Source: an uncultured Acidimicrobiaceae bacterium (GTDB lineage Bacteria; Actinomycetota; Acidimicrobiia; Acidimicrobiales; SZUA-35). Taken from it: a stretch of 64,000 nt of DNA. The translations under genes were made by a program, and so were the position numbers. Position 1 is the stretch's first letter. Each line of letters opens with the position of its first letter. The stretch spans positions 1 through 64,000 of the forward strand of contig CAMYLA010000035.1 of assembly GCA_947259095.1 (NCBI GenBank), written 5' to 3'. Below are positions 1-64,000 of this stretch, piece after piece. The notes under the pieces are model-generated. The model made no database searches, was not told the origin of the DNA, and saw only the letters and a list, made by a program, of their open reading frames with translations.

Positions 1-651
1 TGCGGGGGTGGCCGGTGCGGGGGTGGCCGGGGCCGGGGTGGGGGCGGCCGGGGCCGGGGTGGGGGCGGCCGGGGCCGGTGCGGGGGCGGCCGGTGCTTGC
101 GTCTGGCCGGGCGGGGCCGGGGCGGCAGCCGCAGCAGGGGCGGCGACCTCGGGCTCGGGGACCGGGGCCGGGGTGGGCCTCGAGGCCGCCGGGGCCGGGG
201 CCTCAGCGGCCTTGATGGCCGGCGGTGGCGGTGGGATCGGCTTCGATGCGTCGCTCGACGGCTTGGCGCCGGCCGAGGACACCACCTTCCGTGCCGGTCC
301 ACCAGGCCTCGATGGCGGCGAGTCGGCGCCCGGGGTCGGCCGCTGCGAAGCGGCCGTATCGTCATCGGCTTCGTGCTTGGCCGGGGCCTTCTTGGGTGGC
401 GGCTTCTTGGTGGAGATCACCGTCTCCGCTGCCGAGCCGGCATCACCATCGGAGGCTGCGGGCTCGTCTGCGGGCTTCTTGATCAAGCCGTCGCGCTCGG
501 CCTTGCGTCGGAGGCGATCAGCCTGCGCTTCTACGACACTCGAGGAATGGCTCTTCACCCCGATGCCGAGGGCATCGCAGAGGTCGATAATCTCTTTGTT
601 GGAAAGACCCAACTCTCTGGCGAGTTCGTAGACCCGGACTTTTGATGGCAC
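1..651 (-). CDS. infB: Translation initiation factor IF-2, N-terminal part (cut by window edge)
   Basis: IF-2 is the GTPase that brings fMet-tRNA to the 30S subunit and promotes subunit joining. Only the first 217 codons are here. Residues 1-55 look like the IF2_N fold (start MPSKVRVYELARELG, with the SNKELIDLCDALGI turn). A Lys-rich stretch follows, then from about residue 95 a long Ala/Pro linker of PAPAAPTPA-type repeats running off the window. The GTPase domain lies outside. The start is a GTG at 651, preceded by a GAGGTGAT Shine-Dalgarno-like stretch about 11 nt away. The gene is last in rimP-nusA-ylxR-infB, the usual bacterial order. Large disordered N-termini are normal for actinobacterial IF-2. 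Confidence 0.93.
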   Translation of the reverse strand, partial: MPSKVRVYELARELGLSNKEIIDLCDALGIGVKSHSSSVVEAQADRLRRKAERDGLIKKPADEPAASDGDAGSAAETVISTKKPPPKKAPAKHEADDDTAASQRPTPGADSPPSRPGGPARKVVSSAGAKPSSDASKPIPPPPPAIKAAEAPAPAASRPTPAPVPEPEVAAPAAAAAPAPPGQTQAPAAPAPAPAAPTPAPAAPTPAPATPAPATPA

Positions 652-757
652 GTTGTGGAGATCACCTCTGAAAACAGGTCGCTACAGCGTAGCGAGACAA
701 CGGCTTATCCTACCGGCCGAGAGCCGGAGACCCATCAAATCATGCCAGTTGAACCCA

Positions 758-1051
758 TTACGAACTGAAGGCATCTCGATGATCGTCGTCTGGCCAACCA
801 TGGCGTAGCTCCCGAATCGATTCCGGATCCGGGGAACGGCGAAAGGCCCTGGCCAGAGCTTTCCTCTCGACGGCCAGATCGAAACAGCGGCCGGTGTGGT
901 CGCCGCACAACCAGGCCCCCCGCCCCGGCCCATGACGGCCGACCCGGACCCGGCCGAGATCATCCAATCGCAGCCGGATCAAATTGTCTTGGGGTCGGCG
1001 GGTCCGACAGCCGATACAGGTTCGGAGGGGCCCGTCGACGGCCGCGGTCAC
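758..1051 (-). CDS. ylxR: YlxR family RNA-binding protein (DUF448)
   Basis: This 97-residue YlxR/DUF448 protein belongs to a small RNA-binding family almost always encoded between nusA and infB. The signature RTCIGCRTRRP is near residue 10, followed by the family's GRGAWLC segment and a basic helix (RKALARAFRR). The GTG start at 1051 is inferred from the family N-terminus. It lies 4 nt after the nusA TGA, so translation is probably coupled. An open frame continues upstream inside nusA but is not YlxR-like. Family members have been linked to RNase P and to transcription regulation; the exact role here is unknown. Confidence 0.88.
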   Translation of the reverse strand: MTAAVDGPLRTCIGCRTRRPQDNLIRLRLDDLGRVRVGRHGPGRGAWLCGDHTGRCFDLAVERKALARAFRRSPDPESIRELRHGWPDDDHRDAFSS

Positions 1052-1055
1052 CCGA

Positions 1056-2486
1056 TCAGTGGGCGACGCCGGGCTCGTCGACGGTCTCCCGAACCTCTTG
1101 TTGGCCCGACGATGCCGCATCGTCGGATTCGACAGCCGGTTCTTCCCCGTTCGACAGCCCCTCGGCCACGGTGTCTCCACCATCGTCGGTCGGGGCGCCG
1201 TCATCTGCCATGTCCTCGGGGGCGGGATCCTCGTCGACCGCTGCCACTTCGGCGTCGTCGGCCGAGGGTTCCCCTTCGACCACATCGGTTGCGGCGTCGG
1301 GGACATCGCCTTCGGGGGCGGCCTCGCCTTCGGGGGCGGCATCGCCTTCGGCGGGTGCCTCTTCGGTGACGGCTTCCTCGTCGACCGAGGCGTTCCACTG
1401 GTCGGCCGAGATCGCCTCGGAGCCGTCCGCCGGTTGCCACATCTGCTCACCGGTGGCCGCATCGACGATCCACTCGCCTTCGGCCCACTCCTCGCTCTCG
1501 TACTTCGCTTCTTCGATGAGTTGCGTCTCGCTCTTGATGTCGATCCGCCAACCGGTCAACCGATGGGCCAGACGGGCGTTCTGGCCTTCTTTGCCGATGG
1601 CCAGCGACAGCTGGAAGTCGGGAACGATCACCTCTGCGGTGGCGGTGTCGAAATCGATCCGGACCTCTTTGACCTTGGCCGGCGAAAGCGCCTTGGCCAC
1701 AAAATCGTAGGGATCCTCGCTGAAGGGGATGATGTCGACCTTCTCCCCGTTCAGCTCATTGACGACCATCCGGACCCGGGAACCCCGGGCGCCGACGCAG
1801 GCACCGACCGGGTCGACGTTCGAGTCGTTCGACCAGACCGAGATCTTGGTCCGGTGACCGGGTTCCCGGGCGCAGGCCTTGATCTCGACGATGCCGTCGG
1901 CGATCTCGGGAACCTCGAGTTCGAACAGCCGCTTGATCAGCCCCGGGTGGGTCCGGCTGACCACGATCTGGGGGCCCTTGGCCGTGCGGCGGACCTCGAC
2001 GATATAGGCCTTGACCCGGTTGCCACCCTCGGAGCGGGGGCCCATCGAAACCTGCTCCGCCTGGGGAAGCAACGCCTCGACCCGACCGAGATCCAGCAGG
2101 GTGTAGCGGGAATCGGTCTGCTGGACGATGCCGGTGACGATGTCGCCCTCCCGGCCGGCGTACTCCTCGTATTTCATCTCCCGCTCAACCTCGCGGATGC
2201 CCTGGGTCAGGATCTGCTTGGTGGTCTGGGCGGCGATACGACCGAACGAGTCGGGGGTGACGTCCATCTCCTCGCCGACCGGTTCACCGTCCTCATCGAG
2301 TTCCTGGGCGAAGACCCGGATGTCGAACGAGGCCGGATCGATGGTGACCCAGGCGTACTCGAAGGAATCGGGCATGCGCTTGTACGCCGACTCGAGCGCG
2401 TTGGCCATGATGCCGAAAAGCTTGTCTATGGAAATCCCGCGGTCCTCTGCCAGCGCCTGCAGCGCTTCGGTCATTTCGTTGCTCAT
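1056..2486 (-). CDS. nusA: Transcription termination/antitermination factor NusA
   Basis: NusA binds RNA polymerase and nascent RNA to control pausing, termination and antitermination. The 476-residue protein has the RNAP-binding N-terminal domain (about 1-108), an S1 domain (about 113-180), and two KH domains with GxxG loops at GARG 232-235 and GKEG 298-301. After about residue 345 comes a very acidic, Ala/Glu/Asp-rich tail of some 130 residues instead of the C-terminal repeats of E. coli NusA. Actinobacterial NusA proteins normally stop soon after KH2, so this tail is a lineage feature. The start overlaps the rimP stop by 4 nt (ATGA), showing translational coupling. Confidence 0.97.
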   Translation of the reverse strand: MSNEMTEALQALAEDRGISIDKLFGIMANALESAYKRMPDSFEYAWVTIDPASFDIRVFAQELDEDGEPVGEEMDVTPDSFGRIAAQTTKQILTQGIREVEREMKYEEYAGREGDIVTGIVQQTDSRYTLLDLGRVEALLPQAEQVSMGPRSEGGNRVKAYIVEVRRTAKGPQIVVSRTHPGLIKRLFELEVPEIADGIVEIKACAREPGHRTKISVWSNDSNVDPVGACVGARGSRVRMVVNELNGEKVDIIPFSEDPYDFVAKALSPAKVKEVRIDFDTATAEVIVPDFQLSLAIGKEGQNARLAHRLTGWRIDIKSETQLIEEAKYESEEWAEGEWIVDAATGEQMWQPADGSEAISADQWNASVDEEAVTEEAPAEGDAAPEGEAAPEGDVPDAATDVVEGEPSADDAEVAAVDEDPAPEDMADDGAPTDDGGDTVAEGLSNGEEPAVESDDAASSGQQEVRETVDEPGVAH

Positions 2487-3304
2487 GGCCGACCTCGTTC
2501 CTGTTCTACTGTCTTCGATTGTGATGTTGGAGAGTTCTCGCCGCTCGGCGCACCCTCGGCCGACGGTTTGCCACCGGCCGGCTTGCGGGCCGAGGCCTTC
2601 TTCTTGGACTTCCGCTGGGACTGCTTCTGTTTCTTGGGGTGGGCTTGACCCGAGCGGTTCTTGCCGCCCGACGCCCCAGCACCCGGTTTGGGACCGGGGC
2701 CCCAGTCGAACACCGTCCTGGCCGAGGCGACGTCCGCCAGCTCGACTCGCATCGTCTCCGATTCGGTCAGGTCCACACCATCGACCTCGACGACCTCGAT
2801 CGTCAGCCCGGTGGGATCGACGGCGGTCAGCAGGCCCTTGACCCGGCGAGGATCGATCCCGGGGATGGACTTGACCACGACCTTCTCCCCGATCGCACGC
2901 CGGTAGTGCTCCTCACGGCGCAGCGGCCGTTCGACGCCGGGGCTCGAGACCTCGAGCGTGTAGCGACCGGGGACCGGGTCGTGCTGGTCCAGGATCGGCG
3001 AGATCAGGCGGTTGACGGTGGCCAGGCTGTCGGTGGTGACCCCGTCCTCGTGATCGAGCACGATCCGGAGGGTGCCGCCGGTCCATTCCACATCGAGCAG
3101 CTCGACTCCCGCCGTGGCGACGACCGGACCCAACAGCGCCATGACCCTGTCGGCCACCGGCGAATCGGTTTGTGGCCGGTGCCGATCGGCGGCATCGAGG
3201 TCGGGTCCCGAGACTTGTTCTGGCCCCGAGACCGGTTCGGGCCCTGCGTCGGCATCGGCGGGGGCAGCAGCATCGGGCCGGATGTCCACCGGTTCGCTTG
3301 ACAC
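2483..3304 (-). CDS. rimP: Ribosome maturation factor RimP
   Basis: RimP helps assemble the 30S subunit. The core is at about residues 49-200, with the family segments LLDVEWTGG, LEVSSPGVERPL and the C-terminal SH3-like part. Two extras stand out. A roughly 48-residue Pro/Ala/Asp-rich N-terminus and a roughly 70-residue tail dense in Lys/Ser/Gly (KKQKQSQRKSKKK region) make it 273 residues, against about 150-180 in most bacteria. The basic tail could bind rRNA; that is inference. It is first gene of rimP-nusA-ylxR-infB, and a hairpin leader lies upstream. The start could lie further in, since no strong Shine-Dalgarno decides it. Confidence 0.93.
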   Translation of the reverse strand: MSSEPVDIRPDAAAPADADAGPEPVSGPEQVSGPDLDAADRHRPQTDSPVADRVMALLGPVVATAGVELLDVEWTGGTLRIVLDHEDGVTTDSLATVNRLISPILDQHDPVPGRYTLEVSSPGVERPLRREEHYRRAIGEKVVVKSIPGIDPRRVKGLLTAVDPTGLTIEVVEVDGVDLTESETMRVELADVASARTVFDWGPGPKPGAGASGGKNRSGQAHPKKQKQSQRKSKKKASARKPAGGKPSAEGAPSGENSPTSQSKTVEQERGRP

Positions 3305-3379
3305 TGCTCACCTCCTGGGAGTTGCTGTGGATCTCGACCACCGGCTGTCGCTCGCGACATGGCCCGGCGGAAATCAAAA

Positions 3380-3399
3380 GCGTGGGCCGCAGCCCACGC
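3380..3399 (-). promoter_or_regulatory. Hairpin with T-run in the rimP-nusA leader (attenuator candidate)
   Basis: A perfect 8-bp inverted repeat (GCGTGGGC, loop of 4, GCCCACGC) lies 75 nt upstream of the rimP start. On the minus strand TTTTGATTT follows directly, the layout of an intrinsic terminator. Placed between the likely promoter and rimP, it could attenuate the operon; NusA-dependent autoregulation is an attractive inference. A TAGTAT -10-like hexamer lies just upstream at 3410-3415 on the same strand, with no convincing -35 box. Confidence 0.5.
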
Positions 3400-3531
3400 C
3401 TTGACCTGATACTAGCCGGTTTTGGGCGGAATCGGTCGGCGGTCGGTCCCGACCGCACCGGATCGGCGGACCCGGCGCCCGGCCGCCCGCCGAGCGGCGG
3501 CGGGCTCGGCGGCGTGGTTTGGCGACGCCCG

Positions 3532-3537
3532 TAGGCT
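3532..3537 (+). promoter_or_regulatory. -10 box (TAGGCT) for a leaderless start at 3544
   Basis: TAGGCT fits the TANNNT actinobacterial -10 consensus. It ends 6 nt before the ATG at 3544, so transcription is expected to begin at or next to the start codon. No Shine-Dalgarno is present in the short gap. Confidence 0.5.
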
Positions 3538-3543
3538 GGGACC

Positions 3544-3876
3544 ATGGGTTTTCTTGATTCGGTCAAATCGTGGTTCAGATCCGAAGCGGCGGAGGCGGGC
3601 GAGCTCGGCCGGGAAACAAAAACCAGGCTGGAGCGCGATCTCGATCGCCGCGAAGCCGAGCTCGCCGCCACCCCGGAGCAACGGCTGGAGCAACTGCAGG
3701 ACCAGATCGCAGACGGCGACACCACCTTCGGAGACCTCCAGTCCAAGATCGACGGCCGGGGTGCCCTGGCCGATGCCACCGCCGACGTGGCCGGCATCGA
3801 TCGTCGGGACCAGGACGACGTGTTGGATCTCGACTCCGAGGAGATCGATCCGCCCGATCCGGGACCGGCTTCGTAG
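3544..3876 (+). CDS. Small acidic hypothetical protein
   Basis: This 110-residue soluble protein was not recognised. It starts MGFLDSVKSWF, a short amphipathic helix, then has a charged Glu/Arg-rich helical region (about 15-70) and an acidic C-terminus ending in a DPPDPGPAS tail. No membrane segment, cysteine or catalytic motif is visible. It stands alone on the plus strand, divergent from rimP and convergent with ispG (3 nt between stops). The ATG is supported by the TAGGCT box 6 nt upstream. Codon use matches neighbouring genes, so it is probably real. Confidence 0.65.
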   Translation: MGFLDSVKSWFRSEAAEAGELGRETKTRLERDLDRREAELAATPEQRLEQLQDQIADGDTTFGDLQSKIDGRGALADATADVAGIDRRDQDDVLDLDSEEIDPPDPGPAS

Positions 3877-3879
3877 GGT

Positions 3880-5121
3880 CTAGGCGTCGCTGCGCTTCTT
3901 GCGCAACAGCTCCACCACCTGTTCCGAGGCGTTTGCGTCGTCACCCCGCTCGTTGAGGTTCAGCGCCCGATCCTCCTCGGCCGCCCGCCGGGCCGCGGCC
4001 CTGGTGGACTTGGCCCGGTCCAGCGCCGCGTCCATGCCTTCGGCGGTGATCAGCTCGGCCCACTCCACCAGCGTGTCGACCATCTCGTCCTCCGGGACCA
4101 CGGCCACATTCTCGCCCTTGATGAACAGGTGGCCTCGCTTGTTGCCGGCTGCGATCCCGATGTCGGCGTCCCTGGCTTCGCCGGGGCCGTTGACCACACA
4201 CCCCATCACCGCCACCTGAAGAGGCAGCTGCCGATCGGCAAAGGCATCCTGGGCGTCCTGGGCCACCTTGTAGACGTCGATCTCGGCTCGGCCGCAGGAG
4301 GGACAGGCGATCAGGTCGACGTTCTTGCGCTCCCGGAGCCCGAACGACTCCAGCAGCACCCTGCCGAGGCGGGCTTCGTCGACCGGGTCGGAGGTGAGCG
4401 AGTAGCGGATGGTGTCGCCGATGCCCTCGGCCAGCAGTGTTGCGATGCCGGCGGTGGCCTTGACGATGCCTGCCGGTGGCGGCCCGGCTTCGGTCACCCC
4501 GAGATGGAGTGGATGATCGGTGACCTCGCTGAGCTGTCGGTAGGCCTCGATCATCAGCGGCACGTTCGATGCCTTGACCGAGATCTTGATCAGGTCGAAG
4601 TCGACCTCCTCGAAATAGGCGATCTCCTGCAACGCCGACTCGACCATGGCCTCGGGCGTCACGGTGTCGCCGTACTTCTTGTAGAGGTCGGGATGGAGGC
4701 TGCCGCCGTTGACGCCGATCCGGATCGGCACCCCCCGGTCCTTGGCCTCCTTGGCCACCGCCTTGATGTGCTCGGGCTTGCGGATGTTGCCGGGATTGAG
4801 CCGGAGGCAGTGGACACCGGCCTCGAGAGCTTCCAGCGCCCGCCGGTACTGATGATGGATGTCGGCCACGATCGGCACGGGACTGCGGGGGACGATCCTG
4901 GCCAGGCCCTCCGAGGCCTCGGGCTCATTGCAGGTGCAGCGAACGATGTCGGCTCCGGCCGCGGCCAGAGCGTAGATCTGCTGCAGGGTGCCCTCGACGT
5001 CGGCGGTCTTGGTGATCGTCATCGACTGCACGGTGATCGGGGCATCGCCGCCGACCGGTACGTCTCCCACCATGATCTGGCGGGTCTTGGCCCTCGGGAA
5101 CTGGACTGCGCCTGCTTCCAT
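3880..5121 (-). CDS. ispG: 4-hydroxy-3-methylbut-2-enyl diphosphate synthase (IspG/GcpE)
   Basis: IspG converts MEcPP to HMBPP in the non-mevalonate (MEP) isoprenoid pathway, using a [4Fe-4S] cluster. The 413-residue protein has the TIM-barrel part (motifs TKTADVEGT, ADIHHQYRRAL, RLNPGNIRK, IGVNGGSL). The C-terminal cluster part carries Cys273 and Cys276 (CPSCGR), Cys308 (MGCVVNGPGE) and Glu315, equivalent to the E. coli ligands. About 50 residues of Ala/Arg/Glu-rich tail extend beyond the family core. It is last in a cluster with dxr and an M50 protease, the conserved dxr-rseP-ispG arrangement of Actinobacteria. Confidence 0.97.
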   Translation of the reverse strand: MEAGAVQFPRAKTRQIMVGDVPVGGDAPITVQSMTITKTADVEGTLQQIYALAAAGADIVRCTCNEPEASEGLARIVPRSPVPIVADIHHQYRRALEALEAGVHCLRLNPGNIRKPEHIKAVAKEAKDRGVPIRIGVNGGSLHPDLYKKYGDTVTPEAMVESALQEIAYFEEVDFDLIKISVKASNVPLMIEAYRQLSEVTDHPLHLGVTEAGPPPAGIVKATAGIATLLAEGIGDTIRYSLTSDPVDEARLGRVLLESFGLRERKNVDLIACPSCGRAEIDVYKVAQDAQDAFADRQLPLQVAVMGCVVNGPGEARDADIGIAAGNKRGHLFIKGENVAVVPEDEMVDTLVEWAELITAEGMDAALDRAKSTRAAARRAAEEDRALNLNERGDDANASEQVVELLRKKRSDA

Positions 5122-5186
5122 GTCTGCTCACTTCGTTCGAGACTCGAGTTTCGCCCTCGGCAAAATGTTGCGGAACCGCCGCCGAC

Positions 5187-6557
5187 CTAGCTGATGGGCC
5201 GAACGATATCGAGGTAGACCGTGGAGATCATGATGAAACCGAGCAGCGCAACCACCGCATAGGTCAATGGCAGGAGCTTGGCCACATCCACGTGGTAGCG
5301 GCGACCGTTGCGGGACCGGACCCGCTCGTAGGTGGCGATGGCGGCATGACCACCATCGAGTGGCAGCAGCGGCAGCAGGTTCAGGAGCCCGATGAAGATG
5401 TTGAGAACGGCCAGCAGGCTGATGGGCCAGGTGATGTCGAAATCGGGCTGGCCGGCGATGCGGACCGCGCCGACGACCGAGATCGGCCGGTTGGCCTCGT
5501 CGCTGGTGCGGTCGACGTCCTCGGAACCGCTGAACATCAGCGAGCCAAGGTCGGTGAAGGTGGATGGCGACAGGAAGGTGGGAATCGATCGCAAGGCACC
5601 CCAGAACGTCTCACCGAACATCTGCACCGCCACGACCGGGCTCTCTCTGGTTTGCTCGAAGGTGGGCGAGACGCCGAGGAAGCCGAACGCCTCGCCGGTC
5701 TCCTCGTCTTCCAGGGACGCCAGGGTGGTTGTTCGGACGGTCGTCTCGCCACCGACGCCGAGCACCTGCAGCTCGACCTCTTCACCGGGATTTTCCCGGA
5801 CGTAGGTTCGCAGTTCCCGCCAGTCGGTGGCGGCGACACCGTCGACGGCCACGATGGTGTCGCCCGGCTCCAGCTCGGCCACCACGGCCGGCGTCTCCCC
5901 GGTTTCCAACTGGGAGATCTGGCCGACCGACCACTCTTCGGGGTTGTCGAGCCCGATGGCGGTCGTCACCACCATGAACAGCACGATGGCCTGGATGAAG
6001 TGCATCATCGACCCGGCGGTGATCACCAGCATGCGGCGGGGATAGCTCTTGTTCTTGTAGGCCCGGGGCTCGTCCTCGGGGTCACACGGGTCGAGGTTGT
6101 GCATGCCGACGATCCTCACGAAGGCACCGATCGGCAACGTCCGGATGCCATACTCGGTTTCGCCCCGCTGGAACGACCAGATCCGGGGACCCATGAACAA
6201 GAAGAACTGGGTGGCCTTCATCCCCGTCCAACGAGCGGTCAGGAAGTGGCCGAGCTCGTGGAGGAAGATCATGACGACCAACCCGACCACCACGAAGAAG
6301 TAGCGGGGACCGGCCCAGAACCAGAGCATGGCGAACAGTCCGGCGATGAACACCAGACCCAGCGGGTTCGACTGCGCCTCGCTCGGATCGCGATCCTTCG
6401 GCTCCGCCATCACCAACGGAACGGTCCGCTGGCCATCGGCGGTCGCGGCGGCGGCCGACGCCTCAACACCCGGAGGCGCGTCAACAGCCGGAAGTGCCTC
6501 GCCGAGGCGATCACCACCGTGATTGCTGTCGCTGCTGATGTCGTTGGTGTTGGTCAT
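5187..6557 (-). CDS. Site-2 (M50) membrane metalloprotease, RseP/Rip1 type
   Basis: This is an intramembrane zinc protease of the RseP/Rip1 class, which cleaves anti-sigma factors or other single-pass proteins in the membrane. The 456-residue protein has a disordered N-terminus of about 65 residues and then membrane segments. HELGH (His100, Glu101, His104) supplies the zinc and catalytic residues, a PDZ-like domain lies at about 200-290, and the second motif NLLPLLPLDGG near residue 393 contains Asp401. It sits between dxr and ispG, as Rip1 does in Mycobacterium. Its substrate here is unknown; a WhiG-type sigma factor is in the window but no anti-sigma partner was recognised. Confidence 0.93.
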   Translation of the reverse strand: MTNTNDISSDSNHGGDRLGEALPAVDAPPGVEASAAAATADGQRTVPLVMAEPKDRDPSEAQSNPLGLVFIAGLFAMLWFWAGPRYFFVVVGLVVMIFLHELGHFLTARWTGMKATQFFLFMGPRIWSFQRGETEYGIRTLPIGAFVRIVGMHNLDPCDPEDEPRAYKNKSYPRRMLVITAGSMMHFIQAIVLFMVVTTAIGLDNPEEWSVGQISQLETGETPAVVAELEPGDTIVAVDGVAATDWRELRTYVRENPGEEVELQVLGVGGETTVRTTTLASLEDEETGEAFGFLGVSPTFEQTRESPVVAVQMFGETFWGALRSIPTFLSPSTFTDLGSLMFSGSEDVDRTSDEANRPISVVGAVRIAGQPDFDITWPISLLAVLNIFIGLLNLLPLLPLDGGHAAIATYERVRSRNGRRYHVDVAKLLPLTYAVVALLGFIMISTVYLDIVRPIS

Positions 6558-6724
6558 TGACGATCCGTCGTCTCGCTCAGCGTGGCCGGCTGCAACCTGT
6601 CACGACGCTCACTGTCTCATCGGGCAAGGAAATCTAAGTGAAAATGTAGGGCAGATGTTCGACCGGCGTGGCATCGCCCCGACCGGACGGCTTCGACCTG
6701 CGGAGGGCGATCACCGATTCTCGA

Positions 6725-7915
6725 TCATCGGTGGCCGGGCGATCGGCCCAGCACGTCTTCAGCATACTTGCGGGCCTGGCGATCCCCGTCCAGCACCGAC
6801 TGGAGGTCGTCGGCCGCGGCGCCGTCGTGGTGGTCCATCGTCGCTGCGATCACTTCGGCGATCCGGATCCAAGGGATTCGGCCATCGAGGAACGCCGCCA
6901 CCGCCACCTCGTTTGCCGCACTCAGCCACGCCGGCGCAGTGCCGCCGGTCCGTCCGGCCTCGAATGCCAGGTCGAGGCAGGGAAACGCCGCCCGATCGGG
7001 TGGTTCGAAGTCCAATCGCCCCAGCGTCGACCAGTCGATACGTCCGTAGCCGATCGGGAACCGTTCGGGGTAGGCCAGGGCGTAGGCGATCGGCAGGCGC
7101 ATGTCGGGGTTGGACAGCTGGGCGATGGTCGAACCGTCGGTGTAGGTCACCATCGAGTGCACGATCGACTGGGGGTGGACCACGACCTCGATGTCGTCGA
7201 TGTCGATGCCGTGGCCGGCATCCCCGGCCGGTGTGCCGAACAATTCGTTGGCCTCGATCACCTCGAGGCCCTTGTTCATCAGGGTCGACGAATCGATGGT
7301 GATCTTCGGGCCCATCGACCAGGTGGGATGCGCCAGCGCATCGTCGACGGTGACGGCGGCCAACTCCGCGGCCGAGCGCCCCCGGAACGGCCCTCCGGAT
7401 GCGGTCAGCTGCAGCCGGTCGACCGCACGATCGGTACCGCTCGCCCGCAGGCACTGGTGGATGGCGGCATGCTCACTGTCGACCGGCAGCAGTTCGGCGC
7501 CGGGGGTGCAACGGACCTTCTGGACCACGGGCCCGGCGGCGATCAGCGACTCCTTGTTGGCAAGGGCCAGTCGCCGGCCGGCCTCCAGGCAGGCCAAGGT
7601 GACCGGCAGACCGGCGAAGCCGACGACGCCGTTGACCGTCACGTCGGCCACGGTGGCGATGTCGGCCAGGGCCGACGGCCCGGCCAACACCTCGATCCCC
7701 GGCGCCAAGCGGTCCCGCAGCTCAGCGATACCCGACTCGTCGGCAAGGGCAACGACGTCTGGCCGGAACCGCTCGGCTTGGGCGGCCAACTCGTCCAGCC
7801 GGGAGCCGGTGGCCAGCGCCACCACCCGGTACTCGTCAGGGCGGCTGGACACGACATCGAGCGTCTGGGTGCCGATGGAACCGGTTGATCCGACGACGGC
7901 GACGGTCGTGGTCAA
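6725..7915 (-). CDS. dxr: 1-deoxy-D-xylulose 5-phosphate reductoisomerase
   Basis: DXR converts DXP to MEP with NADPH, the first committed step of the MEP pathway. The 396-residue protein is full length. It shows the NADPH-binding GSTGSIG (9-15), the LANKESL segment, the metal-site region PVDSEHAA, the SGGPFR loop and the C-terminal helical domain (SAANEVAV). The start is a TTG at 7915 with a GGAG Shine-Dalgarno 8 nt upstream, directly after cdsA on the same strand. A 167-nt gap separates it from the M50 protease gene and includes an AT-rich patch (about 6627-6655) that could hold an internal promoter. Confidence 0.96.
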   Translation of the reverse strand: MTTTVAVVGSTGSIGTQTLDVVSSRPDEYRVVALATGSRLDELAAQAERFRPDVVALADESGIAELRDRLAPGIEVLAGPSALADIATVADVTVNGVVGFAGLPVTLACLEAGRRLALANKESLIAAGPVVQKVRCTPGAELLPVDSEHAAIHQCLRASGTDRAVDRLQLTASGGPFRGRSAAELAAVTVDDALAHPTWSMGPKITIDSSTLMNKGLEVIEANELFGTPAGDAGHGIDIDDIEVVVHPQSIVHSMVTYTDGSTIAQLSNPDMRLPIAYALAYPERFPIGYGRIDWSTLGRLDFEPPDRAAFPCLDLAFEAGRTGGTAPAWLSAANEVAVAAFLDGRIPWIRIAEVIAATMDHHDGAAADDLQSVLDGDRQARKYAEDVLGRSPGHR

Positions 7916-7946
7916 CAGCCGGACTCCGGGGCCGACGGGCCGCTCA

Positions 7947-9980
7947 TCAGATGATGCCGTAGATCAGCGCCAGATAGTACGCCCCGGGGAGGGCGAACAA
8001 CAGTGCGTCCATCCGGTCGAGCACGCCGCCATGGCCGGGCAGCAGCGTGCCCATGTCCTTGACTCCGAGATCTCGTTTGACCACCGATTCGGCCAGGTCT
8101 CCCATCGGTGCCAGGCAGCCGACGACGGCACCGAGCACGATGGCCGCAACGAGGTTGCCGTCCCAGATGGTGCCCATGTCGGTGACCCCGATGGCGAAGC
8201 CCGCGAACACCGCCCCGGCGAACCCGGTGATGGTGCCTTCCCAGGTCTTGTTGGGGCTGGCGTGGTGGAAAGGTCTCGATCCGTAGGCCCGCCCGCCGAC
8301 ATAGGCCATCGTGTCGGATACGACGGTGATGATGATCGTGGCCAGCAGCAGCTGGATGCCACCGTCGAGGCGGAGCATCAGGGCGGCGAAGGCGGCCAGG
8401 CCGCCAACCCAGAACACCCCGAGAAGGGTCAGGCTCAGGTTGAGTACCGGCCGCTCGGTGTCAGCACCGACCAGGTACCACAGCGTCCCGAACACCACCG
8501 CCAGGGCCACGATGAGGGGGAACGCGGCGTCGCCCCGGTAGTAGGCGGCGGCGGGAGCGGCCACCGTGCCGACGATGCCAAGCAGCGTGGCCGGGCGGAG
8601 GCCGGCCAGGCGCATAGCGTTGTAGAGCTCCAGCACCGCGAGCAGGGCCAGGACGACGACGATCAGCAAGGTCGGGTACGGGCCAAGCCACATTGCGGCA
8701 AGCACCACGCCGGCCAGCGCCAGGCCGACCCCGATGGCCTTCGGGATGTTGCGGCCACCGACCGGTTTCAGACCGATGGCCTGATCGGCCGCGTCCTCGT
8801 CGTATTCGTCGTCCTCATACTCTTCGTATTCTTCGTATTCTTCGTATTCTTCGTATTCGTCGTGGCCGTTGTCGACGAACTCGATGTCGTCGATGTTGGG
8901 CTCGCCGCCGGTGCGGTCCACACCGACGTCGGGCCCGAGCAGGCCGGTCGGCGGCGGAGGGGAAACGGTTCGCTCCGGCGGTGCCGGAGGATGATCGAGG
9001 GCCTGCCGGCCCGGGCCCTGCTCGTCGGGTGCGGGGTCGGGCCGCCCGGGCGCTCTCGGATCGAGATGCGGTGCCAGGGCCCGATGCTGGCCCGTACCGA
9101 CGGGACCGCGTTCGGCGTGACCGTTGCCAGGCAGGGGTGGTGGCGGCGGAACGGCTCGGCGCTGCTCGGTGACCGGTTCGACGGGAAGGGCCTCGGCTGG
9201 GACCGGTCGGACGGCCTCGGGGGCCGGCCCCGGGAGGCTGGGCTCGTCGAAGATCGACCGGCGAGGTGGGATCTGGGCGCCGTTCGGCTGGTCAGGGGTG
9301 CGTTGGTCGGCGGCTGCGGGGGCCGGCGGTGGCGGCTGGCGCCGGGGGGCCACCCGAGCCTGTGGTTGAGGCTGGATCGGTCGCTGGGGGCGGGCCTCGA
9401 TCGGCGGGGGTTGGGGAGGGCGATCCTCGCGCCGGGGTGGCGGTGGCTGGGGGGGCGGCGGAACCTGGGTATCGTCATCGAAGCCGGCGACCGGCGCCAA
9501 GCCGGGACGCGTCGGACGCCGGGTCGCAACTGCGCCAAGCTCGGACTCGCCGTAATCATCTTCGTCTTCATCGTCGTCGTAGTCCTCGAGGGAGGCATCG
9601 AGGTTGATCGAATCGGTGTCGGCGAACACATCGGCCAGGTCCGGGCCGGCCCATGACGGGTCGTCACCGTGCCAGCTCGGGCCTTTCACATCGGCCCAGA
9701 GGCCGCTCTGCTCCTTCTCGGAGGTGAGCACCGCCGGGACCTGACCGGTCGGTGGCGCCGTCCAGTGCTGCAGCCCTGCGGCTTCGGCATCGGCTGCGGC
9801 TTTCACTTCGGCCGCCGATGCACCACCGGTGAGATCGACGTCGCTCTCCTTGATCACCGGAATCTTGCCGAACGAGTTGTTCGGATCGCGCTCGGGCGGG
9901 GGCTCGAACAGGTCGAAGATGCTCGTCTTGGGTTCGGCCGCCTCGGTACCCGGTTCTCCTTGCTCGTTCTTGTCGGCCAT
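7947..9980 (-). CDS. cdsA: Phosphatidate cytidylyltransferase with a long disordered N-terminal extension
   Basis: CdsA makes CDP-diacylglycerol from phosphatidic acid and CTP in the membrane. The catalytic part is the last roughly 270 residues: several membrane segments and the CTP_transf_1 signature (VVKRDLGVKDMGTLLPGHGG followed by LDRMD). Ahead of it are some 400 residues of Pro-, Gln- and Asp/Glu-rich low complexity, including a strict EYEEYEEYEE-type repeat. Normal CdsA is about 270-300 residues. The ATG at 9980 is preferred over one at 9986 because AAGGA lies 9 nt upstream of it. It is placed between frr and dxr, as in most Actinobacteria. Confidence 0.93.
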   Translation of the reverse strand: MADKNEQGEPGTEAAEPKTSIFDLFEPPPERDPNNSFGKIPVIKESDVDLTGGASAAEVKAAADAEAAGLQHWTAPPTGQVPAVLTSEKEQSGLWADVKGPSWHGDDPSWAGPDLADVFADTDSINLDASLEDYDDDEDEDDYGESELGAVATRRPTRPGLAPVAGFDDDTQVPPPPQPPPPRREDRPPQPPPIEARPQRPIQPQPQARVAPRRQPPPPAPAAADQRTPDQPNGAQIPPRRSIFDEPSLPGPAPEAVRPVPAEALPVEPVTEQRRAVPPPPPLPGNGHAERGPVGTGQHRALAPHLDPRAPGRPDPAPDEQGPGRQALDHPPAPPERTVSPPPPTGLLGPDVGVDRTGGEPNIDDIEFVDNGHDEYEEYEEYEEYEEYEDDEYDEDAADQAIGLKPVGGRNIPKAIGVGLALAGVVLAAMWLGPYPTLLIVVVLALLAVLELYNAMRLAGLRPATLLGIVGTVAAPAAAYYRGDAAFPLIVALAVVFGTLWYLVGADTERPVLNLSLTLLGVFWVGGLAAFAALMLRLDGGIQLLLATIIITVVSDTMAYVGGRAYGSRPFHHASPNKTWEGTITGFAGAVFAGFAIGVTDMGTIWDGNLVAAIVLGAVVGCLAPMGDLAESVVKRDLGVKDMGTLLPGHGGVLDRMDALLFALPGAYYLALIYGII
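8814..8861 (-). repeat. 9-bp in-frame tandem repeat inside cdsA (Glu-Tyr-Glu repeats)
   Basis: About five copies of a 9-bp unit (ttcgtattc on the plus strand) encode repeating Glu-Tyr-Glu in the acidic linker just before the membrane part of CdsA. The near-perfect copies suggest a slippage-prone, length-variable tract. Confidence 0.8.
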
Positions 9981-10136
9981 ACACATCGTTCCTTTCCCGT
10001 ACCTGAACCGCCCTGTATCACTACCATCGGCCGCATCCGACCGCCTGAGGGCCAGGCGTTGCGGACCCGACGGAATCGCCGGCGAGTTGTGAGCGGGCGT
10101 GCAGGTTGCGTGGCAACGCCCACGTTCTTTGGGGTA

Positions 10137-10703
10137 CTACACCTCTAGGAGTTCGTCTTCTTTCGAGGCGAGGGCATCATCAACCGTAGCCTCGCTCGAG
10201 TGCGTTAGCTTATCCAGGTCCTTTTCGGCCCTGCTCAGTTCGTCGGCGCTGAGGTCGTTGTCCTTCTCCGCACCTTCGAGTTCCTTGCGGGCGTCCCGGC
10301 GGATGTTCCTGATGGCAACCCGCCCATCTTCGGCCATTTTCTTGACCAGACGGACCAGTTCCTTGCGTCGCTCCTCGGTCAGCGGGGGGAAGTTCAATCG
10401 TAGCGAGCGACCATCATTGCTCGGGGAGATCCCAAGATCTGAGGTACGGATGGCACGCTCCACCGCTTCCAGATTGGCCGGATCGTGGGGGGTGACGATC
10501 AGCTGCCGGGCTTCCGGGACCGAGATGGAGGCCACCTCGAGCAGCCGCACATCGACCCCGTAGGCCTTGACGTTCAGCTTCTCAACGAGCTGTGGAGCGG
10601 CACGACCACTGCGAACCGAGGCGAAGTCGGAGCGGGAGTGGGCGATCGCCTTGTCCATTCGATCCTTCGCATCGTCGAGCACCAAATCGGCCAGTTCGCT
10701 CAT
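10137..10703 (-). CDS. frr: Ribosome recycling factor
   Basis: RRF splits post-termination ribosomes together with EF-G. From the ATG at 10703 the protein is 188 residues, normal for the family (about 185). The open frame continues upstream into pyrH, but this ATG overlaps the pyrH TGA (ATGA) and matches the family N-terminus. Family features include [30 protein letters not shown] and the helical-bundle segment [12 protein letters not shown]. It follows pyrH in the standard tsf-pyrH-frr order. Confidence 0.97.
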
Positions 10704-11431
10704 GTCACCATCGTACCTATTGCCTCGCCGCACAGCAGACCCCGGAGATTTCCCTCGGCCATGAGGTCGAACACCACGATCGGCAGATCGTTCTCCTTGG
10801 CGTGGGTGATGGCGGTCGGATCCATGACCCGGAGGTTCTTGTTGAGCACGTCGAGGTAGGTCAGCTCCTCGATCTTGGTCGCTTCGGGATTGGTCCGAGG
10901 GTCGGCGGTGTAGATCCCGTCGACCCCACCGTGAGTTCCCTTCAGGAGCACCTCGGCATCGACTTCGACCGCCCGCAGCGCGGCGGTGGTGTCGGTGGTG
11001 AAGAACGGGTTGCCGGTGCCGGCGGCGAAGATCACCACCCGCCCCTTCTCCAGATGGCGGATCGCTTTGCGGCGGATGTACTCCTCGGCCACCTGTGGCA
11101 TGCGGATCGCCGACTGGAGCCTGGTCGGCACGTCCTTCTGTTCGAGGACGTCCTGGAGGGCGAGGGCGTTCATCACCGTGGCCAGCATGCCCATGTAGTC
11201 GGCCTGGGCTCGCTCGAGGCCACCTTCGGCGCCGGTCAGGCCACGCCAGAAGTTGCCGCCACCGACAACCACCGCAACCTCGACCCCGAGGTTGTCCCTG
11301 GCGTCGATGATGTCGTCGCTGATCCGCTCCAGTACCTTGCCGTCGATGCCGAAGCCCTTGTCCCCGGCGAACGCCTCACCGGAGAGCTTCAACAGGATTC
11401 GACGCCACCTCGGTGCAGTGTCTTCGGCCAA
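10700..11431 (-). CDS. pyrH: Uridylate kinase
   Basis: PyrH phosphorylates UMP to UDP for pyrimidine nucleotide synthesis. The 243-residue protein is full length, with the amino-acid-kinase motifs [10 protein letters not shown] (12-21), [24 protein letters not shown] and the C-terminal [15 protein letters not shown]. The TGA overlaps the frr start by 4 nt, so the two are probably co-translated. A 156-nt gap with a long inverted repeat separates it from tsf upstream. Confidence 0.97.
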
Positions 11432-11511
11432 GTGAAACCTCCAGCGCCGCAGCGCCCTCGTCTGGTGTTGTCGAGCGTAGTCCGGGTTCGACCTCGAAGC
11501 CGCCAGCCCCC

Positions 11512-11555
11512 TGGCCGACCGAGCGCGGTCGCCGTGCTTTGACGGCGGTCGGCCA
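11512..11555 (-). terminator. 10-bp inverted repeat between tsf and pyrH
   Basis: Perfect arms TGGCCGACCG (11512-11521) and CGGTCGGCCA (11546-11555) enclose 24 nt that can itself pair. It lies 33 nt after the tsf stop and about 80 nt before the pyrH start. There is no T-run, so it may be a weak terminator, a processing site or an mRNA 3'-end stabiliser separating rpsB-tsf from pyrH-frr. Confidence 0.4.
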
Positions 11556-11587
11556 AGATCGAGAACCGGTGGCTCGTGGGGCCGGAC

Positions 11588-12364
11588 TCAGCCGATCTGG
11601 GCCAGGCTGAACCGGGTGATGGTGCCGTCGCCGATCTTGGCCGACACCGTTTCCTTGTCGCCGAACAGGCCCTGCTCGAGCAGCACCCGCTCCCCGAACC
11701 AGGAGTTGAGCCGGCCATCCACGATCTTGGGCCAGGCCGCTTCCGGCTTGCCTTCGTTCTTCGTGATCTCCAGCAGTGCGGCCCGCTCCCGCTCCACGTC
11801 CTCGGCCGGGACCTGATCACGGTCGAGATAGGTCGGCTTGGCGAAGGCGATGTGCATTGCGATCTCGTGCAGGACCTCGGCGCTGACCCCCTCGGCTTCG
11901 ATCAGCACGCCGGTGCGACCGGCGCCGTGCACGTAGGCATCGATCAACGAATCTGGACCGGCCTCGTAGCGGGCGACCGGGCCGAAGTCGATGTTCTCCT
12001 TGACGGTGAGCTTCAGGTCTTCGATCGCATCGGTTCGCTCGGCAACCGCTTCCGGCCCCTTGGCCAACACCAGATCGGCCAGTTCCTGGGCCAGCTTGGC
12101 GAAGTCGTCGGACTTGGCGGCGAAGTCGGTTTCGGACTTGAGGTGGACCAGTGCGGCCCCGGTGTCATCCTGGGCGACGGCGATCAGGCCCTCGCTGTTG
12201 TCGCGATCGAGCCGGGTCGCAGCCTTGGCCAGGCCTTTTTCCCGAAGGATCTGAACCGCAGCCTCGAAGTCCCCGTCGGCCTCTGTCAGCGCCTTCTTGG
12301 CATCCATCATTCCGGCACCGGTTGACTTGCGCAGGTCCTGCACGTCTTTCGCGGTGATAGCCAT
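11588..12364 (-). CDS. tsf: Elongation factor Ts
   Basis: EF-Ts exchanges GDP for GTP on EF-Tu. The 258-residue protein starts with the family UBA-like domain (AKDVQDLRKSTGAGMMDAKKAL) and carries the EF-Tu contact motif SETDFAAKSDDF and the dimerisation core with CHEIAMHIAF-like sequence (LHEIAMHIAFAKPTYL). Length is normal. It lies directly downstream of rpsB (158-nt gap), the near-universal rpsB-tsf pair. Confidence 0.97.
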   Translation of the reverse strand: MAITAKDVQDLRKSTGAGMMDAKKALTEADGDFEAAVQILREKGLAKAATRLDRDNSEGLIAVAQDDTGAALVHLKSETDFAAKSDDFAKLAQELADLVLAKGPEAVAERTDAIEDLKLTVKENIDFGPVARYEAGPDSLIDAYVHGAGRTGVLIEAEGVSAEVLHEIAMHIAFAKPTYLDRDQVPAEDVERERAALLEITKNEGKPEAAWPKIVDGRLNSWFGERVLLEQGLFGDKETVSAKIGDGTITRFSLAQIG

Positions 12365-12522
12365 GTTCTTCGTTCTCTTTCGTTCCTGGTTTGATCTTGT
12401 CGTGTCGGCTGTGGCCCAAGCTCCCGGTGTGGCTCCTCAGGCGGCGTCGTGGCTCGAGGTTTGAGCTGGTCGGTGCAGTTCTGGGGCCGTCTCGCTGAAC
12501 GGGACGGGTGCAGCCCCCTCGC

Positions 12523-13728
12523 TCAGGCCTGCTCGGTCGGTTCGGCCGGAGCCTCGCCGGCCGATGCCTCGTCCGCCGCCTGCTGAACCGGGGCGTCGTT
12601 CTCCGGCGGCGAGGCTATGTCGGTGGTGGCGGCCGTCGGGGTGTCCTGGGGTGTGTCCGCGGCCGCCGGGGCTGGGGCTAGGGCTGGGGCGGCCGGCGTT
12701 GCTTCGGCGGTCTCCCCGGCAATGGGCTGGGCGGATTCGGCCGCGCCGGCAGGCTCGTCTTGGCCAGCAGCCGCGCCGGCAGGCTCGTCTTGGCCTGCAA
12801 CCGCGCCGGCAGGCTCGTCTTGGGCAGCGGCCGGTTCGGCCGGGGTGGCCGGGGTGGCGGCAGGTTCGAGAGATTCGGCCGCGGTGGCCGGCTCGGCCTG
12901 GGCCGCGGCGATGCGCGCCTCGCGGGCGGCAGCATCGGCGGCGGCCTGCTCCCTGGCTGCGGCCTGCTGGGCGGCGATGGTCGCCTCCTCTTCGGCGCTG
13001 CGCTGCTCGGGGGCCGAATCGGGCACGCCGGTCTTGCGGGCGTGGATGATCTTGCCCTCGGCCACCGCCTCAGCGATGACCCTGGTCATCAATTCGGCGG
13101 AACGGATGGCGTCGTCGTTGCCGGGGATCGGGTAGGTGATGAGGTCGGGGTCGCAGTTGGTGTCGACCACGGCCACGATCGGGATGCCGAGCTTGCGAGC
13201 CTCGGTGACCGCAATGTGTTCGATGAGGGTGTCGAGCACGAACACCACGCTCGGCATCTTGGCCATCGTTTTGATACCGCCGATGTTGCGGTCGAGCTTT
13301 ACCAGCTCACGCCCGTATCGAAGCGCTTCCTTCTTCGGCATCTCGTCGAACTCACCGGTGTCACGCATGCGCTCGTATTCGAGCATCTTGCCGACCCGCT
13401 TGGAGATGGTCTGGTAGTTGGTGAGCATGCCGCCGAGCCAGCGCTGGTCGACGAAAGGCATCCCAACCGATTGTGCATGGCGCCGGATCGGCTCCTGGGC
13501 CTGCTTCTTGGTGCCCACGAAGAGCACGGTGCCGCCGTCGGCCACCGTGTCCCGGACGAAGGTGTAGGCGGCCTCGATACGCCGGAGGGTCTCCTCCAGG
13601 TCGATGATGTACACGCCGTTGCGGTCTCCGTGGATGAACCGCTTCATCTTCGGGTTCCAGCGCCTGGTCTGGTGCCCAAAATGCACTCCGGCTTCGAGCA
13701 TTTGCTTCATGGTGACGACTGCAGTCAC
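12523..13728 (-). CDS. rpsB: 30S ribosomal protein S2 with a long Ala/Pro-rich tail
   Basis: S2 is a late-assembling 30S protein. The GTG at 13728 has a strong GGAGGA Shine-Dalgarno 6 nt upstream; the open frame extends about 60 codons further up but is not S2-like. Residues 1-240 are a complete S2 ([53 protein letters not shown]). Then follows about 150 residues of Ala/Glu/Pro low complexity, including repeats of AGQDEPAG. Such a tail is not part of bacterial S2 in model organisms; some actinobacteria carry shorter ones. Confidence 0.95.
12745..12828 (-). repeat. In-frame tandem repeats in the rpsB tail
   Basis: Three copies of about 30 bp (each containing gccggcaggctcgtcttgg on the plus strand) encode repeated GQDEPAGA units in the S2 C-terminal extension. 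The near identity of the copies points to recent tandem duplication within coding sequence. Confidence 0.75.
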
Positions 13729-14178
13729 GTTTGTCCTCCGGTTGTTGCGACCGACTCCGCTCCGCTCGGGCGGAGACCGTGGTTTCGAGCCGGCCGTTAC
13801 TGGTTGATTGGTTTGGTAGCTTGCTTGCTGGTGTTGCGATGGTCGACGTGCGGTTCGTTCGCCGCTGTCTCCGTTGGCAGGGCTCGAATTGAGGGACGAC
13901 CCAGGCCGCACTGGACCACGTCATATTGTATCGCCCAGCCCTGCGATCCCGGCTCCGGTACCGCATGAATCCGTTGGGCGCCACGACGGCGCAGGGCGCA
14001 ACCCGGGGCCGGTCCGGTGCAGCCGGGAGCAGCACGAGGCCGGTCCGGTCCTGCCTGCCCGCGGGGTACGGCCCCAACGAAGCCTGCGCCTCAACCTCGA
14101 CAGAGCCCCGACCTGGCCGAGGGCACCGCTCATCGAGAACGGCGAGCGGGGCCACGGGGCCGACGATGATCCGGCGCC
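13729..14178. other. 450-bp divergent intergenic region between rpsB and the LOG gene
   Basis: No gene, tRNA or RNA family was recognised. It must hold the rpsB-tsf promoter. A TACAAT hexamer on the minus strand (13925-13930) is the best -10 candidate, about 195 nt before the rpsB start, which would give rpsB a long 5' leader. The rest is GC-rich and without clear repeats. Confidence 0.5.
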
Positions 14179-14184
14179 TACAAT
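14179..14184 (+). promoter_or_regulatory. -10 box (TACAAT) for a leaderless start at 14193
   Basis: TACAAT ends 8 nt before the ATG of the LOG gene. This spacing places the transcription start at or within a few nt of the start codon, and no Shine-Dalgarno lies between. No clear -35 box. Confidence 0.55.
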
Positions 14185-14192
14185 CTTGACCC

Positions 14193-14831
14193 ATGACCGC
14201 TTCCCCGGACCGGCCGAAATCGACCGGCGACCCGGCGCCGAGGCCCATCCGATCCGTCTGCGTGTACTGTGCGTCCTCGACCGGCAACAACCCGGCGATC
14301 ATCGAGGGTGCCGTCGAGCTGGCGACGATGCTGGCCGCCGAGGACATCGAATTGGTCTACGGCGGCGGTGCCGTGGGACTGATGGGCATCATGGCGGACA
14401 CCGTGATGGCAGCAGGGGGCCGGGTCACGGGCATCATCCCGATACCGCTGATGCCGAGGGAGGTGGCCCACCGAGACATCACCCGGCTGGTCGAGGTGGC
14501 GTCGATGCATGCCCGCAAGGCCGAGATGGTCGAGCGATCAGATGGGTTCGTGGCCCTTCCCGGTGGCTTCGGCACGCTGGAGGAGTTGGCCGAGGTTCTC
14601 ACCTGGGCTCAGCTGGGGATCCACGACAAACCGGTCGGGCTGTTGAACATCGACGGCTTCTGGGACCATCTGCTCTCTTTTCTCCAGCGCTGCATCGACG
14701 ATCGGGTGCTGAAAGAGAAGAACCGCCGGCTGCTCTTGAACTGCGACACGCCGGCCGGGCTGTTGACGGCGTTGCGGACCTACGAGCCGGCGTACGAACC
14801 GAAGTGGTTGACCGAGCCGAACCAGGGCTGA
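14193..14831 (+). CDS. LOG family protein (nucleoside 5'-monophosphate phosphoribohydrolase)
   Basis: LOG proteins hydrolyse cytokinin-type or ordinary nucleoside monophosphates to base plus ribose 5-phosphate. The 212-residue protein carries the diagnostic PGGFGTLEEL motif and the SVCVYCASSTGNNP N-terminus, plus YGGGAVGLMG and the E-rich helix after it. The first about 18 residues are Pro-rich and outside the domain. In bacteria these are often misnamed lysine decarboxylase. It is a single plus-strand gene convergent with the M23-like gene. True substrate is uncertain. Confidence 0.9.
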   Translation: MTASPDRPKSTGDPAPRPIRSVCVYCASSTGNNPAIIEGAVELATMLAAEDIELVYGGGAVGLMGIMADTVMAAGGRVTGIIPIPLMPREVAHRDITRLVEVASMHARKAEMVERSDGFVALPGGFGTLEELAEVLTWAQLGIHDKPVGLLNIDGFWDHLLSFLQRCIDDRVLKEKNRRLLLNCDTPAGLLTALRTYEPAYEPKWLTEPNQG

Positions 14832-14903
14832 GACCACCCGTGCACCCAACGCCGGACTCACCAAGCGTGGGCGATCGGCGATCACCCCCTCCGCTCGTGG
14901 GTC

Positions 14904-14956
14904 ACGGCCCCCGGCCGCCGGTCACGGCCGCCGGTCACGGTCTCCGGTCGCCGGGG
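14904..14956. repeat. Short imperfect 13-bp repeats between convergent genes
   Basis: The 136-nt gap between the LOG stop and the M23-like stop holds imperfect repeats of ggccgccggtcac. They begin about 10-60 nt after the minus-strand stop, loosely resembling the stop-linked arrays elsewhere in the window but shorter and more decayed. Confidence 0.5.
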
Positions 14957-14967
14957 CCGCTTGCCGT

Positions 14968-15531
14968 CTACTCGATCGTGCCGGGCGGAATCGGCACCAA
15001 GCGCACGACGAAGCACTCGGCTGCCAGGAAGAGCAGCGGATCGAGATAGGTGCCGCCTCGCCTGGCGGTGAGGTGAAAGCCGGCCCTGGCCGAGGCGATC
15101 GGTTGACCGGCGACGACCGGCCGACCAGGTTCGGTGTCGATATCGAGCAGATAGCCGTAGGTCGATCGGATGCCATCGGGGTGCTGGACGACAACGAACT
15201 TCGACCGGCCGACCGATCCGGCGAAGGTGACGGTCCCGCCGGCGACGGCCGTCACCCGAGCGCCGGGGGCGGTGCCGTACTCCAGGCCACGATTGCCGGG
15301 ACCGTACGGGTCCGACGGCGGTCGGAAACCGTCGACGATCGGGGCATCGACCGGATGCCGCCATCGTTGTGAGTCCGCCGACGGGCTCGGGTCGGCGGCG
15401 CACGGTCGGACAGGTGGTGTTGCCGGGCGATCGCGAAGGGCCGGGGCGGGCAAGGCCAACAGGACGGCCATGGCGAGCAGGCCGAAATGAGCGCAGCGAG
15501 CCGGCGCTGGGCCGGCCAAGGGTCCGATCAT
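14968..15531 (-). CDS. Secreted degenerate M23/LytM-domain protein
   Basis: A 187-residue exported protein with a signal peptide (about 1-35, hydrophobic core LLAMAVLLALPAPAL) and a LytM/M23 beta-sheet domain (about 80-187; EYGTAPGARVTAVAGG, VVVQHPDGIRSTYGYL). The zinc site is not intact. The usual HxGxD is replaced by NRGLEY and the YxHL region reads YGYL; of the usual HxH only GFHLT remains. It is therefore probably non-catalytic and perhaps regulatory or wall-binding. The ATG at 15531 has a GAGAGGAT Shine-Dalgarno. An M23-domain gene next to rpsB is also found in mycobacteria, from memory. Confidence 0.8.
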   Translation of the reverse strand: MIGPLAGPAPARCAHFGLLAMAVLLALPAPALRDRPATPPVRPCAADPSPSADSQRWRHPVDAPIVDGFRPPSDPYGPGNRGLEYGTAPGARVTAVAGGTVTFAGSVGRSKFVVVQHPDGIRSTYGYLLDIDTEPGRPVVAGQPIASARAGFHLTARRGGTYLDPLLFLAAECFVVRLVPIPPGTIE

Positions 15532-15783
15532 CGGTGGATCCTCTCGGAGGGGATCGGTGGGCGGGGCCCGGTGGCTCCGAGTGGGAAGAGAACGGCGCTG
15601 GGAGGCGGCGATGCGACCCGGGCCGATGTTAGCGGTGGCTGGCGCCGACCGGGTGCCGGTGGGAGGCCGACACCTGCGGCGACGGCTCAGCGCACCATAT
15701 GGTTCAGCCGCCTCGGCGATCGTGTCGGCGTTGGCGGTGACGGTGGCCGTCGGCACCCGGCCGGACCGCCTCAGGGGTGAGGA

Positions 15784-16659
15784 TCAGACCAGTTCCCGGT
15801 CAACGGTCGACAGCCGGGATCGCAGTTGCAGCACCGCTTTGGTGTGGATTTGGCAGACCCTGCTCTCGGTGACCCCGAGAACCTTGCCGATCTCGGCCAA
15901 GGTCAGGTTCTCGTAGTAGTAGAGGGTGAGGACGATCTTCTCCCGTTCGTTCATCTTGTTGATGGCGTCGGCCAGCAACTGGCGCATCTCCACTCGCTCG
16001 TAGGTGGTGACGGGGCCCTCACGGCGATCGGCGAGCGTGTCGCCGAAGGTCAGGCTCTCGCTGCCGTTGAACGAGAGCATCTCATCGAGGGCGACCATGC
16101 CGAGCGAACTGATCTGCTTGTAGATCCCGCTGAGCTGGTCGGAACTGATGTCCAACTCGTCTGCGATCTCGTCGTCGGTCGGCGCCCGATGGAGCTTGGA
16201 CTCGAGCTTGCTCATCGCCCGCTCCACCGATTTCGCCTTTGACCTGACCGATCGGGGTACCCAGTCGATCGCTCGCAGCTCGTCCAAGACGGCGCCTTTG
16301 ATACGAGAGATGGCGTAGGTCTCGAACTTGAAGCCTCGCTCCGGATCGAACTTGGTGATGGCGTCGATCAGGCCGAACATGCCATAGCTGACGAGATCGG
16401 ATTGATCCACGGTCTGAGGGAGGCCGGCCGCAATCCTGCTGGCCACGTATTTCACAAGCGGCGCGTAGTAGACGATGAGTTCATCGCGTTCCTGCTGGGC
16501 GCCTGTGCGTTTGAACCGGGCCCATGCGCCGTCGAGTTCAGTTGTTGTTTCTATTGCCACTGTGCCCGCCAAGGTCTGTGGATGGTCGGATGAAGTCACA
16601 GGCTTCGCCGACTTCCCCGGCCGCACCCGTTCCCACTCTCCGTCGGTGCTATGCCACAT
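15784..16659 (-). CDS. whiG: FliA/WhiG-type alternative sigma factor
   Basis: A group-3 sigma-70 factor. It shows region 2 (APLVKYVASRIAAGLPQTV, DLVSYGMFGLIDAITKFDP, FKFETYAISRIKGAVLDEL), a WVPRSVR segment typical of FliA/WhiG, region 3 (APTDDEIADELDIS) and region 4 (EREKIVLTLYYYENLTLAEIG, VTESRVCQIHTKA). In motile bacteria this class drives flagellar genes, in Streptomyces sporulation genes. No anti-sigma gene is adjacent. The start is uncertain: the frame is open to 16881. ATG 16659 (291 residues) or GTG 16560 (258 residues) best match family length. Confidence 0.9.
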   Translation of the reverse strand: MWHSTDGEWERVRPGKSAKPVTSSDHPQTLAGTVAIETTTELDGAWARFKRTGAQQERDELIVYYAPLVKYVASRIAAGLPQTVDQSDLVSYGMFGLIDAITKFDPERGFKFETYAISRIKGAVLDELRAIDWVPRSVRSKAKSVERAMSKLESKLHRAPTDDEIADELDISSDQLSGIYKQISSLGMVALDEMLSFNGSESLTFGDTLADRREGPVTTYERVEMRQLLADAINKMNEREKIVLTLYYYENLTLAEIGKVLGVTESRVCQIHTKAVLQLRSRLSTVDRELV

Positions 16660-16920
16660 AAAGTGAGGAGAACGCTCCGATTCGCTGCCTTGGCGGCGTT
16701 TCGACACCCGACCGACACGGCCTGAACCACTCCCGTCTTCACCCCCTCGGGGAGCTTGCGGGGTGGTGGGGAGCTGACCTACCGACGTCCTGTCGGCCGA
16801 GCGGCGATCATCTTGACGATCATCGCGGTGGCGGAAACCGAGGATCTCCAAATAGCGGGCACGGGCGGCGGCGGCAGTCACGGCCGTCGAGGGTAGCGGC
16901 GCAACCGCTGAGCGTGGCCC

Positions 16921-18015
16921 CTACGGTCGAGAAACCGTCGATCCGTCAAGGGCCAGCAAACCGGCTGCGACCAACGCCTGGGCCTCGGCCAGGACCTCGG
17001 CGGCTTTCGAACCGGACGCCAGCAGGAGTCGATCGAGGTGAACCGGACCGGTTGCTGTCTCGGCCATGATCATCGTCGCCAGATCCGACAATGCGGGCGG
17101 CTCGACCTTGTGCTCGGTTGCCTGCAATGACGCCAGGCCCAGATGACCGAGAACGTCCACAGCGTTGCGAACCGGTATGGCACCCTCGACCAGGAGCTCG
17201 TTGGTTCCATCCGAAGCCGGGCTGAGAACCGAGCCGGGGATGGCGAACACCGGGCGGCCCCGATCAACCGCTTCGTCGACGGTCAACAGTGCGCCGCCTC
17301 GATCGTGTGACTCGACGATGACGAGGCCCTCGCTCAGCCCGGCGATCAACCGGTTTCTGGCTGGGAACCGCCACCGCTCCGGGCGTGCACCGGCCGGCGC
17401 CTCGCTGAGCAACAGGCCACGATCGGCGACGTCGTCCCACAGGCCCCGGTTGGCCCCCGGATACACCACGTCCAGTCCCGTGCCAACGACACCAATGACC
17501 GGGCCACGGTGGTCGAGCGCTCCACGGTGGGCGGCACCATCGATCCCGAGTGCGAGACCGCTGACCACCGCGACGCCGGAGACGGCCAGCCCATGCCCCA
17601 TCTCGTAGGCAACGGTGCGGCCGACCGACGTGCATCGGCGGGTTCCCACCACGGCCAAGGCGACCGGCAGATGGAGGAGTTGGAGGTCGCCGCGGTGGAA
17701 CAGCAGCACCGGCGGATCGGGATCCTCGGCCAATGGCCAGTCGGGATCGAGGGGTGACAGCATTGAGATCTGCAGCGAACGGTGCCGTTCGATGATGTCG
17801 TCGACATCGAGCCGCCGCAGGGCCGTTGACCAGCGCTCAACCATCGTCCAATCGACGCCGGGGGGTGGAGGACCGAGATCGACCGGCAGTCGCCCCCGCC
17901 ACAGCGCATCGACCACCCCGGGCGCCTCGGCGTCGCCCAGGAGCCAGCGAGCCCGGGCCGGGCCGACCTGTGGCAGGCTCATCAGTGACAGCCTCGCTCG
18001 AACGTCGGGGGTCAT
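16921..18015 (-). CDS. dprA: DNA-processing protein DprA
   Basis: DprA loads RecA on incoming single-stranded DNA during natural transformation. From the ATG at 18015 it is 364 residues. The Rossmann-like core carries VVGTRRCTSVGR, SGLALGIDGAAHRGAL, GTGLDVVYP and the FPARNRLIAGLS motif. A helical N-terminal part and a winged-helix-like C-terminus (about 300-364) flank it. The ATG overlaps the comM TGA (ATGA), so the longer upstream frame is not used. comM-dprA is the standard actinobacterial pair. Confidence 0.95.
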   Translation of the reverse strand: MTPDVRARLSLMSLPQVGPARARWLLGDAEAPGVVDALWRGRLPVDLGPPPPGVDWTMVERWSTALRRLDVDDIIERHRSLQISMLSPLDPDWPLAEDPDPPVLLFHRGDLQLLHLPVALAVVGTRRCTSVGRTVAYEMGHGLAVSGVAVVSGLALGIDGAAHRGALDHRGPVIGVVGTGLDVVYPGANRGLWDDVADRGLLLSEAPAGARPERWRFPARNRLIAGLSEGLVIVESHDRGGALLTVDEAVDRGRPVFAIPGSVLSPASDGTNELLVEGAIPVRNAVDVLGHLGLASLQATEHKVEPPALSDLATMIMAETATGPVHLDRLLLASGSKAAEVLAEAQALVAAGLLALDGSTVSRP

Positions 18016-19535
18016 GCCACCATCCCCAGCACGGAGAGAGGTGTGGACCGCAACGCCAGCGCTGCCTGCACCGTGGAGGCGTCGATGCAGGTCCCCAGGC
18101 CTTGGAGGTCGGCGATCGTTCTGGCCACGGTGCGGACCCGACGCAGGCCCCGGCCGGTCAAGGCGCCGCGCTCGAGCCAGCCCCTCAACTCGTCGACCGC
18201 CTCGGAGGTGAGCGGCGCCACCTCGTCGAGCAGACCGGCCGGCAGCTCGGCATTGGCTCGAACACCTCTGGCGACCGCTCGGGCTCGGGCCGCGGCCACC
18301 CGGGCCGCAACGGTTGCGGTGGATTCCTCCTCGTCGCCGCCGAGCAGGATCCTCGGAGCCGGCGGCCGGACTTCCACCCGAAGATCGAACCGATCGAGCA
18401 GCGGACCCGAGAGCCGGCGGGCATAGCGGGCCCGGGCCGACTCGCTGCAGCGGCACATGCCCTGGCTCCCACCCTCGCCGCATGGGCAGGGATTCATGGC
18501 CGCCACCAGCTGGAATCGGGCCGGGAGTGCCACCGCGCGAGCGGCTCTGCTGATGCGGACCACACCCTCCTCCAAGGGCTGGCGGAGCGAGTCCAGTATC
18601 TGGACCGAGAACTCGCCGAGTTCGTCCAGGAACAACACCCCGTTGTGAGCGGCGCTGATCTCGCCCGGCCTCATGGCCGCGGTTCCACCACCGACCATGG
18701 CGACCATCGAGGCGCCGTGGTGGGGGGCTCGGAACGGCGGGTGCCGAACCAGACCACCAGCGGGAATCTGCAACCCGGCCGCCGAGTGCACCCGGGTGGT
18801 GGCCAAGGCCTGCTCTCGATCCAAAGGCGGCAACAGGCCGGCCATTCGGCCGGCCAACATGGTTTTTCCGGCCCCCGGCGGGCCGATCATCAAGAGGTGG
18901 TGGCCGCCGGCCGCCGCCACTTCGAGCGCCCAGCGGGCAAGCGGCTGGCCGCGGACCTCGGCCAGATCACCGGCCTGTTTTTCGGGGCCAACGGCCTGGC
19001 CGGCCACGGAGCTGACGATGGCGGGCAGGGGCCGGAGCCCGTTCAGCCCGGCGACGAGCTCGCCGAGGTTGTCGACCGCTCGAACGGCACCGGGACGGAC
19101 GACGGCCGCCTGCTCGGCCCCGTCGGTGGGGATGAGGACCTCCGGCGCCTCGATCGCATCGGCGAGCGACACCAGCGCGGCGACAGGCCGGAGCGAACCG
19201 TCGAGGCCGAGCTCGCCGACGGCACCGAATCGTTGCAGCGCCTCCGGTTGGATCTGATCCGAGGCAGCCAGGATTCCCAGGGCGATTGGTAGATCGAGGG
19301 CTGCACCCTGCTTTCGCAGGCCGGTTGGCGCCAGGTTGATCGTGACCCGACGGGAAGGCCAGGTGAGGCCGCTCGACAGGACGGCGGCTCGGACCCGATC
19401 CCGCGATTCCCGACACGATGCATCGGGTAACCCCACGAGTGTGTATCCGGGTAGGCCGTTGCTGACATGGACCTCCACGGTGACCGGATGGCCATCGACC
19501 CCTTGCACGACCGACGACGCGACGGTGGCGAGCAT
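18012..19535 (-). CDS. comM: ComM/YifB family Mg-chelatase-like AAA+ ATPase
   Basis: ComM is a hexameric helicase that promotes branch migration during transformation. The 507-residue protein is complete. It has an N-terminal S5-like domain (VEVHVSNGLPGYTLVGLPD), Walker A GPPGAGKT at 218-225, Walker B (GVLFLDELGEF), the zinc-binding insertion CPCGEGGSQG with MCRCSESA, and the C-terminal Mg_chelatase_C domain. It starts at ATG 19535 with GGGGA 7 nt upstream and overlaps dprA. Together with dprA it suggests retained DNA-uptake processing functions, though no ComEC or pilin gene is in the window. Confidence 0.96.
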   Translation of the reverse strand: MLATVASSVVQGVDGHPVTVEVHVSNGLPGYTLVGLPDASCRESRDRVRAAVLSSGLTWPSRRVTINLAPTGLRKQGAALDLPIALGILAASDQIQPEALQRFGAVGELGLDGSLRPVAALVSLADAIEAPEVLIPTDGAEQAAVVRPGAVRAVDNLGELVAGLNGLRPLPAIVSSVAGQAVGPEKQAGDLAEVRGQPLARWALEVAAAGGHHLLMIGPPGAGKTMLAGRMAGLLPPLDREQALATTRVHSAAGLQIPAGGLVRHPPFRAPHHGASMVAMVGGGTAAMRPGEISAAHNGVLFLDELGEFSVQILDSLRQPLEEGVVRISRAARAVALPARFQLVAAMNPCPCGEGGSQGMCRCSESARARYARRLSGPLLDRFDLRVEVRPPAPRILLGGDEEESTATVAARVAAARARAVARGVRANAELPAGLLDEVAPLTSEAVDELRGWLERGALTGRGLRRVRTVARTIADLQGLGTCIDASTVQAALALRSTPLSVLGMVA

Positions 19536-19757
19536 TGTGTATTCCCCAAACTCTCAAGTTGTAGGGGAGGCCGGGGCCACCAACATCGACCAAGCCGATC
19601 GCTGTGACCGAATCTAGTGGTGGGCTGTGACACCGACCGTCGTACCGACGGACGGACCGGGGCTCGCTCCGGTATCAGATGATGGCGATGACCGTTCGGC
19701 CCGGGTCGCAGCCGGAGGCCGAGACCTGCCGGTGGCCGTCGAGCGGCCGAACGTCGC

Positions 19758-20132
19758 TCAGAGGACCTCGCGGGTGTAGCGGGCCACCGCTTGCATTTCC
19801 TCGCCGCTCAGTCGACCCGCGTAGGCCGGCATCCTGCCCTGGCCGTTGGCTATCAGATCGATCTGGTCCTTGATGTCGGGGTAGGCGGCCACAACCACTC
19901 CGTCGCTCAGTTTGGTGCCGACGCCCCCTCCGCCGTCGGAGCCATGGCACGATGCGCAGTTCCTGGCGTAGACGTTGCGACCGCTCACCAGCTCCGGGTC
20001 GTCGACGGCGACCTCCGGCGGCCCGCCGCTGCAGGCAGCCAACCAGGCGGCTGCCAGAACCAGCGCCAAGATGGTCGGCAGCAGACCCCTGGTCGCGACG
20101 ACGGGGGCCCACATCCACCGATTTCTGGCCAT
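19758..20132 (-). CDS. Cytochrome c lipoprotein (single haem)
   Basis: A 124-residue class I c-type cytochrome anchored as a lipoprotein. The hydrophobic N-terminal segment ends in lipobox LAAC (31-34, Cys34). The mature part has one haem-binding CASCH (59-63) and a probable axial methionine in GRMPAYAG (near 97). Expected role: electron transfer at the outer membrane face. The ATG at 20132 has GGGAG 4 nt upstream. It is divergent from a tiny membrane-protein gene whose ATG is only 9 nt away. It stands between yraN and comM, where most actinobacteria have no cytochrome. Confidence 0.9.
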   Translation of the reverse strand: MARNRWMWAPVVATRGLLPTILALVLAAAWLAACSGGPPEVAVDDPELVSGRNVYARNCASCHGSDGGGGVGTKLSDGVVVAAYPDIKDQIDLIANGQGRMPAYAGRLSGEEMQAVARYTREVL

Positions 20133-20135
20133 ACT
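20130..20135 (+). promoter_or_regulatory. -10-like CATACT before the small membrane gene
   Basis: CATACT (one mismatch to TATACT) ends 6 nt before the ATG at 20142, with no Shine-Dalgarno between. It overlaps the cytochrome c start codon on the other strand, so expression of the two genes could interfere. Confidence 0.35.
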
Positions 20136-20141
20136 GCTCCC

Positions 20142-20252
20142 ATGGGTTTCGATCCGAATCGAAAGCATAGGTCGACGCCGTTCGATTACTGGTTCGTCGC
20201 GGCCGCTGCGATCGTGGTCATCTGTCTCCTGGCCTGGGCGGCGCTCGGTTGA
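20142..20252 (+). CDS. 36-residue single-pass membrane peptide
   Basis: A very short gene: MGFDPNRKHRSTPFDYW followed by a single hydrophobic helix (about residues 18-35, Ala/Val/Ile/Leu-rich) and a stop. Positive residues before the helix predict an N-in orientation. Its TGA overlaps the TTG start of the next gene by TTGA, which argues that both are translated and coupled. Function unknown. It is divergent from the cytochrome c gene. Confidence 0.55.
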   Translation: MGFDPNRKHRSTPFDYWFVAAAAIVVICLLAWAALG

Positions 20253-20506
20253 CCCGCAGGTCGAAGCGGGCAAAGCCGGCCAGGAAACGCAAGCCGGTTC
20301 GCCGGATGCCCGATCCGTCGGACACCCCGGACACCGAAACGCGCTTCGTGCAGCCCTACGAGGCCACAAAGACCTACCTCTGCCCGGGCTGTAACCGTGA
20401 GATCCCTCCTGGCATGGGTCACCTGGTGGCCATCCCGGCCGGTGATCCCGACCTGCGGCGGCACTGGCACCGAGGTTGCTGGGTGGGTCGGGCCAACCGC
20501 CGCTGA
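20249..20506 (+). CDS. Small zinc-finger-like protein of a common actinobacterial family
   Basis: An 85-residue protein. The first about 30 residues are Arg/Lys/Pro-rich. The C-terminal half has CPGC near residues 45-48, then a conserved glycine/proline turn and HWHRGCW (about 74-80), a likely Cys/His zinc site. The pattern resembles small actinobacterial proteins often annotated only as ATP/GTP-binding protein (recalled, not searched). No nucleotide-binding motif is visible, so that name is unsupported here. The TTG start overlaps the preceding TGA. Confidence 0.7.
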   Translation: MTRRSKRAKPARKRKPVRRMPDPSDTPDTETRFVQPYEATKTYLCPGCNREIPPGMGHLVAIPAGDPDLRRHWHRGCWVGRANRR

Positions 20507-20926
20507 TGATCGGTCGGTGACATCGTCTCCTCGGTCGCACAACTTTCGACAGGCAACGCCCGGGTCCGACCGGGACCGGTTCGAGCCGGCGACCGCCAGC
20601 CTGGACCGCCAAGCTCGATCCGGGCTCCTCGTGGCGGCGACGAGCGGTTGGCCTCTCGACACCGACGCCCGAGCTTGACCCGGAGCCGGTGTCGGCAGGG
20701 CCGAGCATCCGCGGCCGGGGCCATCGACCGCCATCCCAGCTCCCCCCGACCGCAGCGGGCCGTTCAGCCCTCGTGGTTGGGCTGGTTCAAGCCCGACGAC
20801 GCCGTGCCGGGCGGAACCATCCCGGCGAGACCGATGTTGGCCACGACGGCTTGCCGGGCGCCCGCCATCTCCGAAGGGCGATCGACCGATGAGACTCTTC
20901 GAGGGCGGGTACCCAGCCTCGAAGAG
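20507..20926. other. 420-bp intergenic region, no gene recognised
   Basis: The stretch lies between convergent genes (zinc-finger protein and yraN). A cggttcgagccgg palindrome near 20578 looks like a tRNA T-arm but nothing around it folds as a tRNA. Apart from the hairpin next to the yraN stop, nothing was recognised. Confidence 0.6.
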
Positions 20927-20928
20927 TC
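20893..20928 (-). terminator. 11-bp inverted repeat at the yraN stop
   Basis: Perfect arms GACTCTTCGAG (20893-20903) and CTCGAAGAGTC (20918-20928) with a 14-nt loop. One arm overlaps the last bases of yraN including its stop codon. No T-run follows, so termination strength is unclear. It is again a hairpin placed exactly at a stop codon. Confidence 0.5.
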
Positions 20929-21406
20929 AGAAGCAGTCTTGGAAGACCTCGAGGTGGCCACGAGAATCCACGTCGACGACATCGAAGCGGACATCGCCGA
21001 ACCAGCCGTGGTGCTCGCCCAACCAATGAGATGCCAGCGACCGGATCCGGGACTGCTTGCGCCAATCGACAGCTTCGGCACCCGACCCGAACCGCCGGCT
21101 CGATCGGGCCTTGACCTCGACGAATGCGACGACCGAGCCTCTGGCGACGATCAGATCCAGCTCGCCCCGGCGGCAACGCCAGTTCCGGCTCAGGATCTCG
21201 TACCCGTTCTGGCGATACCACTGGGCGGCGCACTGTTCGCCGAAGCGACCGAATCGCCCGGTATGGCCGCTCGACGGGCCGGCCGGAGCCGCTGCTCGTC
21301 CCGGGCTCGAACCGGCCCGAGCGGTTGAGCCGGCCCGGGGGGATGTATCTGCAGTGGGGTGCGGCTCGGTCTGTCGATGGGTTGTCGGGGTGTCGATGAT
21401 GGTCAC
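20927..21406 (-). CDS. yraN: UPF0102 (YraN) family nuclease-like protein
   Basis: A 159-residue YraN protein with the endonuclease-like core GRFGEQCAAQWYRQNGYEIL, the acidic GELDLI and the VAFVEVKAR motif of the PD-(D/E)xK fold, followed by a basic helix (WRKQSRIRSLA). About 48 residues of Ser/Pro/Ala-rich sequence precede the domain. The biochemical role of the family is unsettled; a role in recombination or uptake is suggested by constant linkage to comM-dprA. The GTG start is supported by a TACCGT -10 box 7 nt upstream. Confidence 0.9.
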   Translation of the reverse strand: MTIIDTPTTHRQTEPHPTADTSPRAGSTARAGSSPGRAAAPAGPSSGHTGRFGRFGEQCAAQWYRQNGYEILSRNWRCRRGELDLIVARGSVVAFVEVKARSSRRFGSGAEAVDWRKQSRIRSLASHWLGEHHGWFGDVRFDVVDVDSRGHLEVFQDCF

Positions 21407-21413
21407 GGGGACG

Positions 21414-21419
21414 ACGGTA
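21414..21419 (-). promoter_or_regulatory. -10 box (TACCGT) for a leaderless yraN start
   Basis: On the minus strand TACCGT ends 7 nt before the GTG at 21406; no Shine-Dalgarno lies in the gap. Fits the TANNNT leaderless pattern seen at several other genes here. Confidence 0.45.
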
Positions 21420-21486
21420 GTGAGCGGCTGTGACAGCGACCGCCGGCCGAGGTGTTGGTTCCCGGATCCGGGGACCGACGGGCGAT

Positions 21487-21774
21487 CTAGAGTTCCCGCT
21501 CCGGCAGTTCCTCGATCGTGACACCCTTGGCGGTGGCGATCGTGACCTTTGCCAGGAACCTCGATTGCCGGTACATGTCCCAGACCCAGGCGTCGATCAG
21601 TTCATACTCGACGACGTCATCGTCTCCCTGGCCGAGCCGTGCCACCTTGTTGGCCAGGTAGGAGCGCCTATCGGTCTCCACCACATAGCGGAACATGCCG
21701 ATCACATCCCGGTACTCGCGAAACAGCGCCAGCTCACACTCTGCTTCGTAGCGTTCGAGATCCTCGGCGCTCAT
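21487..21774 (-). CDS. DUF2469 family protein
   Basis: A 95-residue actinobacterial DUF2469 protein, recognised by SAEDLERYEAECELALFREY, the VVETDRRSYLANKV segment and DAWVWDMYRQSRF. It is very acidic and soluble with no known activity. In Mycobacterium the homologue (Rv2901c region) lies between rnhB and yraN; here lepB and rnhB are absent between it and rplS. The gene is 60 nt downstream of rplS, so co-transcription is likely. Confidence 0.9.
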   Translation of the reverse strand: MSAEDLERYEAECELALFREYRDVIGMFRYVVETDRRSYLANKVARLGQGDDDVVEYELIDAWVWDMYRQSRFLAKVTIATAKGVTIEELPEREL

Positions 21775-21834
21775 CGCCGGCCACTGACCTCGATATGAGC
21801 GCTCGTCCCGCCGAGGAACTGCCGATCCATGGGA

Positions 21835-22182
21835 TCAGTTGTCGCGCTTCTCTTTGATCTTGGCCGCCTTGCCGACCCGATCCCGCAGGTAGTACAGCTT
21901 GGCCCGGCGGACGTCGCCTCTGCTGACCCGCTCGATCTTCTCCAGAATCGGGGAATGGATGGGGAAGATGCGCTCCACCCCGACCCCAAAGCTCACCTTG
22001 CGCACCGTGAAGGTCTCTCGCAGTCCCTCACCCTTGCGAGCGATCACCACGCCTTGGAAGACCTGCACCCGCTCGCGGCTGCCCTCGATGACCTTCACAT
22101 GCACTTTGACGTTGTCGCCGGGGGCGAAATCCGGCACATCATCTCGAAGCTGTGCGTGCTCAACGATTTCGGTGAGGTTCAT
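21835..22182 (-). CDS. rplS: 50S ribosomal protein L19
   Basis: L19 bridges the 30S-50S interface. From ATG 22182 it is 115 residues, the usual size, with the family segments [47 protein letters not shown] and the basic end [25 protein letters not shown] lies 8 nt upstream. A longer in-frame start at 22233 is rejected because the extra 17 residues are not L19-like. It is downstream of trmD, as in most bacteria, with a tandem-repeat array in between. Confidence 0.97.
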
Positions 22183-22353
22183 TGGTCGATTCCTAGGTTG
22201 GTCAAACGATCGAAGCGGCCACCGCAGTGGCATGGAGGCTCGTTTTCGGTGCTGACAGCACCGCAGTAGGAGCCCGACTGGACCCGCCTAGCCTATCGGC
22301 GGCGGTGAGGACTCCGACCTCCCCATGCCCGGGCCGTGCAACCACGGCTCCGC

Positions 22354-22424
22354 CATGTCCCTACGGCCTCGCCGTCATGTCCCAACGGCCTCGCCGTCAT
22401 GTCCCAACGGCCTCGCCGTCATGT
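22354..22424 (-). repeat. 22-bp tandem hairpin array directly after the trmD stop
   Basis: Three full copies plus a partial of a 22-bp unit (catgtcccaacggcctcgcc plus gt on the plus strand). Each contains ACGGC-CTC-GCCGT, a 5-bp stem with 3-nt loop. On the trmD transcript the first copy begins right after the TAG stop. The last trmD codons plus stop resemble a degenerate unit. It separates trmD from rplS and could act as transcript 3'-end, attenuator or RNase barrier. Confidence 0.85.
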
Positions 22425-23156
22425 CTAAGGATCGACCTCGAGGCCGAACTCGTCGAGCAGCCGGTGGTCATCTTCGCCAAGCCCGCCGCGGACCTCCATC
22501 AGGTCTGGCCGGATCCGGGCGGTTCTGGCCAGAGACTGCGCCAGACGCCACCGCTCGATCCGGGCATGGTTTCCCGACCGGAGGACCTCGGGGATGACCC
22601 AACCCCGATACTCGGCCGGCCGAGTGTAGTGGGGGTACTCAAGCAGCCCGTCACTGAACGACTCGTCCGCAACGGATTCGAGGTTCCCCAGCACCCCCGG
22701 CACCAGTCGACCGACGGCTTCCAGGACCACTGCGGCGGCCACCTCTCCCCCGGCGAGCACGTAGTCGCCGATGGAGAGCTCCTCGTCGACCAGGTGTGCA
22801 CGAACCCGCTCGTCGATCCCCTCGAATCGGCCGCACAGCAACGAGAACCCCCCGCCGCCGGCCAGTCGGTGGGCGTCGGCCTGACAGAATACCGGCCCGG
22901 CGGGCGACAGATAGATGAGTGGCCGGGGTGGGTCGACCCGGTCGACGGTGTCGAAGATCGGCTCCGGCTTGAGCACCATGCCGGCGCCGCCCCCGAACGG
23001 GGCGTCGTCAACAGATCGATGGACATCGGTTGCGGCGTCGCGGATGTCGTGCACTCGGATGTCGAGCACTCCCGACCTCCTGGCCTTGCCGAGGAGGCTG
23101 GCCGAGGCGAAGCTCTCCACCACGTCGGGCAGGATCGTGAGGACATCGATCCTCAT
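22425..23156 (-). CDS. trmD: tRNA (guanine-N1)-methyltransferase
   Basis: TrmD methylates G37 of tRNAs with SAM, preventing frameshifts. From ATG 23156 it is 243 residues. SPOUT-fold motifs are LTILPDVVESF, the substrate loop DDAPFGGGAGMVLKP, the knot region LLCGRFEGIDERV with IGDYVLAGGE, and the C-terminal domain (PHYTRPAEYRGW). The frame is open further upstream but that part overlaps rimM and is not TrmD-like. Gene order rimM-trmD-rplS is standard. Confidence 0.96.
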   Translation of the reverse strand: MRIDVLTILPDVVESFASASLLGKARRSGVLDIRVHDIRDAATDVHRSVDDAPFGGGAGMVLKPEPIFDTVDRVDPPRPLIYLSPAGPVFCQADAHRLAGGGGFSLLCGRFEGIDERVRAHLVDEELSIGDYVLAGGEVAAAVVLEAVGRLVPGVLGNLESVADESFSDGLLEYPHYTRPAEYRGWVIPEVLRSGNHARIERWRLAQSLARTARIRPDLMEVRGGLGEDDHRLLDEFGLEVDP

Positions 23157-23172
23157 GGCCGACCGAACCTCG

Positions 23173-23775
23173 CTACCCGTCAACCTGGTCGTCGAGCAGG
23201 CCCGGCGGAACGTCGACTGCGATCGTCTCGCCGTCATGGCCACGGTGGAAGCTGAGGGGCACCAGGCGCCCGTCTCCCAACTCCAACAGGTCCGAGGCCG
23301 GGTTGTCGATGACCGAGATCACTTCTCCGTGGTCCACCCCGTGCTGGTCGACCAGCCGCTTGCCGATCAGCTCGTGGACGAAGGCGACGACCTCGGAGGC
23401 AGGGCCGTCCGCGGTTCCGGTGGCCAGCGAATCAGGGGCAAGCGGTTCGGCGGTCAGGGTACGGCCTCGAAGCAGCTCGGCGGCCTCCCGGCCGTCGACG
23501 CCATCGAAGGTCATCAACCACTTGTTCTTGTGGGCCCGGGCGGAGCGCACCAACAGCCACCGGTCCTGGGCCCACAGCCGGGCACCGACGGCGGTCCTGG
23601 CCGCCACCATGTTGGTCGACAGGCCGACCAGCACTTCTCCCCGGAGCCCGTGGACCTTGTCGATCCGGCCCACCTCGAGCAGCCCGACGGGAGCATCGGG
23701 CCCCAAGCCGGGCTGGTCGCCTCCCACCTGGGAAGCCGGATCTCTCGAGCCGTCGGCTCTATTCGACGAACTCAA
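23173..23775 (-). CDS. rimM: 16S rRNA processing protein RimM
   Basis: RimM helps mature the 30S head with S19. The 200-residue protein has about 28 disordered residues, then the RimM N-domain (LLEVGRIDKVHGLRGEVLV) and the PRC-barrel C-domain (VHELIGKRLVDQHGVDHGEVISV, and LVPLSFHRGHDGETIAVDVPPGLL near the end). The start overlaps the khpA stop by 17 nt. Standard position between khpA and trmD. Confidence 0.94.
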   Translation of the reverse strand: MSSSNRADGSRDPASQVGGDQPGLGPDAPVGLLEVGRIDKVHGLRGEVLVGLSTNMVAARTAVGARLWAQDRWLLVRSARAHKNKWLMTFDGVDGREAAELLRGRTLTAEPLAPDSLATGTADGPASEVVAFVHELIGKRLVDQHGVDHGEVISVIDNPASDLLELGDGRLVPLSFHRGHDGETIAVDVPPGLLDDQVDG

Positions 23776-24013
23776 CCTCGGTCACCACGCCGTCTTTCGC
23801 TGCGGCGGCGCCGACCACGGTGCGGATGGCGGAGGCGACCCGCCCACGACGACCGATGACCCGACCCATGTCGTCGGCGTTGACCGAGACGTCGAGCCGG
23901 ACCCGATCACCGTCGGCGCTGGCTTCGATCGACACGTCATCGGGTTCGCTGACCACCGAGCGGCAGACCATCAACAGGACGGCCTCCGCGCTGGGGGCTG
24001 GTGATTCGCTCAT
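23759..24013 (-). CDS. khpA: KH-domain RNA-binding protein KhpA
   Basis: An 84-residue single-KH protein of the KhpA/YlqC family, encoded between rpsP and rimM in most Gram-positive bacteria. The nucleic-acid loop is GRRG within DMGRVIGRRGRVASAIRTVV. KhpA works with KhpB in Firmicutes; in actinobacteria its RNA targets are poorly known. ATG 24013 starts MSESPAPSAEAV; the frame runs on upstream into rpsP without homology. Its last 17 nt overlap the rimM start. Confidence 0.92.
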   Translation of the reverse strand: MSESPAPSAEAVLLMVCRSVVSEPDDVSIEASADGDRVRLDVSVNADDMGRVIGRRGRVASAIRTVVGAAAAKDGVVTEVEFVE

Positions 24014-24104
24014 CGTTCGATCCCCTCTGGGTCCAGGACAAGACCCGGCTGACGTCCCGCCGACGGGCAGAGCCCGGAGCGGAGAACCGTTGCCGACCGG
24101 CCGG

Positions 24105-24452
24105 TCACGCTTCGGCTCCGACGGTGGCTGGTTCGCTGGCTGCGGCGGCATCGGCCGCAGCCATGGCCTGCGCTTCGAGTTCGGCCACGGTGGTGCCGTT
24201 CTCGAACGCCTGCCAGGCGCCGGAGACGGTGAGCAGCTTCTTGACCCGCTCGGAGGGTTGCGCACCCTCTCGCAGCCAGTGCACGGCCTTGGCATTGTCG
24301 ATCTTGATCTCCGACGGCTCGGAGCGGGGGTTGTAGATTCCAACGATCTCGATGAACCGACCGTCTCGGGGCGAGCGCGCATCGGCTGCGACGACTCGGT
24401 AGGTCGGTTGCTTCTTCTTGCCCATCCGCATTAGGCGCAGTCGAACGGCCAC
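24105..24452 (-). CDS. rpsP: 30S ribosomal protein S16
   Basis: S16 stabilises the 30S body. GTG 24452 gives 115 residues. The core [40 protein letters not shown] is unmistakable (listed here as adjoining short blocks: [40 protein letters not shown]). About 30 residues of Ala-rich sequence follow the usual C-terminus. Only a weak purine-rich Shine-Dalgarno (AGAGAAGAGAA) precedes it. First gene of rpsP-khpA-rimM-trmD, 141 nt after ffh. Confidence 0.95.
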
Positions 24453-24593
24453 GTGTGTTCTCTTCTCTGGTTCTCGGTGTGTCGAATAGGGGCCGGCGCA
24501 GGAAGGGCCGGCGGTCAAGCAACTTACGAGGTTACCCCGCTCCGTGGCCTAACAGGCACTTCGAGCGCAGGGAACCACCCGACTGCGGGTCGG

Positions 24594-26129
<1,536 letters not shown>

Positions 26130-26229
26130 CGGACCGTCAAGCGTATCCTCTACGGTCCGAGTTCGAAGACCATCCGGTCACCCGGAGCCTGCGGTACCGC
26201 GACGTCATGGGGCGCTGAAACCACCACGT

Positions 26230-26244
26230 CCCATTCGAAATGGG
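26230..26244 (-). terminator. Small hairpin right after the ftsY stop
   Basis: CCCATT-CGA-AATGGG (6-bp stem, 3-nt loop) begins 3 nt after the ftsY TAG on the minus strand and lies 100 nt before ffh. No T-run. Its position matches the other stop-adjacent hairpins in this window. Confidence 0.4.
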
Positions 26245-26247
26245 TGG

Positions 26248-27423
26248 CTATTCGAACAGGGCGTCCACGAATTCGCTCGGCTCGAAGTCGACCAGGTCGT
26301 CGACGCCCTCGCCGAGCCCGACCAGCTTGACCGGAAGACCCAGCTCGGATTCGATGGCGAAGACGATGCCACCCTTGGCCGAACCGTCGAGCTTGGTCAG
26401 CACGACGCCGGTCACATCGACCGCCTCGGTGAAGACCTTGGCCTGGGACATGCCGTTCTGGCCGGTGGTTGCGTCGAGCACCAGCAGCACCTCGGTGACA
26501 TGCCCGGGGTCCTTTGCCGCCACCCGCCGAACCTTGGACAGCTCTTCCATGAGGTTGGACTTGTTGTGCAGCCGCCCTGCGGTGTCGGCCAGCACAACGT
26601 CGCAGCCTCGGGCCGCGGCGGCGGCCACGCCGTCGAAGATCACCGATGAGGGGTCGCCGCCCTCGCTGCCCCTGACGATCTCCGAGCCCGAGCGCTCGGC
26701 CCAGGTGGTGAGCTGTTCGGCCGCCGCGGCCCGGAAGGTGTCGCCGGCGGCCATCAGCGGCCGATGGCCCTCGTCGGTCAGTCGCTTGCCGAGCTTGCCG
26801 ATCGTGGTGGTCTTGCCGACACCGTTCACCCCGACGATCAACCAGACGTTGGTCTCACCGTCATCGAGCCGCAGCGACCGATCCTTGTCGGCCAGCTCCT
26901 CGTGCATGCGCTCCTTGAGCAGCCCGAGGACGTGCTTGCCGTCCTCGACCTTGTTCTCCTTGGCCCGCTGCTGGACGTCCTCGATCAACGACATCGACGT
27001 GGTGACGCCGATGTCGGCCCGGATCAGCGCCTCCTCCAGCTCCTCCCACGCCTCACCGTCGACCCGACTGAGGCCGACCAGATCACCGAGGTAGCCGGTG
27101 AACGCGCTCCGGGCCTTGCCGAGCCGCTCGAAGAACGACGGTTTCTCGATGACCGCCGGAGCGGTGGGCTCGGCCTCGTCGACGACCGGTGGCTCCAGGA
27201 CCTCGATCGGTGGCTGGTCCAGCAAGTCCGGCTCGGCATCGACCCGTTCCAAGGTGTCGGTGCCGCCTCGTCGGAGGTCGAGGCCGGGTTCACCCTGCTC
27301 CAGCACCGAGGCCCCGGCGTCGAGCTCGGCATCGCGGCCTCGGCGGCGAACGGCAACGAACGAGAGGCCGACGGTCAACAACACGACGGCAACAACCAGC
27401 ACGATCACAACAGTTTCGAACAT
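26248..27423 (-). CDS. ftsY: Signal recognition particle receptor FtsY
   Basis: FtsY is the membrane receptor for SRP. The 391-residue protein begins with a real hydrophobic helix (5-25), so it is membrane-anchored, as in other actinobacteria. An acidic linker (30-95) leads to the NG domain: GVNGVGKTTTIGKL (198-211), DTAGRLHNKSNLMEEL, and LTKLDGSAKGG. It precedes ffh on the same strand; smc, often just upstream of ftsY, is 7 kb away here. Confidence 0.97.
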   Translation of the reverse strand: MFETVVIVLVVAVVLLTVGLSFVAVRRRGRDAELDAGASVLEQGEPGLDLRRGGTDTLERVDAEPDLLDQPPIEVLEPPVVDEAEPTAPAVIEKPSFFERLGKARSAFTGYLGDLVGLSRVDGEAWEELEEALIRADIGVTTSMSLIEDVQQRAKENKVEDGKHVLGLLKERMHEELADKDRSLRLDDGETNVWLIVGVNGVGKTTTIGKLGKRLTDEGHRPLMAAGDTFRAAAAEQLTTWAERSGSEIVRGSEGGDPSSVIFDGVAAAAARGCDVVLADTAGRLHNKSNLMEELSKVRRVAAKDPGHVTEVLLVLDATTGQNGMSQAKVFTEAVDVTGVVLTKLDGSAKGGIVFAIESELGLPVKLVGLGEGVDDLVDFEPSEFVDALFE

Positions 27424-27502
27424 CGAGCTGATTCTACTGGGCTGTGGTGGGTCGCCCCGCAGCCGGCAACGAGCCGGAGGACGAACTTGGGCTGGTTGGG
27501 GG

Positions 27503-29031
27503 CTAGTTGCCGCCCCGCAGGCCGAGCGTCACGTCGAGCTCGACCAGTTCACCGTCGCGGATGACCTGGAGCGAGACGGTGTCGCCGGCCTGGTTGGCCA
27601 GCACCAGACCGGCCAGCTCGGGGAACTCGGTGACCGGGGCGCCGTCGAGGCTGAGCACCCGGTCGCCGACCAGCAGTCCCGCGCTCTCGGCCGCCGAACC
27701 GTTTGTCACCTCGGTCAGCCGCACCCCGGCCTCGCCACCGGGTGGCTCTTCGCCACGAACACCGAGGAAGCCGGGCTCGATCGGATCGCCGGCCACCAGA
27801 AGCTCGGCTATCCGCAGGGCGGTGTCGATGGGGATGGCGAAGCCGACGCCGACGTTGGCCGCGCTGAGACCGTCGGTCTGGATCGAGGTGTTGATCCCGA
27901 TCACCCGGCCCCGCCGATCGGCGAGGGCACCACCGGAGTTGCCGGGATTGATGGGTGCGTCGGTCTGGATCATGGCCACGACGCTCTGTTCGTTGTTCTG
28001 GATCGGCCGGTCGACGGCCGACACGATCCCTGCGGTGACCGATTGCTGGAGGTCGAACGGGGAGCCGATGGCGATGGCCACCTGACCGACCAGGGCTTTC
28101 TCACCGGTGGCCAGCGGAGCGATCGGCAGGTCCTCGTCGGTGGCGACCGAGACGACGGCCACATCGGTGTTCACGTCGGTGCCGACCACCCTGCCCGCCA
28201 CACCGACGGTCCAAGGGTCTTGGCCACGAACGCAGCCGGCTCGTCGACATCGGGCGGGGCCAGGGGCGCCGTTGCAGCTCCGGCCGAGTCTGCGGGCACG
28301 GTGGTTGCGCTGGCCGACACCTGCGTCGGCGCTGCGGTTGTCGTTTCCGAGGTGTTGCTCAACTGTGCGGCCCCGAATCCGGTGGCGGCGATCAGCCCGC
28401 CGGCCACGAACGACACCATTGCCCGCCAACCCCAACGGGCGGCGGACGGTTTGGCTGCGGTGACGGCGACCTCGCCGGCCCCGACACCGGGGGGCGCAAC
28501 CGGCGGGAGATAGTGGGCCTGGCCGGCCGGAGGACCGGTTCGGACAGGGGGCGAGACCGGGGCCGCACCGAGCGGCGACCAGCCGGTTGAGCGAACCGAG
28601 GGCGGGAGGGCATCAGCGGCTTGTCCGGCCTCGGCCGGTGGGCCGCCCATCAGGGAGCCGACAGGCGGTGGCGCCGAACCGACAGGCGGTGGCGCCGGAC
28701 CGACAGCAGGGCCGGCCGGCGCGGGACCGGCCAACGGTGGACTCGAGGCCGGCGGTCGAGGGGCAGACGGATTCGAATCGCCGCCGGGGAGCGGGCCGGG
28801 TGATGGCCACGATGACGGTTCCGTCGCCGGTGGTGCGGGATTCGCCGCACCGGGAACGAACGAGGAGGATCCGGTGGGCGGTGGCGATGCTGGAGACCCC
28901 GACACCGACGGCGGCAGCGGCATGCGGTCGGTGCTGTCGGGCGAGGCCACCTCGAATCGACTGGTCTGGTCGGCCGACCGATCTTCGGGCGCCGGACCCT
29001 GCCGTTCGGTGTTACCCGTACTGTCCGTCAT
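27503..29031 (-). pseudogene. HtrA/DegP-type serine protease, broken by deletion and frameshift
   Basis: Two adjoining frames give one PepD/HtrA-like protein. Frame 1 (29031 to about 28200) has a Pro-rich cytoplasmic part of about 200 residues, one membrane helix (MVSFVAGGLIAATGFGAAQL) and the domain start EPAAFVAKTLGPSV, then runs into a stop at 28171. Frame 2 (about 28200 to 27503) resumes at AGRVVGTDVNTDVAVVSV with the Asp, the catalytic serine in INPGNSGGAL, and a PDZ domain. Roughly 50 residues between them, including the catalytic His (TNxHVV region), are missing and the frame changes. ATG 29031 has GGAGG upstream. Deletion in the organism or an assembly error are both possible. Confidence 0.8.
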
Positions 29032-29128
29032 CGCCGAAAGCCTCCAGTCCTCGAACAAACACTACCGAACACCGGGGCCGGGACGCCCAAGCGGGCGACA
29101 AGATCGGTCGCCGGAGCAGCCTGGATCC

Positions 29129-30337
29129 TCACGCTGTCGGCGTTGTGGCGGCCGACAACGTACTCGGCCGCTCCTCAACGATCGGCAACTTGAGACTGAA
29201 GGTTGAGCCGGCACCCAGCGTGGACTCCACCGCGGCCGTCCCGCCGTGACGCTCGACGATCTGCTTGACGATGCTCAACCCCAGCCCGGTGCCGCCACCG
29301 GACGGATCGCCCCGCCAGAACCTTTTGAACACGTTGCCCTGGTCGGCGCTGCTGATACCGGGACCCTCGTCGATCACCGAGACCAGCGCACAGTGGTCAC
29401 CACTTGCCGCCGACACGGTCACGGTCGAGCCGGCCGGAGCCAGCTTGATGGCGTTGGCCACCAGGTTGCTCAAGGCACGACGCAGGGCCGGTCCGTCTCC
29501 TTTGACCACCAACGGGGCGGGGACGGCCACAAGTTCGAGAGCGAGGTGCCGCTGGCGGGCCGCGGCCGAGAACTCGTCGACCACATCGCCGGCCATCGCC
29601 ACCAGGTCGACCTCGGCCATGGCCACTTCCGGCATACCGCTGCGAGCCTGAGCGAGCAGATCGTCGACCAGGACCGCCATTCGCTCGGTCGACCGCATCG
29701 CAACCTCGGCCGAGGCCCTGATGTCGCCGGCGGTTGCATCGGGGTCCGAGAGCGCCAGCTCCAGGTTGGTCCTGGCAACGGCCAGAGGGTTACGCAACTC
29801 GTGAGATGCATCCTGGACGAACCGCCGCTGGTCCTCGAAGGCGCCCTGCAGCCGGTCCAGCATGGCGTCGAAGGTGTCGGCAAGGCCCTTCATCTCATCG
29901 TCGGGGCCGGGCAGACCTATCCGGCGGGAGAGGTCGGTTGCGGTGATGTCGCGGGCGACCATCGTCATCCGGTGGACCGGCCGCAGCGCCGATCCGGCCA
30001 GGAACCAGCCCGCGGCGAACGCCACGACGAACAGCACCGCCAACCCGGTCAGCGATGCCTTCTTCAACTCGTCGAGGGCCCGCAGGTAGGCGTTGTACTC
30101 GAAGATCTGCAGCGCCTCCTGCCGGCCGTCGAAGAACAGCAGGGTGTCGACCGGCCGTCCGGTGTCGGGATCCACCATCTCGACCCTGCCTCGGAACAGC
30201 TCCGGTTCGTCGAGCTGGCGGACCTGCCACATGTAGAGGCCGCCGATCAGCACCGTGCCTCCCACGAACACGGCCAACGCATAGGTCAGCGAGAGTCGGA
30301 ACCGGATCGACTGGATGATCGGGGGTCGCACCACCAT
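29129..30337 (-). CDS. Membrane sensor histidine kinase
   Basis: A 402-residue two-component kinase (ATG 30337, GTGAGG 8 nt upstream). Two membrane helices (about 15-35 and 96-116) flank a small extracellular domain of about 60 residues. Then come a HAMP linker (ALRPVHRMTMVARDITATDL), HisKA with phospho-acceptor His179 in DASHELRNPLAV, and HATPase_c (LSNLVANAIKLAP with Asn, VIDEGPGI, GGTGLGLSIVKQIVERHGG). The first residue of the usual N box, NLVxNA, is intact. It lies 10 nt after the response regulator gene. The signal sensed is unknown. Confidence 0.92.
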   Translation of the reverse strand: MVVRPPIIQSIRFRLSLTYALAVFVGGTVLIGGLYMWQVRQLDEPELFRGRVEMVDPDTGRPVDTLLFFDGRQEALQIFEYNAYLRALDELKKASLTGLAVLFVVAFAAGWFLAGSALRPVHRMTMVARDITATDLSRRIGLPGPDDEMKGLADTFDAMLDRLQGAFEDQRRFVQDASHELRNPLAVARTNLELALSDPDATAGDIRASAEVAMRSTERMAVLVDDLLAQARSGMPEVAMAEVDLVAMAGDVVDEFSAAARQRHLALELVAVPAPLVVKGDGPALRRALSNLVANAIKLAPAGSTVTVSAASGDHCALVSVIDEGPGISSADQGNVFKRFWRGDPSGGGTGLGLSIVKQIVERHGGTAAVESTLGAGSTFSLKLPIVEERPSTLSAATTPTA

Positions 30338-30347
30338 CGGACCAACC

Positions 30348-31094
30348 TCACCTCTCCGGGGCACTCGACGGTGGCCCGCCGGCGCCCCCGGGATCATCAT
30401 GGTCGTTGGCCGACGGCGGTGGGATGAACCGGTAGCCGGCCCCGATGACGGTTTCGATCAGCGTGTGGCCGGTTGCGGCCAGGAGCTTTCGCCGCAGGGT
30501 ACCCACCGTGACCCGGGCGGTGTTGGTGAACGGGTCGAGCATCTCGTCCCACACGTGCTCGAGCAGCCGCTCCTGGCTGAGCACGTCGCCCTCGTGAGTC
30601 ATGAAGTAGCGCAAGAGCGAGAATTCCTTGGTGGTCAGCTCGATCGGTCGTTCTTTCCAGGAAACGAGCTGGCGGGCCGTGTCTAGGGCGAGCTCTCCAG
30701 CGAGCAACACAGCATCGCCACCAGTCGTTTCCCTTCTCAACAAGGTACGAACCCGAGCCGAAAGCTCCTGTAAAGCAAACGGCTTGACCAGGTAATCGTC
30801 TGCGCCGTCGTCGAGGCCTCGGACTCGCTCCTCGATCGAATCACGGGCGGTGACCATCAGGATTCGTGTCGTGGGGTCGAACAGCGGATCGGTTCGGATC
30901 GTCCGGCAGATGTCGAGCCCGTCGAGATCGGGCAGGGTCAGATCGAGCAGCACCAGGTCGTAGGGGTTGATCGACAGCCGCTCCAGGGCCTCCTGGCCGG
31001 TGTTGGACACGTCGACCGCATAGCCCTCACGGCGAAGCGACCCGGCGATCGCATCGGCAAGGTCGGGCTCATCGTCAACAACCAGAATGCGCAC
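30348..31094 (-). CDS. OmpR-family response regulator
   Basis: A 248-residue regulator with a receiver domain (acidic pocket VVDDEPD, phospho-Asp51 in LLDLTLP, conserved Lys in DDYLVKPF) and a winged-helix DNA-binding domain (ELTTKEFSLLRYFMTHEGDV, VGTLRRKL, GAGYRF). A 20-residue Pro/Gly tail ends it. It is co-transcribed with the histidine kinase. The GTG start at 31094 has a TAACCT -10 box 6 nt upstream. It is divergent from the MoxR operon, a possible target. Confidence 0.95.
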   Translation of the reverse strand: MRILVVDDEPDLADAIAGSLRREGYAVDVSNTGQEALERLSINPYDLVLLDLTLPDLDGLDICRTIRTDPLFDPTTRILMVTARDSIEERVRGLDDGADDYLVKPFALQELSARVRTLLRRETTGGDAVLLAGELALDTARQLVSWKERPIELTTKEFSLLRYFMTHEGDVLSQERLLEHVWDEMLDPFTNTARVTVGTLRRKLLAATGHTLIETVIGAGYRFIPPPSANDHDDPGGAGGPPSSAPER

Positions 31095-31100
31095 CGTTCA

Positions 31101-31106
31101 AGGTTA
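31101..31106 (-). promoter_or_regulatory. -10 box (TAACCT) for a leaderless response-regulator start
   Basis: On the minus strand TAACCT ends 6 nt before the GTG at 31094, without a Shine-Dalgarno. The 92-nt divergent region to moxR (31095-31186) probably holds both promoters. Confidence 0.5.
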
Positions 31107-31186
31107 GGCCCGTTCCGAGACCACCATCGGGAGCGATCTTGCGCTTTTGCACCCCTTTTCGCCATGGCTGGCCACAATGGAGGGTC

Positions 31187-32374
31187 ATGGACGACAACAC
31201 CGAGGCCGCGGTCGAGCTCGAGCGGGTGCTCTTCGAGATCAAGAAGGTCATCGTCGGGCAGGATCACATGGTCGAGCGACTCCTGGTGGCCTTGCTGGCC
31301 AGAGGCCACATCCTGCTCGAGGGTCTGCCGGGGCTGGCCAAAACGCTGGCCGTCTCCACCCTGGCCAAAGCCATCGGAGGCAGCTTCGTCCGGTTGCAGT
31401 TCACCCCCGACCTGCTGCCATCCGATCTGGTCGGAACCAGGATCTGGCGGGCCAGCGACGAACGGTTCGACATCGAGTGGGGCCCGGTCTTCGCCAACCT
31501 GTTGTTGACCGACGAGATCAACCGGGCCCCGGCCAAGGTCCAGTCGGCGTTGCTGGAGGTCATGGCCGAACGGCAGGTGTCGATCGGCGGCATCACCCAG
31601 CCCCTGCCGAAGCCGTTCCTGGTGCTCGCCACCCAGAATCCCATCGAGTCCGAGGGCGTGTACACCCTGCCCGAGGCCCAACGCGACCGGTTCCTGATGA
31701 AGGTCACCGTCGGCTACCCCTCCCCGACCGAGGAGCTGGAGATCGTCCGCCGGGTCGGGGTGTCGACACCGGAAGCGTCCGAGGTGATGACCGTCGTCGA
31801 CCTCCAGCGCCTGCAACAGACCACCGATCAGGTCTTCGTCGACACCTCGGTGGCCCAGTACGCAGTCGATCTGGTGATGGCCACCAGAGAACCGGGCCTG
31901 CGGGGCATGCCCGAACTGGAACCGCTGATCGACTTCGGGGTCAGTCCCAGGGCCACCCTCGGTCTGGTGTCGGCCTCCCGGGCCCTGGCGGTCCTGCGCG
32001 GGCGCTCCTACGTGGTCCCCCAGGACACCTTCGACGTCGCCCGCGACGTGCTGCGCCATCGCATCATGTTGAGCTACGAGGCGCTGGCCAAGGGCCTCGG
32101 GGCCGATGATGTGCTGAACCGTGTCCTGGCCGTCGTCCCTGCCGCCAGCATCAGCCCCGTGGAGATCGAGCGGGCTGCGGCGAACGGTCGCGCTGCAAAC
32201 GCCCCGGCCATGCAGCCGCCGGCGCCGAGCGGGGCCGGTTCCCTGCTCGGCACCTCGACTGCGGTGTCCCCGAACGGGCCGACCCCGGCCTCGCCGGCCG
32301 CCCTGGCCGGAACCGAGTCGCCGGCCGGCGATGGCCCGCCGGCCACCGGCCCGGCCGAGCCACCGACCCCGTGA
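31187..32374 (+). CDS. MoxR-family AAA+ ATPase
   Basis: MoxR ATPases act as chaperones that activate partner protein complexes with VWA-domain proteins. The 395-residue protein has Walker A GLPGLAKT (46-53), Walker B (NLLLTDEINRAPAKVQSALLEVM), sensor 1 (VLATQNPIES) and the AAA_lid_2 C-domain, then about 70 residues of Ala/Pro tail. ATG 31187 has GGAGGG 2-3 nt upstream, close spacing. First gene of MoxR-DUF58-VWA, with each start overlapping the preceding stop. Confidence 0.94.
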   Translation: MDDNTEAAVELERVLFEIKKVIVGQDHMVERLLVALLARGHILLEGLPGLAKTLAVSTLAKAIGGSFVRLQFTPDLLPSDLVGTRIWRASDERFDIEWGPVFANLLLTDEINRAPAKVQSALLEVMAERQVSIGGITQPLPKPFLVLATQNPIESEGVYTLPEAQRDRFLMKVTVGYPSPTEELEIVRRVGVSTPEASEVMTVVDLQRLQQTTDQVFVDTSVAQYAVDLVMATREPGLRGMPELEPLIDFGVSPRATLGLVSASRALAVLRGRSYVVPQDTFDVARDVLRHRIMLSYEALAKGLGADDVLNRVLAVVPAASISPVEIERAAANGRAANAPAMQPPAPSGAGSLLGTSTAVSPNGPTPASPAALAGTESPAGDGPPATGPAEPPTP

Positions 32375-33309
32375 CCGATCGACCGTTGCAGGTCGCCGAC
32401 GGCTCCACCCGGGAGGTGTTGCGGCGGCTGGAACTCGACGTCACCCGTCGCCTCGACGGGCTGCTCCACGGCGACCATCGGGGGCTGGTACCAGGCCACG
32501 GCACCGAACTTGGCGAGACCAGGCGATACGCACCGGGTGACGACGTCCGCCGCATCGACTGGAATGTGACGGCCCGATTGTCGGAGGCCCACATCCGTCA
32601 GACGATCGCCGAACGGGAGCTGCAAACCTGGCTTCTGGTCGACCGCTCCTCCCGTCTCGATTTCGGCACCGCCCGCTGCGAGAAACGAGACCTGGTCCTG
32701 GCCGCAGCCGCCGCGGTCGGGTTCCTCACCAGCCGGGACGGCAACCAGATCGGAGCGGTGCTGGCCGGCCGGGGCGAACCGGAGATAGTGCCGGCCAGGG
32801 GATCGCGAAAACACCTCCTCCGGATGCTCCATCAGATCGCAGACAGCCCCCGGGGCGACAACAGCGGTGTCACCGAGCTCGGTCAGGGGCTGGCCAGGCT
32901 CTCCCATCTCGCCAGGCGCCGGGGCCTCATCGCCGTCATCTCGGACTTCATGGTCGCACCGGGCTGGCAGGAGGCGATCACCGTCGCCGCCCGTCGCCAC
33001 GACGTGCTGGCGATCCAGATCACCGATCCCCGGGAGTACGAGCTGCCGAACGTCGGGCTGGTGCTGGTCCGCGATCCGGCCACCGGCCAGGAGCGGGAAC
33101 TGCAGACCAACAAGGCCTCGGTTCGCCAAGCCTTCGCCCAAGCCGCAGCCAAACGGCAGACCGCGCTGGAGGAAGGTCTTCGCCGGGCACATGTCGACCA
33201 CCTCGAGCTCTCGACCGATCGCGAATGGCTCGACGATATGGTCGGCTTCGTCACCGGCCGGAGCAGCCGACTTCAGGCCGGTTCCACCCGAGGCGGCGGC
33301 GCCCGATGA
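32371..33309 (+). CDS. DUF58 domain protein (MoxR operon)
   Basis: A 312-residue DUF58 protein. The domain signature YAPGDDVRRIDWNVTARL lies near residue 50 and a VWA-like fold follows (LLVDRSSRLDFG). Unlike many DUF58 proteins it lacks N-terminal membrane helices, so it appears soluble. It starts with GTG overlapping the MoxR stop (GTGA). The family is constantly linked to MoxR; in Bacteroides and Francisella such operons affect envelope stress tolerance. Confidence 0.9.
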   Translation: MTDRPLQVADGSTREVLRRLELDVTRRLDGLLHGDHRGLVPGHGTELGETRRYAPGDDVRRIDWNVTARLSEAHIRQTIAERELQTWLLVDRSSRLDFGTARCEKRDLVLAAAAAVGFLTSRDGNQIGAVLAGRGEPEIVPARGSRKHLLRMLHQIADSPRGDNSGVTELGQGLARLSHLARRRGLIAVISDFMVAPGWQEAITVAARRHDVLAIQITDPREYELPNVGLVLVRDPATGQERELQTNKASVRQAFAQAAAKRQTALEEGLRRAHVDHLELSTDREWLDDMVGFVTGRSSRLQAGSTRGGGAR

Positions 33310-34277
33310 CGCTGCTCTCTCCTGGCCGGCTCTGGCTGCTCGTGGCGGTGGCGGTCATCGCCGTGCTCTACGTGGTGATGCAACGACGGCGCCGAACCTA
33401 TGCGCTGCGGTTCAGTTCGAGCGAGCTGTTCGACTCGGTGGCCCCCACCAGGCCGGGACTGCGCCGACACCTTCCCCCGGTCGTGTTCATGCTGGCGCTG
33501 GCCACCCTGGTGGTGGCGGTGGCCCAACCGGCCCGCCAGGTCCGGGTTCCCCGGGAACGGGCAACGGTGATCGTGGCCATCGACGTCTCGCTGTCGATGC
33601 AGGCCGAGGACGTGGACCCCGATCGGCTGCAGGCGGCACAGGAAGCGGCCAACCGGTTCATCGACGAGTTGCCGCCGACGCTCAACGTCGGGGTGGTGTC
33701 GTTCGCAGGCACGGCTTCGGTGTTGGTCACCCCGACCAGGGATCGCCTGCCGGCCCGCAACGCCATCAACAACCTGCGGCTGGCCGAATCGACGGCCATC
33801 GGTGAGGCGATCTTCACCTCGCTCGACGCCCTCCTCGGCGCCCCACCGGACGAGACCGGCGAGCTGCCGCCGGCCCGGATCGTGCTGCTCTCCGACGGGG
33901 AGACCACGGTCGGCCGACCGGATTCGGCGGCCATCGAGGCGGCTCGGGAGGCCCAGATCCCGGTATCGACCATCGCCTTCGGCACCGAGGGCGGCACCAT
34001 CATCTACGACGACCCGAGGACCGAGTCCGTCGAGTCGGAGCCGATCCGGGTTCCGGTTCGCGAGGACAACCTCCGAGCCATCGCCGATCAAACCGACGGG
34101 GCGTTCTTCACCGCCTCCTCGCTGCAGGAGCTCGAAGACGTGTACCAGGACATCGGCTCGGCCATCGGCTACGAGGACGTGAACCGGGAGATCACCGACT
34201 GGTTCGTGGCCGGCGGGCTGGCACTGCTGGTGTTGACCTCAGGCCTCAGCCTGCTCTGGTTCCAACGCCTGCCCTGA
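33306..34277 (+). CDS. VWA-domain membrane protein (BatA-like)
   Basis: A 323-residue membrane protein with helices at about 8-26 and 58-75, an extracytoplasmic VWA domain and a C-terminal helix (about 298-318). The metal-ion-dependent adhesion site is intact: DVSLS (93-97), a threonine in the second loop, and SDGE. It starts at ATG 33306 overlapping the DUF58 stop (ATGA). Its last 39 nt overlap the 3' end of smc on the opposite strand, so both stop codons lie inside the other gene. Confidence 0.92.
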   Translation: MTLLSPGRLWLLVAVAVIAVLYVVMQRRRRTYALRFSSSELFDSVAPTRPGLRRHLPPVVFMLALATLVVAVAQPARQVRVPRERATVIVAIDVSLSMQAEDVDPDRLQAAQEAANRFIDELPPTLNVGVVSFAGTASVLVTPTRDRLPARNAINNLRLAESTAIGEAIFTSLDALLGAPPDETGELPPARIVLLSDGETTVGRPDSAAIEAAREAQIPVSTIAFGTEGGTIIYDDPRTESVESEPIRVPVREDNLRAIADQTDGAFFTASSLQELEDVYQDIGSAIGYEDVNREITDWFVAGGLALLVLTSGLSLLWFQRLP

Positions 34278-37200
34278 GTGTGAGGCAGACGAGCCGTTGT
34301 CGACGGCGGGGGCGTCGCGGAGGTCGATGACCAGATCGGCGCCGGGCTTGCGGGCCGCTACCTTCTCGGTCACCACCTTTGATGAACCGCCCGGCTTCAT
34401 GCTCACCCCGTAGAGGATGTCGGCCGCTTCCATGGTTCGTTTCTGGTGGCTGACGATGATCAGCTGGGCCTCGGAACGGAACTCCTCGACCAAGGCCAGG
34501 AACCGCGACAGGTTCATGTCGTCCAGCGCTGCTTCCACCTCGTCCATCACATAGAACGGCGACGGCCGGCTGCGGAACACGGCGAACAAGAAGGCCAGGG
34601 CGACCAGCGACCGCTCACCGCCCGACAGCAACGACAGCTTCTTGACGTTCTTGCCCGAGGGCTTGGCCTCGATCTCGATACCGCAGTTGAGGATGTCGTC
34701 GGCGCCGATCATCTTCACCTCACCCTTGCCGCCGGGAAACAGCGTCTGGAACAGCAGGGTGAAGTTGCTGGCGACGTCGGCATAGGCGGCACTGAACACG
34801 CCGACGATCTCGTCGTCGATGGACCGGATCAGCTTGTGGAGGTCGCGGCGTGCGGTCTTGATGTCGCTGAGCTGGCCTTCCAGGAACTCGTGGCGGGCCT
34901 TCAGCTCCTCGAATTCCTCCAGAGCCAACGGGTTGATGGCCCCCATGATCTTCAGCTCCCGCTCCAGCTCCCGGACCCTGGACTCCGGCGTGGTGCCAGC
35001 CGGCAGCTCCGGGCAGGCGGTGTCCATGGCCACCGCCGGTTCGGTGTCGAGCTCGCGGCGGACCGCTTCGGTCAGTGCTTCCAGCTTGACCCGGTACTCG
35101 GTCTCCGACAGCTCGAGCCGGTTGCGACGCTCCCGGAGGGCGACCAGCTCCTTCTCAGCCGCCACCCGCTCCCCTCGTCTCGTCGACAACTCGGCCGAGA
35201 CCCGGCGAGCGGCCTCGGACTGGGCCTGCTGCTCCGCCTCCAGCAGTTCGGTCCAGCCGTCGAGCGTGGTGCGGTGGCCGACCAGCCGGGCCGCCAGGTC
35301 CTGGACCACCGCCAGCGACTTCTCGATCCGGACCCGCCGAACCCTGGCCTGCTCCCGTTCGGCCACCAGACGTTCCAGGCGGATCTCGGTCTCGCCCTGG
35401 CGGGCCCGGAGCAGTTCCCGACGTTCTTCGATGGCGGCGATGCGAACCTCGAGCTCGGTCCGCTTGCTCGAGACCTCGCGGGTCCGCTCCTCCAGGGTGC
35501 TGCGGGAACGGGTGAGGGCTTCGGCCCTGCTCCGCTGCCGGGCCTCCTCGTTCTCCACCGCCGGCAGCTCGGCCAGCAGCTGCTTCAGTTCGGCGGCGTC
35601 GGCCTGTTTACGATTGAAGATGGCGGTTCGCTGCTCGACCAATTGTTCCCGGTCGGTGTCGAGTCCGGCCAGTTCGGCCACCGCTCGATCCCTGGTCAGG
35701 TTGGCCCGCTCCAGCTCACTTCGACAGCGCTGCAGCTCCTGTTCGCCGGTCCGCCTGGCCTTGGTGCCGAGCGCACCACGATTGCGGGCGTGGCGAACCC
35801 GTTCGGCCACCACGGCAACCTCGCCCGCGGTCTGCGATTGGCGAGCCGTCGCCTCCTCCAGCGCCGCGCCGGTGGCACCGGCAGCCCCCTGTCGGAGCCG
35901 CCAGCCCCGCTGGCTGAAGCGGTCGCCGTCGGTGGTGACGAACACCCGGGCCGGATTGTCGACGATGGTGGCCAGTGAGTCCCGCCATGATCCGGGCAGC
36001 ACGACCGCATCGCCAACCAGGGCATCGAGCAGAGGCCCGACATCGGGCCGGAGCGGCCGCACGTGCCGGCGAACCGGCGAGGCACCGACCGGGTCGCCAG
36101 TGCCGATCGCAACCGACAACGCCGGAGCGGCCGTCGGGAGGCCGAGGGCCAACACCGCACCGGTGAGGTCCCGGTCTTCCAGGGTCAGCAACGCCGAACG
36201 GGCATTGGCATCGTCGTCGACCACCACCGCCAGCAGGGCATCGCCGATCGCCGCCTCGACCGCCGCTTCCATGCCGTCGTCGATGTCGACCAGGTCGAGC
36301 AGGGTGCCGAGCACGCCGTCGCTCGACCGGAGGGCCTCGGCGCCGGCCTTGGTCCGGGCATCGTCGAGGGCTTGGGCCAGCGCTTCGGCCCTGGCCTGCC
36401 ATTTACTGGCCTCGGAATCGATCCGGCGCTGGTCCTCCAACACCGAGCTGAGAGCGGCATCGGCCCGATCCGACTCCAGACCGGCCTGCTCCAGCGCCTG
36501 TTCCAACTCCGGCAGGAGGCCATCGAGGCGGGCCAACTGCTCGGCCGCCCGGTCCCGGGCCTCGGTGGCCCGCGTGGCCCGATCGTCGATCGAGGTGATC
36601 TGATCGCCGAGGCGGTTCAGCTCCTGCTCGTTGCGTTCGGTCGTCACACCGAGGGCTTCGATGCCGGCTCGGATCTCGGCCGCCCTGGTCGGGCTGGGGG
36701 CGATCGAGTCGCCCCATTCGCTGTCGAAGCTCAGCTGCTCGTTGACCAGTTCGGCTTCGGAGTCTTCGAGCTCGGCGAACTCGGGCCGCAGGGCGTCGAG
36801 CTCGGACGAGGCCATGACCAGCTCGCCGGTGATCCTGGCCGACTCCGCTTCCAGGTTGGCCACCAGCCCGTTGTCGACTGCGGCCTGCAGCTCGCCGTCG
36901 AGCCTGGTCCGCCGCTCGCCGACCACGTTGAGCTGGCCCCGGATCCGTTCTCCCATGCTCTTTGCCCGACTGAGGATCTCGGCCACATCGGATGCCCCGA
37001 GCGCCGACAGGTCGGCCTCGCCCTGCATGATCACCGCGTCCAAGCCGGCCAGTTGCGTTGCCAGTTCCGACTCCCGCTCGTCGTACTCGAGTTGCAGCCG
37101 CCGCCCGGTCTCCAATTGGCCGGACAGGGCGCTCAGCTCGCGGCCGGCCAGGTGGGTTTTCAGCACCGCCAGCTCCTCGACAACGGCACCATGACGCCGA

Positions 37201-37835
37201 GCGGCGTCGGCCTGGCGCTCCAGAGGCCGGATCTGGCGTTTGACCTCACGGACCAGGTCCTGGAGGCGGTTGAGGTTCTCGCCGGTCGAGGCCAGCCGGC
37301 GCTCGGCCCGTTCCCGACGCTTGCGGAACTTCAGCACCCCGGCCGCCTCCTCGATGATCGCCCGCCGCTCCTCCGGTCTGGCGTTGAGGACACCGTCGAT
37401 CCGGCCCTGGGACACGATGATGTGCTGTTGGCGGCCGACGCCGGAATCGGAGAGCAACTCCTGGATGTCGAGCAGCCGGCAGGAGACGCCGTTGATGGCG
37501 TACTCCGATTCACCGGTCCGGAACAGGGTCCGGGTCAGGGTGACCTCGCTGAACTCGATCGGCAGCTCGCCGTCGGTGTTGTCGATGGTGAGCGACACCT
37601 CGGCCCGGCCCAGCGCCTTCTTGGCCGCGGTGCCGGCGAAGATCACGTCTTCCATCTTCTGGGAGCGGACCGCGGTGGGAGCCTGGGCACCGAGGACCCA
37701 CGCCATGGCGTCCACCACGTTCGACTTGCCGCTGCCGTTCGGCCCCACCACCACGGTGATGCCGGGCTCCAAGGCCAACGCCGCCGGGTCGGCGAACGAC
37801 TTGAACCCCTTGATGTTCAACGCTTTGAGAAACAC
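34239..37835 (-). CDS. smc: Chromosome segregation protein SMC
   Basis: SMC dimers with ScpAB fold and separate chromosomes. From GTG 37835 the protein is 1198 residues starting VFLKALNIKGFKSFADP, the conserved N-terminus. Features: Walker A GPNGSGKSN (31-39), long coiled coils (about 170-500 and 670-1010), a hinge domain (about 500-660; GVLGTLLDLVDIDDGMEAAVEAAIGDALLAVVV, quoted in parts: GVLGTLLDLV; AAIGDALLAV), signature LSLLSGGERSLVALAFLFA and Walker B PFYVMDEVEAALDD. An alternative GTG at 37889 would add 18 residues not found in the family. It lies downstream of the Fpg-like gene. Confidence 0.95.
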   Translation of the reverse strand: MFLKALNIKGFKSFADPAALALEPGITVVVGPNGSGKSNVVDAMAWVLGAQAPTAVRSQKMEDVIFAGTAAKKALGRAEVSLTIDNTDGELPIEFSEVTLTRTLFRTGESEYAINGVSCRLLDIQELLSDSGVGRQQHIIVSQGRIDGVLNARPEERRAIIEEAAGVLKFRKRRERAERRLASTGENLNRLQDLVREVKRQIRPLERQADAARRHGAVVEELAVLKTHLAGRELSALSGQLETGRRLQLEYDERESELATQLAGLDAVIMQGEADLSALGASDVAEILSRAKSMGERIRGQLNVVGERRTRLDGELQAAVDNGLVANLEAESARITGELVMASSELDALRPEFAELEDSEAELVNEQLSFDSEWGDSIAPSPTRAAEIRAGIEALGVTTERNEQELNRLGDQITSIDDRATRATEARDRAAEQLARLDGLLPELEQALEQAGLESDRADAALSSVLEDQRRIDSEASKWQARAEALAQALDDARTKAGAEALRSSDGVLGTLLDLVDIDDGMEAAVEAAIGDALLAVVVDDDANARSALLTLEDRDLTGAVLALGLPTAAPALSVAIGTGDPVGASPVRRHVRPLRPDVGPLLDALVGDAVVLPGSWRDSLATIVDNPARVFVTTDGDRFSQRGWRLRQGAAGATGAALEEATARQSQTAGEVAVVAERVRHARNRGALGTKARRTGEQELQRCRSELERANLTRDRAVAELAGLDTDREQLVEQRTAIFNRKQADAAELKQLLAELPAVENEEARQRSRAEALTRSRSTLEERTREVSSKRTELEVRIAAIEERRELLRARQGETEIRLERLVAEREQARVRRVRIEKSLAVVQDLAARLVGHRTTLDGWTELLEAEQQAQSEAARRVSAELSTRRGERVAAEKELVALRERRNRLELSETEYRVKLEALTEAVRRELDTEPAVAMDTACPELPAGTTPESRVRELERELKIMGAINPLALEEFEELKARHEFLEGQLSDIKTARRDLHKLIRSIDDEIVGVFSAAYADVASNFTLLFQTLFPGGKGEVKMIGADDILNCGIEIEAKPSGKNVKKLSLLSGGERSLVALAFLFAVFRSRPSPFYVMDEVEAALDDMNLSRFLALVEEFRSEAQLIIVSHQKRTMEAADILYGVSMKPGGSSKVVTEKVAARKPGADLVIDLRDAPAVDNGSSASHSGQALEPEQAEA

Positions 37836-37961
37836 CCGCTGCTCGCAATCCAGCCCGTCGAAGACCGGCTCCAGCCTAGTGCCCGGCACCCCGCCGGAGC
37901 GGGAGGGTCAAGGTCCAGCCGATGAGCAGGACGACCTTTGCGGGGTACCCGAAGGGCACAC

Positions 37962-38801
37962 TCAGACCTGGGTGTTGCAGTAGAACACGACCTGGTGCTT
38001 GAAGCTGGTCTTCTGGATGGGTTCCCTGGAGCGGGGGCTCAGCTTGCCGGCCTTGCCGTAGACCGCCAGGTGGTCGGCGAACTCGCCGGGGGTGCCGGTC
38101 AGGTCGACGAAGGGCCGGTCTTCGAGGGAGGTGCCCCGGTACTTGATGGCGTCGTGCATGATGCCGACGACCGAGCGGTAGAGCCGGCGGATCTCCTGGG
38201 TGGAGAGCTCGGCGCTGACCCGATCGTGGCGGAGGCCTGCGTCGAACAGGATCTCGTTCGAGTAGATGTCACCGATGCCGACGAACACCTCGGGATCGGT
38301 GAGCAACAGCTTCAGCGGGGTCTTGCGTGCCTTCACCATCCGACCAAAATCCACCCACGACAGTGGCTGCTCCAGCAGGTCGAGGCCCGTCTCCTCGGCC
38401 GACGGCAGAGCATCGGCCAGGTCGTCGGCGTGCACCACCCTGAGCGAGCTCGATCCCTTCTTGTCTGCCATCCGCAGATCGCCACCCTGGGTGAAGGTGA
38501 TGACGGCAACGATGTCGTCTGCGTGCTTCTCCCTCGTCGCCACCCGCTCCAGCCGGCCGTTCTCGCCCAGCCGGATGACCATGGTGTACTCATTGTCAAG
38601 ATGGACGAGCAGGTGCAGCCCCCGCCGCTCGGCGTTGACCACCTTGGCCCCCACCAGGTGCTCGCCGAAGTCCTTCTTCTGCTTGATGCCGGGGAGCGAC
38701 TTCAAGACAAGCGCCTCGGCGCTCTTGACCTTGCGAGTTGCGGTCTCCCGTTCGAGATCGCGTCGAAGCGTCTCGATCTCGGGGAGCTCAAGAATGCTCA
38801 T
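37962..38801 (-). CDS. Fpg/Nei-family protein lacking key catalytic and zinc residues
   Basis: A 279-residue protein in the genomic place of mutM (rnc-mutM-smc). The fold is recognisable: ELPEIETLRRDL start, the GVGNIYANE-like GIGDIYSNEILFDAGL, and a YRGTSLED/ AVYGKAG end. Departures from Fpg are severe. The catalytic N-terminal Pro is absent (MSILELPE instead of MPELPE). The active-site Lys in RRGKYL reads RRGLHL. The invariant Asn of GNIYANE is Asp. The zinc finger CxxC is SPRS and only one Cys remains at the end. It may bind DNA without glycosylase/lyase activity, or use another mechanism. ATG 38801 overlaps the rnc stop by 14 nt. Confidence 0.85.
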   Translation of the reverse strand: MSILELPEIETLRRDLERETATRKVKSAEALVLKSLPGIKQKKDFGEHLVGAKVVNAERRGLHLLVHLDNEYTMVIRLGENGRLERVATREKHADDIVAVITFTQGGDLRMADKKGSSSLRVVHADDLADALPSAEETGLDLLEQPLSWVDFGRMVKARKTPLKLLLTDPEVFVGIGDIYSNEILFDAGLRHDRVSAELSTQEIRRLYRSVVGIMHDAIKYRGTSLEDRPFVDLTGTPGEFADHLAVYGKAGKLSPRSREPIQKTSFKHQVVFYCNTQV

Positions 38802-39513
38802 CGCGAAATTCTCCCTTCCCCAGCAGGGTGAGAACCGCTGCATAGGCTGAGCGGGCGGCCACTTGCTCCGCGCGCTTTTTGGACGTACCGGCTCCGTGGC
38901 CTCGAGCAACGCCGTCGACAATGGTGATGGCGCTGAAGCGCTTGTCGTGATCAGGTCCCGAACCGCTTATCTCGTAGACCGGCGTGCCGAGTGACATCCG
39001 GGCCGTGAGTTCTTGTAATTGTGTCTTGTAGTCTTTTCGCCCCGGCTGCTCGGCGGCGTCGACGATCGCCCCGAGGGTCAGGTCCAGGATCACCTGGCGG
39101 GCGGCGGGCCAGCCAGCGTCGACGTAGACCGCACCGAACAAGGCCTCGACCGCATCGGCCAGGATCGATTCCTTCTCCCGGCCACCGGACTGGTCCTCGC
39201 CCTTCCCGAGCCGGAGCAACGGGCCGACGTCGAGGGAGGTGCCCAGGTCGGCCAGGGTTGCGGTGTTGACGACCGATGCGCGGAGCTTGGCCAGTTGCCC
39301 TTCCGGGAGGTCGGTGTAGGAGGTGTAGATGTAGTCGGTCACCACGAGCCCGAGTACGGAATCACCGAGGAACTCCAGCCTCTCGTTCGATGCGGTTGCA
39401 GGGTTCTCGGCACAGAAGCTTCTATGGGTCAGTGCAAGCGTCAGCAACAATTCGTCACCGAACCGGTGACCGAACCGTTTGCAGAACTCCTCCAGCTCAC
39501 CACCGCTCTTCAG
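38788..39513 (-). CDS. rnc: Ribonuclease III, probable CTG start
   Basis: RNase III cuts double-stranded RNA, including rRNA precursors. The protein has the catalytic signature NERLEFLGDS (about 43-52), the second acidic motif (ADAVEALFGAVYVDAGW) and a C-terminal dsRNA-binding domain (DYKTQLQELTARMSLGTPVYE; GAGTSKKRAEQVAARSA). No ATG/GTG/TTG is available between the acpP stop region and the conserved domain. A CTG at 39513 overlaps the acpP TGA as CTGA, giving 241 residues, normal length. Standard starts exist only far upstream, deep inside acpP. Coupled translation with acpP is inferred. Confidence 0.88.
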   Translation of the reverse strand: MKSGGELEEFCKRFGHRFGDELLLTLALTHRSFCAENPATASNERLEFLGDSVLGLVVTDYIYTSYTDLPEGQLAKLRASVVNTATLADLGTSLDVGPLLRLGKGEDQSGGREKESILADAVEALFGAVYVDAGWPAARQVILDLTLGAIVDAAEQPGRKDYKTQLQELTARMSLGTPVYEISGSGPDHDKRFSAITIVDGVARGHGAGTSKKRAEQVAARSAYAAVLTLLGKGEFRDEHS

Positions 39514-39809
39514 GATCCGGCTCCAGCCTTTTCGTACACATAATCCACGGCATCGCGGACACTCTTCAGATCTTGGAGATCCTCGTCTTCGATGCGGAAG
39601 CCGACCGTGCGCTCGGCCAGCTCCTCCTCCAAGGCCTCGACGAGCTCGATCAAGGCCAGCGAATCGGCGTCGAGATCGTCGGCGAACGAGTCGCCCTCCC
39701 GGATCTGGTCCGGTTCGATCTCCAGGATGTCCGACAAGCGATCCCGAATCAGTTCGAACACTTCGAGGCGTGTCATCGGGGACTGCTCCATATGGGTTTC
39801 GGCCGGCAT
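39510..39809 (-). CDS. acpP: Acyl carrier protein
   Basis: ACP carries acyl chains in type II fatty-acid synthesis. From ATG 39809 (AGGAG about 10 nt upstream) it has 99 residues. The phosphopantetheine serine is Ser50 in DLDADSLALIELVEALEEEL (DSL motif). Helix 1 is FELIRDRLSDILEI. The Ala replacing the usual Met/Val after DSL is minor. Other in-frame ATGs at 39791 and 39776 would give shorter forms (93 and 88 residues) equally compatible with the fold. It lies between plsX and rnc, a common arrangement. Confidence 0.93.
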   Translation of the reverse strand: MPAETHMEQSPMTRLEVFELIRDRLSDILEIEPDQIREGDSFADDLDADSLALIELVEALEEELAERTVGFRIEDEDLQDLKSVRDAVDYVYEKAGAGS

Positions 39810-40002
39810 TCTTTTCTGAACTCCTTTGACGCACCCCTTGTCGTCGGGCACGGCTCCAAGAACGCAGGCACCTGTCTGCCGTGACTTCTTCTGAAAACCT
39901 CAGGGTCGCTGAAGAAGCCACGGGAATGCCCAACGTCTCGGGGAGTCTACCAAATTTCGTCACTACTTCGGGTCGATAGCCCCTTGACAGCCCCGGAGCC
40001 CC

Positions 40003-41025
40003 CTATTCAGTGGGGTTTCCGACCGAGTTGCGCAGGTTCTGTACGATCCCTTCGCCCGCCAGTTCATCTGCAGTTCTGATGGCATTAGCCAAAGTGATAG
40101 CCGATGACGATCCGTGGGAGATCATGGTCACCCCGCGGGTTCCGAGCAACATTGCGGCGCCGGTTTGCCCGGAATCGAAGAAGTCGAACACGGGATCGAT
40201 GAGCTCGTGCACCATCCCGGAGATCGCCGCCGCCTCGGCGGTCGACACCAGTGCGTCGCCGACGGCGGCCCTGAGCAGATCGAAGCCGCCCTCAAGCGAC
40301 TTGAGCGCAACGTTGCCGGTGAATCCGTCGCAGACGATCACGTCGGCCACGCCGGCCAGCAGGTCCCCACCCTCCACGTTGCCGACATAGTCGGCGCCGC
40401 AATCCGCCGCCCATTCCGGCTGCTCGAGGAGTTCGCAGGCCGCCTTGACCAGGGCATTGCCCTTCCCGGCCTCCTCCCCGGTGGTCAGCGTTGCGACCCG
40501 GGGTCGCTCGAGCGCAAACCGGTGGCGGGCATAGGCGGTCCCCAATCTGGCGAACTGGACAAACCACTCCGGCTGGCAGTCGGCGTTCGCCCCACAGTCG
40601 AGCAGGGTGCTGGGGGTGGAGCCCACGACGGGAAAGGGAACGGCGATCGCCGGTCGGGCCACACCTTTGATGCGGCCGAGACGGAGCAACGAGGCAGCCA
40701 TGGCCGCACCGGTGTTGCCGGCACTCAGCAGCGACGACGCCCGGCCGTCACGCACCGCTTCGGCCGCCCGCACGATCGAAGAGTCCTTCAGCCGGCGCAC
40801 CGCCCGAGCTGGATCGGCCCCCATCTCCACCACCTGCGAAGCCGGCGCCACCTCCAGCGGGCCGGTGTCGCCGAGGCGCTCGGGGTCGCCGACCAACAGA
40901 ACCGGTACCCCAAAGGCCTCGGCCGCGAGATGCGCAGCCTCGATCAGGGTCCCGGGGGCGTTGTCACCGCCCATGGCATCGACGGCAACGGGCAGTCGGT
41001 CACCACTCATGTCATGACTCGCCAC
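40003..41025 (-). CDS. plsX: Phosphate acyltransferase PlsX
   Basis: PlsX converts acyl-ACP to acyl-phosphate for phospholipid synthesis. The 340-residue protein shows the family VAVDAMGGDNAP, SAGNTGAAMAASLLRLGRI, LLDCGANADCQPEW, NVEGGDLLAG and VCDGFTGNVALKSLEG segments. The start is either GTG 41025 or ATG 41010; neither has a good Shine-Dalgarno. It follows rpmF, with a seven-copy tandem-repeat array between, and precedes acpP by 193 nt. Confidence 0.95.
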   Translation of the reverse strand: MASHDMSGDRLPVAVDAMGGDNAPGTLIEAAHLAAEAFGVPVLLVGDPERLGDTGPLEVAPASQVVEMGADPARAVRRLKDSSIVRAAEAVRDGRASSLLSAGNTGAAMAASLLRLGRIKGVARPAIAVPFPVVGSTPSTLLDCGANADCQPEWFVQFARLGTAYARHRFALERPRVATLTTGEEAGKGNALVKAACELLEQPEWAADCGADYVGNVEGGDLLAGVADVIVCDGFTGNVALKSLEGGFDLLRAAVGDALVSTAEAAAISGMVHELIDPVFDFFDSGQTGAAMLLGTRGVTMISHGSSSAITLANAIRTADELAGEGIVQNLRNSVGNPTE

Positions 41026-41037
41026 GGCATCACAACT

Positions 41038-41226
41038 CGGCCAGCGGGCCTCGATCTACCGGGTCGGCCAGCAGGCCTCGATCTACCGGGTCGGCCAGCA
41101 GGCCTCGATGAACCGGGTCGGCCAGCAGGCCTCGATGAACCGGGTCGGCCAGCAGGCCTCGATGAACCGGGTCGGCCAGCAGGCCTCGATCTACCGGGTC
41201 GGCCAGCAGGCCTCGATGAACCGGGT
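41038..41226 (-). repeat. 27-bp tandem array (7 copies) between rpmF and plsX
   Basis: Seven copies of a 27-bp unit (plus strand: cggccagcaggcctcgat, then ctaccgggt or gaaccgggt). Reading 41038 to 41226 the two versions alternate as ctac, ctac, gaac, gaac, gaac, ctac, gaac. Each unit holds GGCC-AGCA-GGCC. The array begins 3 nt past the rpmF stop on the minus strand and ends 12 nt before the plsX start, so any rpmF-plsX transcript must pass through it. Confidence 0.92.
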
Positions 41227-41229
41227 CGG

Positions 41230-41409
41230 TCAGGCGACCTCAATGGCTTGACGGCCCTTGTACCAACCACAGGAGCCACAAACCCGGTGGGGCAGTTTGG
41301 TTGCGCCACATCGGTCGCAGTTGCTGCGGGATGGGGCCGAGAGCTTCCAGGCCGACGCCCGACGACTGCGGGTCTTCGACTTTGACTTCTTCTTCTTTGG
41401 AACAGCCAT
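41230..41409 (-). CDS. rpmF: 50S ribosomal protein L32
   Basis: L32 is a small 50S protein. The 59-residue product begins MAVPKKKKSKSKTRSRR, the universal L32 start, and carries a zinc-ribbon pair CDRC (31-34) and CGSC (44-47). It ends GWYKGRQAIEVA. ATG 41409 is preceded by AGGTAGAAA. It lies between the DUF177 gene and plsX, the standard DUF177-rpmF-plsX cluster. Its final codons plus stop look like a degenerate copy of the neighbouring 27-bp repeat. Confidence 0.96.
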   Translation of the reverse strand: MAVPKKKKSKSKTRSRRASAWKLSAPSRSNCDRCGATKLPHRVCGSCGWYKGRQAIEVA

Positions 41410-41514
41410 TTTCTACCTGAAACTCGGGCTCGTCAGAGGTCCGCCGTTGTGATGGACCAGCGGGAAACCCTACCGACTCCACGGCCGGTTCCCACCCGGC
41501 CCGGCCCGGCGGCG

Positions 41515-42141
41515 TCAGTCCTGGTCGAGGTCGAGCTGATCGAGAGCAGCCCAGCGGGGATCGGGGCCCGTCGCTTCCTCGGCCCTGCGTCGCTCGATCT
41601 CGGCCACGGTGATCGCCGGATACCGATCGGGGTCGGGCCCGGCGCAGTCATCGCCGCAGAGGGGCGCAAGGGGCAGTGACAACAGCACCGCATCGCGAAC
41701 GACCGGCACGAGATCGATCTGATCGCCGTCGAAGTCGATCAGCTCGGAATCCTCAGGGGCATCGACCTGGAAGATCTCGCCGATGTCGACCTGCAGGCGA
41801 TCGGTGGTGATCTCGAGGCATCGCCTGCAGTCGCCCTCCCAGCTGAAGTGCACCGAACCGATGACCGAAACACCGCGCTCGATCGATTCCACCACCACCA
41901 CACCCTGGACCGGTTCGTGGGTGGTTCGGGAGGCGACGACACTCTGATGGGCCAGGCGAACTTCGATGTCCTCGCTCCGTCGCTGCCCGAGGCGGCGTCG
42001 AAGGTCGCCGACGTTGACCAGCAGCCGGGCCGGGCTGTCCTGGCCGGCGGACGCGCCAGTGGGCCCGGCGACGGGCCGGTTCTCGCTTTCTGGTTGGTCC
42101 TCGTTCCCGCCCCGGTGATCCAGGGCGTGTTCTTCGCTCAA
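41515..42141 (-). CDS. DUF177 (YceD) family protein
   Basis: A 208-residue DUF177 protein. The core is at about 40-185, with DCRRCLEITTDRL and PLAPLCGDDCAGPDPD, whose cysteines are conserved in the family. About 38 disordered residues precede it. In plants and bacteria DUF177 members are linked to 23S rRNA processing; constant linkage to rpmF supports a ribosome role. It starts with TTG at 42141 directly after the TAG of the preceding gene (no gap). Confidence 0.88.
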   Translation of the reverse strand: MSEEHALDHRGGNEDQPESENRPVAGPTGASAGQDSPARLLVNVGDLRRRLGQRRSEDIEVRLAHQSVVASRTTHEPVQGVVVVESIERGVSVIGSVHFSWEGDCRRCLEITTDRLQVDIGEIFQVDAPEDSELIDFDGDQIDLVPVVRDAVLLSLPLAPLCGDDCAGPDPDRYPAITVAEIERRRAEEATGPDPRWAALDQLDLDQD

Positions 42142-42834
42142 CTAGAACTCCTCGTCGACCAGATAGTCGTGGTCAGCATCGGCGGCCGCCGACCCGTTGC
42201 CGGTCATCCCGGTCAGATCGATGGCCTCGTTACGTTTGGAACCTGTGGTCCCGAGGATTTCTTCCGTCGTGGACTTGGCAGACCCCATGAGCCGCTCGCG
42301 GCCCTTCTGCACCGTTGCCGCCGTGCGGTTCAGGATCATTTCGAAGCTGGCAAGCCGTTGGTCGCAATAGTCCTCGACCTGGCGTTTGAGGGTGTTGGCC
42401 TCCTCCTTGGCCTCGGCCACGATCTGGCGGGCCCGGTGCTCGGCCGCCTTGACGATCTGTTGCCGCTCGACCATCCGGCCGACCTGGGCCCGGCCCTCAT
42501 CGATCAGGTCCTGGTGTTCCTGGCGGGCCTTGGCCACGAAGTCATCGCGCTCCTTCAGCAGCCAGCGGGCGGCCCGCAGTTCTTCCGGCAGCTTCTCCTG
42601 CGCCTGCTCGAGAAGGTGGAGCAGCTCATCACGATTGACCTTGACCGTGGTCGACATCGGCAGCGGCCGGGCCTCGGCCAGGGTCTCGATCGCCTCCTCC
42701 AACAGATCCTCGACCTCGGGCACCGCATAGGGGTTTGGCAGTCCCTGGGCGCGAGCCCCGGCCCGCCGGTCCTCGACGTCGTAGCCATCGTCGTCGTCGT
42801 CCCGGTAGCGGTCGTCCCTGTAGTCGTCACCCAT
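42142..42834 (-). CDS. Coiled-coil protein of the DivIVA-like actinobacterial family
   Basis: A 230-residue soluble protein: a very acidic Asp/Tyr/Arg N-terminus (1-30), then a long charged coiled coil (about 40-190) with LEQAQEKLPEELRAARWLLKERDDF and repeated EAKEEAN-type heptads, and a disordered acidic tail. Position between coaD and DUF177 matches the mycobacterial Rv2927c type, annotated only as a cell-division-initiation-like or ATP-synthase-b-like protein. Function not established. ATG 42834 has GGAGGT 6 nt upstream. Confidence 0.75.
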   Translation of the reverse strand: MGDDYRDDRYRDDDDDGYDVEDRRAGARAQGLPNPYAVPEVEDLLEEAIETLAEARPLPMSTTVKVNRDELLHLLEQAQEKLPEELRAARWLLKERDDFVAKARQEHQDLIDEGRAQVGRMVERQQIVKAAEHRARQIVAEAKEEANTLKRQVEDYCDQRLASFEMILNRTAATVQKGRERLMGSAKSTTEEILGTTGSKRNEAIDLTGMTGNGSAAADADHDYLVDEEF

Positions 42835-42888
42835 ACGTTGACCTCCTAGCTTCCTGCAATTCTCGCCCGAATCCGGCCATCACCGGCG

Positions 42889-43368
42889 TCAGCCACCGCC
42901 GTCCGCCAACCTTTTGGCCACCACCTCCGGCACCACCGAGGCAACATTGCCGCCCCGGGCGGCGATCTCCCGTATGTAGCGGGAGGAAACCAGGGCGTGG
43001 GGCCCTATCCCGGGGATGAAGACGGTCGGGATGCCATTGCCGCTCTCGGCGTTCATGTTGGCCTGCAACATCTCGGCATCGAGGTCGGACGCGCTCCGTA
43101 TGCCCTTGACCAGACAGTCGGCGCCGTGGTCGTTGGCGGCCACGGTGACCAGACCGGTGAACAGCTCGACCCGCACGTTCGGCAAATGCGCCACCGAGGT
43201 GGTGATCATGTCGGCCCGCTCCGGTCCGGTGAGCATGCCGGAAGGTTTTGCCGGATTGTGACCGACGGCAACGATCAGCTGATCGAACAGCGGAGCTGCG
43301 ATCTCGATCACCGACAGATGCCCGTTGTGGATGGGATCGAAGGATCCCGGGTACAGCGCCACGGCCAT
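42889..43368 (-). CDS. coaD: Phosphopantetheine adenylyltransferase
   Basis: CoaD transfers AMP from ATP to 4'-phosphopantetheine, the penultimate step to coenzyme A. From ATG 43368 (GAGAG just upstream) it has 159 residues, exactly the family length. The nucleotidyltransferase motif YPGSFDPIHNGH (7-18) and the C-terminal SSRYIREIAARGGNV are intact. It lies downstream of rsmD, the usual neighbour, after a 292-nt gap that holds small palindromes but no gene. Confidence 0.96.
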   Translation of the reverse strand: MAVALYPGSFDPIHNGHLSVIEIAAPLFDQLIVAVGHNPAKPSGMLTGPERADMITTSVAHLPNVRVELFTGLVTVAANDHGADCLVKGIRSASDLDAEMLQANMNAESGNGIPTVFIPGIGPHALVSSRYIREIAARGGNVASVVPEVVAKRLADGGG

Positions 43369-43426
43369 GGTTCTCTCGCTCACCTTGTCGATCTTGGATG
43401 ATCTGTTGTCGAGGGTCTGTCTTGGA

Positions 43427-43534
43427 GGCAGGTTCGCCTGCCGGTCCATATTGCCACCGGGAGCGGACCGGCTGTCGGGCCGCGGACCCTCCCCATCACA
43501 AAGCTAGTCGGCGGCGCCCAAACACCGGTGTTTT
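43427..43534. other. Two short palindromes upstream of coaD
   Basis: GGCAGG-TTCG-CCTGCC (43427-43442) is a 6-bp stem with a tetraloop. AAACACCGGTGTTT (43521-43534) is a perfect 14-bp palindrome. Both lie in the rsmD-coaD gap, which otherwise holds nothing recognisable. The palindrome could be an operator; no regulator is known for it. Confidence 0.4.
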
Positions 43535-43660
43535 CGACGACATTCGGCCACCCGGCAAATCGGGACCGAAGGCCCGGGCACGGGGTTCCCGGCGGTCGGC
43601 TCCGATCGGGTCGGCCACGGCCCCGTCGACGACGGCCCCGAGCGCCGCGCCGGCGGTGTC

Positions 43661-44215
43661 TCAGCCGTCGACCGCAGGCTCGGGCCCGCCGCTGCGGGCC
43701 GGCGCAGGCTCGGCGATCACGATCTGGGCCTTGCCGTAGCTGCGGCGCCGGAGCTCGACCCACCGTTCTGTCAGCTCGATGGGCGTCTCGGCGTGGCCGA
43801 CCAGCAGGCCAGCCCGAAGTCCGTCGAGCACCTCGGCCCAGGGATCGTCGGCGTACGGCGGGTCACAGAAGGCAATGTCGGCCCCCGGCAGGCCGGCCAG
43901 GGCGGTGGCGACCGGTGCGGCGATCACCGTGGCCCGACCTTCGAACCCCAGGTCGGCGAGGTTGGCCTCCAGGGTGGCCACCGCCGACCGGTTGCGTTCG
44001 ACGAACACCACCCGTTCGGCGCCCCGGCTGAGGCATTCGATACCGAACGAGCCGCTACCGGCGAACAGATCGACCACCACCGCATCCTCAACGCCGCCAA
44101 GGGACTGCACCATGTTGAAGATGCCCTCCTTGGCCCGATCGGTGATCGGCCTCGTCCCCCGACCTGGAGGGGCCTGGATCCGTCGCCCCCTTGCGGTTCC
44201 CGAGATCACCCTCAT
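43661..44215 (-). CDS. rsmD: 16S rRNA (guanine(966)-N2)-methyltransferase RsmD
   Basis: RsmD methylates G966 of 16S rRNA using SAM. The 184-residue protein starts MRVISGTARGRRI. It has the TRPITDRAKEGIFNMV segment, the SAM site VVDLFAGSGSFGIE and catalytic DPPY (ADIAFCDPPYADDPW). Length is normal. It precedes coaD on the minus strand and is divergent from a small zinc-ribbon gene. Confidence 0.95.
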   Translation of the reverse strand: MRVISGTARGRRIQAPPGRGTRPITDRAKEGIFNMVQSLGGVEDAVVVDLFAGSGSFGIECLSRGAERVVFVERNRSAVATLEANLADLGFEGRATVIAAPVATALAGLPGADIAFCDPPYADDPWAEVLDGLRAGLLVGHAETPIELTERWVELRRRSYGKAQIVIAEPAPARSGGPEPAVDG

Positions 44216-44327
44216 GAAAGTGCCGGACCGTTGGCGGCTGCAACGCCGTGCCCGATGACCGGTGGTTCGATCGCCTGCTGCATCACGGTCAACCTATCGG
44301 GGCCCAATCGATCGATCGGCAATCGAG

Positions 44328-44367
44328 CCGATCGACGATCCCCGATCGACAATCCCCGATCGACAAT
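44328..44367. repeat. 15-bp tandem repeats before the zinc-ribbon gene
   Basis: About three copies of cgatcgacaatcccc with variants, following further CGATCG palindromes (44308-44330). They lie in the divergent region between rsmD and the gene at 44385, just upstream of its TATCGT -10 box. They could be regulator sites or simple repeats. Confidence 0.6.
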
Positions 44368-44372
44368 GAAGG

Positions 44373-44378
44373 TATCGT
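44373..44378 (+). promoter_or_regulatory. -10 box (TATCGT) for a leaderless start at 44385
   Basis: TATCGT ends 6 nt before the GTG at 44385. Same spacing as at 3544, 31094, 54297 and 58212. Confidence 0.5.
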
Positions 44379-44384
44379 GAGCCG

Positions 44385-44567
44385 GTGCCAACACCGGACC
44401 TGGAAATCACCTGTGTCGACTGCGGCGGGAGCTGCTTCCCGCTCGGCTGGCACCCCGAGGACGGCGACGTCGAGGATGGCACCGTGATCCCCTACCGATG
44501 CCGGGACTGCCTCGACCGATGGGACATCGTGATCGGTGGCGACCACGACATGCCGTGGACCGGCTGA
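44385..44567 (+). CDS. 60-residue zinc-ribbon protein
   Basis: A small acidic protein with two CxxC knuckles, CVDC (about 10-13) and CRDC (about 39-42), separated by about 25 residues, the spacing of a zinc ribbon. The remainder is Asp/Gly/Trp-rich. No named family was recognised. The GTG start follows a TATCGT -10 box. It is 4 nt upstream of the HIT gene, so the two are almost surely co-transcribed. Confidence 0.7.
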   Translation: MPTPDLEITCVDCGGSCFPLGWHPEDGDVEDGTVIPYRCRDCLDRWDIVIGGDHDMPWTG

Positions 44568-44571
44568 TCGG

Positions 44572-44994
44572 ATGGCCGAGCCCCCGCACCACCAGGATTG
44601 CATCTTCTGTGCCATCGTGGCCGGGGATGCGCCGTCAAGACGGATCCACGAGGACGAGACGACGTTGGCCTTCCTCGACGTCAACCCCATCACCGTCGGC
44701 CATTCGTTGGTGATCCCGAAACGGCACTCGGTCGACCTGCACGAGATCCCGGTCGACGACCTCACCGCCGTGACCCGTTCGGCCAAGTTGGTGGCCGGGC
44801 TGCTGACCGACAAGATCGACTGTGACGGGGTCAACCTCCTCCACGCCACCGGCGTTGCGGCATGGCAGACCGTGTTCCACTTCCACATCCACGTCCTGCC
44901 CCGGGTGGCCGGCGACATCCCGTTCCCGTTCCCCCTCCGCGGCGGAGACGAGACCGAGCTGCAGGCGCTGCACAACCGAATCACCGGCCCATAG
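44572..44994 (+). CDS. HIT-family nucleotide hydrolase/transferase
   Basis: A 140-residue histidine-triad protein. The catalytic HFHIHVLPR (HxHxHxxP) is near residue 101. CIFC near the N-terminus is the zinc-binding pair typical of HINT-type proteins, and the segment AFLDVNPITVGHSLVIPKRH is conserved. These enzymes hydrolyse AMP-linked substrates such as adenosine phosphoramidates; the natural substrate is unknown. ATG 44572 follows the zinc-ribbon gene stop; recG converges from the other side. Confidence 0.93.
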   Translation: MAEPPHHQDCIFCAIVAGDAPSRRIHEDETTLAFLDVNPITVGHSLVIPKRHSVDLHEIPVDDLTAVTRSAKLVAGLLTDKIDCDGVNLLHATGVAAWQTVFHFHIHVLPRVAGDIPFPFPLRGGDETELQALHNRITGP

Positions 44995-45038
44995 CCTCGG
45001 CGGCACCAGGGTGGGGGCCTCCCACCACGTCGCGCCGA

Positions 45039-47315
45039 TCAGCCCTTGAGCAGGAACTCGGCATCCTCGGTTTCGAGGAACAGCGCCAGCTCGCCGGCCA
45101 GGGCCGGATGGCTCTCCAACCCGGGGTCGGCATCGACCACCTCGATGGCCGCCCGCCGGGCGGACTCAACCGTCGCCCGGTCCCGTCGCAGCGATGCCAG
45201 CTTGAGGTCGTTCCGGCCCTTCTGCCGCTCCCCGAGGATGGTCCCCTCCCCTCGCAGGTCGAGATCGACCTCGGCCAGCTCGAACCCGTCGGTCGATTGG
45301 ACCAGGGCCTCCAGCCTGGCTTCGCCGTCCTCGGTCGATGCTTCGCCAACCAGCCAACAGGTGGATCCGTGCTCACCTCGACCGACCCGACCCCGCAACT
45401 GATGCAGCTGGGCGATGCCGAACCGGCCGGCATCGAGGATCACCATCACCGTGGCGTTTGCCACGTCGACCCCGACCTCGATCACCGTCGTCGCCACCAG
45501 GACGTCGAGGTGGCCGGAGCGGAACAGCTCCATCGTCTGGTCCTTCTCGGCCGGGGTCAGGCGCCCGTGCAGCAGGCCCAGCCGGTAGCCGTCGAGCTCG
45601 ATCTCCGACAACCGTTCGAACGTGGCCTCGGCAGACGCAACCTCCAGCTTCTCGGACTCGTCGATCAGCGGGCAGACGATGTAGGCCTGTCGCCCCTCGG
45701 CGATCTGGTCCCGGATCTCGTCCCACATCTGGTCGAGCATGGCCTGGATCTCGTCCGGCTCGAACCGGATCTCCGGTCTGGTCGTCCCCGCCTCGGCGTC
45801 GACCGGGGTCGACCCGGGGGGTTGATCGAGGTTGCCCGGCGCCGGCACCCACCTGGTCTCAATGGGGGTCCGGCCGGGCGGCAGCTCGTCGAGGACCGAG
45901 ACGTCGAGATCGCCGTAGACCGTCATCGCCGCGGTGCGAGGGATCGGTGTGGCGGTCATGACCAGGACGTCTGGAACGGCATCGCCGTAGCTCCGGTCCC
46001 GGAGGGCGGCCCGCTGCTCGACACCGAAGCGATGCTGCTCGTCGATCACCACTGCGCCGAGTGAACCGAACAGGACCTTGTCCTGGATCAGGGCGTGGGT
46101 GCCGATGGCGATGTCGACCTCGCCGGTCAGCAGCTGGCTGAGGACCCGTTTGCGGTCGGCGGTCCCCAGCCGGTTGGTCAACAGCTCCACCCGCAGCGGA
46201 CGGTCGGCGAACAGCGAGTGCTCGTCGCCAACGGTCAGCCCGTCGAGCAGCAGCCGGATCCCGCTGTAGTGCTGCTCGGCCAGGACCTCGGTGGGGGCCA
46301 TCAGCGCCGCCTGATGCCCTCCGTCGACCGCGGCCAGCATCGTGGCCACCGCCACCAGCGTCTTGCCGGAGCCGACGTCGCCCTGCAACAGCCGGTGCAT
46401 GGGCACCGGACGGGCCAGGTCGGCGGTGATCTCGTCGATGGCCCGGCGTTGGGCGCCGGTCAGCCCGAACGGCAATGTGTCGGTCAGACCGGCGAGCAAC
46501 GGCCCATCGATGACGTGAGCCAGCCCGACCTCTGTTCGCTCGATGGCCCGTTTGCGCAGCACCAACGCCAGCTGGAGCCGGAACAGCTCGTCGAACACCA
46601 GCCGGCGGCGGGCCTCCACCACGTGGGCCATGGTCTCCGGCTGGTGGATGCCCTGGAACGCCGCCTCCCTGGTGATGAAGTCGTTTTCGTCGAGCAGGTA
46701 CGGCGGCAGCGGATCGAGCAGACCCCGGCCTTTCGGCGCCACGGTGCGGCGGAGGATCTCGGCCACCCATTCCGCCACCTCCCAGGTGTGGAGCCCGGCC
46801 TTCTCCGACTGGGGGTAGACGGGGATGATCCGACCGGTCTTGTCGCCGACGAGGTCGACGACCGGGTTGGTCATCTGCCGCTGGCCTCGATAGAGGTCGA
46901 CCTTGCCGTAGATCATGGCCTGGCGGCCCGCCGTCAGCTGCCGTTCCCGCCACGCCTGGTTGAAGAAGGTGATCTTGAGGGTGCCGCTGTCGTCGCTCAC
47001 CGTCGAGTTGACCATCACCTTGCCGCCCCTGACCCTGCGGCTGGTGGTGTGGTCGACCCGAACCAGCACGCTTGCCTCCTCGCCCTCGATCAGCTCGGCG
47101 ATCCGCGCTTCCTTGGTCCGATCGAGGTACTTGCGGGGGTAATGGGTGAGGAGGTCGAGCAGGGTGTGGATCTCGGTCTTGGCCAGACCCTTCGCCTTCT
47201 TGTCGCCGACCCCCTTGAGCTCGGTGACCGGCAGCCTACGATAGCTCCCGGCACCTGCACTCTCCCCCGCCGGCCGCTCGGCGCACCAGTGCCGAAGCTC
47301 GGCCGATGGCACCAA
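45039..47315 (-). CDS. recG: ATP-dependent DNA helicase RecG
   Basis: RecG reverses stalled replication forks and processes Holliday junctions. The 758-residue protein has the N-terminal wedge/OB domain (about 50-160), Walker A GDVGSGKT, DEQH box (VVIDEQHRFGVEQR), motif III MTATPIPRT, and the helicase C-domain (TTVIEVGVDVANATVM, QLHQLRGRVGRG). The start is uncertain. TTG 47315 is followed by conserved LPVTELKGVGDKKAKGL about 28 residues later, so a slightly later start is possible. In mycobacteria rpmB and a DAK2-domain gene often precede recG; they are not here. Confidence 0.95.
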   Translation of the reverse strand: MVPSAELRHWCAERPAGESAGAGSYRRLPVTELKGVGDKKAKGLAKTEIHTLLDLLTHYPRKYLDRTKEARIAELIEGEEASVLVRVDHTTSRRVRGGKVMVNSTVSDDSGTLKITFFNQAWRERQLTAGRQAMIYGKVDLYRGQRQMTNPVVDLVGDKTGRIIPVYPQSEKAGLHTWEVAEWVAEILRRTVAPKGRGLLDPLPPYLLDENDFITREAAFQGIHQPETMAHVVEARRRLVFDELFRLQLALVLRKRAIERTEVGLAHVIDGPLLAGLTDTLPFGLTGAQRRAIDEITADLARPVPMHRLLQGDVGSGKTLVAVATMLAAVDGGHQAALMAPTEVLAEQHYSGIRLLLDGLTVGDEHSLFADRPLRVELLTNRLGTADRKRVLSQLLTGEVDIAIGTHALIQDKVLFGSLGAVVIDEQHRFGVEQRAALRDRSYGDAVPDVLVMTATPIPRTAAMTVYGDLDVSVLDELPPGRTPIETRWVPAPGNLDQPPGSTPVDAEAGTTRPEIRFEPDEIQAMLDQMWDEIRDQIAEGRQAYIVCPLIDESEKLEVASAEATFERLSEIELDGYRLGLLHGRLTPAEKDQTMELFRSGHLDVLVATTVIEVGVDVANATVMVILDAGRFGIAQLHQLRGRVGRGEHGSTCWLVGEASTEDGEARLEALVQSTDGFELAEVDLDLRGEGTILGERQKGRNDLKLASLRRDRATVESARRAAIEVVDADPGLESHPALAGELALFLETEDAEFLLKG

Positions 47316-47514
47316 GGTGGCGGTCGACCTTCATTCCTGGCATCGATGCGCTGCATTACCTATGGTGATACTCCCCCAGCCAACTTTCCGCAGACGTGGA
47401 CGACCGTTTACTGTCTACCTCAATCGGATATCAGCATGGGGTCCCGCTGTGCAATATGTCCTGCAAATGGGCTTGCGCTTCGGCCACCAGATCCTTCCAG
47501 ATGGAGTGAACACG

Positions 47515-47754
47515 TTGCAGGGTGTCGTCAAGTCATATGATCCGGTAACCCGTGACGGTCTCGTCGTCACCGATACCGCCGACATGTCCGAATACGAGCT
47601 TGCTCCCACCGCCCTCGACGGTTCGGTGTTCCGGATGCTCCGTCCGGGCCAGCGGGTGGTCTTCGATCTCGACGGCCAGTCGAAGGCGACGGCCCTACGC
47701 CTCGGCTCCGAGGTGGACATGGGCACCCCGGAATGGGTCGAGTCCGAGAAGTAA
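47515..47754 (+). CDS. Small cold-shock-like beta-barrel protein
   Basis: A 79-residue protein resembling a divergent cold-shock domain: start LQGVVKSYDPVTRDGLVV, compared with the CspA pattern GTVKWFN..KGFGFI. It continues with MLRPGQRVVFDLDGQSKATALRL, matching the later strands. The aromatic RNP1/RNP2 residues of true CspA are mostly missing, so nucleic-acid binding is uncertain. TTG 47515 with GGAG 8 nt upstream is the preferred start; GTG 47506 is an alternative. It lies between divergent recG and pckA. Confidence 0.72.
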   Translation: MQGVVKSYDPVTRDGLVVTDTADMSEYELAPTALDGSVFRMLRPGQRVVFDLDGQSKATALRLGSEVDMGTPEWVESEK

Positions 47755-47824
47755 CCCAGATCCCGAGCAACGCGGCTCCCGACAATCTCCCCCAAACCAG
47801 CTCTCAACAGACGGAGGAGGCCAC

Positions 47825-49480
47825 GTGAGCCTCGCAAGTGAACTCGAACAGCAATTCGGGCTGACCAGCGTCACCCTCAAGGCCGAACTGTCTCAGGACG
47901 AACTGTTCGGCGAGGCGATTGCCAACGATCGGGGCTGGGTCGATCCCGACGGCAACGGCGACGACCAGAAGGCCTTCGCAACCAAACTGGGCATCGACGG
48001 CCCGCTGATCTACTACACCGATCCCACCTGTACCGGGCGACCGACCAAGGACACCTTCGCCGTCGCCCGTCCCAGCGTGATCGACGAGGTGTGGTGGAAG
48101 CCGGACTTCCAGCAGTTCGATCCCGATGCATTCGATGCGCTGCTGCCACGGGTCATCGATCATCTCAACCAGCGTCAGGCCACCCTCTACACCACAGACG
48201 TGTTCTGCGGTTGGGACACCGAATTCGCCGAGCCCTACCGATTCATCGGCGAGCACGCCACCCACGCCTACTTCTGCAACATCATGTTCCCCAAGAACGT
48301 CCGGGACGACGTCGACCGGACGACCTCGGGATGGACGCTGATCAACGTCCCGTCGTTCCGCTGCGACCCCGAGCGCGACGGCACGCTCACCGAGCGGGGG
48401 GTCATCATCGACATCGAGAATCGGGTCGGGCTGGTGCTCGGTCGGGCCGACTACTGCGGCGTCAACAAGAAGACGATGTTCACGATCATGAACTTCGTGC
48501 TGCCGTCCAAGGGCCAGCTGTCGATGCACTGCTCGGCCAACGTCGGCTCCGACGGCGATACCGCCATCCTCTTCGGGCTGTCCGGCACCGGCAAGACGAC
48601 CCTGTCTGCCGACCCCGAGCGAGAACTGATCGGCGACGACGAACACGTTTGGACCGACGCCGGCATCTCCAACTTCGAGAACGGCTGCTACGCCAAACTC
48701 ATCGATCTGAACAAGGAGGCGGAGCCGGTCATCGCCGCCGCACTGTCGATGAAGGGCACCCTGATCGAGAATGTGCCCCCCCTGCCTGGCAAGGATCTGG
48801 CCGACACCGATCCCCAGGAATTCGATCTCACCGACCAGTCGATCACCGAGAACACCAGGTTCGCCTACCCGCTGGACTGCAATCCGAACGTCGCCAGCGG
48901 CGCCTCCGGACCCCACCCGAAGACGATCGTGCTGTTGACCGCCGATGCCTTCGGCGTGTTGCCACCGCTGTCGATCCTCAACGACGACGAAGTGATGTAC
49001 CACTTCGTCACCGGGTTCACCTCGAAATTGGCCGGTACCGAGGTCGGGGTGACCGAACCCCAGGCCACGTTCTCCTCGTGCTTCGGCTCGCCGTTCATGA
49101 GTCACAAGCCGTCGGTGTACGCCAGGCTGTTGGCCCGCAAGATGAAGGACCACAAGACCCGTTGCGTGCTGCTGAACACCGGCTGGTCTGGTGGACCGTA
49201 CGGTGTCGGTTCGAGAATGTCGATCAAACACACCCGGGCGCTGCTCGACGCAGCGCTGGCCGGTGCGCTCGACGACGTCGAGACCGAGATCCACCCCATC
49301 CTCAACCTGGCCATGCCCCGGAGCTGCCCCGGGGTGCCGGGCGAGGTGCTCAACCCCCGCAACACCTGGGATGACGGTGCGGCCTACGATGCGGCGGCGG
49401 AGAAGCTCCGGGACATGTTCCGGGCCAACTACGAGGCGAAGTCGTTCGCCGAACTGGGTATCACCGACGCTATGTCCTAG
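47825..49480 (+). CDS. pckA: ATP-type phosphoenolpyruvate carboxykinase
   Basis: PEPCK makes phosphoenolpyruvate from oxaloacetate at the start of gluconeogenesis. The 551-residue protein is of the ATP type: P-loop GLSGTGKT (251-258) in the signature FGLSGTGKTTLSAD, ADYCGVNKKTMFTIMNF, the kinase-2 motif and GSRMSIKHTRALLDAALAG near the end. Most classical actinobacteria use the GTP enzyme, so the ATP form is notable. GTG 47825 has GGAGGAGG 4 nt upstream. The TAG stop is itself the first three bases of a 24-bp tandem array. Confidence 0.96.
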   Translation: MSLASELEQQFGLTSVTLKAELSQDELFGEAIANDRGWVDPDGNGDDQKAFATKLGIDGPLIYYTDPTCTGRPTKDTFAVARPSVIDEVWWKPDFQQFDPDAFDALLPRVIDHLNQRQATLYTTDVFCGWDTEFAEPYRFIGEHATHAYFCNIMFPKNVRDDVDRTTSGWTLINVPSFRCDPERDGTLTERGVIIDIENRVGLVLGRADYCGVNKKTMFTIMNFVLPSKGQLSMHCSANVGSDGDTAILFGLSGTGKTTLSADPERELIGDDEHVWTDAGISNFENGCYAKLIDLNKEAEPVIAAALSMKGTLIENVPPLPGKDLADTDPQEFDLTDQSITENTRFAYPLDCNPNVASGASGPHPKTIVLLTADAFGVLPPLSILNDDEVMYHFVTGFTSKLAGTEVGVTEPQATFSSCFGSPFMSHKPSVYARLLARKMKDHKTRCVLLNTGWSGGPYGVGSRMSIKHTRALLDAALAGALDDVETEIHPILNLAMPRSCPGVPGEVLNPRNTWDDGAAYDAAAEKLRDMFRANYEAKSFAELGITDAMS

Positions 49481-49636
49481 CGGTCGTCCCGACCGGTGTC
49501 CTAGCGGTCGTCCCGACCGGTGTCCTAGCGGTCGTCCCGACCGGTGTCCGAGCGGTCGTCCCGACCGGTGTCCTAGCGGTCGTCACGACCGGTGTCCTAG
49601 CGGTCGTCCCGACCGGTGTCCTAGCGGTCGTCCCGG
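49478..49636 (+). repeat. 24-bp tandem hairpin array starting at the pckA stop codon
   Basis: Six full copies and a partial seventh of tagcggtcgtcccgaccggt plus gtcc. Each unit contains CGGTCG-TCC-CGACCG (6-bp stem, 3-nt loop). Unit 1 begins with the pckA TAG itself; the fourth copy has gag instead of tag, and the fifth has one change in the loop. The array fills the gap to the convergent EcsC-like gene and may be the pckA transcript end. Confidence 0.92.
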
Positions 49637-49654
49637 GGGCGATGCTGCCGGGCG

Positions 49655-50569
49655 CTACTGCGGCTGTGAGTCGGTCGGGATCGAGTTTGCCCGGTCGGCC
49701 TCGGAGAGCTTGACCGGCGGGTTCGGGAGCCGTTTGCTCCCGGGAGCGGGTGGGGGCGGCGACACCGGCGGCAGGGCCGGTGCTGGCTGCTCAACCAGGG
49801 AGTCGACCGGGAGCCCGGGCGTGGGCGGTGGTGGAGGCAGGAGGGCACCGGAGTAGGCGAAGAACCGCTGGGCGTGGAAGCCGACCACCCTGATGAGGGC
49901 ATAGTTGGCCGAGCCACCGACCATGGCACCGACACCGAACGGGAGGAGCTTGCCAACGGCCAACAGGCTTCGCCGAGAACCGAACTTCGTCACCACATGT
50001 GCCGCCAACCGGGCGTTGAGCCGACGCAGCGCATCGAGGGTGGCAACGTCGCCGCCGGCGATCCCGGCCAGCCGACCGCTGATTCGCTCCCCACCGACGA
50101 CGGCACGGGCGTCGACCTCGATCAGTAGCGAGGAGAATTCCTCGGCCGCCGCCTCACCGAAGGCCAGGACCGACAACACCCAGGCCCGTCGCTCCTCAAC
50201 GGTGGCATCGGTCCTCCCGTTCGCCGCACCGATGGTCATCACCAGATCGGCGGACCGGACCGCAAACCAGGTGAGGTCGGCAACCAGGGTGGCGGCGGCG
50301 GCGCTGGTACCGAGGCCTGGGGTGGCGGCGACCGCACCGGTGGCCGCTCCCATGGTGCTGAGCTCCCGCCGGAACCGTCGGTTGATGGCCCGGACCCGTT
50401 TTTCCGCCGTGTCCCCTTTTGCCTCGGCCGCCACCCGGACCGCTCGATCCCATCGATCGGCAACGGCCCTGTCGACCCCCTGGAGTATCGCCCTGCCGAC
50501 CAGATCCAGCGCCGGCGCAGGCAGCCGGGCTGCGGCCTTGCGCCTCAGATACCGTTTGGATTTGGACAC
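49655..50569 (-). CDS. EcsC-like membrane-associated protein
   Basis: A 304-residue protein with two small-residue-rich helical hairpins: about 70-110 (GAATGAVAATPGLGTSAAAATLVADL) and about 200-230 (LLPFGVGAMVGGSANYALI, an EcsC-like PxxGxxxGG pattern). The last 70 residues are Pro-rich and hydrophilic. EcsC-family assignment is by pattern only and moderate. GTG 50569 has AGGAG 5 nt upstream and is preferred over earlier starts. Function unknown. Confidence 0.6.
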   Translation of the reverse strand: MSKSKRYLRRKAAARLPAPALDLVGRAILQGVDRAVADRWDRAVRVAAEAKGDTAEKRVRAINRRFRRELSTMGAATGAVAATPGLGTSAAAATLVADLTWFAVRSADLVMTIGAANGRTDATVEERRAWVLSVLAFGEAAAEEFSSLLIEVDARAVVGGERISGRLAGIAGGDVATLDALRRLNARLAAHVVTKFGSRRSLLAVGKLLPFGVGAMVGGSANYALIRVVGFHAQRFFAYSGALLPPPPPTPGLPVDSLVEQPAPALPPVSPPPPAPGSKRLPNPPVKLSEADRANSIPTDSQPQ

Positions 50570-50648
50570 GTTCACTCCTGTCGGCCAGTGGAGCCCGTTT
50601 GCCTCCACTCGCTCGACGGCAATCCTAGCGCCGGAGGCTCGCCTTTCC

Positions 50649-50684
50649 ATAAGTCTGGACTTATCAGAAGTGTGGACTTATGAT
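50649..50684 (+). promoter_or_regulatory. Promoter and palindromic operator of the ArsR gene
   Basis: ATAAGTC-TG-GACTTAT (50649-50664) is a perfect 7-2-7 palindrome, followed by a partial second copy of its right half (gtgtggacttat, 50670-50681). TATGAT (50679-50684) is a good -10; TGGACT (50656-50661), 17 nt upstream inside the palindrome, could be the -35. Binding of the ArsR product would block RNA polymerase, so autoregulation is inferred. Confidence 0.6.
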
Positions 50685-50696
50685 AACACTTGTCTT

Positions 50697-51077
50697 ATGA
50701 GGAACGAGATTGCGCTCTCGAACAGGGCCGAGCGCCAGCTCACGGCCCTGGCCAACCCGACCCGCCGGGCGGTCTACGACATCATCCGGGCCCACCCGTC
50801 GTCGGTCGGTGCGGTGGCGGCCGAACTGCCGGTTTCGCAGCCGGCGGTGAGCCAGCACCTGCGGGTCCTCGTCCGGGCCGGATTGGTGTCGGCCACCCCC
50901 GTCGGGGCGAAACGGGTCTACGCCGCAGATCGAAGCGGCATTGCCGATCTTCGAGCCTGGATCGACGGCCTGTGGGACGACAGCCTTGACAGCTTCGTCG
51001 AAGCGGCCGAGACTGCGGCGGCACCGACGGACCGAACAGACCGCGACGGGAAACCGAACCACGAGGCGTTGCCATGA
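50697..51077 (+). CDS. ArsR/SmtB-type winged-helix regulator
   Basis: A 126-residue DNA-binding repressor with the helix-turn-helix of the ArsR class: TALANPTRRAVYDIIRAHP, then SVGAVAAELPVSQPAVSQHLRVLVRAGLV and the wing AKRVYA. No Cys or His metal site is seen, so it probably senses something other than metals. ATG 50697 has no Shine-Dalgarno and starts about 13 nt after the -10. The stop lies in a 9-bp repeat (gtgccatga). The regulated genes may include the EcsC-like gene on the other side of the operator. Confidence 0.85.
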   Translation: MRNEIALSNRAERQLTALANPTRRAVYDIIRAHPSSVGAVAAELPVSQPAVSQHLRVLVRAGLVSATPVGAKRVYAADRSGIADLRAWIDGLWDDSLDSFVEAAETAAAPTDRTDRDGKPNHEALP

Positions 51078-51092
51078 GTGCCATGAGTGCCA
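51066..51092 (+). repeat. 9-bp tandem repeat spanning the ArsR stop codon
   Basis: ttgccatga, gtgccatga, gtgccatga: three copies in frame, each ending in TGA, of which the first is the real stop. This is a small version of the stop-anchored arrays at trmD, rpmF and pckA. Confidence 0.7.
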
Positions 51093-51153
51093 TGAGAAAC
51101 TCGTCCGTTCCGCTCCAGCCGCTGGTCAAGGTCGTGGCGCCACAACTGTCCTG

Positions 51154-52554
51154 TCAGCCCCCGGCCGGGTCCTCGATCCACACCATGTGGCTGATCGGGC
51201 GATCGATGAAAACCCGCCAGGAGCGGTCCTCCTCGGTGTCCCAGGCGATGATGTCGTCACCGAAGGCATAGGCCAACCACCGCCCATCGGGTGACCACGC
51301 CACCGGGGAGTCCTCGTTGACGCTCTCCGAGCGTGCGGCCGCCACGCCGGTGTCGAGATCGATCCACCGGGGGAGCGCAACCCCCCGCCTGTCGATCACC
51401 GCCAGCCGGGTGCCATCGGCTGACACCGACGCACCGAGGGCCCACGACTCGATGGGGCGGTCGGCGAGCTGCTCGGGTACCGGCACCGACCGTCGGTCCG
51501 GCTCGTCCGGGGGGCCGACGGCGATCCGGCAGTCATCGGGCCGACCGCAACGAACCATGGCCAGGTTGCGACCGTCATAGCCGGCCACCACACCCTCGGA
51601 AACCAACTCGGCCGTACCATCGTCGTTGAGCAGCCAGACCGCACCGGCCTTGGAGACCAACGGACGGTCCAGCCACCCGCCGAGCACGTCCACGTCGTAA
51701 CCGAGCGCCAGCGATTCCTCAACGTCCTCGCGTTCGAGCCTGCTGGAGAGCGTCACCTGCCGGGTCGGTTGCCCATCGGCCACCAGTACCACCCCGTCGT
51801 CGCTGGGGAGCAGGTCATCGGCCTCGACACCGGCCGACTCGATCTCGCCGTCGGGCACGACTGCCGACAGTGTGGAATCGGACAGGATCAGAGGCCGATC
51901 GTCCGACAGCGAGTACACCATGGCGCCGGGACGACGGCCGGCCGGGACCTCGATCTCGGTCGGCTGGGCATCGGAGCGGCGGATCTGGACCAGCGAATCG
52001 GCAGGGCCGTAAGCCAACAGCAGGTCCGGCATGTCGGGGGACAGATCGGCCCGCAACTCGGGGATCGGGCCCAGGATCAGCGGTTCGTCGGCGGCCGCAG
52101 CGTCATCGGACGGTGTAGTGGCGGCCCGCGGGGTCGGCACCGGCTGTGGCAGGGTGGTGTCGCTGCTGCGAAGCGGTTCGTCGGCCGGGGGATCGGGCAC
52201 CACGTTCTGACGGTTCTGACGTTGCAGGATCTCCTGTTGCTGGTTCGCAGGCAGCTGATCGAAGGGATCCTGGTCACCGGGGCGGGACATCAGGGCCAGT
52301 GCCAGGAGTACGATCGCCACCCCGGCGAGGGCGACCACCCGGGCCGGCATCGATGACAGGATCGAAGGTGCATCGGGACGAGGCGATTCGCTCAGCCGGT
52401 AGGCCGACGGCTCGGCCTCCAGGAACTCGATCGACTCGTCCTTCGACCCGCCTTCCCCCGACCCCCCGGCCAACCAGCCGTCGTTGTCGACCCACGGGCT
52501 GGCGTCGATCTTCTCCTTCCAGGCCAGTCGATTGCCGGCCTCGGAGTCTGCCAT
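51154..52554 (-). CDS. Membrane-anchored protein with a beta-propeller-like outer domain
   Basis: A 466-residue protein: a cytoplasmic N-terminus of about 60 residues, one membrane helix (about 62-82; VVALAGVAIVLLALALM), a disordered linker, then an outer domain with several WD/TolB-like blades (DGTRLAVIDRRG, SPVAWSPDGRWLAYAFGDDIIAWD near the end). No enzyme motif was seen. ATG 52554 has GAGGGGAG upstream. It could scaffold or sense at the cell surface; this is inference. Confidence 0.7.
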   Translation of the reverse strand: MADSEAGNRLAWKEKIDASPWVDNDGWLAGGSGEGGSKDESIEFLEAEPSAYRLSESPRPDAPSILSSMPARVVALAGVAIVLLALALMSRPGDQDPFDQLPANQQQEILQRQNRQNVVPDPPADEPLRSSDTTLPQPVPTPRAATTPSDDAAAADEPLILGPIPELRADLSPDMPDLLLAYGPADSLVQIRRSDAQPTEIEVPAGRRPGAMVYSLSDDRPLILSDSTLSAVVPDGEIESAGVEADDLLPSDDGVVLVADGQPTRQVTLSSRLEREDVEESLALGYDVDVLGGWLDRPLVSKAGAVWLLNDDGTAELVSEGVVAGYDGRNLAMVRCGRPDDCRIAVGPPDEPDRRSVPVPEQLADRPIESWALGASVSADGTRLAVIDRRGVALPRWIDLDTGVAAARSESVNEDSPVAWSPDGRWLAYAFGDDIIAWDTEEDRSWRVFIDRPISHMVWIEDPAGG

Positions 52555-52660
52555 GGCACTCCCCTCCCCCCGGATGAGCAGGGCTTTCGAACGCAATGGT
52601 AGGCCGACTGACAATCCTCGTCCCACTCGGGGCGGGCCCGGCGTGGCGTGTGGCTCGCTC

Positions 52661-53026
52661 TCAGACGGCGGGGATGAACATCGAGCGAAGGGCCAGGCCC
52701 ATGAGGAACAGGCCGCCGAGGCCGTAGAGCAGGAACTGCCACTGCTCCAACTGCTGGCGGTAGCTGTAGATGATGCCGACGGTGAACAGGGCGATGAAGC
52801 CGTAAAACAGGTGGACACCGTTGACCTCGATGTCGTTGACCTGCATGTTGATGACGCCGAGGATGACCTGGATGGCGATGAGGACCTGGGCGATGGCCAC
52901 GCCGATCCACAGCGCTCGGTTCCGCAACCCGGTGACCCAGTGAGCAGCCAGAGCCCACGTCCCGGCGGCGGCATTGGCCACCACCACCGCCCATCCCAAC
53001 GTGACGTGCAGATCGTGCAGGCTCAT
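52661..53026 (-). CDS. Four-helix membrane protein, unknown function
   Basis: A 121-residue integral membrane protein with four hydrophobic helices (about 6-26, 35-60, 66-85, 95-115), mostly Val/Ile/Leu/Ala. The second carries ALWIGVAIAQVLIAIQVILG and the third ends near HLFYGF. His/Asn residues in the second and third helices (NMQVNDIEVNGVH) are conspicuous but not a known haem or quinone motif. ATG 53026 is the most conservative start; ATG 53062 would add 12 polar residues. Confidence 0.65.
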   Translation of the reverse strand: MSLHDLHVTLGWAVVVANAAAGTWALAAHWVTGLRNRALWIGVAIAQVLIAIQVILGVINMQVNDIEVNGVHLFYGFIALFTVGIIYSYRQQLEQWQFLLYGLGGLFLMGLALRSMFIPAV

Positions 53027-53085
53027 CGACGGTGGCCCGGTCGTTCCATGGGGTTTGAGCATAGGAACTGTGCCATGGTTACGGG

Positions 53086-53379
53086 GTGCGCCATCGCCGG
53101 TACTACATCGAGTCGCTGTGGACGTCTGGACTCTCGGTGCCTTCCACCGGGGGTGATCTGATCGTTGCGGCCAAGGAACAGACCAGGGATCTCGACTGGG
53201 AGCTGGTCCACCGCTCGTCCGAGAACTGGCCGTTGCGCAAGGAGCCATACGATCTCGACATGGTCGGACCGGAGGGGCGGTTCACCGGGCCGGCCATCCT
53301 GGTCCGGTCCGACGGCCGGTCCCATGTGTTCCGGGGTGTCGGCGACCTCGAGGGTTTCAACGCCGAAGAGCTGTCCTGA
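53086..53379 (+). CDS. Hypothetical 97-residue protein
   Basis: A soluble protein from GTG 53086 with no recognised family. It starts MRHRRYYIESLWTSG, has a WELVHRSSENWPLRKEPYDLDM segment in the middle and ends acidic. Its start is 59 nt from that of the divergent membrane-protein gene. No clear Shine-Dalgarno or -10 box supports the start. Codon use is normal, and the frame is clean, so it is probably real. Confidence 0.55.
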   Translation: MRHRRYYIESLWTSGLSVPSTGGDLIVAAKEQTRDLDWELVHRSSENWPLRKEPYDLDMVGPEGRFTGPAILVRSDGRSHVFRGVGDLEGFNAEELS

Positions 53380-53428
53380 CTCGCCGGTCGGGCTCGGCCG
53401 GGACGGGTCCTCGGCTGCGTTCACACGA

Positions 53429-54229
53429 TCACAGGCCCGGCAGGAAGTCGACCTCGGTCGGTCCGCCGGTACCGGTCCTGCCCGGGACCGCGTACCACTC
53501 GTTGGCGAACACCTTGGCGAAACGGTCGGGGGGCAGGTAGAGGAAGAAGCTCTGATCGGAGATCTGGCTCCGGTGGACCGCCATCGCCGCCCGTTTGGTC
53601 TCGAGGTGATCGGAGATGTCCACCGAGTAGGCCAGGTCGGCCTCGGCCACCCCGAATCCATCGAAGTCGTCGACCGATGGCCCGTCGACGCCGTCGGCTT
53701 CCATCTCGGCCGACATCTCCGACATCGAGGCCAGCGCCCGATCCCGATTCACGGTGGCCTCGTAGACATGGTCGACCGAGGCCAGCTCGGCGGCACGGAG
53801 TCCGACCCGGTGGACCTGGATGTGGTCGGGGTGGCCGTACAGCCCGTGGTCGTCGTAGACCGTCAGCACATCGGCCTCGACCTCGGTCAGGATGTCGGCC
53901 AGGCGCTGCGCCGCCTCCTCCACATCGGCCTGCCAGAAGCAGCGAGGGTTCTCATTGGCCGGATCGTCCATCATGCCGGAGTCCTCGTACTCCAGGAACC
54001 GGGGCGCTCCGGCCCCCAGGATCTGGCACGACTCGGCCAGTTCGATCATCCGGCGTTCCCAGAGTTGTTCCCCGGCCGCCAGCACCCCGGGTTGGGGTTC
54101 TCCCTGCTCACCCTTGGTGGCGGTGACCAGGACCACCCGGTGCCCGGCCGCTGCGGCCTTGGCCATCAGACCCCCGGTGCTGAGGGCCTCGTCATCGGGG
54201 TGGGCGTGGAAACAGACCAGGGTCGACAT
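53429..54229 (-). CDS. PIG-L family deacetylase (MshB/Mca-like)
   Basis: A 266-residue zinc deacetylase. The metal motif is HPDDE (10-14), with the second motif HPDH (near 135) that completes the site. In Actinobacteria this family includes MshB (mycothiol synthesis) and Mca (mycothiol conjugate amidase). The segment LYGHPDHIQVHRVGLRAAE and overall length fit that group. Which of the two it is cannot be told from sequence alone. The start at ATG 54229 has a TAGGCT -10 box 7 nt upstream. It is divergent from the M50-like gene. Confidence 0.88.
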   Translation of the reverse strand: MSTLVCFHAHPDDEALSTGGLMAKAAAAGHRVVLVTATKGEQGEPQPGVLAAGEQLWERRMIELAESCQILGAGAPRFLEYEDSGMMDDPANENPRCFWQADVEEAAQRLADILTEVEADVLTVYDDHGLYGHPDHIQVHRVGLRAAELASVDHVYEATVNRDRALASMSEMSAEMEADGVDGPSVDDFDGFGVAEADLAYSVDISDHLETKRAAMAVHRSQISDQSFFLYLPPDRFAKVFANEWYAVPGRTGTGGPTEVDFLPGL

Positions 54230-54236
54230 CGGATCA

Positions 54237-54242
54237 AGCCTA
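54237..54242 (-). promoter_or_regulatory. -10 box (TAGGCT) for a leaderless PIG-L deacetylase start
   Basis: On the minus strand TAGGCT ends 7 nt before the ATG at 54229. It faces away from TAGGAT (54285-54290) of the divergent gene; both fit the TANNNT leaderless pattern. Confidence 0.5.
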
Positions 54243-54284
54243 AGGGTGGGGGCGGTCGACCCCCGGGGAAAAGGGCCCGGTGAC

Positions 54285-54290
54285 TAGGAT
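54285..54290 (+). promoter_or_regulatory. -10 box (TAGGAT) for a leaderless start at 54297
   Basis: TAGGAT ends 6 nt before the GTG at 54297. The TAGGNTGGG context is shared with the box at 3532, suggesting one sigma factor. Confidence 0.5.
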
Positions 54291-54296
54291 GGGCTG

Positions 54297-55103
54297 GTGT
54301 TATCACAGCAGGAGTACGGGCGGGGTGCCCAACCGGGGGTCCGTCCCAGCCCCATCTTCTTCGCCATCCTGGTGGTCACCGCGGTGGCGGGCTGGGCCAC
54401 CACCGCCGGCCTCGGCCTGCCCCGGGTAGCGGTGTTCGTCTTCGTGGCCGGGGCCTGGACACTCTCGATCATCTTCCATGAGTTCGCCCACGCCTTCCTG
54501 GCCTGGCGGGGCGGCGACCATTCGGTCTCCCAGCGTGGCTACCTGACCCTCGACCCCCGCCGCTACACCCACCCGTTGCTCTCGTTCGGTTTGCCGCTGC
54601 TCTTCATTCTGATGGGCGGCATCGGCCTCCCCGGCGGGGCGGTGCTGTTGAACCGGAGCGTGCTCAGCGACCGGCGGGCATCGGTGGTGGCCCTGGCCGG
54701 GCCGTTCACAAACCTGGTACTGGGCTGCGTGGCGCTGGCCATCATCGGCTTCGACGTGATCGACGGTACCACCCAGCCGTACCTGGCATCGGCGGTGGGG
54801 TTCTTCGGCTTCCTGCAGATCGCGGTGTTCGTGCTCAACATGTTGCCGATCCCCGGGTTCGACGGCTACGCCGCAATCGAGCCCACGCTCTCGCCGTCGA
54901 CCCAGCAGCTGATGCGGCCGGTGGCCCGCTACGGGGCGCTGGTGGCCATCCTGATGATCTGGCAGGTCGAGCCGGTGGCAGACGCCTTCTGGGCCGCGGT
55001 CACCTTCTTCACCGAATTCTTCGGTGTCGAGTTCGACCAGTGGCGCTGCGGCTACTTCCAATTCAAGTTCTGGGACTCCAACGTCCCCGCCGCCTGCCGC
55101 TGA
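54297..55103 (+). CDS. M50-type membrane metalloprotease (site-2 protease-like)
   Basis: A 268-residue membrane protein with about six helices. The zinc motif HEFAH (61-65) is in the second or third helix and the distal NMLPIPGFDGY supplies the third ligand Asp. It has no PDZ or CBS domain, so it belongs to the short SpoIVFB/rhomboid-like S2P branch rather than RseP. Substrate unknown. The GTG start has a TAGGAT -10 box 6 nt upstream. Cysteine and Trp-rich tail (QWRCGYFQFKFW) is unusual. Confidence 0.85.
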   Translation: MLSQQEYGRGAQPGVRPSPIFFAILVVTAVAGWATTAGLGLPRVAVFVFVAGAWTLSIIFHEFAHAFLAWRGGDHSVSQRGYLTLDPRRYTHPLLSFGLPLLFILMGGIGLPGGAVLLNRSVLSDRRASVVALAGPFTNLVLGCVALAIIGFDVIDGTTQPYLASAVGFFGFLQIAVFVLNMLPIPGFDGYAAIEPTLSPSTQQLMRPVARYGALVAILMIWQVEPVADAFWAAVTFFTEFFGVEFDQWRCGYFQFKFWDSNVPAACR

Positions 55104-55120
55104 GCCACCTCAGCCGGCAA

Positions 55121-55168
55121 AAGCAGACCGGCACAAGCAGACCGGCACAAGGAGACCGGCCGACCGGC
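55121..55168 (+). repeat. 15-bp tandem repeat after the M50-like gene
   Basis: Three copies of ggcacaagcagaccg with changes, beginning about 18 nt after the stop at 55103, followed by a decayed copy. Unlike the arrays at pckA, rpmF and trmD it lacks a clear internal hairpin and does not touch the stop. Confidence 0.65.
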
Positions 55169-55271
55169 AACAAGATAATCCTCCGTTCCTCAGCGGGCCC
55201 GTTGACCACAGCGCGAGACTGGAGCTGGGAGCGGCTCCACGGCGGCGCTGCGAACCACGGAGGGAACAACG

Positions 55272-55868
55272 ATGACATACGAGAGCGCAACGCTGATGAC
55301 GGTGACCGACCCGACGAGGGTGGCAGGAGATTTCCATGAACACGCCAAGGGGGCGATCATGGCCACCGGTGCCAACGAGGTGACGGCCTGGGAATGCATG
55401 ACCGGCCCCATGGTCGGCATCCACGGTGTGGTGACGAACTGGGATTCGCTTGACGAGATGGCGGCGTCCCAAGTCGCCATGGCAGCCAATATGGCGCCGG
55501 GCGGCAGTCTGGCCGATCTCGCCGAACGGTACCAGTGGGTCAACAGGATCGTCAGCGAGGTCATACACGAGGCCGGCGACTGCCAGGGGGCCTACGTGAA
55601 CACCACCCGCTTTTCGTTCGCCACCTTGCCAGAAGGCATGGAACACGCTGGGGAGCTGGCGCTGGGGGCAGGAGCCAATGGGCTTCGAATCATGACGGTG
55701 CTGGCCGGTGGCGAGATCAGCGGACAGCTGATCGGGTCGGCCTTCGTCGACTCACTGGACACGGCGGCCGGGGTGGTGGCGGCCACCAGGGCAGACACCC
55801 GGTTCATGGCCGACCTGGCCCAGTCGGCAACCCAGCTGGAAGCGAGGACACTGTTCCGCAGGCTCTGA
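55272..55868 (+). CDS. Hypothetical protein with two similar halves
   Basis: A 198-residue soluble protein, not recognised by family. The halves resemble each other: residues about 24-75 (KGAIMATGANEVTAWECMTG ... NWDSLDEMAASQVAMAANMA) and about 125-180 (GELALGAGANGLRIMTVLAG ... FVDSLDTAAGVVAATRADTR). Each looks like one beta-alpha-beta unit of a dimeric ferredoxin-like (ABM-type) fold, so the protein may be a pseudo-dimer by internal duplication. ATG 55272 has GGAGGG 7 nt upstream. Alone on the plus strand. Confidence 0.7.
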   Translation: MTYESATLMTVTDPTRVAGDFHEHAKGAIMATGANEVTAWECMTGPMVGIHGVVTNWDSLDEMAASQVAMAANMAPGGSLADLAERYQWVNRIVSEVIHEAGDCQGAYVNTTRFSFATLPEGMEHAGELALGAGANGLRIMTVLAGGEISGQLIGSAFVDSLDTAAGVVAATRADTRFMADLAQSATQLEARTLFRRL

Positions 55869-55887
55869 GCGTTTGGCTGGTGGTCCA

Positions 55888-57009
55888 CTAGCAGCCACCC
55901 GAGGAGGGTTTGCGGGGGACGCTGGGGTCGACAACCTCGATGTGGACGTGGGGCCATGACGGCTCCGCGGTGAGCTTGTCGATCTGGGACCGGAAGGGGA
56001 AGGTCGTCGGACCCGATGCCAGCCGGTCACCGACTTCGACCCGCTGACCCTTGCGGACTGCGACATTCTGGATGTGGAGGAGCTTGACCTCCAGGTCCGG
56101 TCGACCGTCGGGGTTGATCACAACGTAGCCGTCGCTGTAGCGGCAGTACAGAGTGTAGTTCCCGGCCCTGGCCACCGTCCCGCTCACCGGTGCGGTGATG
56201 GCGGTGCCGGGCTCGGCCACGATGTCGACCGCGCCCCTGGCATGGGTGCCCCGGCCCCGGGAGGCCATCGTGGTCAACCGAACCGGGGCCGGCAGGGCCG
56301 CGGCCATGGCCAGGGCGCCGGGATGGCTCGACTGGTGGAACCCCGCTCGCTCGATCAGGGCCGATGGGGCAACGATGGTCAGGCCGGCCACCGTGGCCAG
56401 TGGCTCACGTTCGGCCAGATCGACCTGTCGCTCCGTCGATCGGCCGTCGGGCCGTCGACAGCTCCTGGCCGCAACGCCGTCCGACGGGTACCGATGGCGG
56501 CCGACGAACTCCGGCGACAACGACACATACAACATCACCCCGCCCCGGGTCAGCTCCCGCCGGGTCAGCAGGCCGGTCCAGTAGGCCAGACCCTCGGGGT
56601 CGGCCGGCCGGTCGAGCACATTGCGATAGATCAACTCGACGAAGGCCCGATCGTCGGTGGTGCCGTAGCGCCGCCCGAACTCCTCACTGTCGGCGAACGA
56701 GTCGGCGATGGTGTCGAGCCCGGCACAGCCATCGATCTCGCCGATCCAGTAGAGCGCCCCCTCGGCGTCGGGTTGGCGCTGGAAGAAGGCCTGGTAGAGA
56801 CGGAACGCCGTTGCGTGCTCACCGGTCAGCTCATCGAGCTCTGCGATGGTGTCGAAGTTCGTCTGATCCGCCGGCGTCGATGCGCCGACCGGCTGCCAGG
56901 ACACGATCGACGTCAACAGTATGGCGAGCATCGATGCAAACGCCAGCGGGCGGACCTGGTTCATCATTGAGCGAAGGAATCCAACGGGCATTGTTCGGCA
57001 CGACCTCAT
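55888..57009 (-). CDS. Secreted DUF4214 and M23-domain protein
   Basis: A 373-residue exported protein: signal peptide (about 1-42, ending VGAS), then a DUF4214 helical domain (about 50-155, with AFRLYQAFFQRQPDAEGALYW and IYRNVLDRPADPEGLAYW, a two-unit repeat), and a C-terminal M23/LytM domain (about 230-360). The M23 zinc site is partly kept: HARGAVD and HVHIE are present, with an insertion in the first motif. It could cut or bind peptidoglycan. The start (ATG 57009) is the best of several in-frame ATGs. DUF4214 often marks surface or S-layer linked proteins. Confidence 0.78.
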   Translation of the reverse strand: MRSCRTMPVGFLRSMMNQVRPLAFASMLAILLTSIVSWQPVGASTPADQTNFDTIAELDELTGEHATAFRLYQAFFQRQPDAEGALYWIGEIDGCAGLDTIADSFADSEEFGRRYGTTDDRAFVELIYRNVLDRPADPEGLAYWTGLLTRRELTRGGVMLYVSLSPEFVGRHRYPSDGVAARSCRRPDGRSTERQVDLAEREPLATVAGLTIVAPSALIERAGFHQSSHPGALAMAAALPAPVRLTTMASRGRGTHARGAVDIVAEPGTAITAPVSGTVARAGNYTLYCRYSDGYVVINPDGRPDLEVKLLHIQNVAVRKGQRVEVGDRLASGPTTFPFRSQIDKLTAEPSWPHVHIEVVDPSVPRKPSSGGC

Positions 57010-57155
57010 GGTCGACCCCGTCGGCCGAAACACCGACGCCTGTAGGACGGCTCAAGTCTGGCCCACCCAGACCGCCAGGCGGCGGACCACCGGCTCCCGG
57101 CCGGTCGCGCTGGCTCGTCGAACCCGAACCGGGGTCCGATCCATGGAGGCTCGGG

Positions 57156-58212
57156 TCAGGCGATGGCGTTGGTCTGGTGCAGCTTGGCGATGTCCTCCGC
57201 ATCGAACCCGAGACCCGACAGGATCTCGCCCGTACTCGAGGAAGGTGCCCCGCTCGACGTTGTGGGGGTGCCGGGTGGCCTCGTCCATGGTCAGCACCGG
57301 GGCGAAGCACACATCGGAGTGTTCCATGATCCGGCACCACTCGTCCCTGGTCTTGGTCTTGAATAGGTCGGCGACCCGCTGCTTGTTGGCCGGCCAGGCC
57401 TTGCGATCGTTCTGGGGGGCCATCTCCGGATCCTGGCCAAGACCGGACAGCTCCATCAGCTCGGCGTAGAACTGGGGCTCGATCGAACCGATCGAGATGT
57501 AGAGCCCGTCGCTGCACTCGTAGACGTCGTAGAACGGGGCGCCGGTGTCGAGCATGTTGGTACCCCGCTCGTCGCTCCACACCCCCGCCGCCTTCATCGA
57601 CCAGAACATGTTCATCAGCGACGCCGCACCGTCGACCATGGCGGTGTCCACCACTTGGCCCTGACCGCTGCGCTGGGCCTCGAGGATCCCGCAGACCATG
57701 CCGAAGGCCAGGTACATACCACCGCCGCCGAAGTCGCCGACCAGGTTGAGCGGTGGATGGGGCGGGCCACCCCGGCGACCGATCGGCTCCAGGGCACCGG
57801 CCAGGGCGATGTAGTTGATGTCGTGACCGGCGGCCAGGGCATACGGCCCTTCCTGACCCCAACCGGTCATCCTGCCGTACACCAGCTTGGGGTTTCTGGC
57901 CAAACAGTCCTCGGGGCCCAGCCCCATGCGCTCGGTCACGCCGGGACGGAAACCCTCGATCAGGCCGTCGGCCCTCTCCACCATCTTCAGGACCGTCTCG
58001 ACACCGTCGGGGTTCTTGAGGTCGATCCCGATCGAGCGGCGATTCCTGGTCAGGCTGTCCTTTGGCGGGTCCTCGGGGTCACCGCCCCGCACCGCGCCGG
58101 CCCGATCGACCCGGATGACGTCGGCTCCCATGTCGGCCAGCATCATGGCGCAGAACGGTCCGGGGCCGATACCGGCCAGCTCGATGATGGTTATTCCCTC
58201 TAACGGTCCCAT
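57156..58212 (-). pseudogene. CaiB/BaiF (AMACR-type) CoA transferase, C-terminus frameshifted
   Basis: The first about 325 residues are a normal class III CoA-transferase: start [29 protein letters not shown], catalytic Asp in [15 protein letters not shown], and [17 protein letters not shown]. There the family continues with VDGVxQPAPAPRFS. Instead the frame changes at about 57228-57240. The true end ([23 protein letters not shown] at 57156) is in another frame, and some 25-30 residues are missing. As written, the product ends at 57052 with about 50 unrelated residues. The catalytic part is intact, so it may be an active variant, a decaying gene or a sequencing error. The start follows a TACGGT -10 box. 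Confidence 0.75.
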
Positions 58213-58218
58213 GCCCTC

Positions 58219-58224
58219 ACCGTA
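58219..58224 (-). promoter_or_regulatory. -10 box (TACGGT) for a leaderless CoA-transferase start
   Basis: On the minus strand TACGGT ends 6 nt before the ATG at 58212; only GAGGGC lies between. That GAGGG could act as a Shine-Dalgarno if transcription starts further up, so leaderless status is less certain here. Confidence 0.4.
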
Positions 58225-58382
58225 GATCGATCAGCGGCGAGGGTTCTAGTTCGACCGGCGGCCCACCCCGGCCTCCTCCTGTCGCTGCTTGTCGCTGCTG
58301 CTCATCCCAGATCGCAAAACGGCAAGGCGATAGCGTGCCTGGTTTGGGGTTCCTGGAGCCCTGAATCGAAAGGAAGAACCTG

Positions 58383-59552
58383 GTGCAGACCGAGTCCGAC
58401 GATCCCTGGGGCCACGGCCACTACGGAACATTCCGCCCCCCGATCGACATGGCGGCCAGGCCGGAGCCGGCGGCGCCGCTCGACATCTGTTTCCTCGTCG
58501 GCTCGCTCGACATCAGCGGCGGCACCTACGTGATCCTGCAGCATGCGCTGCAAGCCCACCAGCGGGGTGAACGGGTGGTCATCGTTCCCCTCTTCGCACC
58601 CACCGCCGAGACCACCGACTGGCACCAGGCGTTGCGGGAACTGCCGATCGCCACCCTGGAAGAGATCGGCGACCACCAATTTGATCTGGTGATCGCCACC
58701 TGGTGGCGCACCGCATACGAACTGCACCGGGTGCGAGCCAGGCGATACCTGTACTTCGTGCAATCGGTGGAGGCCCGCTTCTACGCCTTCGACCAGCCGA
58801 GGTTCGCCGCCCTGGCCGGCGCAACCTACGACATGCCGCTGAGCGTGATCACCATCTCACCGTGGATCCAGGCCTATCTGGCCCTGGAGCACGGTCGACC
58901 GGCGCTGCTGACCCCGAACGGCATCGACAAGCGGCGGTTCACCCCGGTCGGTCCGGTCTTCGAGCCTCGAAACGAGCGGCGGCTCCGAGTCCTGGTCGAG
59001 GGGCCGATCGAAGTGCGGATGAAGCAGGTCCCGGAGACGATCGAAGCGGTCAGGGACTCCAAGGCCGAAGAGCTGTGGTTGCTGACCTCGAGCTCGATAG
59101 ACGACTATCCCGGTGTCGACCGCATCTTCAGCCGGGTCCCCGTCGACGTGACCCCCGGGGTGTACCGGAGCTGCGACGTGCTGGTGAAGCTCAGCCGGGT
59201 CGAGGGGATGTTCGGCCCGCCGCTGGAGATGATGCACTGCGGTGGCACCGCCATCGCCTGGGACGTGACCGGCCACGAGGACTATCTCGTCAACGAGGAG
59301 AACGGGCTGGTGACACCGACCGGCGACTACGACTCGGTGGTCGCGGCGCTGGACCGGCTGGCCACCGATCGGGAGCTGACCGGCCGGCTCTCGGCCGCAG
59401 CGCTGCAGACCGCGGCCCGGTGGCCGAGTTGGGTTGAGAGCTCGAGGTCGTTCCACCGATCGCTACGGCTGCTGGCCCGCCATCCGCAGCCGGAAGCCGA
59501 GAAAGCCGAGATTGTCGAGGCCAGTGAGCAAGGAGCGAGGCTGCTGCGATGA
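58383..59552 (+). CDS. GT4-like glycosyltransferase
   Basis: A 389-residue glycosyltransferase of the GT-B, family-4-like type. Near the N-terminus SLDISGGTYVILQHALQAHQ resembles the G-rich acceptor loop. The C-terminal half has the donor-site features VLVKLSRVEGMFGPPLEMMHCG and AIAWDVTGHEDYLVNEENGLV, the E-x7-E-like motif. It has no signal or membrane helix, so it acts in the cytoplasm. GTG 58383 has AAAGGAAG upstream. Its TGA overlaps the start of the giant fusion gene (ATGA). Confidence 0.88.
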   Translation: MQTESDDPWGHGHYGTFRPPIDMAARPEPAAPLDICFLVGSLDISGGTYVILQHALQAHQRGERVVIVPLFAPTAETTDWHQALRELPIATLEEIGDHQFDLVIATWWRTAYELHRVRARRYLYFVQSVEARFYAFDQPRFAALAGATYDMPLSVITISPWIQAYLALEHGRPALLTPNGIDKRRFTPVGPVFEPRNERRLRVLVEGPIEVRMKQVPETIEAVRDSKAEELWLLTSSSIDDYPGVDRIFSRVPVDVTPGVYRSCDVLVKLSRVEGMFGPPLEMMHCGGTAIAWDVTGHEDYLVNEENGLVTPTGDYDSVVAALDRLATDRELTGRLSAAALQTAARWPSWVESSRSFHRSLRLLARHPQPEAEKAEIVEASEQGARLLR

Positions 59553-62500
59553 CCGAACGACCATGGACTCCCTACGACGTCGAGTTCTACAGCGACATCG
59601 ATCGTCCCGACTATGCGGTCGCCCTGTGGGCCGGCCATCGATGGTTCGGCTACGACCTGGTGCGGTGGGCCAAGCCGGAACGGATCGTCGAACTGGGCAG
59701 CCACTACGGCTGTTCGTTCTTTGCGTTCTGCCAGGCCGTCCAGGCCGATCGCAGCGACTGCGACCTCATGGCCATCGACACCTGGGAGGGCGACGAACAC
59801 ACCGGCCACTACGACGAGTCGGTGTACCACACCTTCACCACGGTCCTCGAACGGCGCTTCGCCGGTCTGCGGACCAGGGTCCAGCGATCGACCTTCGACG
59901 ACGCCCTGGCGGTGGTTCCCGATGGATCGGTCGACATCCTGCACATCGACGGGCTCCACACCTACGAGGCCGTCTGCCACGACTACGAGACCTGGAAGGA
60001 CAAGGTCGCCCCGAACGGCATCGTGCTGTTCCACGACGTGGCACCCTCGTCTGGTCTCGGGTCGGCCCGCTACTGGCAGGAGGTCCGCGAGACCGGGCCG
60101 AGCTTTGCGTTCCTCCACAGCCTCGGGCTCGGGGTACTGCTCCCCAACGGCACCGAGGGCCGGGAGGCGCTGCTCGATCTGGGCCGCAGCCCCTGGCGGC
60201 CGTACTACGAGCACCGGGCCGGGCACGATCTACGATCCCGCCAGGTCATCGACCTGACCGCCATGATCGACGCCAGGGATGAGGCGCTGGCGGCAACCGA
60301 GAGGCTCGTCGTCGACCGGGACGAGGCGCTGGTCATGACCGACCGTCTGGTTGCCGAGCGGGACCAGGCCCTGATCACCGCACAGGCCATGATCGTGCAA
60401 CGGGACGACGCGCTGGCCGCAACAGGGGCCACGGTGGAGCAGTGTCGCCACGAGCTGGCCGACGTCGAGCAGCTTGTCGCAGCCCGCGACGATGCGCTGG
60501 CCGCGGCCCGGACCGAGATGGAGCGACTGGACCGTTCGTTGGCCGAGGCCAACGAACGGCGCTCGAAACTCGAGGTCGACCTGGCCCGGGCCGCCGCCGA
60601 CAGCGCGCACCGCCTCCAGCTGGCCGAAGCCGATCGGGCCGAGGCCTTGGCCGAGATCGAGTACCTCCACCACCACATCGCCGCCCTGACCGTCGATCGG
60701 GATGCGGTGGCCGCAGGCCTCGACCTCTACCGCCGGGTGCTGCGACCGGTACGGTGGGCCTCCCGCCCGCCCCGTCAGGTCCTCCGCCGAATCCGGGGCC
60801 GGGACGAAACCGATGTCGTCGACATCGAGCCCGGCACCGGGATCGAGCCGGACACCGAGATCGAGGCCGGTCCGACGCGGCCTGCACTGTTCGACGGCGA
60901 CTGGTACCTGGCCCGCTATCCCGATGTGGGCAGGGCCGGGGTCGACCCGTGGACCCACTGGCGTGACCACGGCTGGAAGGAAGGCCGCGAACCGTGCCCG
61001 CTGTTCAACGCCGGCACCTACCTGGAGCAGCACGACGATGTGGCGGCGGCAGGCATCGACCCGCTGATCCACTGGACCGAGTCCGGCCGGCGGGAGGACC
61101 GTGACCCGTCGAGGCTGTTCTCGACCGACTTCTACCGCAACCGCAACGAGCAGCGCCTGACCGACGAGGACGACCCGCTGCGGCACTACCTCGACAACGG
61201 CATCCAGCTCGGCCTGTTCGTCTCCCCGGAGCACGAGCAGCGGGTGCTGAACGCGCCGTTGCTCCAGGCCGGGAACGACAACCTGCTGGTCGACGTCGTC
61301 GCCCACCACGACGGCAGCAGCCGTTCGGTGCCCTACTCGATGATCGTCGACCTCGACGCCGACCTGTTCACCTTCGACCTCTGGGATTCGATCCTCACCA
61401 GGTCCCGACCGGCGGATGCGTCCAAGCTGGCAACCGCCCGCAGGATGCGGTTGGCGCTGGGCCTGAGCCCGGGCCAGAGCCCGTCGACCTGGGACCTCAT
61501 GCGGCGCCGGGTCGAGATCGAGGCCGCCATCGCCGGACCCTCCAACGGGGAGTACCTGCTCGGCGACGTGCTGGCCAGGCTCCTGGCCCAGGTCGCGGCC
61601 GAAGGCCTCGACCCCGTTGACCCGGACGGCACCGGCTACGACGCCGCAGCGCTGGCCGACCACCTCCGACGGCTGGAGCTGGAGGACGAGATGGCGTCGA
61701 CGACGCCGATCGGTGACACCGTGGTGGTCATCGAGAAGCTCCTGGCCCGGGGCGACTCGGCCCGGGTGGCCGTGGTGTCCGACTTCTACCTCTCGGGCGA
61801 CGACCTCCGGGATCTGCTGGCCTATCACGGCCTGAGCAGTTATCTCCTCGAGGTCATCTCCTCTGCCGACATCGGCCTGTCGAAACATCGGGGCGGGGAG
61901 CTGCTGGCATGGGTCCGCGACCGGTTCGGCGTCGAAGCCGGGCGCCACGTCCACGTCGGAGACAACCCCCACGCCGACGTGGCCATGCAAACCGAGACCG
62001 GCGGCATCGCGGTCCACCTCGTCCACGGCGATCGGCGCTTCGTCGGTCCCGGCCAACTCACTGAGGCGACGATGGCCGACGTTGCGGCCGAGCTGCGAGC
62101 CGATCTCGACGCCGCGGCCCAGCTCCGCTGCCGCCAGAACGGCCTCAGCCCCCGGCCGGACAACCGCATCATCCGGGCGGCCTGGCGCACCGCCGTGCTG
62201 CCGGTGGCGCTGGTGGCCGCGGCCATCGAGGATGCAACGGCCCGGAACCTGGACCGGGTGCACTACCTGAGTCGGGAGGGGCTGTTCCTGTCCAGGATCC
62301 ACGACGAGATCGCACCCATCCTCGAGCCCCAGGGAGCACCGGCCGGAGTTCATCTGGCGGTGTCGAGGCGGTCGACGTTCGGACCGTCGCTGCAGGAGAT
62401 CTCACCGAGCAGCCTGCTCGACCTGTGGCGGATGTACTCCCGGCAGACCCCCCGTGGCCTGCTGGTGTCACTCGGGGCCGAGGCCGACGAGTTCCGGCCG

Positions 62501-63382
62501 GCCCTGCAGCGGTGCGACCTGGAACTCGACGAGGTCATCGACGGCATCCACCTCGACGGCAGGATACGCACCTTCCTCGAGGACCCAAAGGTCACCGACA
62601 CCCTCCAGACCCTCAACACCGAGCGCCGGCACGGCCTGCTGGCCTACCTCGAGCGCCGGACCGACCTCGATCTCGACGAGATGCTGATGGTCGACGTCGG
62701 CTGGCGGGGCACGGTGCAGGACAACCTGGCCCGCCTCCTGCCGGACACCAGGTTCGTCGGCTGGTACCTGGCCCTGTTCCCGTTCCTCAACCCGCAGCGA
62801 CCCGACTGCTACAAGTTCGCCATCGGGCCGGACGGCAACCTCGGCGACGACATCTCGTTCATGGAGCCGCCGGCTGCGGTCGAGCGGCCATGGACCCCGG
62901 CCGCACCGTCGGTGGTGGACTACCGCTCGATCGGCTCCGAAGCCGGCGTACCGGTGCTCGACGAGGAATCGCTGACCGACGAGAGCCGGGCCGCAATCGA
63001 GCTCTACCAGGATGCGGTGGTCGACGCCGCGGCGATGGTGGCCCGGTGGATCGTGGCCAACGGTGCGGCCACCGACGTGCTGCGGCCCCTGATCGAGACC
63101 CAACTCACCTCGTACTACAAGACGCCGGAACCGGGAATTGCCGACCTATGGTTCAACTCGGCCCACGACGACACGTTCGGGGTCCTCAATGTGACCTCCT
63201 TCGGCAAGGCCGGACCGAGCCGGGAATGGCTCGCCGGTGGCCCCGGCCCCGCCTTCCTCCGCCACCTGGAAGACGCCGCAACCGGCTCGTTGTGGCCGGC
63301 CGGCTACCGTCGATGGCAACCGGTGGAGGCGGCGGTGGCGCTGGAGCAGGCGCTGCGGACCGACCGGTTCGACCGGCGCTGA
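59549..63382 (+). CDS. Fusion protein: methyltransferase, coiled coil, glycan-enzyme repeats, HAD hydrolase
   Basis: A 1277-residue cytoplasmic protein. About 30-200: class I SAM methyltransferase (Methyltransf_24-like; IVELGSHYGCSFFAFCQAV, ILHIDGLHTYEAVCHDYETW). About 235-390: coiled coil of a roughly 14-residue repeat (DEALAATERLVVDR, DEALVMTDRLVAER and so on). About 446-557: three repeats of the kind FDGDWYLARYPDVG, seen in bacterial glycosyltransferases. About 600-830: HAD hydrolase-like domain (TFDLWDSIL 608-616, VVSDFYLSGDDL near 742, HVGDNPHAD near 805). 840-1277: C-terminal region usual in COG5610-type hydrolases (VHYLSREGLFLSR, LMVDVGWRGTVQDNL). Start overlaps the glycosyltransferase stop. 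Likely role: sugar or glycan-chain modification in surface polysaccharide synthesis. Confidence 0.85.
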   Translation: MTERPWTPYDVEFYSDIDRPDYAVALWAGHRWFGYDLVRWAKPERIVELGSHYGCSFFAFCQAVQADRSDCDLMAIDTWEGDEHTGHYDESVYHTFTTVLERRFAGLRTRVQRSTFDDALAVVPDGSVDILHIDGLHTYEAVCHDYETWKDKVAPNGIVLFHDVAPSSGLGSARYWQEVRETGPSFAFLHSLGLGVLLPNGTEGREALLDLGRSPWRPYYEHRAGHDLRSRQVIDLTAMIDARDEALAATERLVVDRDEALVMTDRLVAERDQALITAQAMIVQRDDALAATGATVEQCRHELADVEQLVAARDDALAAARTEMERLDRSLAEANERRSKLEVDLARAAADSAHRLQLAEADRAEALAEIEYLHHHIAALTVDRDAVAAGLDLYRRVLRPVRWASRPPRQVLRRIRGRDETDVVDIEPGTGIEPDTEIEAGPTRPALFDGDWYLARYPDVGRAGVDPWTHWRDHGWKEGREPCPLFNAGTYLEQHDDVAAAGIDPLIHWTESGRREDRDPSRLFSTDFYRNRNEQRLTDEDDPLRHYLDNGIQLGLFVSPEHEQRVLNAPLLQAGNDNLLVDVVAHHDGSSRSVPYSMIVDLDADLFTFDLWDSILTRSRPADASKLATARRMRLALGLSPGQSPSTWDLMRRRVEIEAAIAGPSNGEYLLGDVLARLLAQVAAEGLDPVDPDGTGYDAAALADHLRRLELEDEMASTTPIGDTVVVIEKLLARGDSARVAVVSDFYLSGDDLRDLLAYHGLSSYLLEVISSADIGLSKHRGGELLAWVRDRFGVEAGRHVHVGDNPHADVAMQTETGGIAVHLVHGDRRFVGPGQLTEATMADVAAELRADLDAAAQLRCRQNGLSPRPDNRIIRAAWRTAVLPVALVAAAIEDATARNLDRVHYLSREGLFLSRIHDEIAPILEPQGAPAGVHLAVSRRSTFGPSLQEISPSSLLDLWRMYSRQTPRGLLVSLGAEADEFRPALQRCDLELDEVIDGIHLDGRIRTFLEDPKVTDTLQTLNTERRHGLLAYLERRTDLDLDEMLMVDVGWRGTVQDNLARLLPDTRFVGWYLALFPFLNPQRPDCYKFAIGPDGNLGDDISFMEPPAAVERPWTPAAPSVVDYRSIGSEAGVPVLDEESLTDESRAAIELYQDAVVDAAAMVARWIVANGAATDVLRPLIETQLTSYYKTPEPGIADLWFNSAHDDTFGVLNVTSFGKAGPSREWLAGGPGPAFLRHLEDAATGSLWPAGYRRWQPVEAAVALEQALRTDRFDRR

Positions 63383-63570
63383 CCCGCCGGCCGCTTCGAC
63401 CGCCGCCGTTGCTTCGCCGGGGTTTCGTTTCCCGATAGTTAAGGACTGTGGCGGTACCGGGGGACGTTCGTTGACTTACCATTGGTGGCAGCGTCGCAGC
63501 CCACCGTCGGTGGCGATGCCGGTCGACGGAGACGTGTCGGTCGATGACCACCTGTCGGTCGAGGAGCATC

Positions 63571-64000
63571 ATGCAGCGCAGCCAATTCGCAGCCGCCGTC
63601 ATCGTCCTCGCCGTCGTGGCCGGGTTGCTTGCCGGCCGATTCCTGTCCGACTCCCCCGACGAGCGGGCAGTAGCCGCGGCCGATCCGGTTGACGAGGTTG
63701 ACGCCGCGGCGGAGCAGGAGCCGAACGTGATCAGTGGTGGTGAGCAGGCCGCAGTGGGGACGGCGACGGTTCCTCCGACGAGCGCCGAGGTCGGTGAAGC
63801 TCCACCCCTGCTGGGCGAGAAGCCGGAGCTGGTGGACCTCGACGGCTGGCTGCAGACCGACGCCACCGGACTCGCCTCGTTCGACGGCCAGGTCAGGATC
63901 GTCCAGTTCTGGACCTTCGGGTGCCGCAACTGCAAGGCAACACTGCCAAACCTCCAGCAGATCTACGCCGACTGGCACGACCGGGGGCTGGAGATCATCG
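63571..64000 (+). CDS. Thioredoxin-like membrane-anchored protein (partial)
   Basis: The first 143 codons of a gene cut by the window end. A single N-terminal helix (residues 6-25, FAAAVIVLAVVAGLLAGRF) is an anchor or signal. An acidic disordered stretch (30-80) follows, then a thioredoxin fold starts: IVQFWTFGCRNCKATLPNL, with CxxC at Cys118-Cys121 (CRNC). TlpA/DipZ-type redox proteins have this layout. ATG 63571 has GAGGAG 4 nt upstream. Confidence 0.85.
   Translation, partial: MQRSQFAAAVIVLAVVAGLLAGRFLSDSPDERAVAAADPVDEVDAAAEQEPNVISGGEQAAVGTATVPPTSAEVGEAPPLLGEKPELVDLDGWLQTDATGLASFDGQVRIVQFWTFGCRNCKATLPNLQQIYADWHDRGLEII

Follow-up and report, generated by a model that had tools for sequence, protein, structure and literature searches.

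A tandem array of hairpin-bearing 24-bp units across the pckA stop codon of an uncultured Acidimicrobiaceae bacterium

Background

BIMEs are grouped with REP palindromes as palindromic units outside genes. MIRU units, described in 1997 by Supply et al., may overlap stop and start codons. In Yersinia pestis, 10 of 88 VNTR loci lie over stop codons and six over start codons, which goes against the view of an earlier note on the present DNA that known elements such as REP/BIME do not start at the stop codon; the VNTRs over stops have been suggested to matter less for the ORF (PMC3689786). In the Beggiatoaceae, 13 sets of TAACTGA direct repeats overlap the stop codon of the upstream gene (PMC4679880). 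Slippage of DNA polymerases between direct repeats, assisted by hairpins, has been described for deletions (PMC4134008). By title or abstract, the open-access papers searched yielded nothing on an enrichment of arrays at bacterial stop codons under the terms tried, and the term "stop codon" is absent from the available text of a study of satellites in prokaryotes (PMC6749651).

The array described here lies at the end of pckA in the window, that is, the whole 64,000-nucleotide stretch of DNA analysed, with which contig C35 of a draft genome of 6.39 Mb begins. Like the Y. pestis VNTRs, it has a stop codon inside the repeat region, within a unit that occurs in near-identical head-to-tail copies. 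Those VNTRs belong to another phylum and have other units, and hairpins are not mentioned in the available text of the report; their copy-number variation has been measured, whereas the pckA array is known from one genome (PMC3689786). The TAACTGA repeats are likewise tandem repeats carrying stop codons, but they consist of a single 7-bp motif that recurs at numerous genomic sites and are discussed, in the text available, mainly for their position before starts (PMC4679880). With the MIRU of Mycobacterium, the array shares the arrangement of actinobacterial tandem units in intergenic gaps; MIRU units, however, measure 40–100 bp and are dispersed over 41 places (PMC2734929), and one 24-bp unit at one locus does not qualify as MIRU. 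REP palindromes are 20–40-bp palindromic units outside genes, and the pckA unit is similarly palindromic and placed behind a gene, but REPs form high-copy dispersed families (PMC3733652). The pckA unit is not dispersed, only the array itself matching it at 0–1 mismatch, and a REP/BIME identity was rejected. Repeats lying over stop codons have been found in bacteria before, and the pckA array adds a case with a positional bias around it; because the stop-codon VNTRs of Y. pestis and hairpin-assisted slippage have already been described, we regard it as a further case of a known phenomenon.

Results and discussion

Structure of the array

The pckA gene encodes an ATP-type phosphoenolpyruvate carboxykinase of 551 amino acids (positions 47825–49480, plus strand, GTG start; Pfam PF01293, PEPCK_ATP, E=7.3e-164), and its TAG stop codon (49478–49480, from the ORF and our table of units) lies within the first unit of the array. 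TRF, together with the unit table, places a tandem array of 24-bp units (TGTCCTAGCGGTCGTCCCGACCGG in TRF register) at 49473–49635 of the plus strand, with a period of 24, 6.8 copies, 97% matches and a score of 312. The six and a bit units read in the earlier note are borne out by these values, and the array does span the pckA stop: the unit contains the TAG and also TGTCC, the last five coding bases of the gene (49473–49477), which TRF places in array register. The limits of the array need correction. It begins five bases ahead of the stop, not exactly at the TAG as had been claimed, and it ends at 49635, not at 49636. Counted from the TAG, the array comprises six complete units and another 14 bases (49478–49635), and further TAGs in the pckA frame occur at 49502, 49526, 49574, 49598 and 49622. 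Units 1–3 are identical, and across the six full units there are only two single changes, TAG to GAG in unit 4 and C to A in the loop of unit 5. Every full unit contains the CGGTCG/CGACCG hairpin noted before, as CGGTCG-TCC-CGACCG with a 6-bp stem and a 3-nt loop, the loop of unit 5 being TCA.

As a chance control, the window was dinucleotide-shuffled 20 times; TRF scores of at least 50 were reached by 15 arrays in total, the best of them scoring 70. The array at the end of pckA is confirmed as real, and it is the strongest mainly intergenic array within the 2.46 of 6.39 Mb read. Its copy number, as distinct from its existence, might be a product of assembly if short reads had mis-sized the run of three identical units in a draft that comprises 229 contigs with 7.1% contamination. 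We judge this very improbable, for the single changes in units 4 and 5 anchor the middle of the array, and the contig that bears it (127,601 bases) continues for 78 kb past it.

The window contains 22 TRF rows. Besides the pckA array, there are in the window a 22-bp × 3.5 array at 22350–22425, which runs up to the last stop base of a TrmD-like gene on the minus strand, a 9-bp × 3 array on the stop of an ArsR-like gene (51070–51096), a 14-bp × 3.4 array 11 nt past a stop (55114–55160), and a 27-bp × 7.3 array at 41037–41233 (score 338), 64% of which is within called genes.

Folding and the convergent gap

Downstream, pckA converges with an EcsC-like gene whose stop is at 49655–49657 (ORF at 49655–50650, minus strand; start at 50575 according to our home-made gene caller), and whose match to PF12787 (E=1.8e-5), at 25 bits, is below the Pfam curated cut-off of 30.4. 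The stop-to-stop gap measures 174 nt, 155 nt of which are array, and a short inverted repeat, CCCGG...CCGGG, read by eye at 49632–49652, sits between the end of the array and the convergent stop. There are no T-tailed intrinsic terminators on either strand of 49300–49800, and no Rfam model matches positions 47000–51200 up to E=1.

The multi-hairpin stretch reported in the earlier note behind the pckA stop is more stable than shuffled sequence on the plus strand: positions 49478–49660 fold at −96.2 kcal/mol, whereas 200 shuffles give −84.8 ± 4.2 kcal/mol (z −2.7). A single unit gives a z of −2.3, whereas the minus-strand fold is ordinary (z −1.2). In the lowest-energy fold of the whole stretch, the units pair with one another and do not form one neat hairpin per unit. 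Across the 2.46 Mb read, the units of arrays on stops tend somewhat more to form hairpins than do those of coding arrays (median z −0.77, n=22, versus −0.15, n=148; P=0.016), though not clearly more so than those of other intergenic arrays (n=50, P=0.07). The density of perfect inverted repeats in the stretch from 0 to +50 after stops exceeds that within genes, about 1.3-fold for stems of at least 6, 1.9-fold for at least 7 and 2.5-fold for at least 8, these ratios being averages over bins with array-bearing places excluded. Multi-hairpin 3' ends exist as sequence, and a functional role for them is possible.

One such role would be that of a selected 3' end that blocks converging transcription from both sides, or 3' exonucleases, and stabilises pckA mRNA. 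The plus-strand and single-unit folds, the 174-nt gap between convergent neighbours and the denser hairpins behind stops in this genome are all consistent with it, but the missing T-tailed terminators, the ordinary minus-strand fold, the mutual pairing of units in the best fold and the absence of the array from the relatives examined lead us to consider it quite unlikely.

Age of the array

A protein search of 61 genomes found pckA in 16, four of them in the genus of the window, its own genome included. The array is absent at pckA in all three congeners with pckA matches (87.6, 86.8 and 81.2% identity), where the gene ends in ATG followed by the stop. One congener (L006) has, by eye, a single 7-bp inverted repeat, CATCGGG...CCCGATG, inside the roughly 82-nt gap that precedes the end of the convergent gene. 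Of 79 pckA loci, 77 have 200 nt of 3' flank, the three congeners among them, and none of these 77 shows the unit behind the gene; the relatives were found by sequence, and most of their assemblies bear the name Acidimicrobiales, Acidimicrobiaceae or Acidimicrobiia. A conserved element behind pckA is ruled out by these 77 loci, which include the three congeners. The pckA of the window runs one codon further than that of 68 of the 79 relatives, which end at a Met just before the TCC codon of the array, and a decayed C-terminal coding repeat of pckA is ruled out on the same ground. The array reaches five bases into pckA and has probably added a codon to it.

Nowhere else in the genome does the unit occur at 0–1 mismatch, which rules out a dispersed repeat family; at 2–3 mismatches there are seven single places for the unit genome-wide and two for a reversed control pattern. 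A DNA search, in which at most eight candidates were scored per genome, gave a match in 2 of 99 genomes, its own included. Its two weak outside matches are L003, which we take to fall in a dnaX-like gene, and L004, which has a 24-bp array of its own that is taken to be coding. Since the relatives examined are without it, the array was probably made here recently, and the sequence comparisons suggest that it is young and private.

The earlier note had also proposed that the unit was seeded from the last codons of the gene. The unit does contain the last five bases and the stop, but seeding from more than the last two codons finds no support. In register, the ungapped match of the pckA end to the unit is five bases long and is equalled by 5 of the 2225 called genes. 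The likeness drawn between cgacgctatgtcctag at the gene end and cgaccggtgtcctag at the unit end needs a gap and is not distinctive, since 878 of the 2225 called genes, a set that includes pckA, match the unit equally well with their final 30 coding bases.

In the relatives, some TRF array (score of at least 40) touches the 200 nt that follow pckA in 18 of 77 cases and the 200 nt that precede its start in 7 of 77, a contrast that is uninformative, several of the 3' arrays looking as though they are placed in the next gene. Strong arrays (score of at least 100) near pckA are found behind the stop in L053 (310) and L038 (101) and before the start in L098 (217). That of L053, which is another species, is an unrelated 34-bp × 5.2 array about 50–225 nt behind the stop.

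Arrays at stops and starts in the genome

The 2.46 Mb read are a non-random sample, made up of long contigs, the opening 20 kb of contigs 1–20 and a few stretches from contigs matched in searches, in which our home-made codon-based gene caller found 2225 genes. TRF gave 441 arrays after removal of overlapping rows, 37 of which overlap a stop codon. The test set consisted of the 122 mostly intergenic arrays whose period is 8 or more. Of these, 30 overlap a stop against 15.3 expected under uniform intergenic placement (P=0.00025), and eight overlap a start against 19.1 expected (P=0.0018). With TRF scores of at least 70, 100 and 130, the stop overlaps are 18/66 (10.0 expected), 13/39 (6.7) and 12/24 (4.5), and the start overlaps at the highest of these thresholds are 3/24 (6.1 expected). 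When only the 1932 high-confidence genes are used, stop overlap is 26/135 against 11.8 expected.

The arrays are distributed over convergent gaps (25 in 40.1 kb), codirectional gaps (73 in 157.4 kb) and divergent gaps (22 in 84.9 kb), two being unassigned. In codirectional gaps 16 of 73 lie on the stop and four on the start, against an expectation of 13.5 in either case (P=0.012); stronger arrays point the same way (P=0.065 and 0.11). When each array is instead placed within its own gap (n=120), there is no clear excess at stops, 30 against 26.1 expected (P=0.17), nor for stronger arrays (13 against 12.0 at a score of at least 100, 12 against 9.6 at a score of at least 130), this null being conservative and weakened because an array enlarges its own gap. 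Starts are still short (8 against 18.4 expected, P=0.002), although starts from the home-made caller are less sure than stops and miscalled ones could cause part of the shortage. The enrichment at stop codons for which the earlier note proposed a genome scan therefore appears under uniform placement and not clearly within the arrays' own gaps. Overall, arrays persist at the 3' ends of genes and are rare at starts; the stop itself is permitted and not clearly preferred. In 400 kb of a genome from another family of the order (G044), there is no stop excess (3/24 against 3.9 expected). In pooled pckA loci with a G+C content of at least 0.56 (64 of 80 loci), stop overlap is 6/26 against 2.9 expected (P=0.06).

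The unit length is divisible by 3 in 17 of 30 arrays on stops and in 53 of 92 other intergenic arrays. This bears on the idea that the tandem in-frame TAGs are back-up stops against read-through of pckA. There are five such TAGs after the first, as that idea would have it, but a period divisible by 3 is not special to stop arrays and a single extra stop would suffice, and we find the idea scarcely credible. The preference of the intergenic arrays off stops for such periods perhaps reflects missed or former genes.

Origin of the array

We consider it likely that the array is a young minisatellite produced by repeated tandem duplication across the stop and the hairpin, and tolerated since the end of the protein is kept. 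The ancestor would have carried a short hairpin, CGGTCG-TCC-CGACCG, immediately after the pckA stop, where two convergent genes leave a small gap. Slippage in replication, or else an unequal exchange, would have duplicated 24 bases, with the left edge within the last two codons, and the duplicate would then have been amplified to about seven copies. Such a duplication would be nearly cost-free, because the copied DNA falls behind the first, unchanged stop: PEPCK would keep its own end, lengthened by one Ser codon at most, and starts would be left untouched. If transcription end or mRNA decay were altered, this would be incidental. The near-identity of the six full units, the absence of the array from the relatives examined, the lack of close copies elsewhere in the genome and the scarcity of intergenic arrays over starts relative to stops all favour this reading. 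Both changes among the units are outside the stems, which would fit selection on the hairpins and speak against the young minisatellite, although two out of two is no evidence. Also on the opposing side are the somewhat hairpin-prone units of stop arrays, the lack of a clear stop excess within the arrays' own gaps and its absence in G044.

The locus, with a test over 38% of the genome, cleanly exemplifies which sites in a compact bacterial genome let new tandem repeats survive: they are scarce over starts and commoner at 3' ends. If the hairpins did affect mRNA, such arrays would rapidly generate variation in the 3' ends of core metabolic genes; on present evidence the array is instructive but mostly an ordinary minisatellite.

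Arrays at other gene ends

All ten host genes of nine stop arrays match Pfam families, including methylmalonyl-CoA mutase, ribosomal protein L6, enoyl-CoA hydratase, dTDP-sugar epimerase and TrmD, and these gene ends are therefore real. The array over the methylmalonyl-CoA mutase stop is at positions 239–340 of L168 (C13:80239–80340 of G000, the genome of the window). The gene is present in 11 of 11 congeners, and the array is absent from all 11 in the 107 bases read behind the stop. One congener, G011 (L257), shows by eye an apparent two-copy duplication of its own across this stop, with the copies 33 nt apart; for this reason, the stop/start junction, as the sequences stand, may have been amplified more than once. 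TGATG is found at the stop in 5 of the 11 congeners, and the ATG frame of the G000 array does not extend into the next gene.

A broader proposal is that 3' gene ends are slippage hotspots in this lineage, where hairpins at stops would drive independent amplification of stop plus hairpin (PEPCK, methylmalonyl-CoA mutase, L6, TrmD and others, in several species) and give fast-changing 3' ends that alter mRNA decay; we think this rather unlikely.

Further arrays were observed at the ends of genes. A 33-bp × 5.1 array (L164 14032–14202; G000:C11:214032–214202) lies over both stops of a convergent gene pair, and an array at C1:64915–64997 likewise touches both stops of its pair. On the stop of the ribosomal protein L6 gene there is a 26-bp × 3.4 array (L105 19244–19332, contig C4 of G000), in a 176-nt gap followed by a codirectional gene. 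In G044, many arrays with related units (CGGGTCAGGTGTC...) occur over 400 kb (L235–L254) and resemble a dispersed satellite family.
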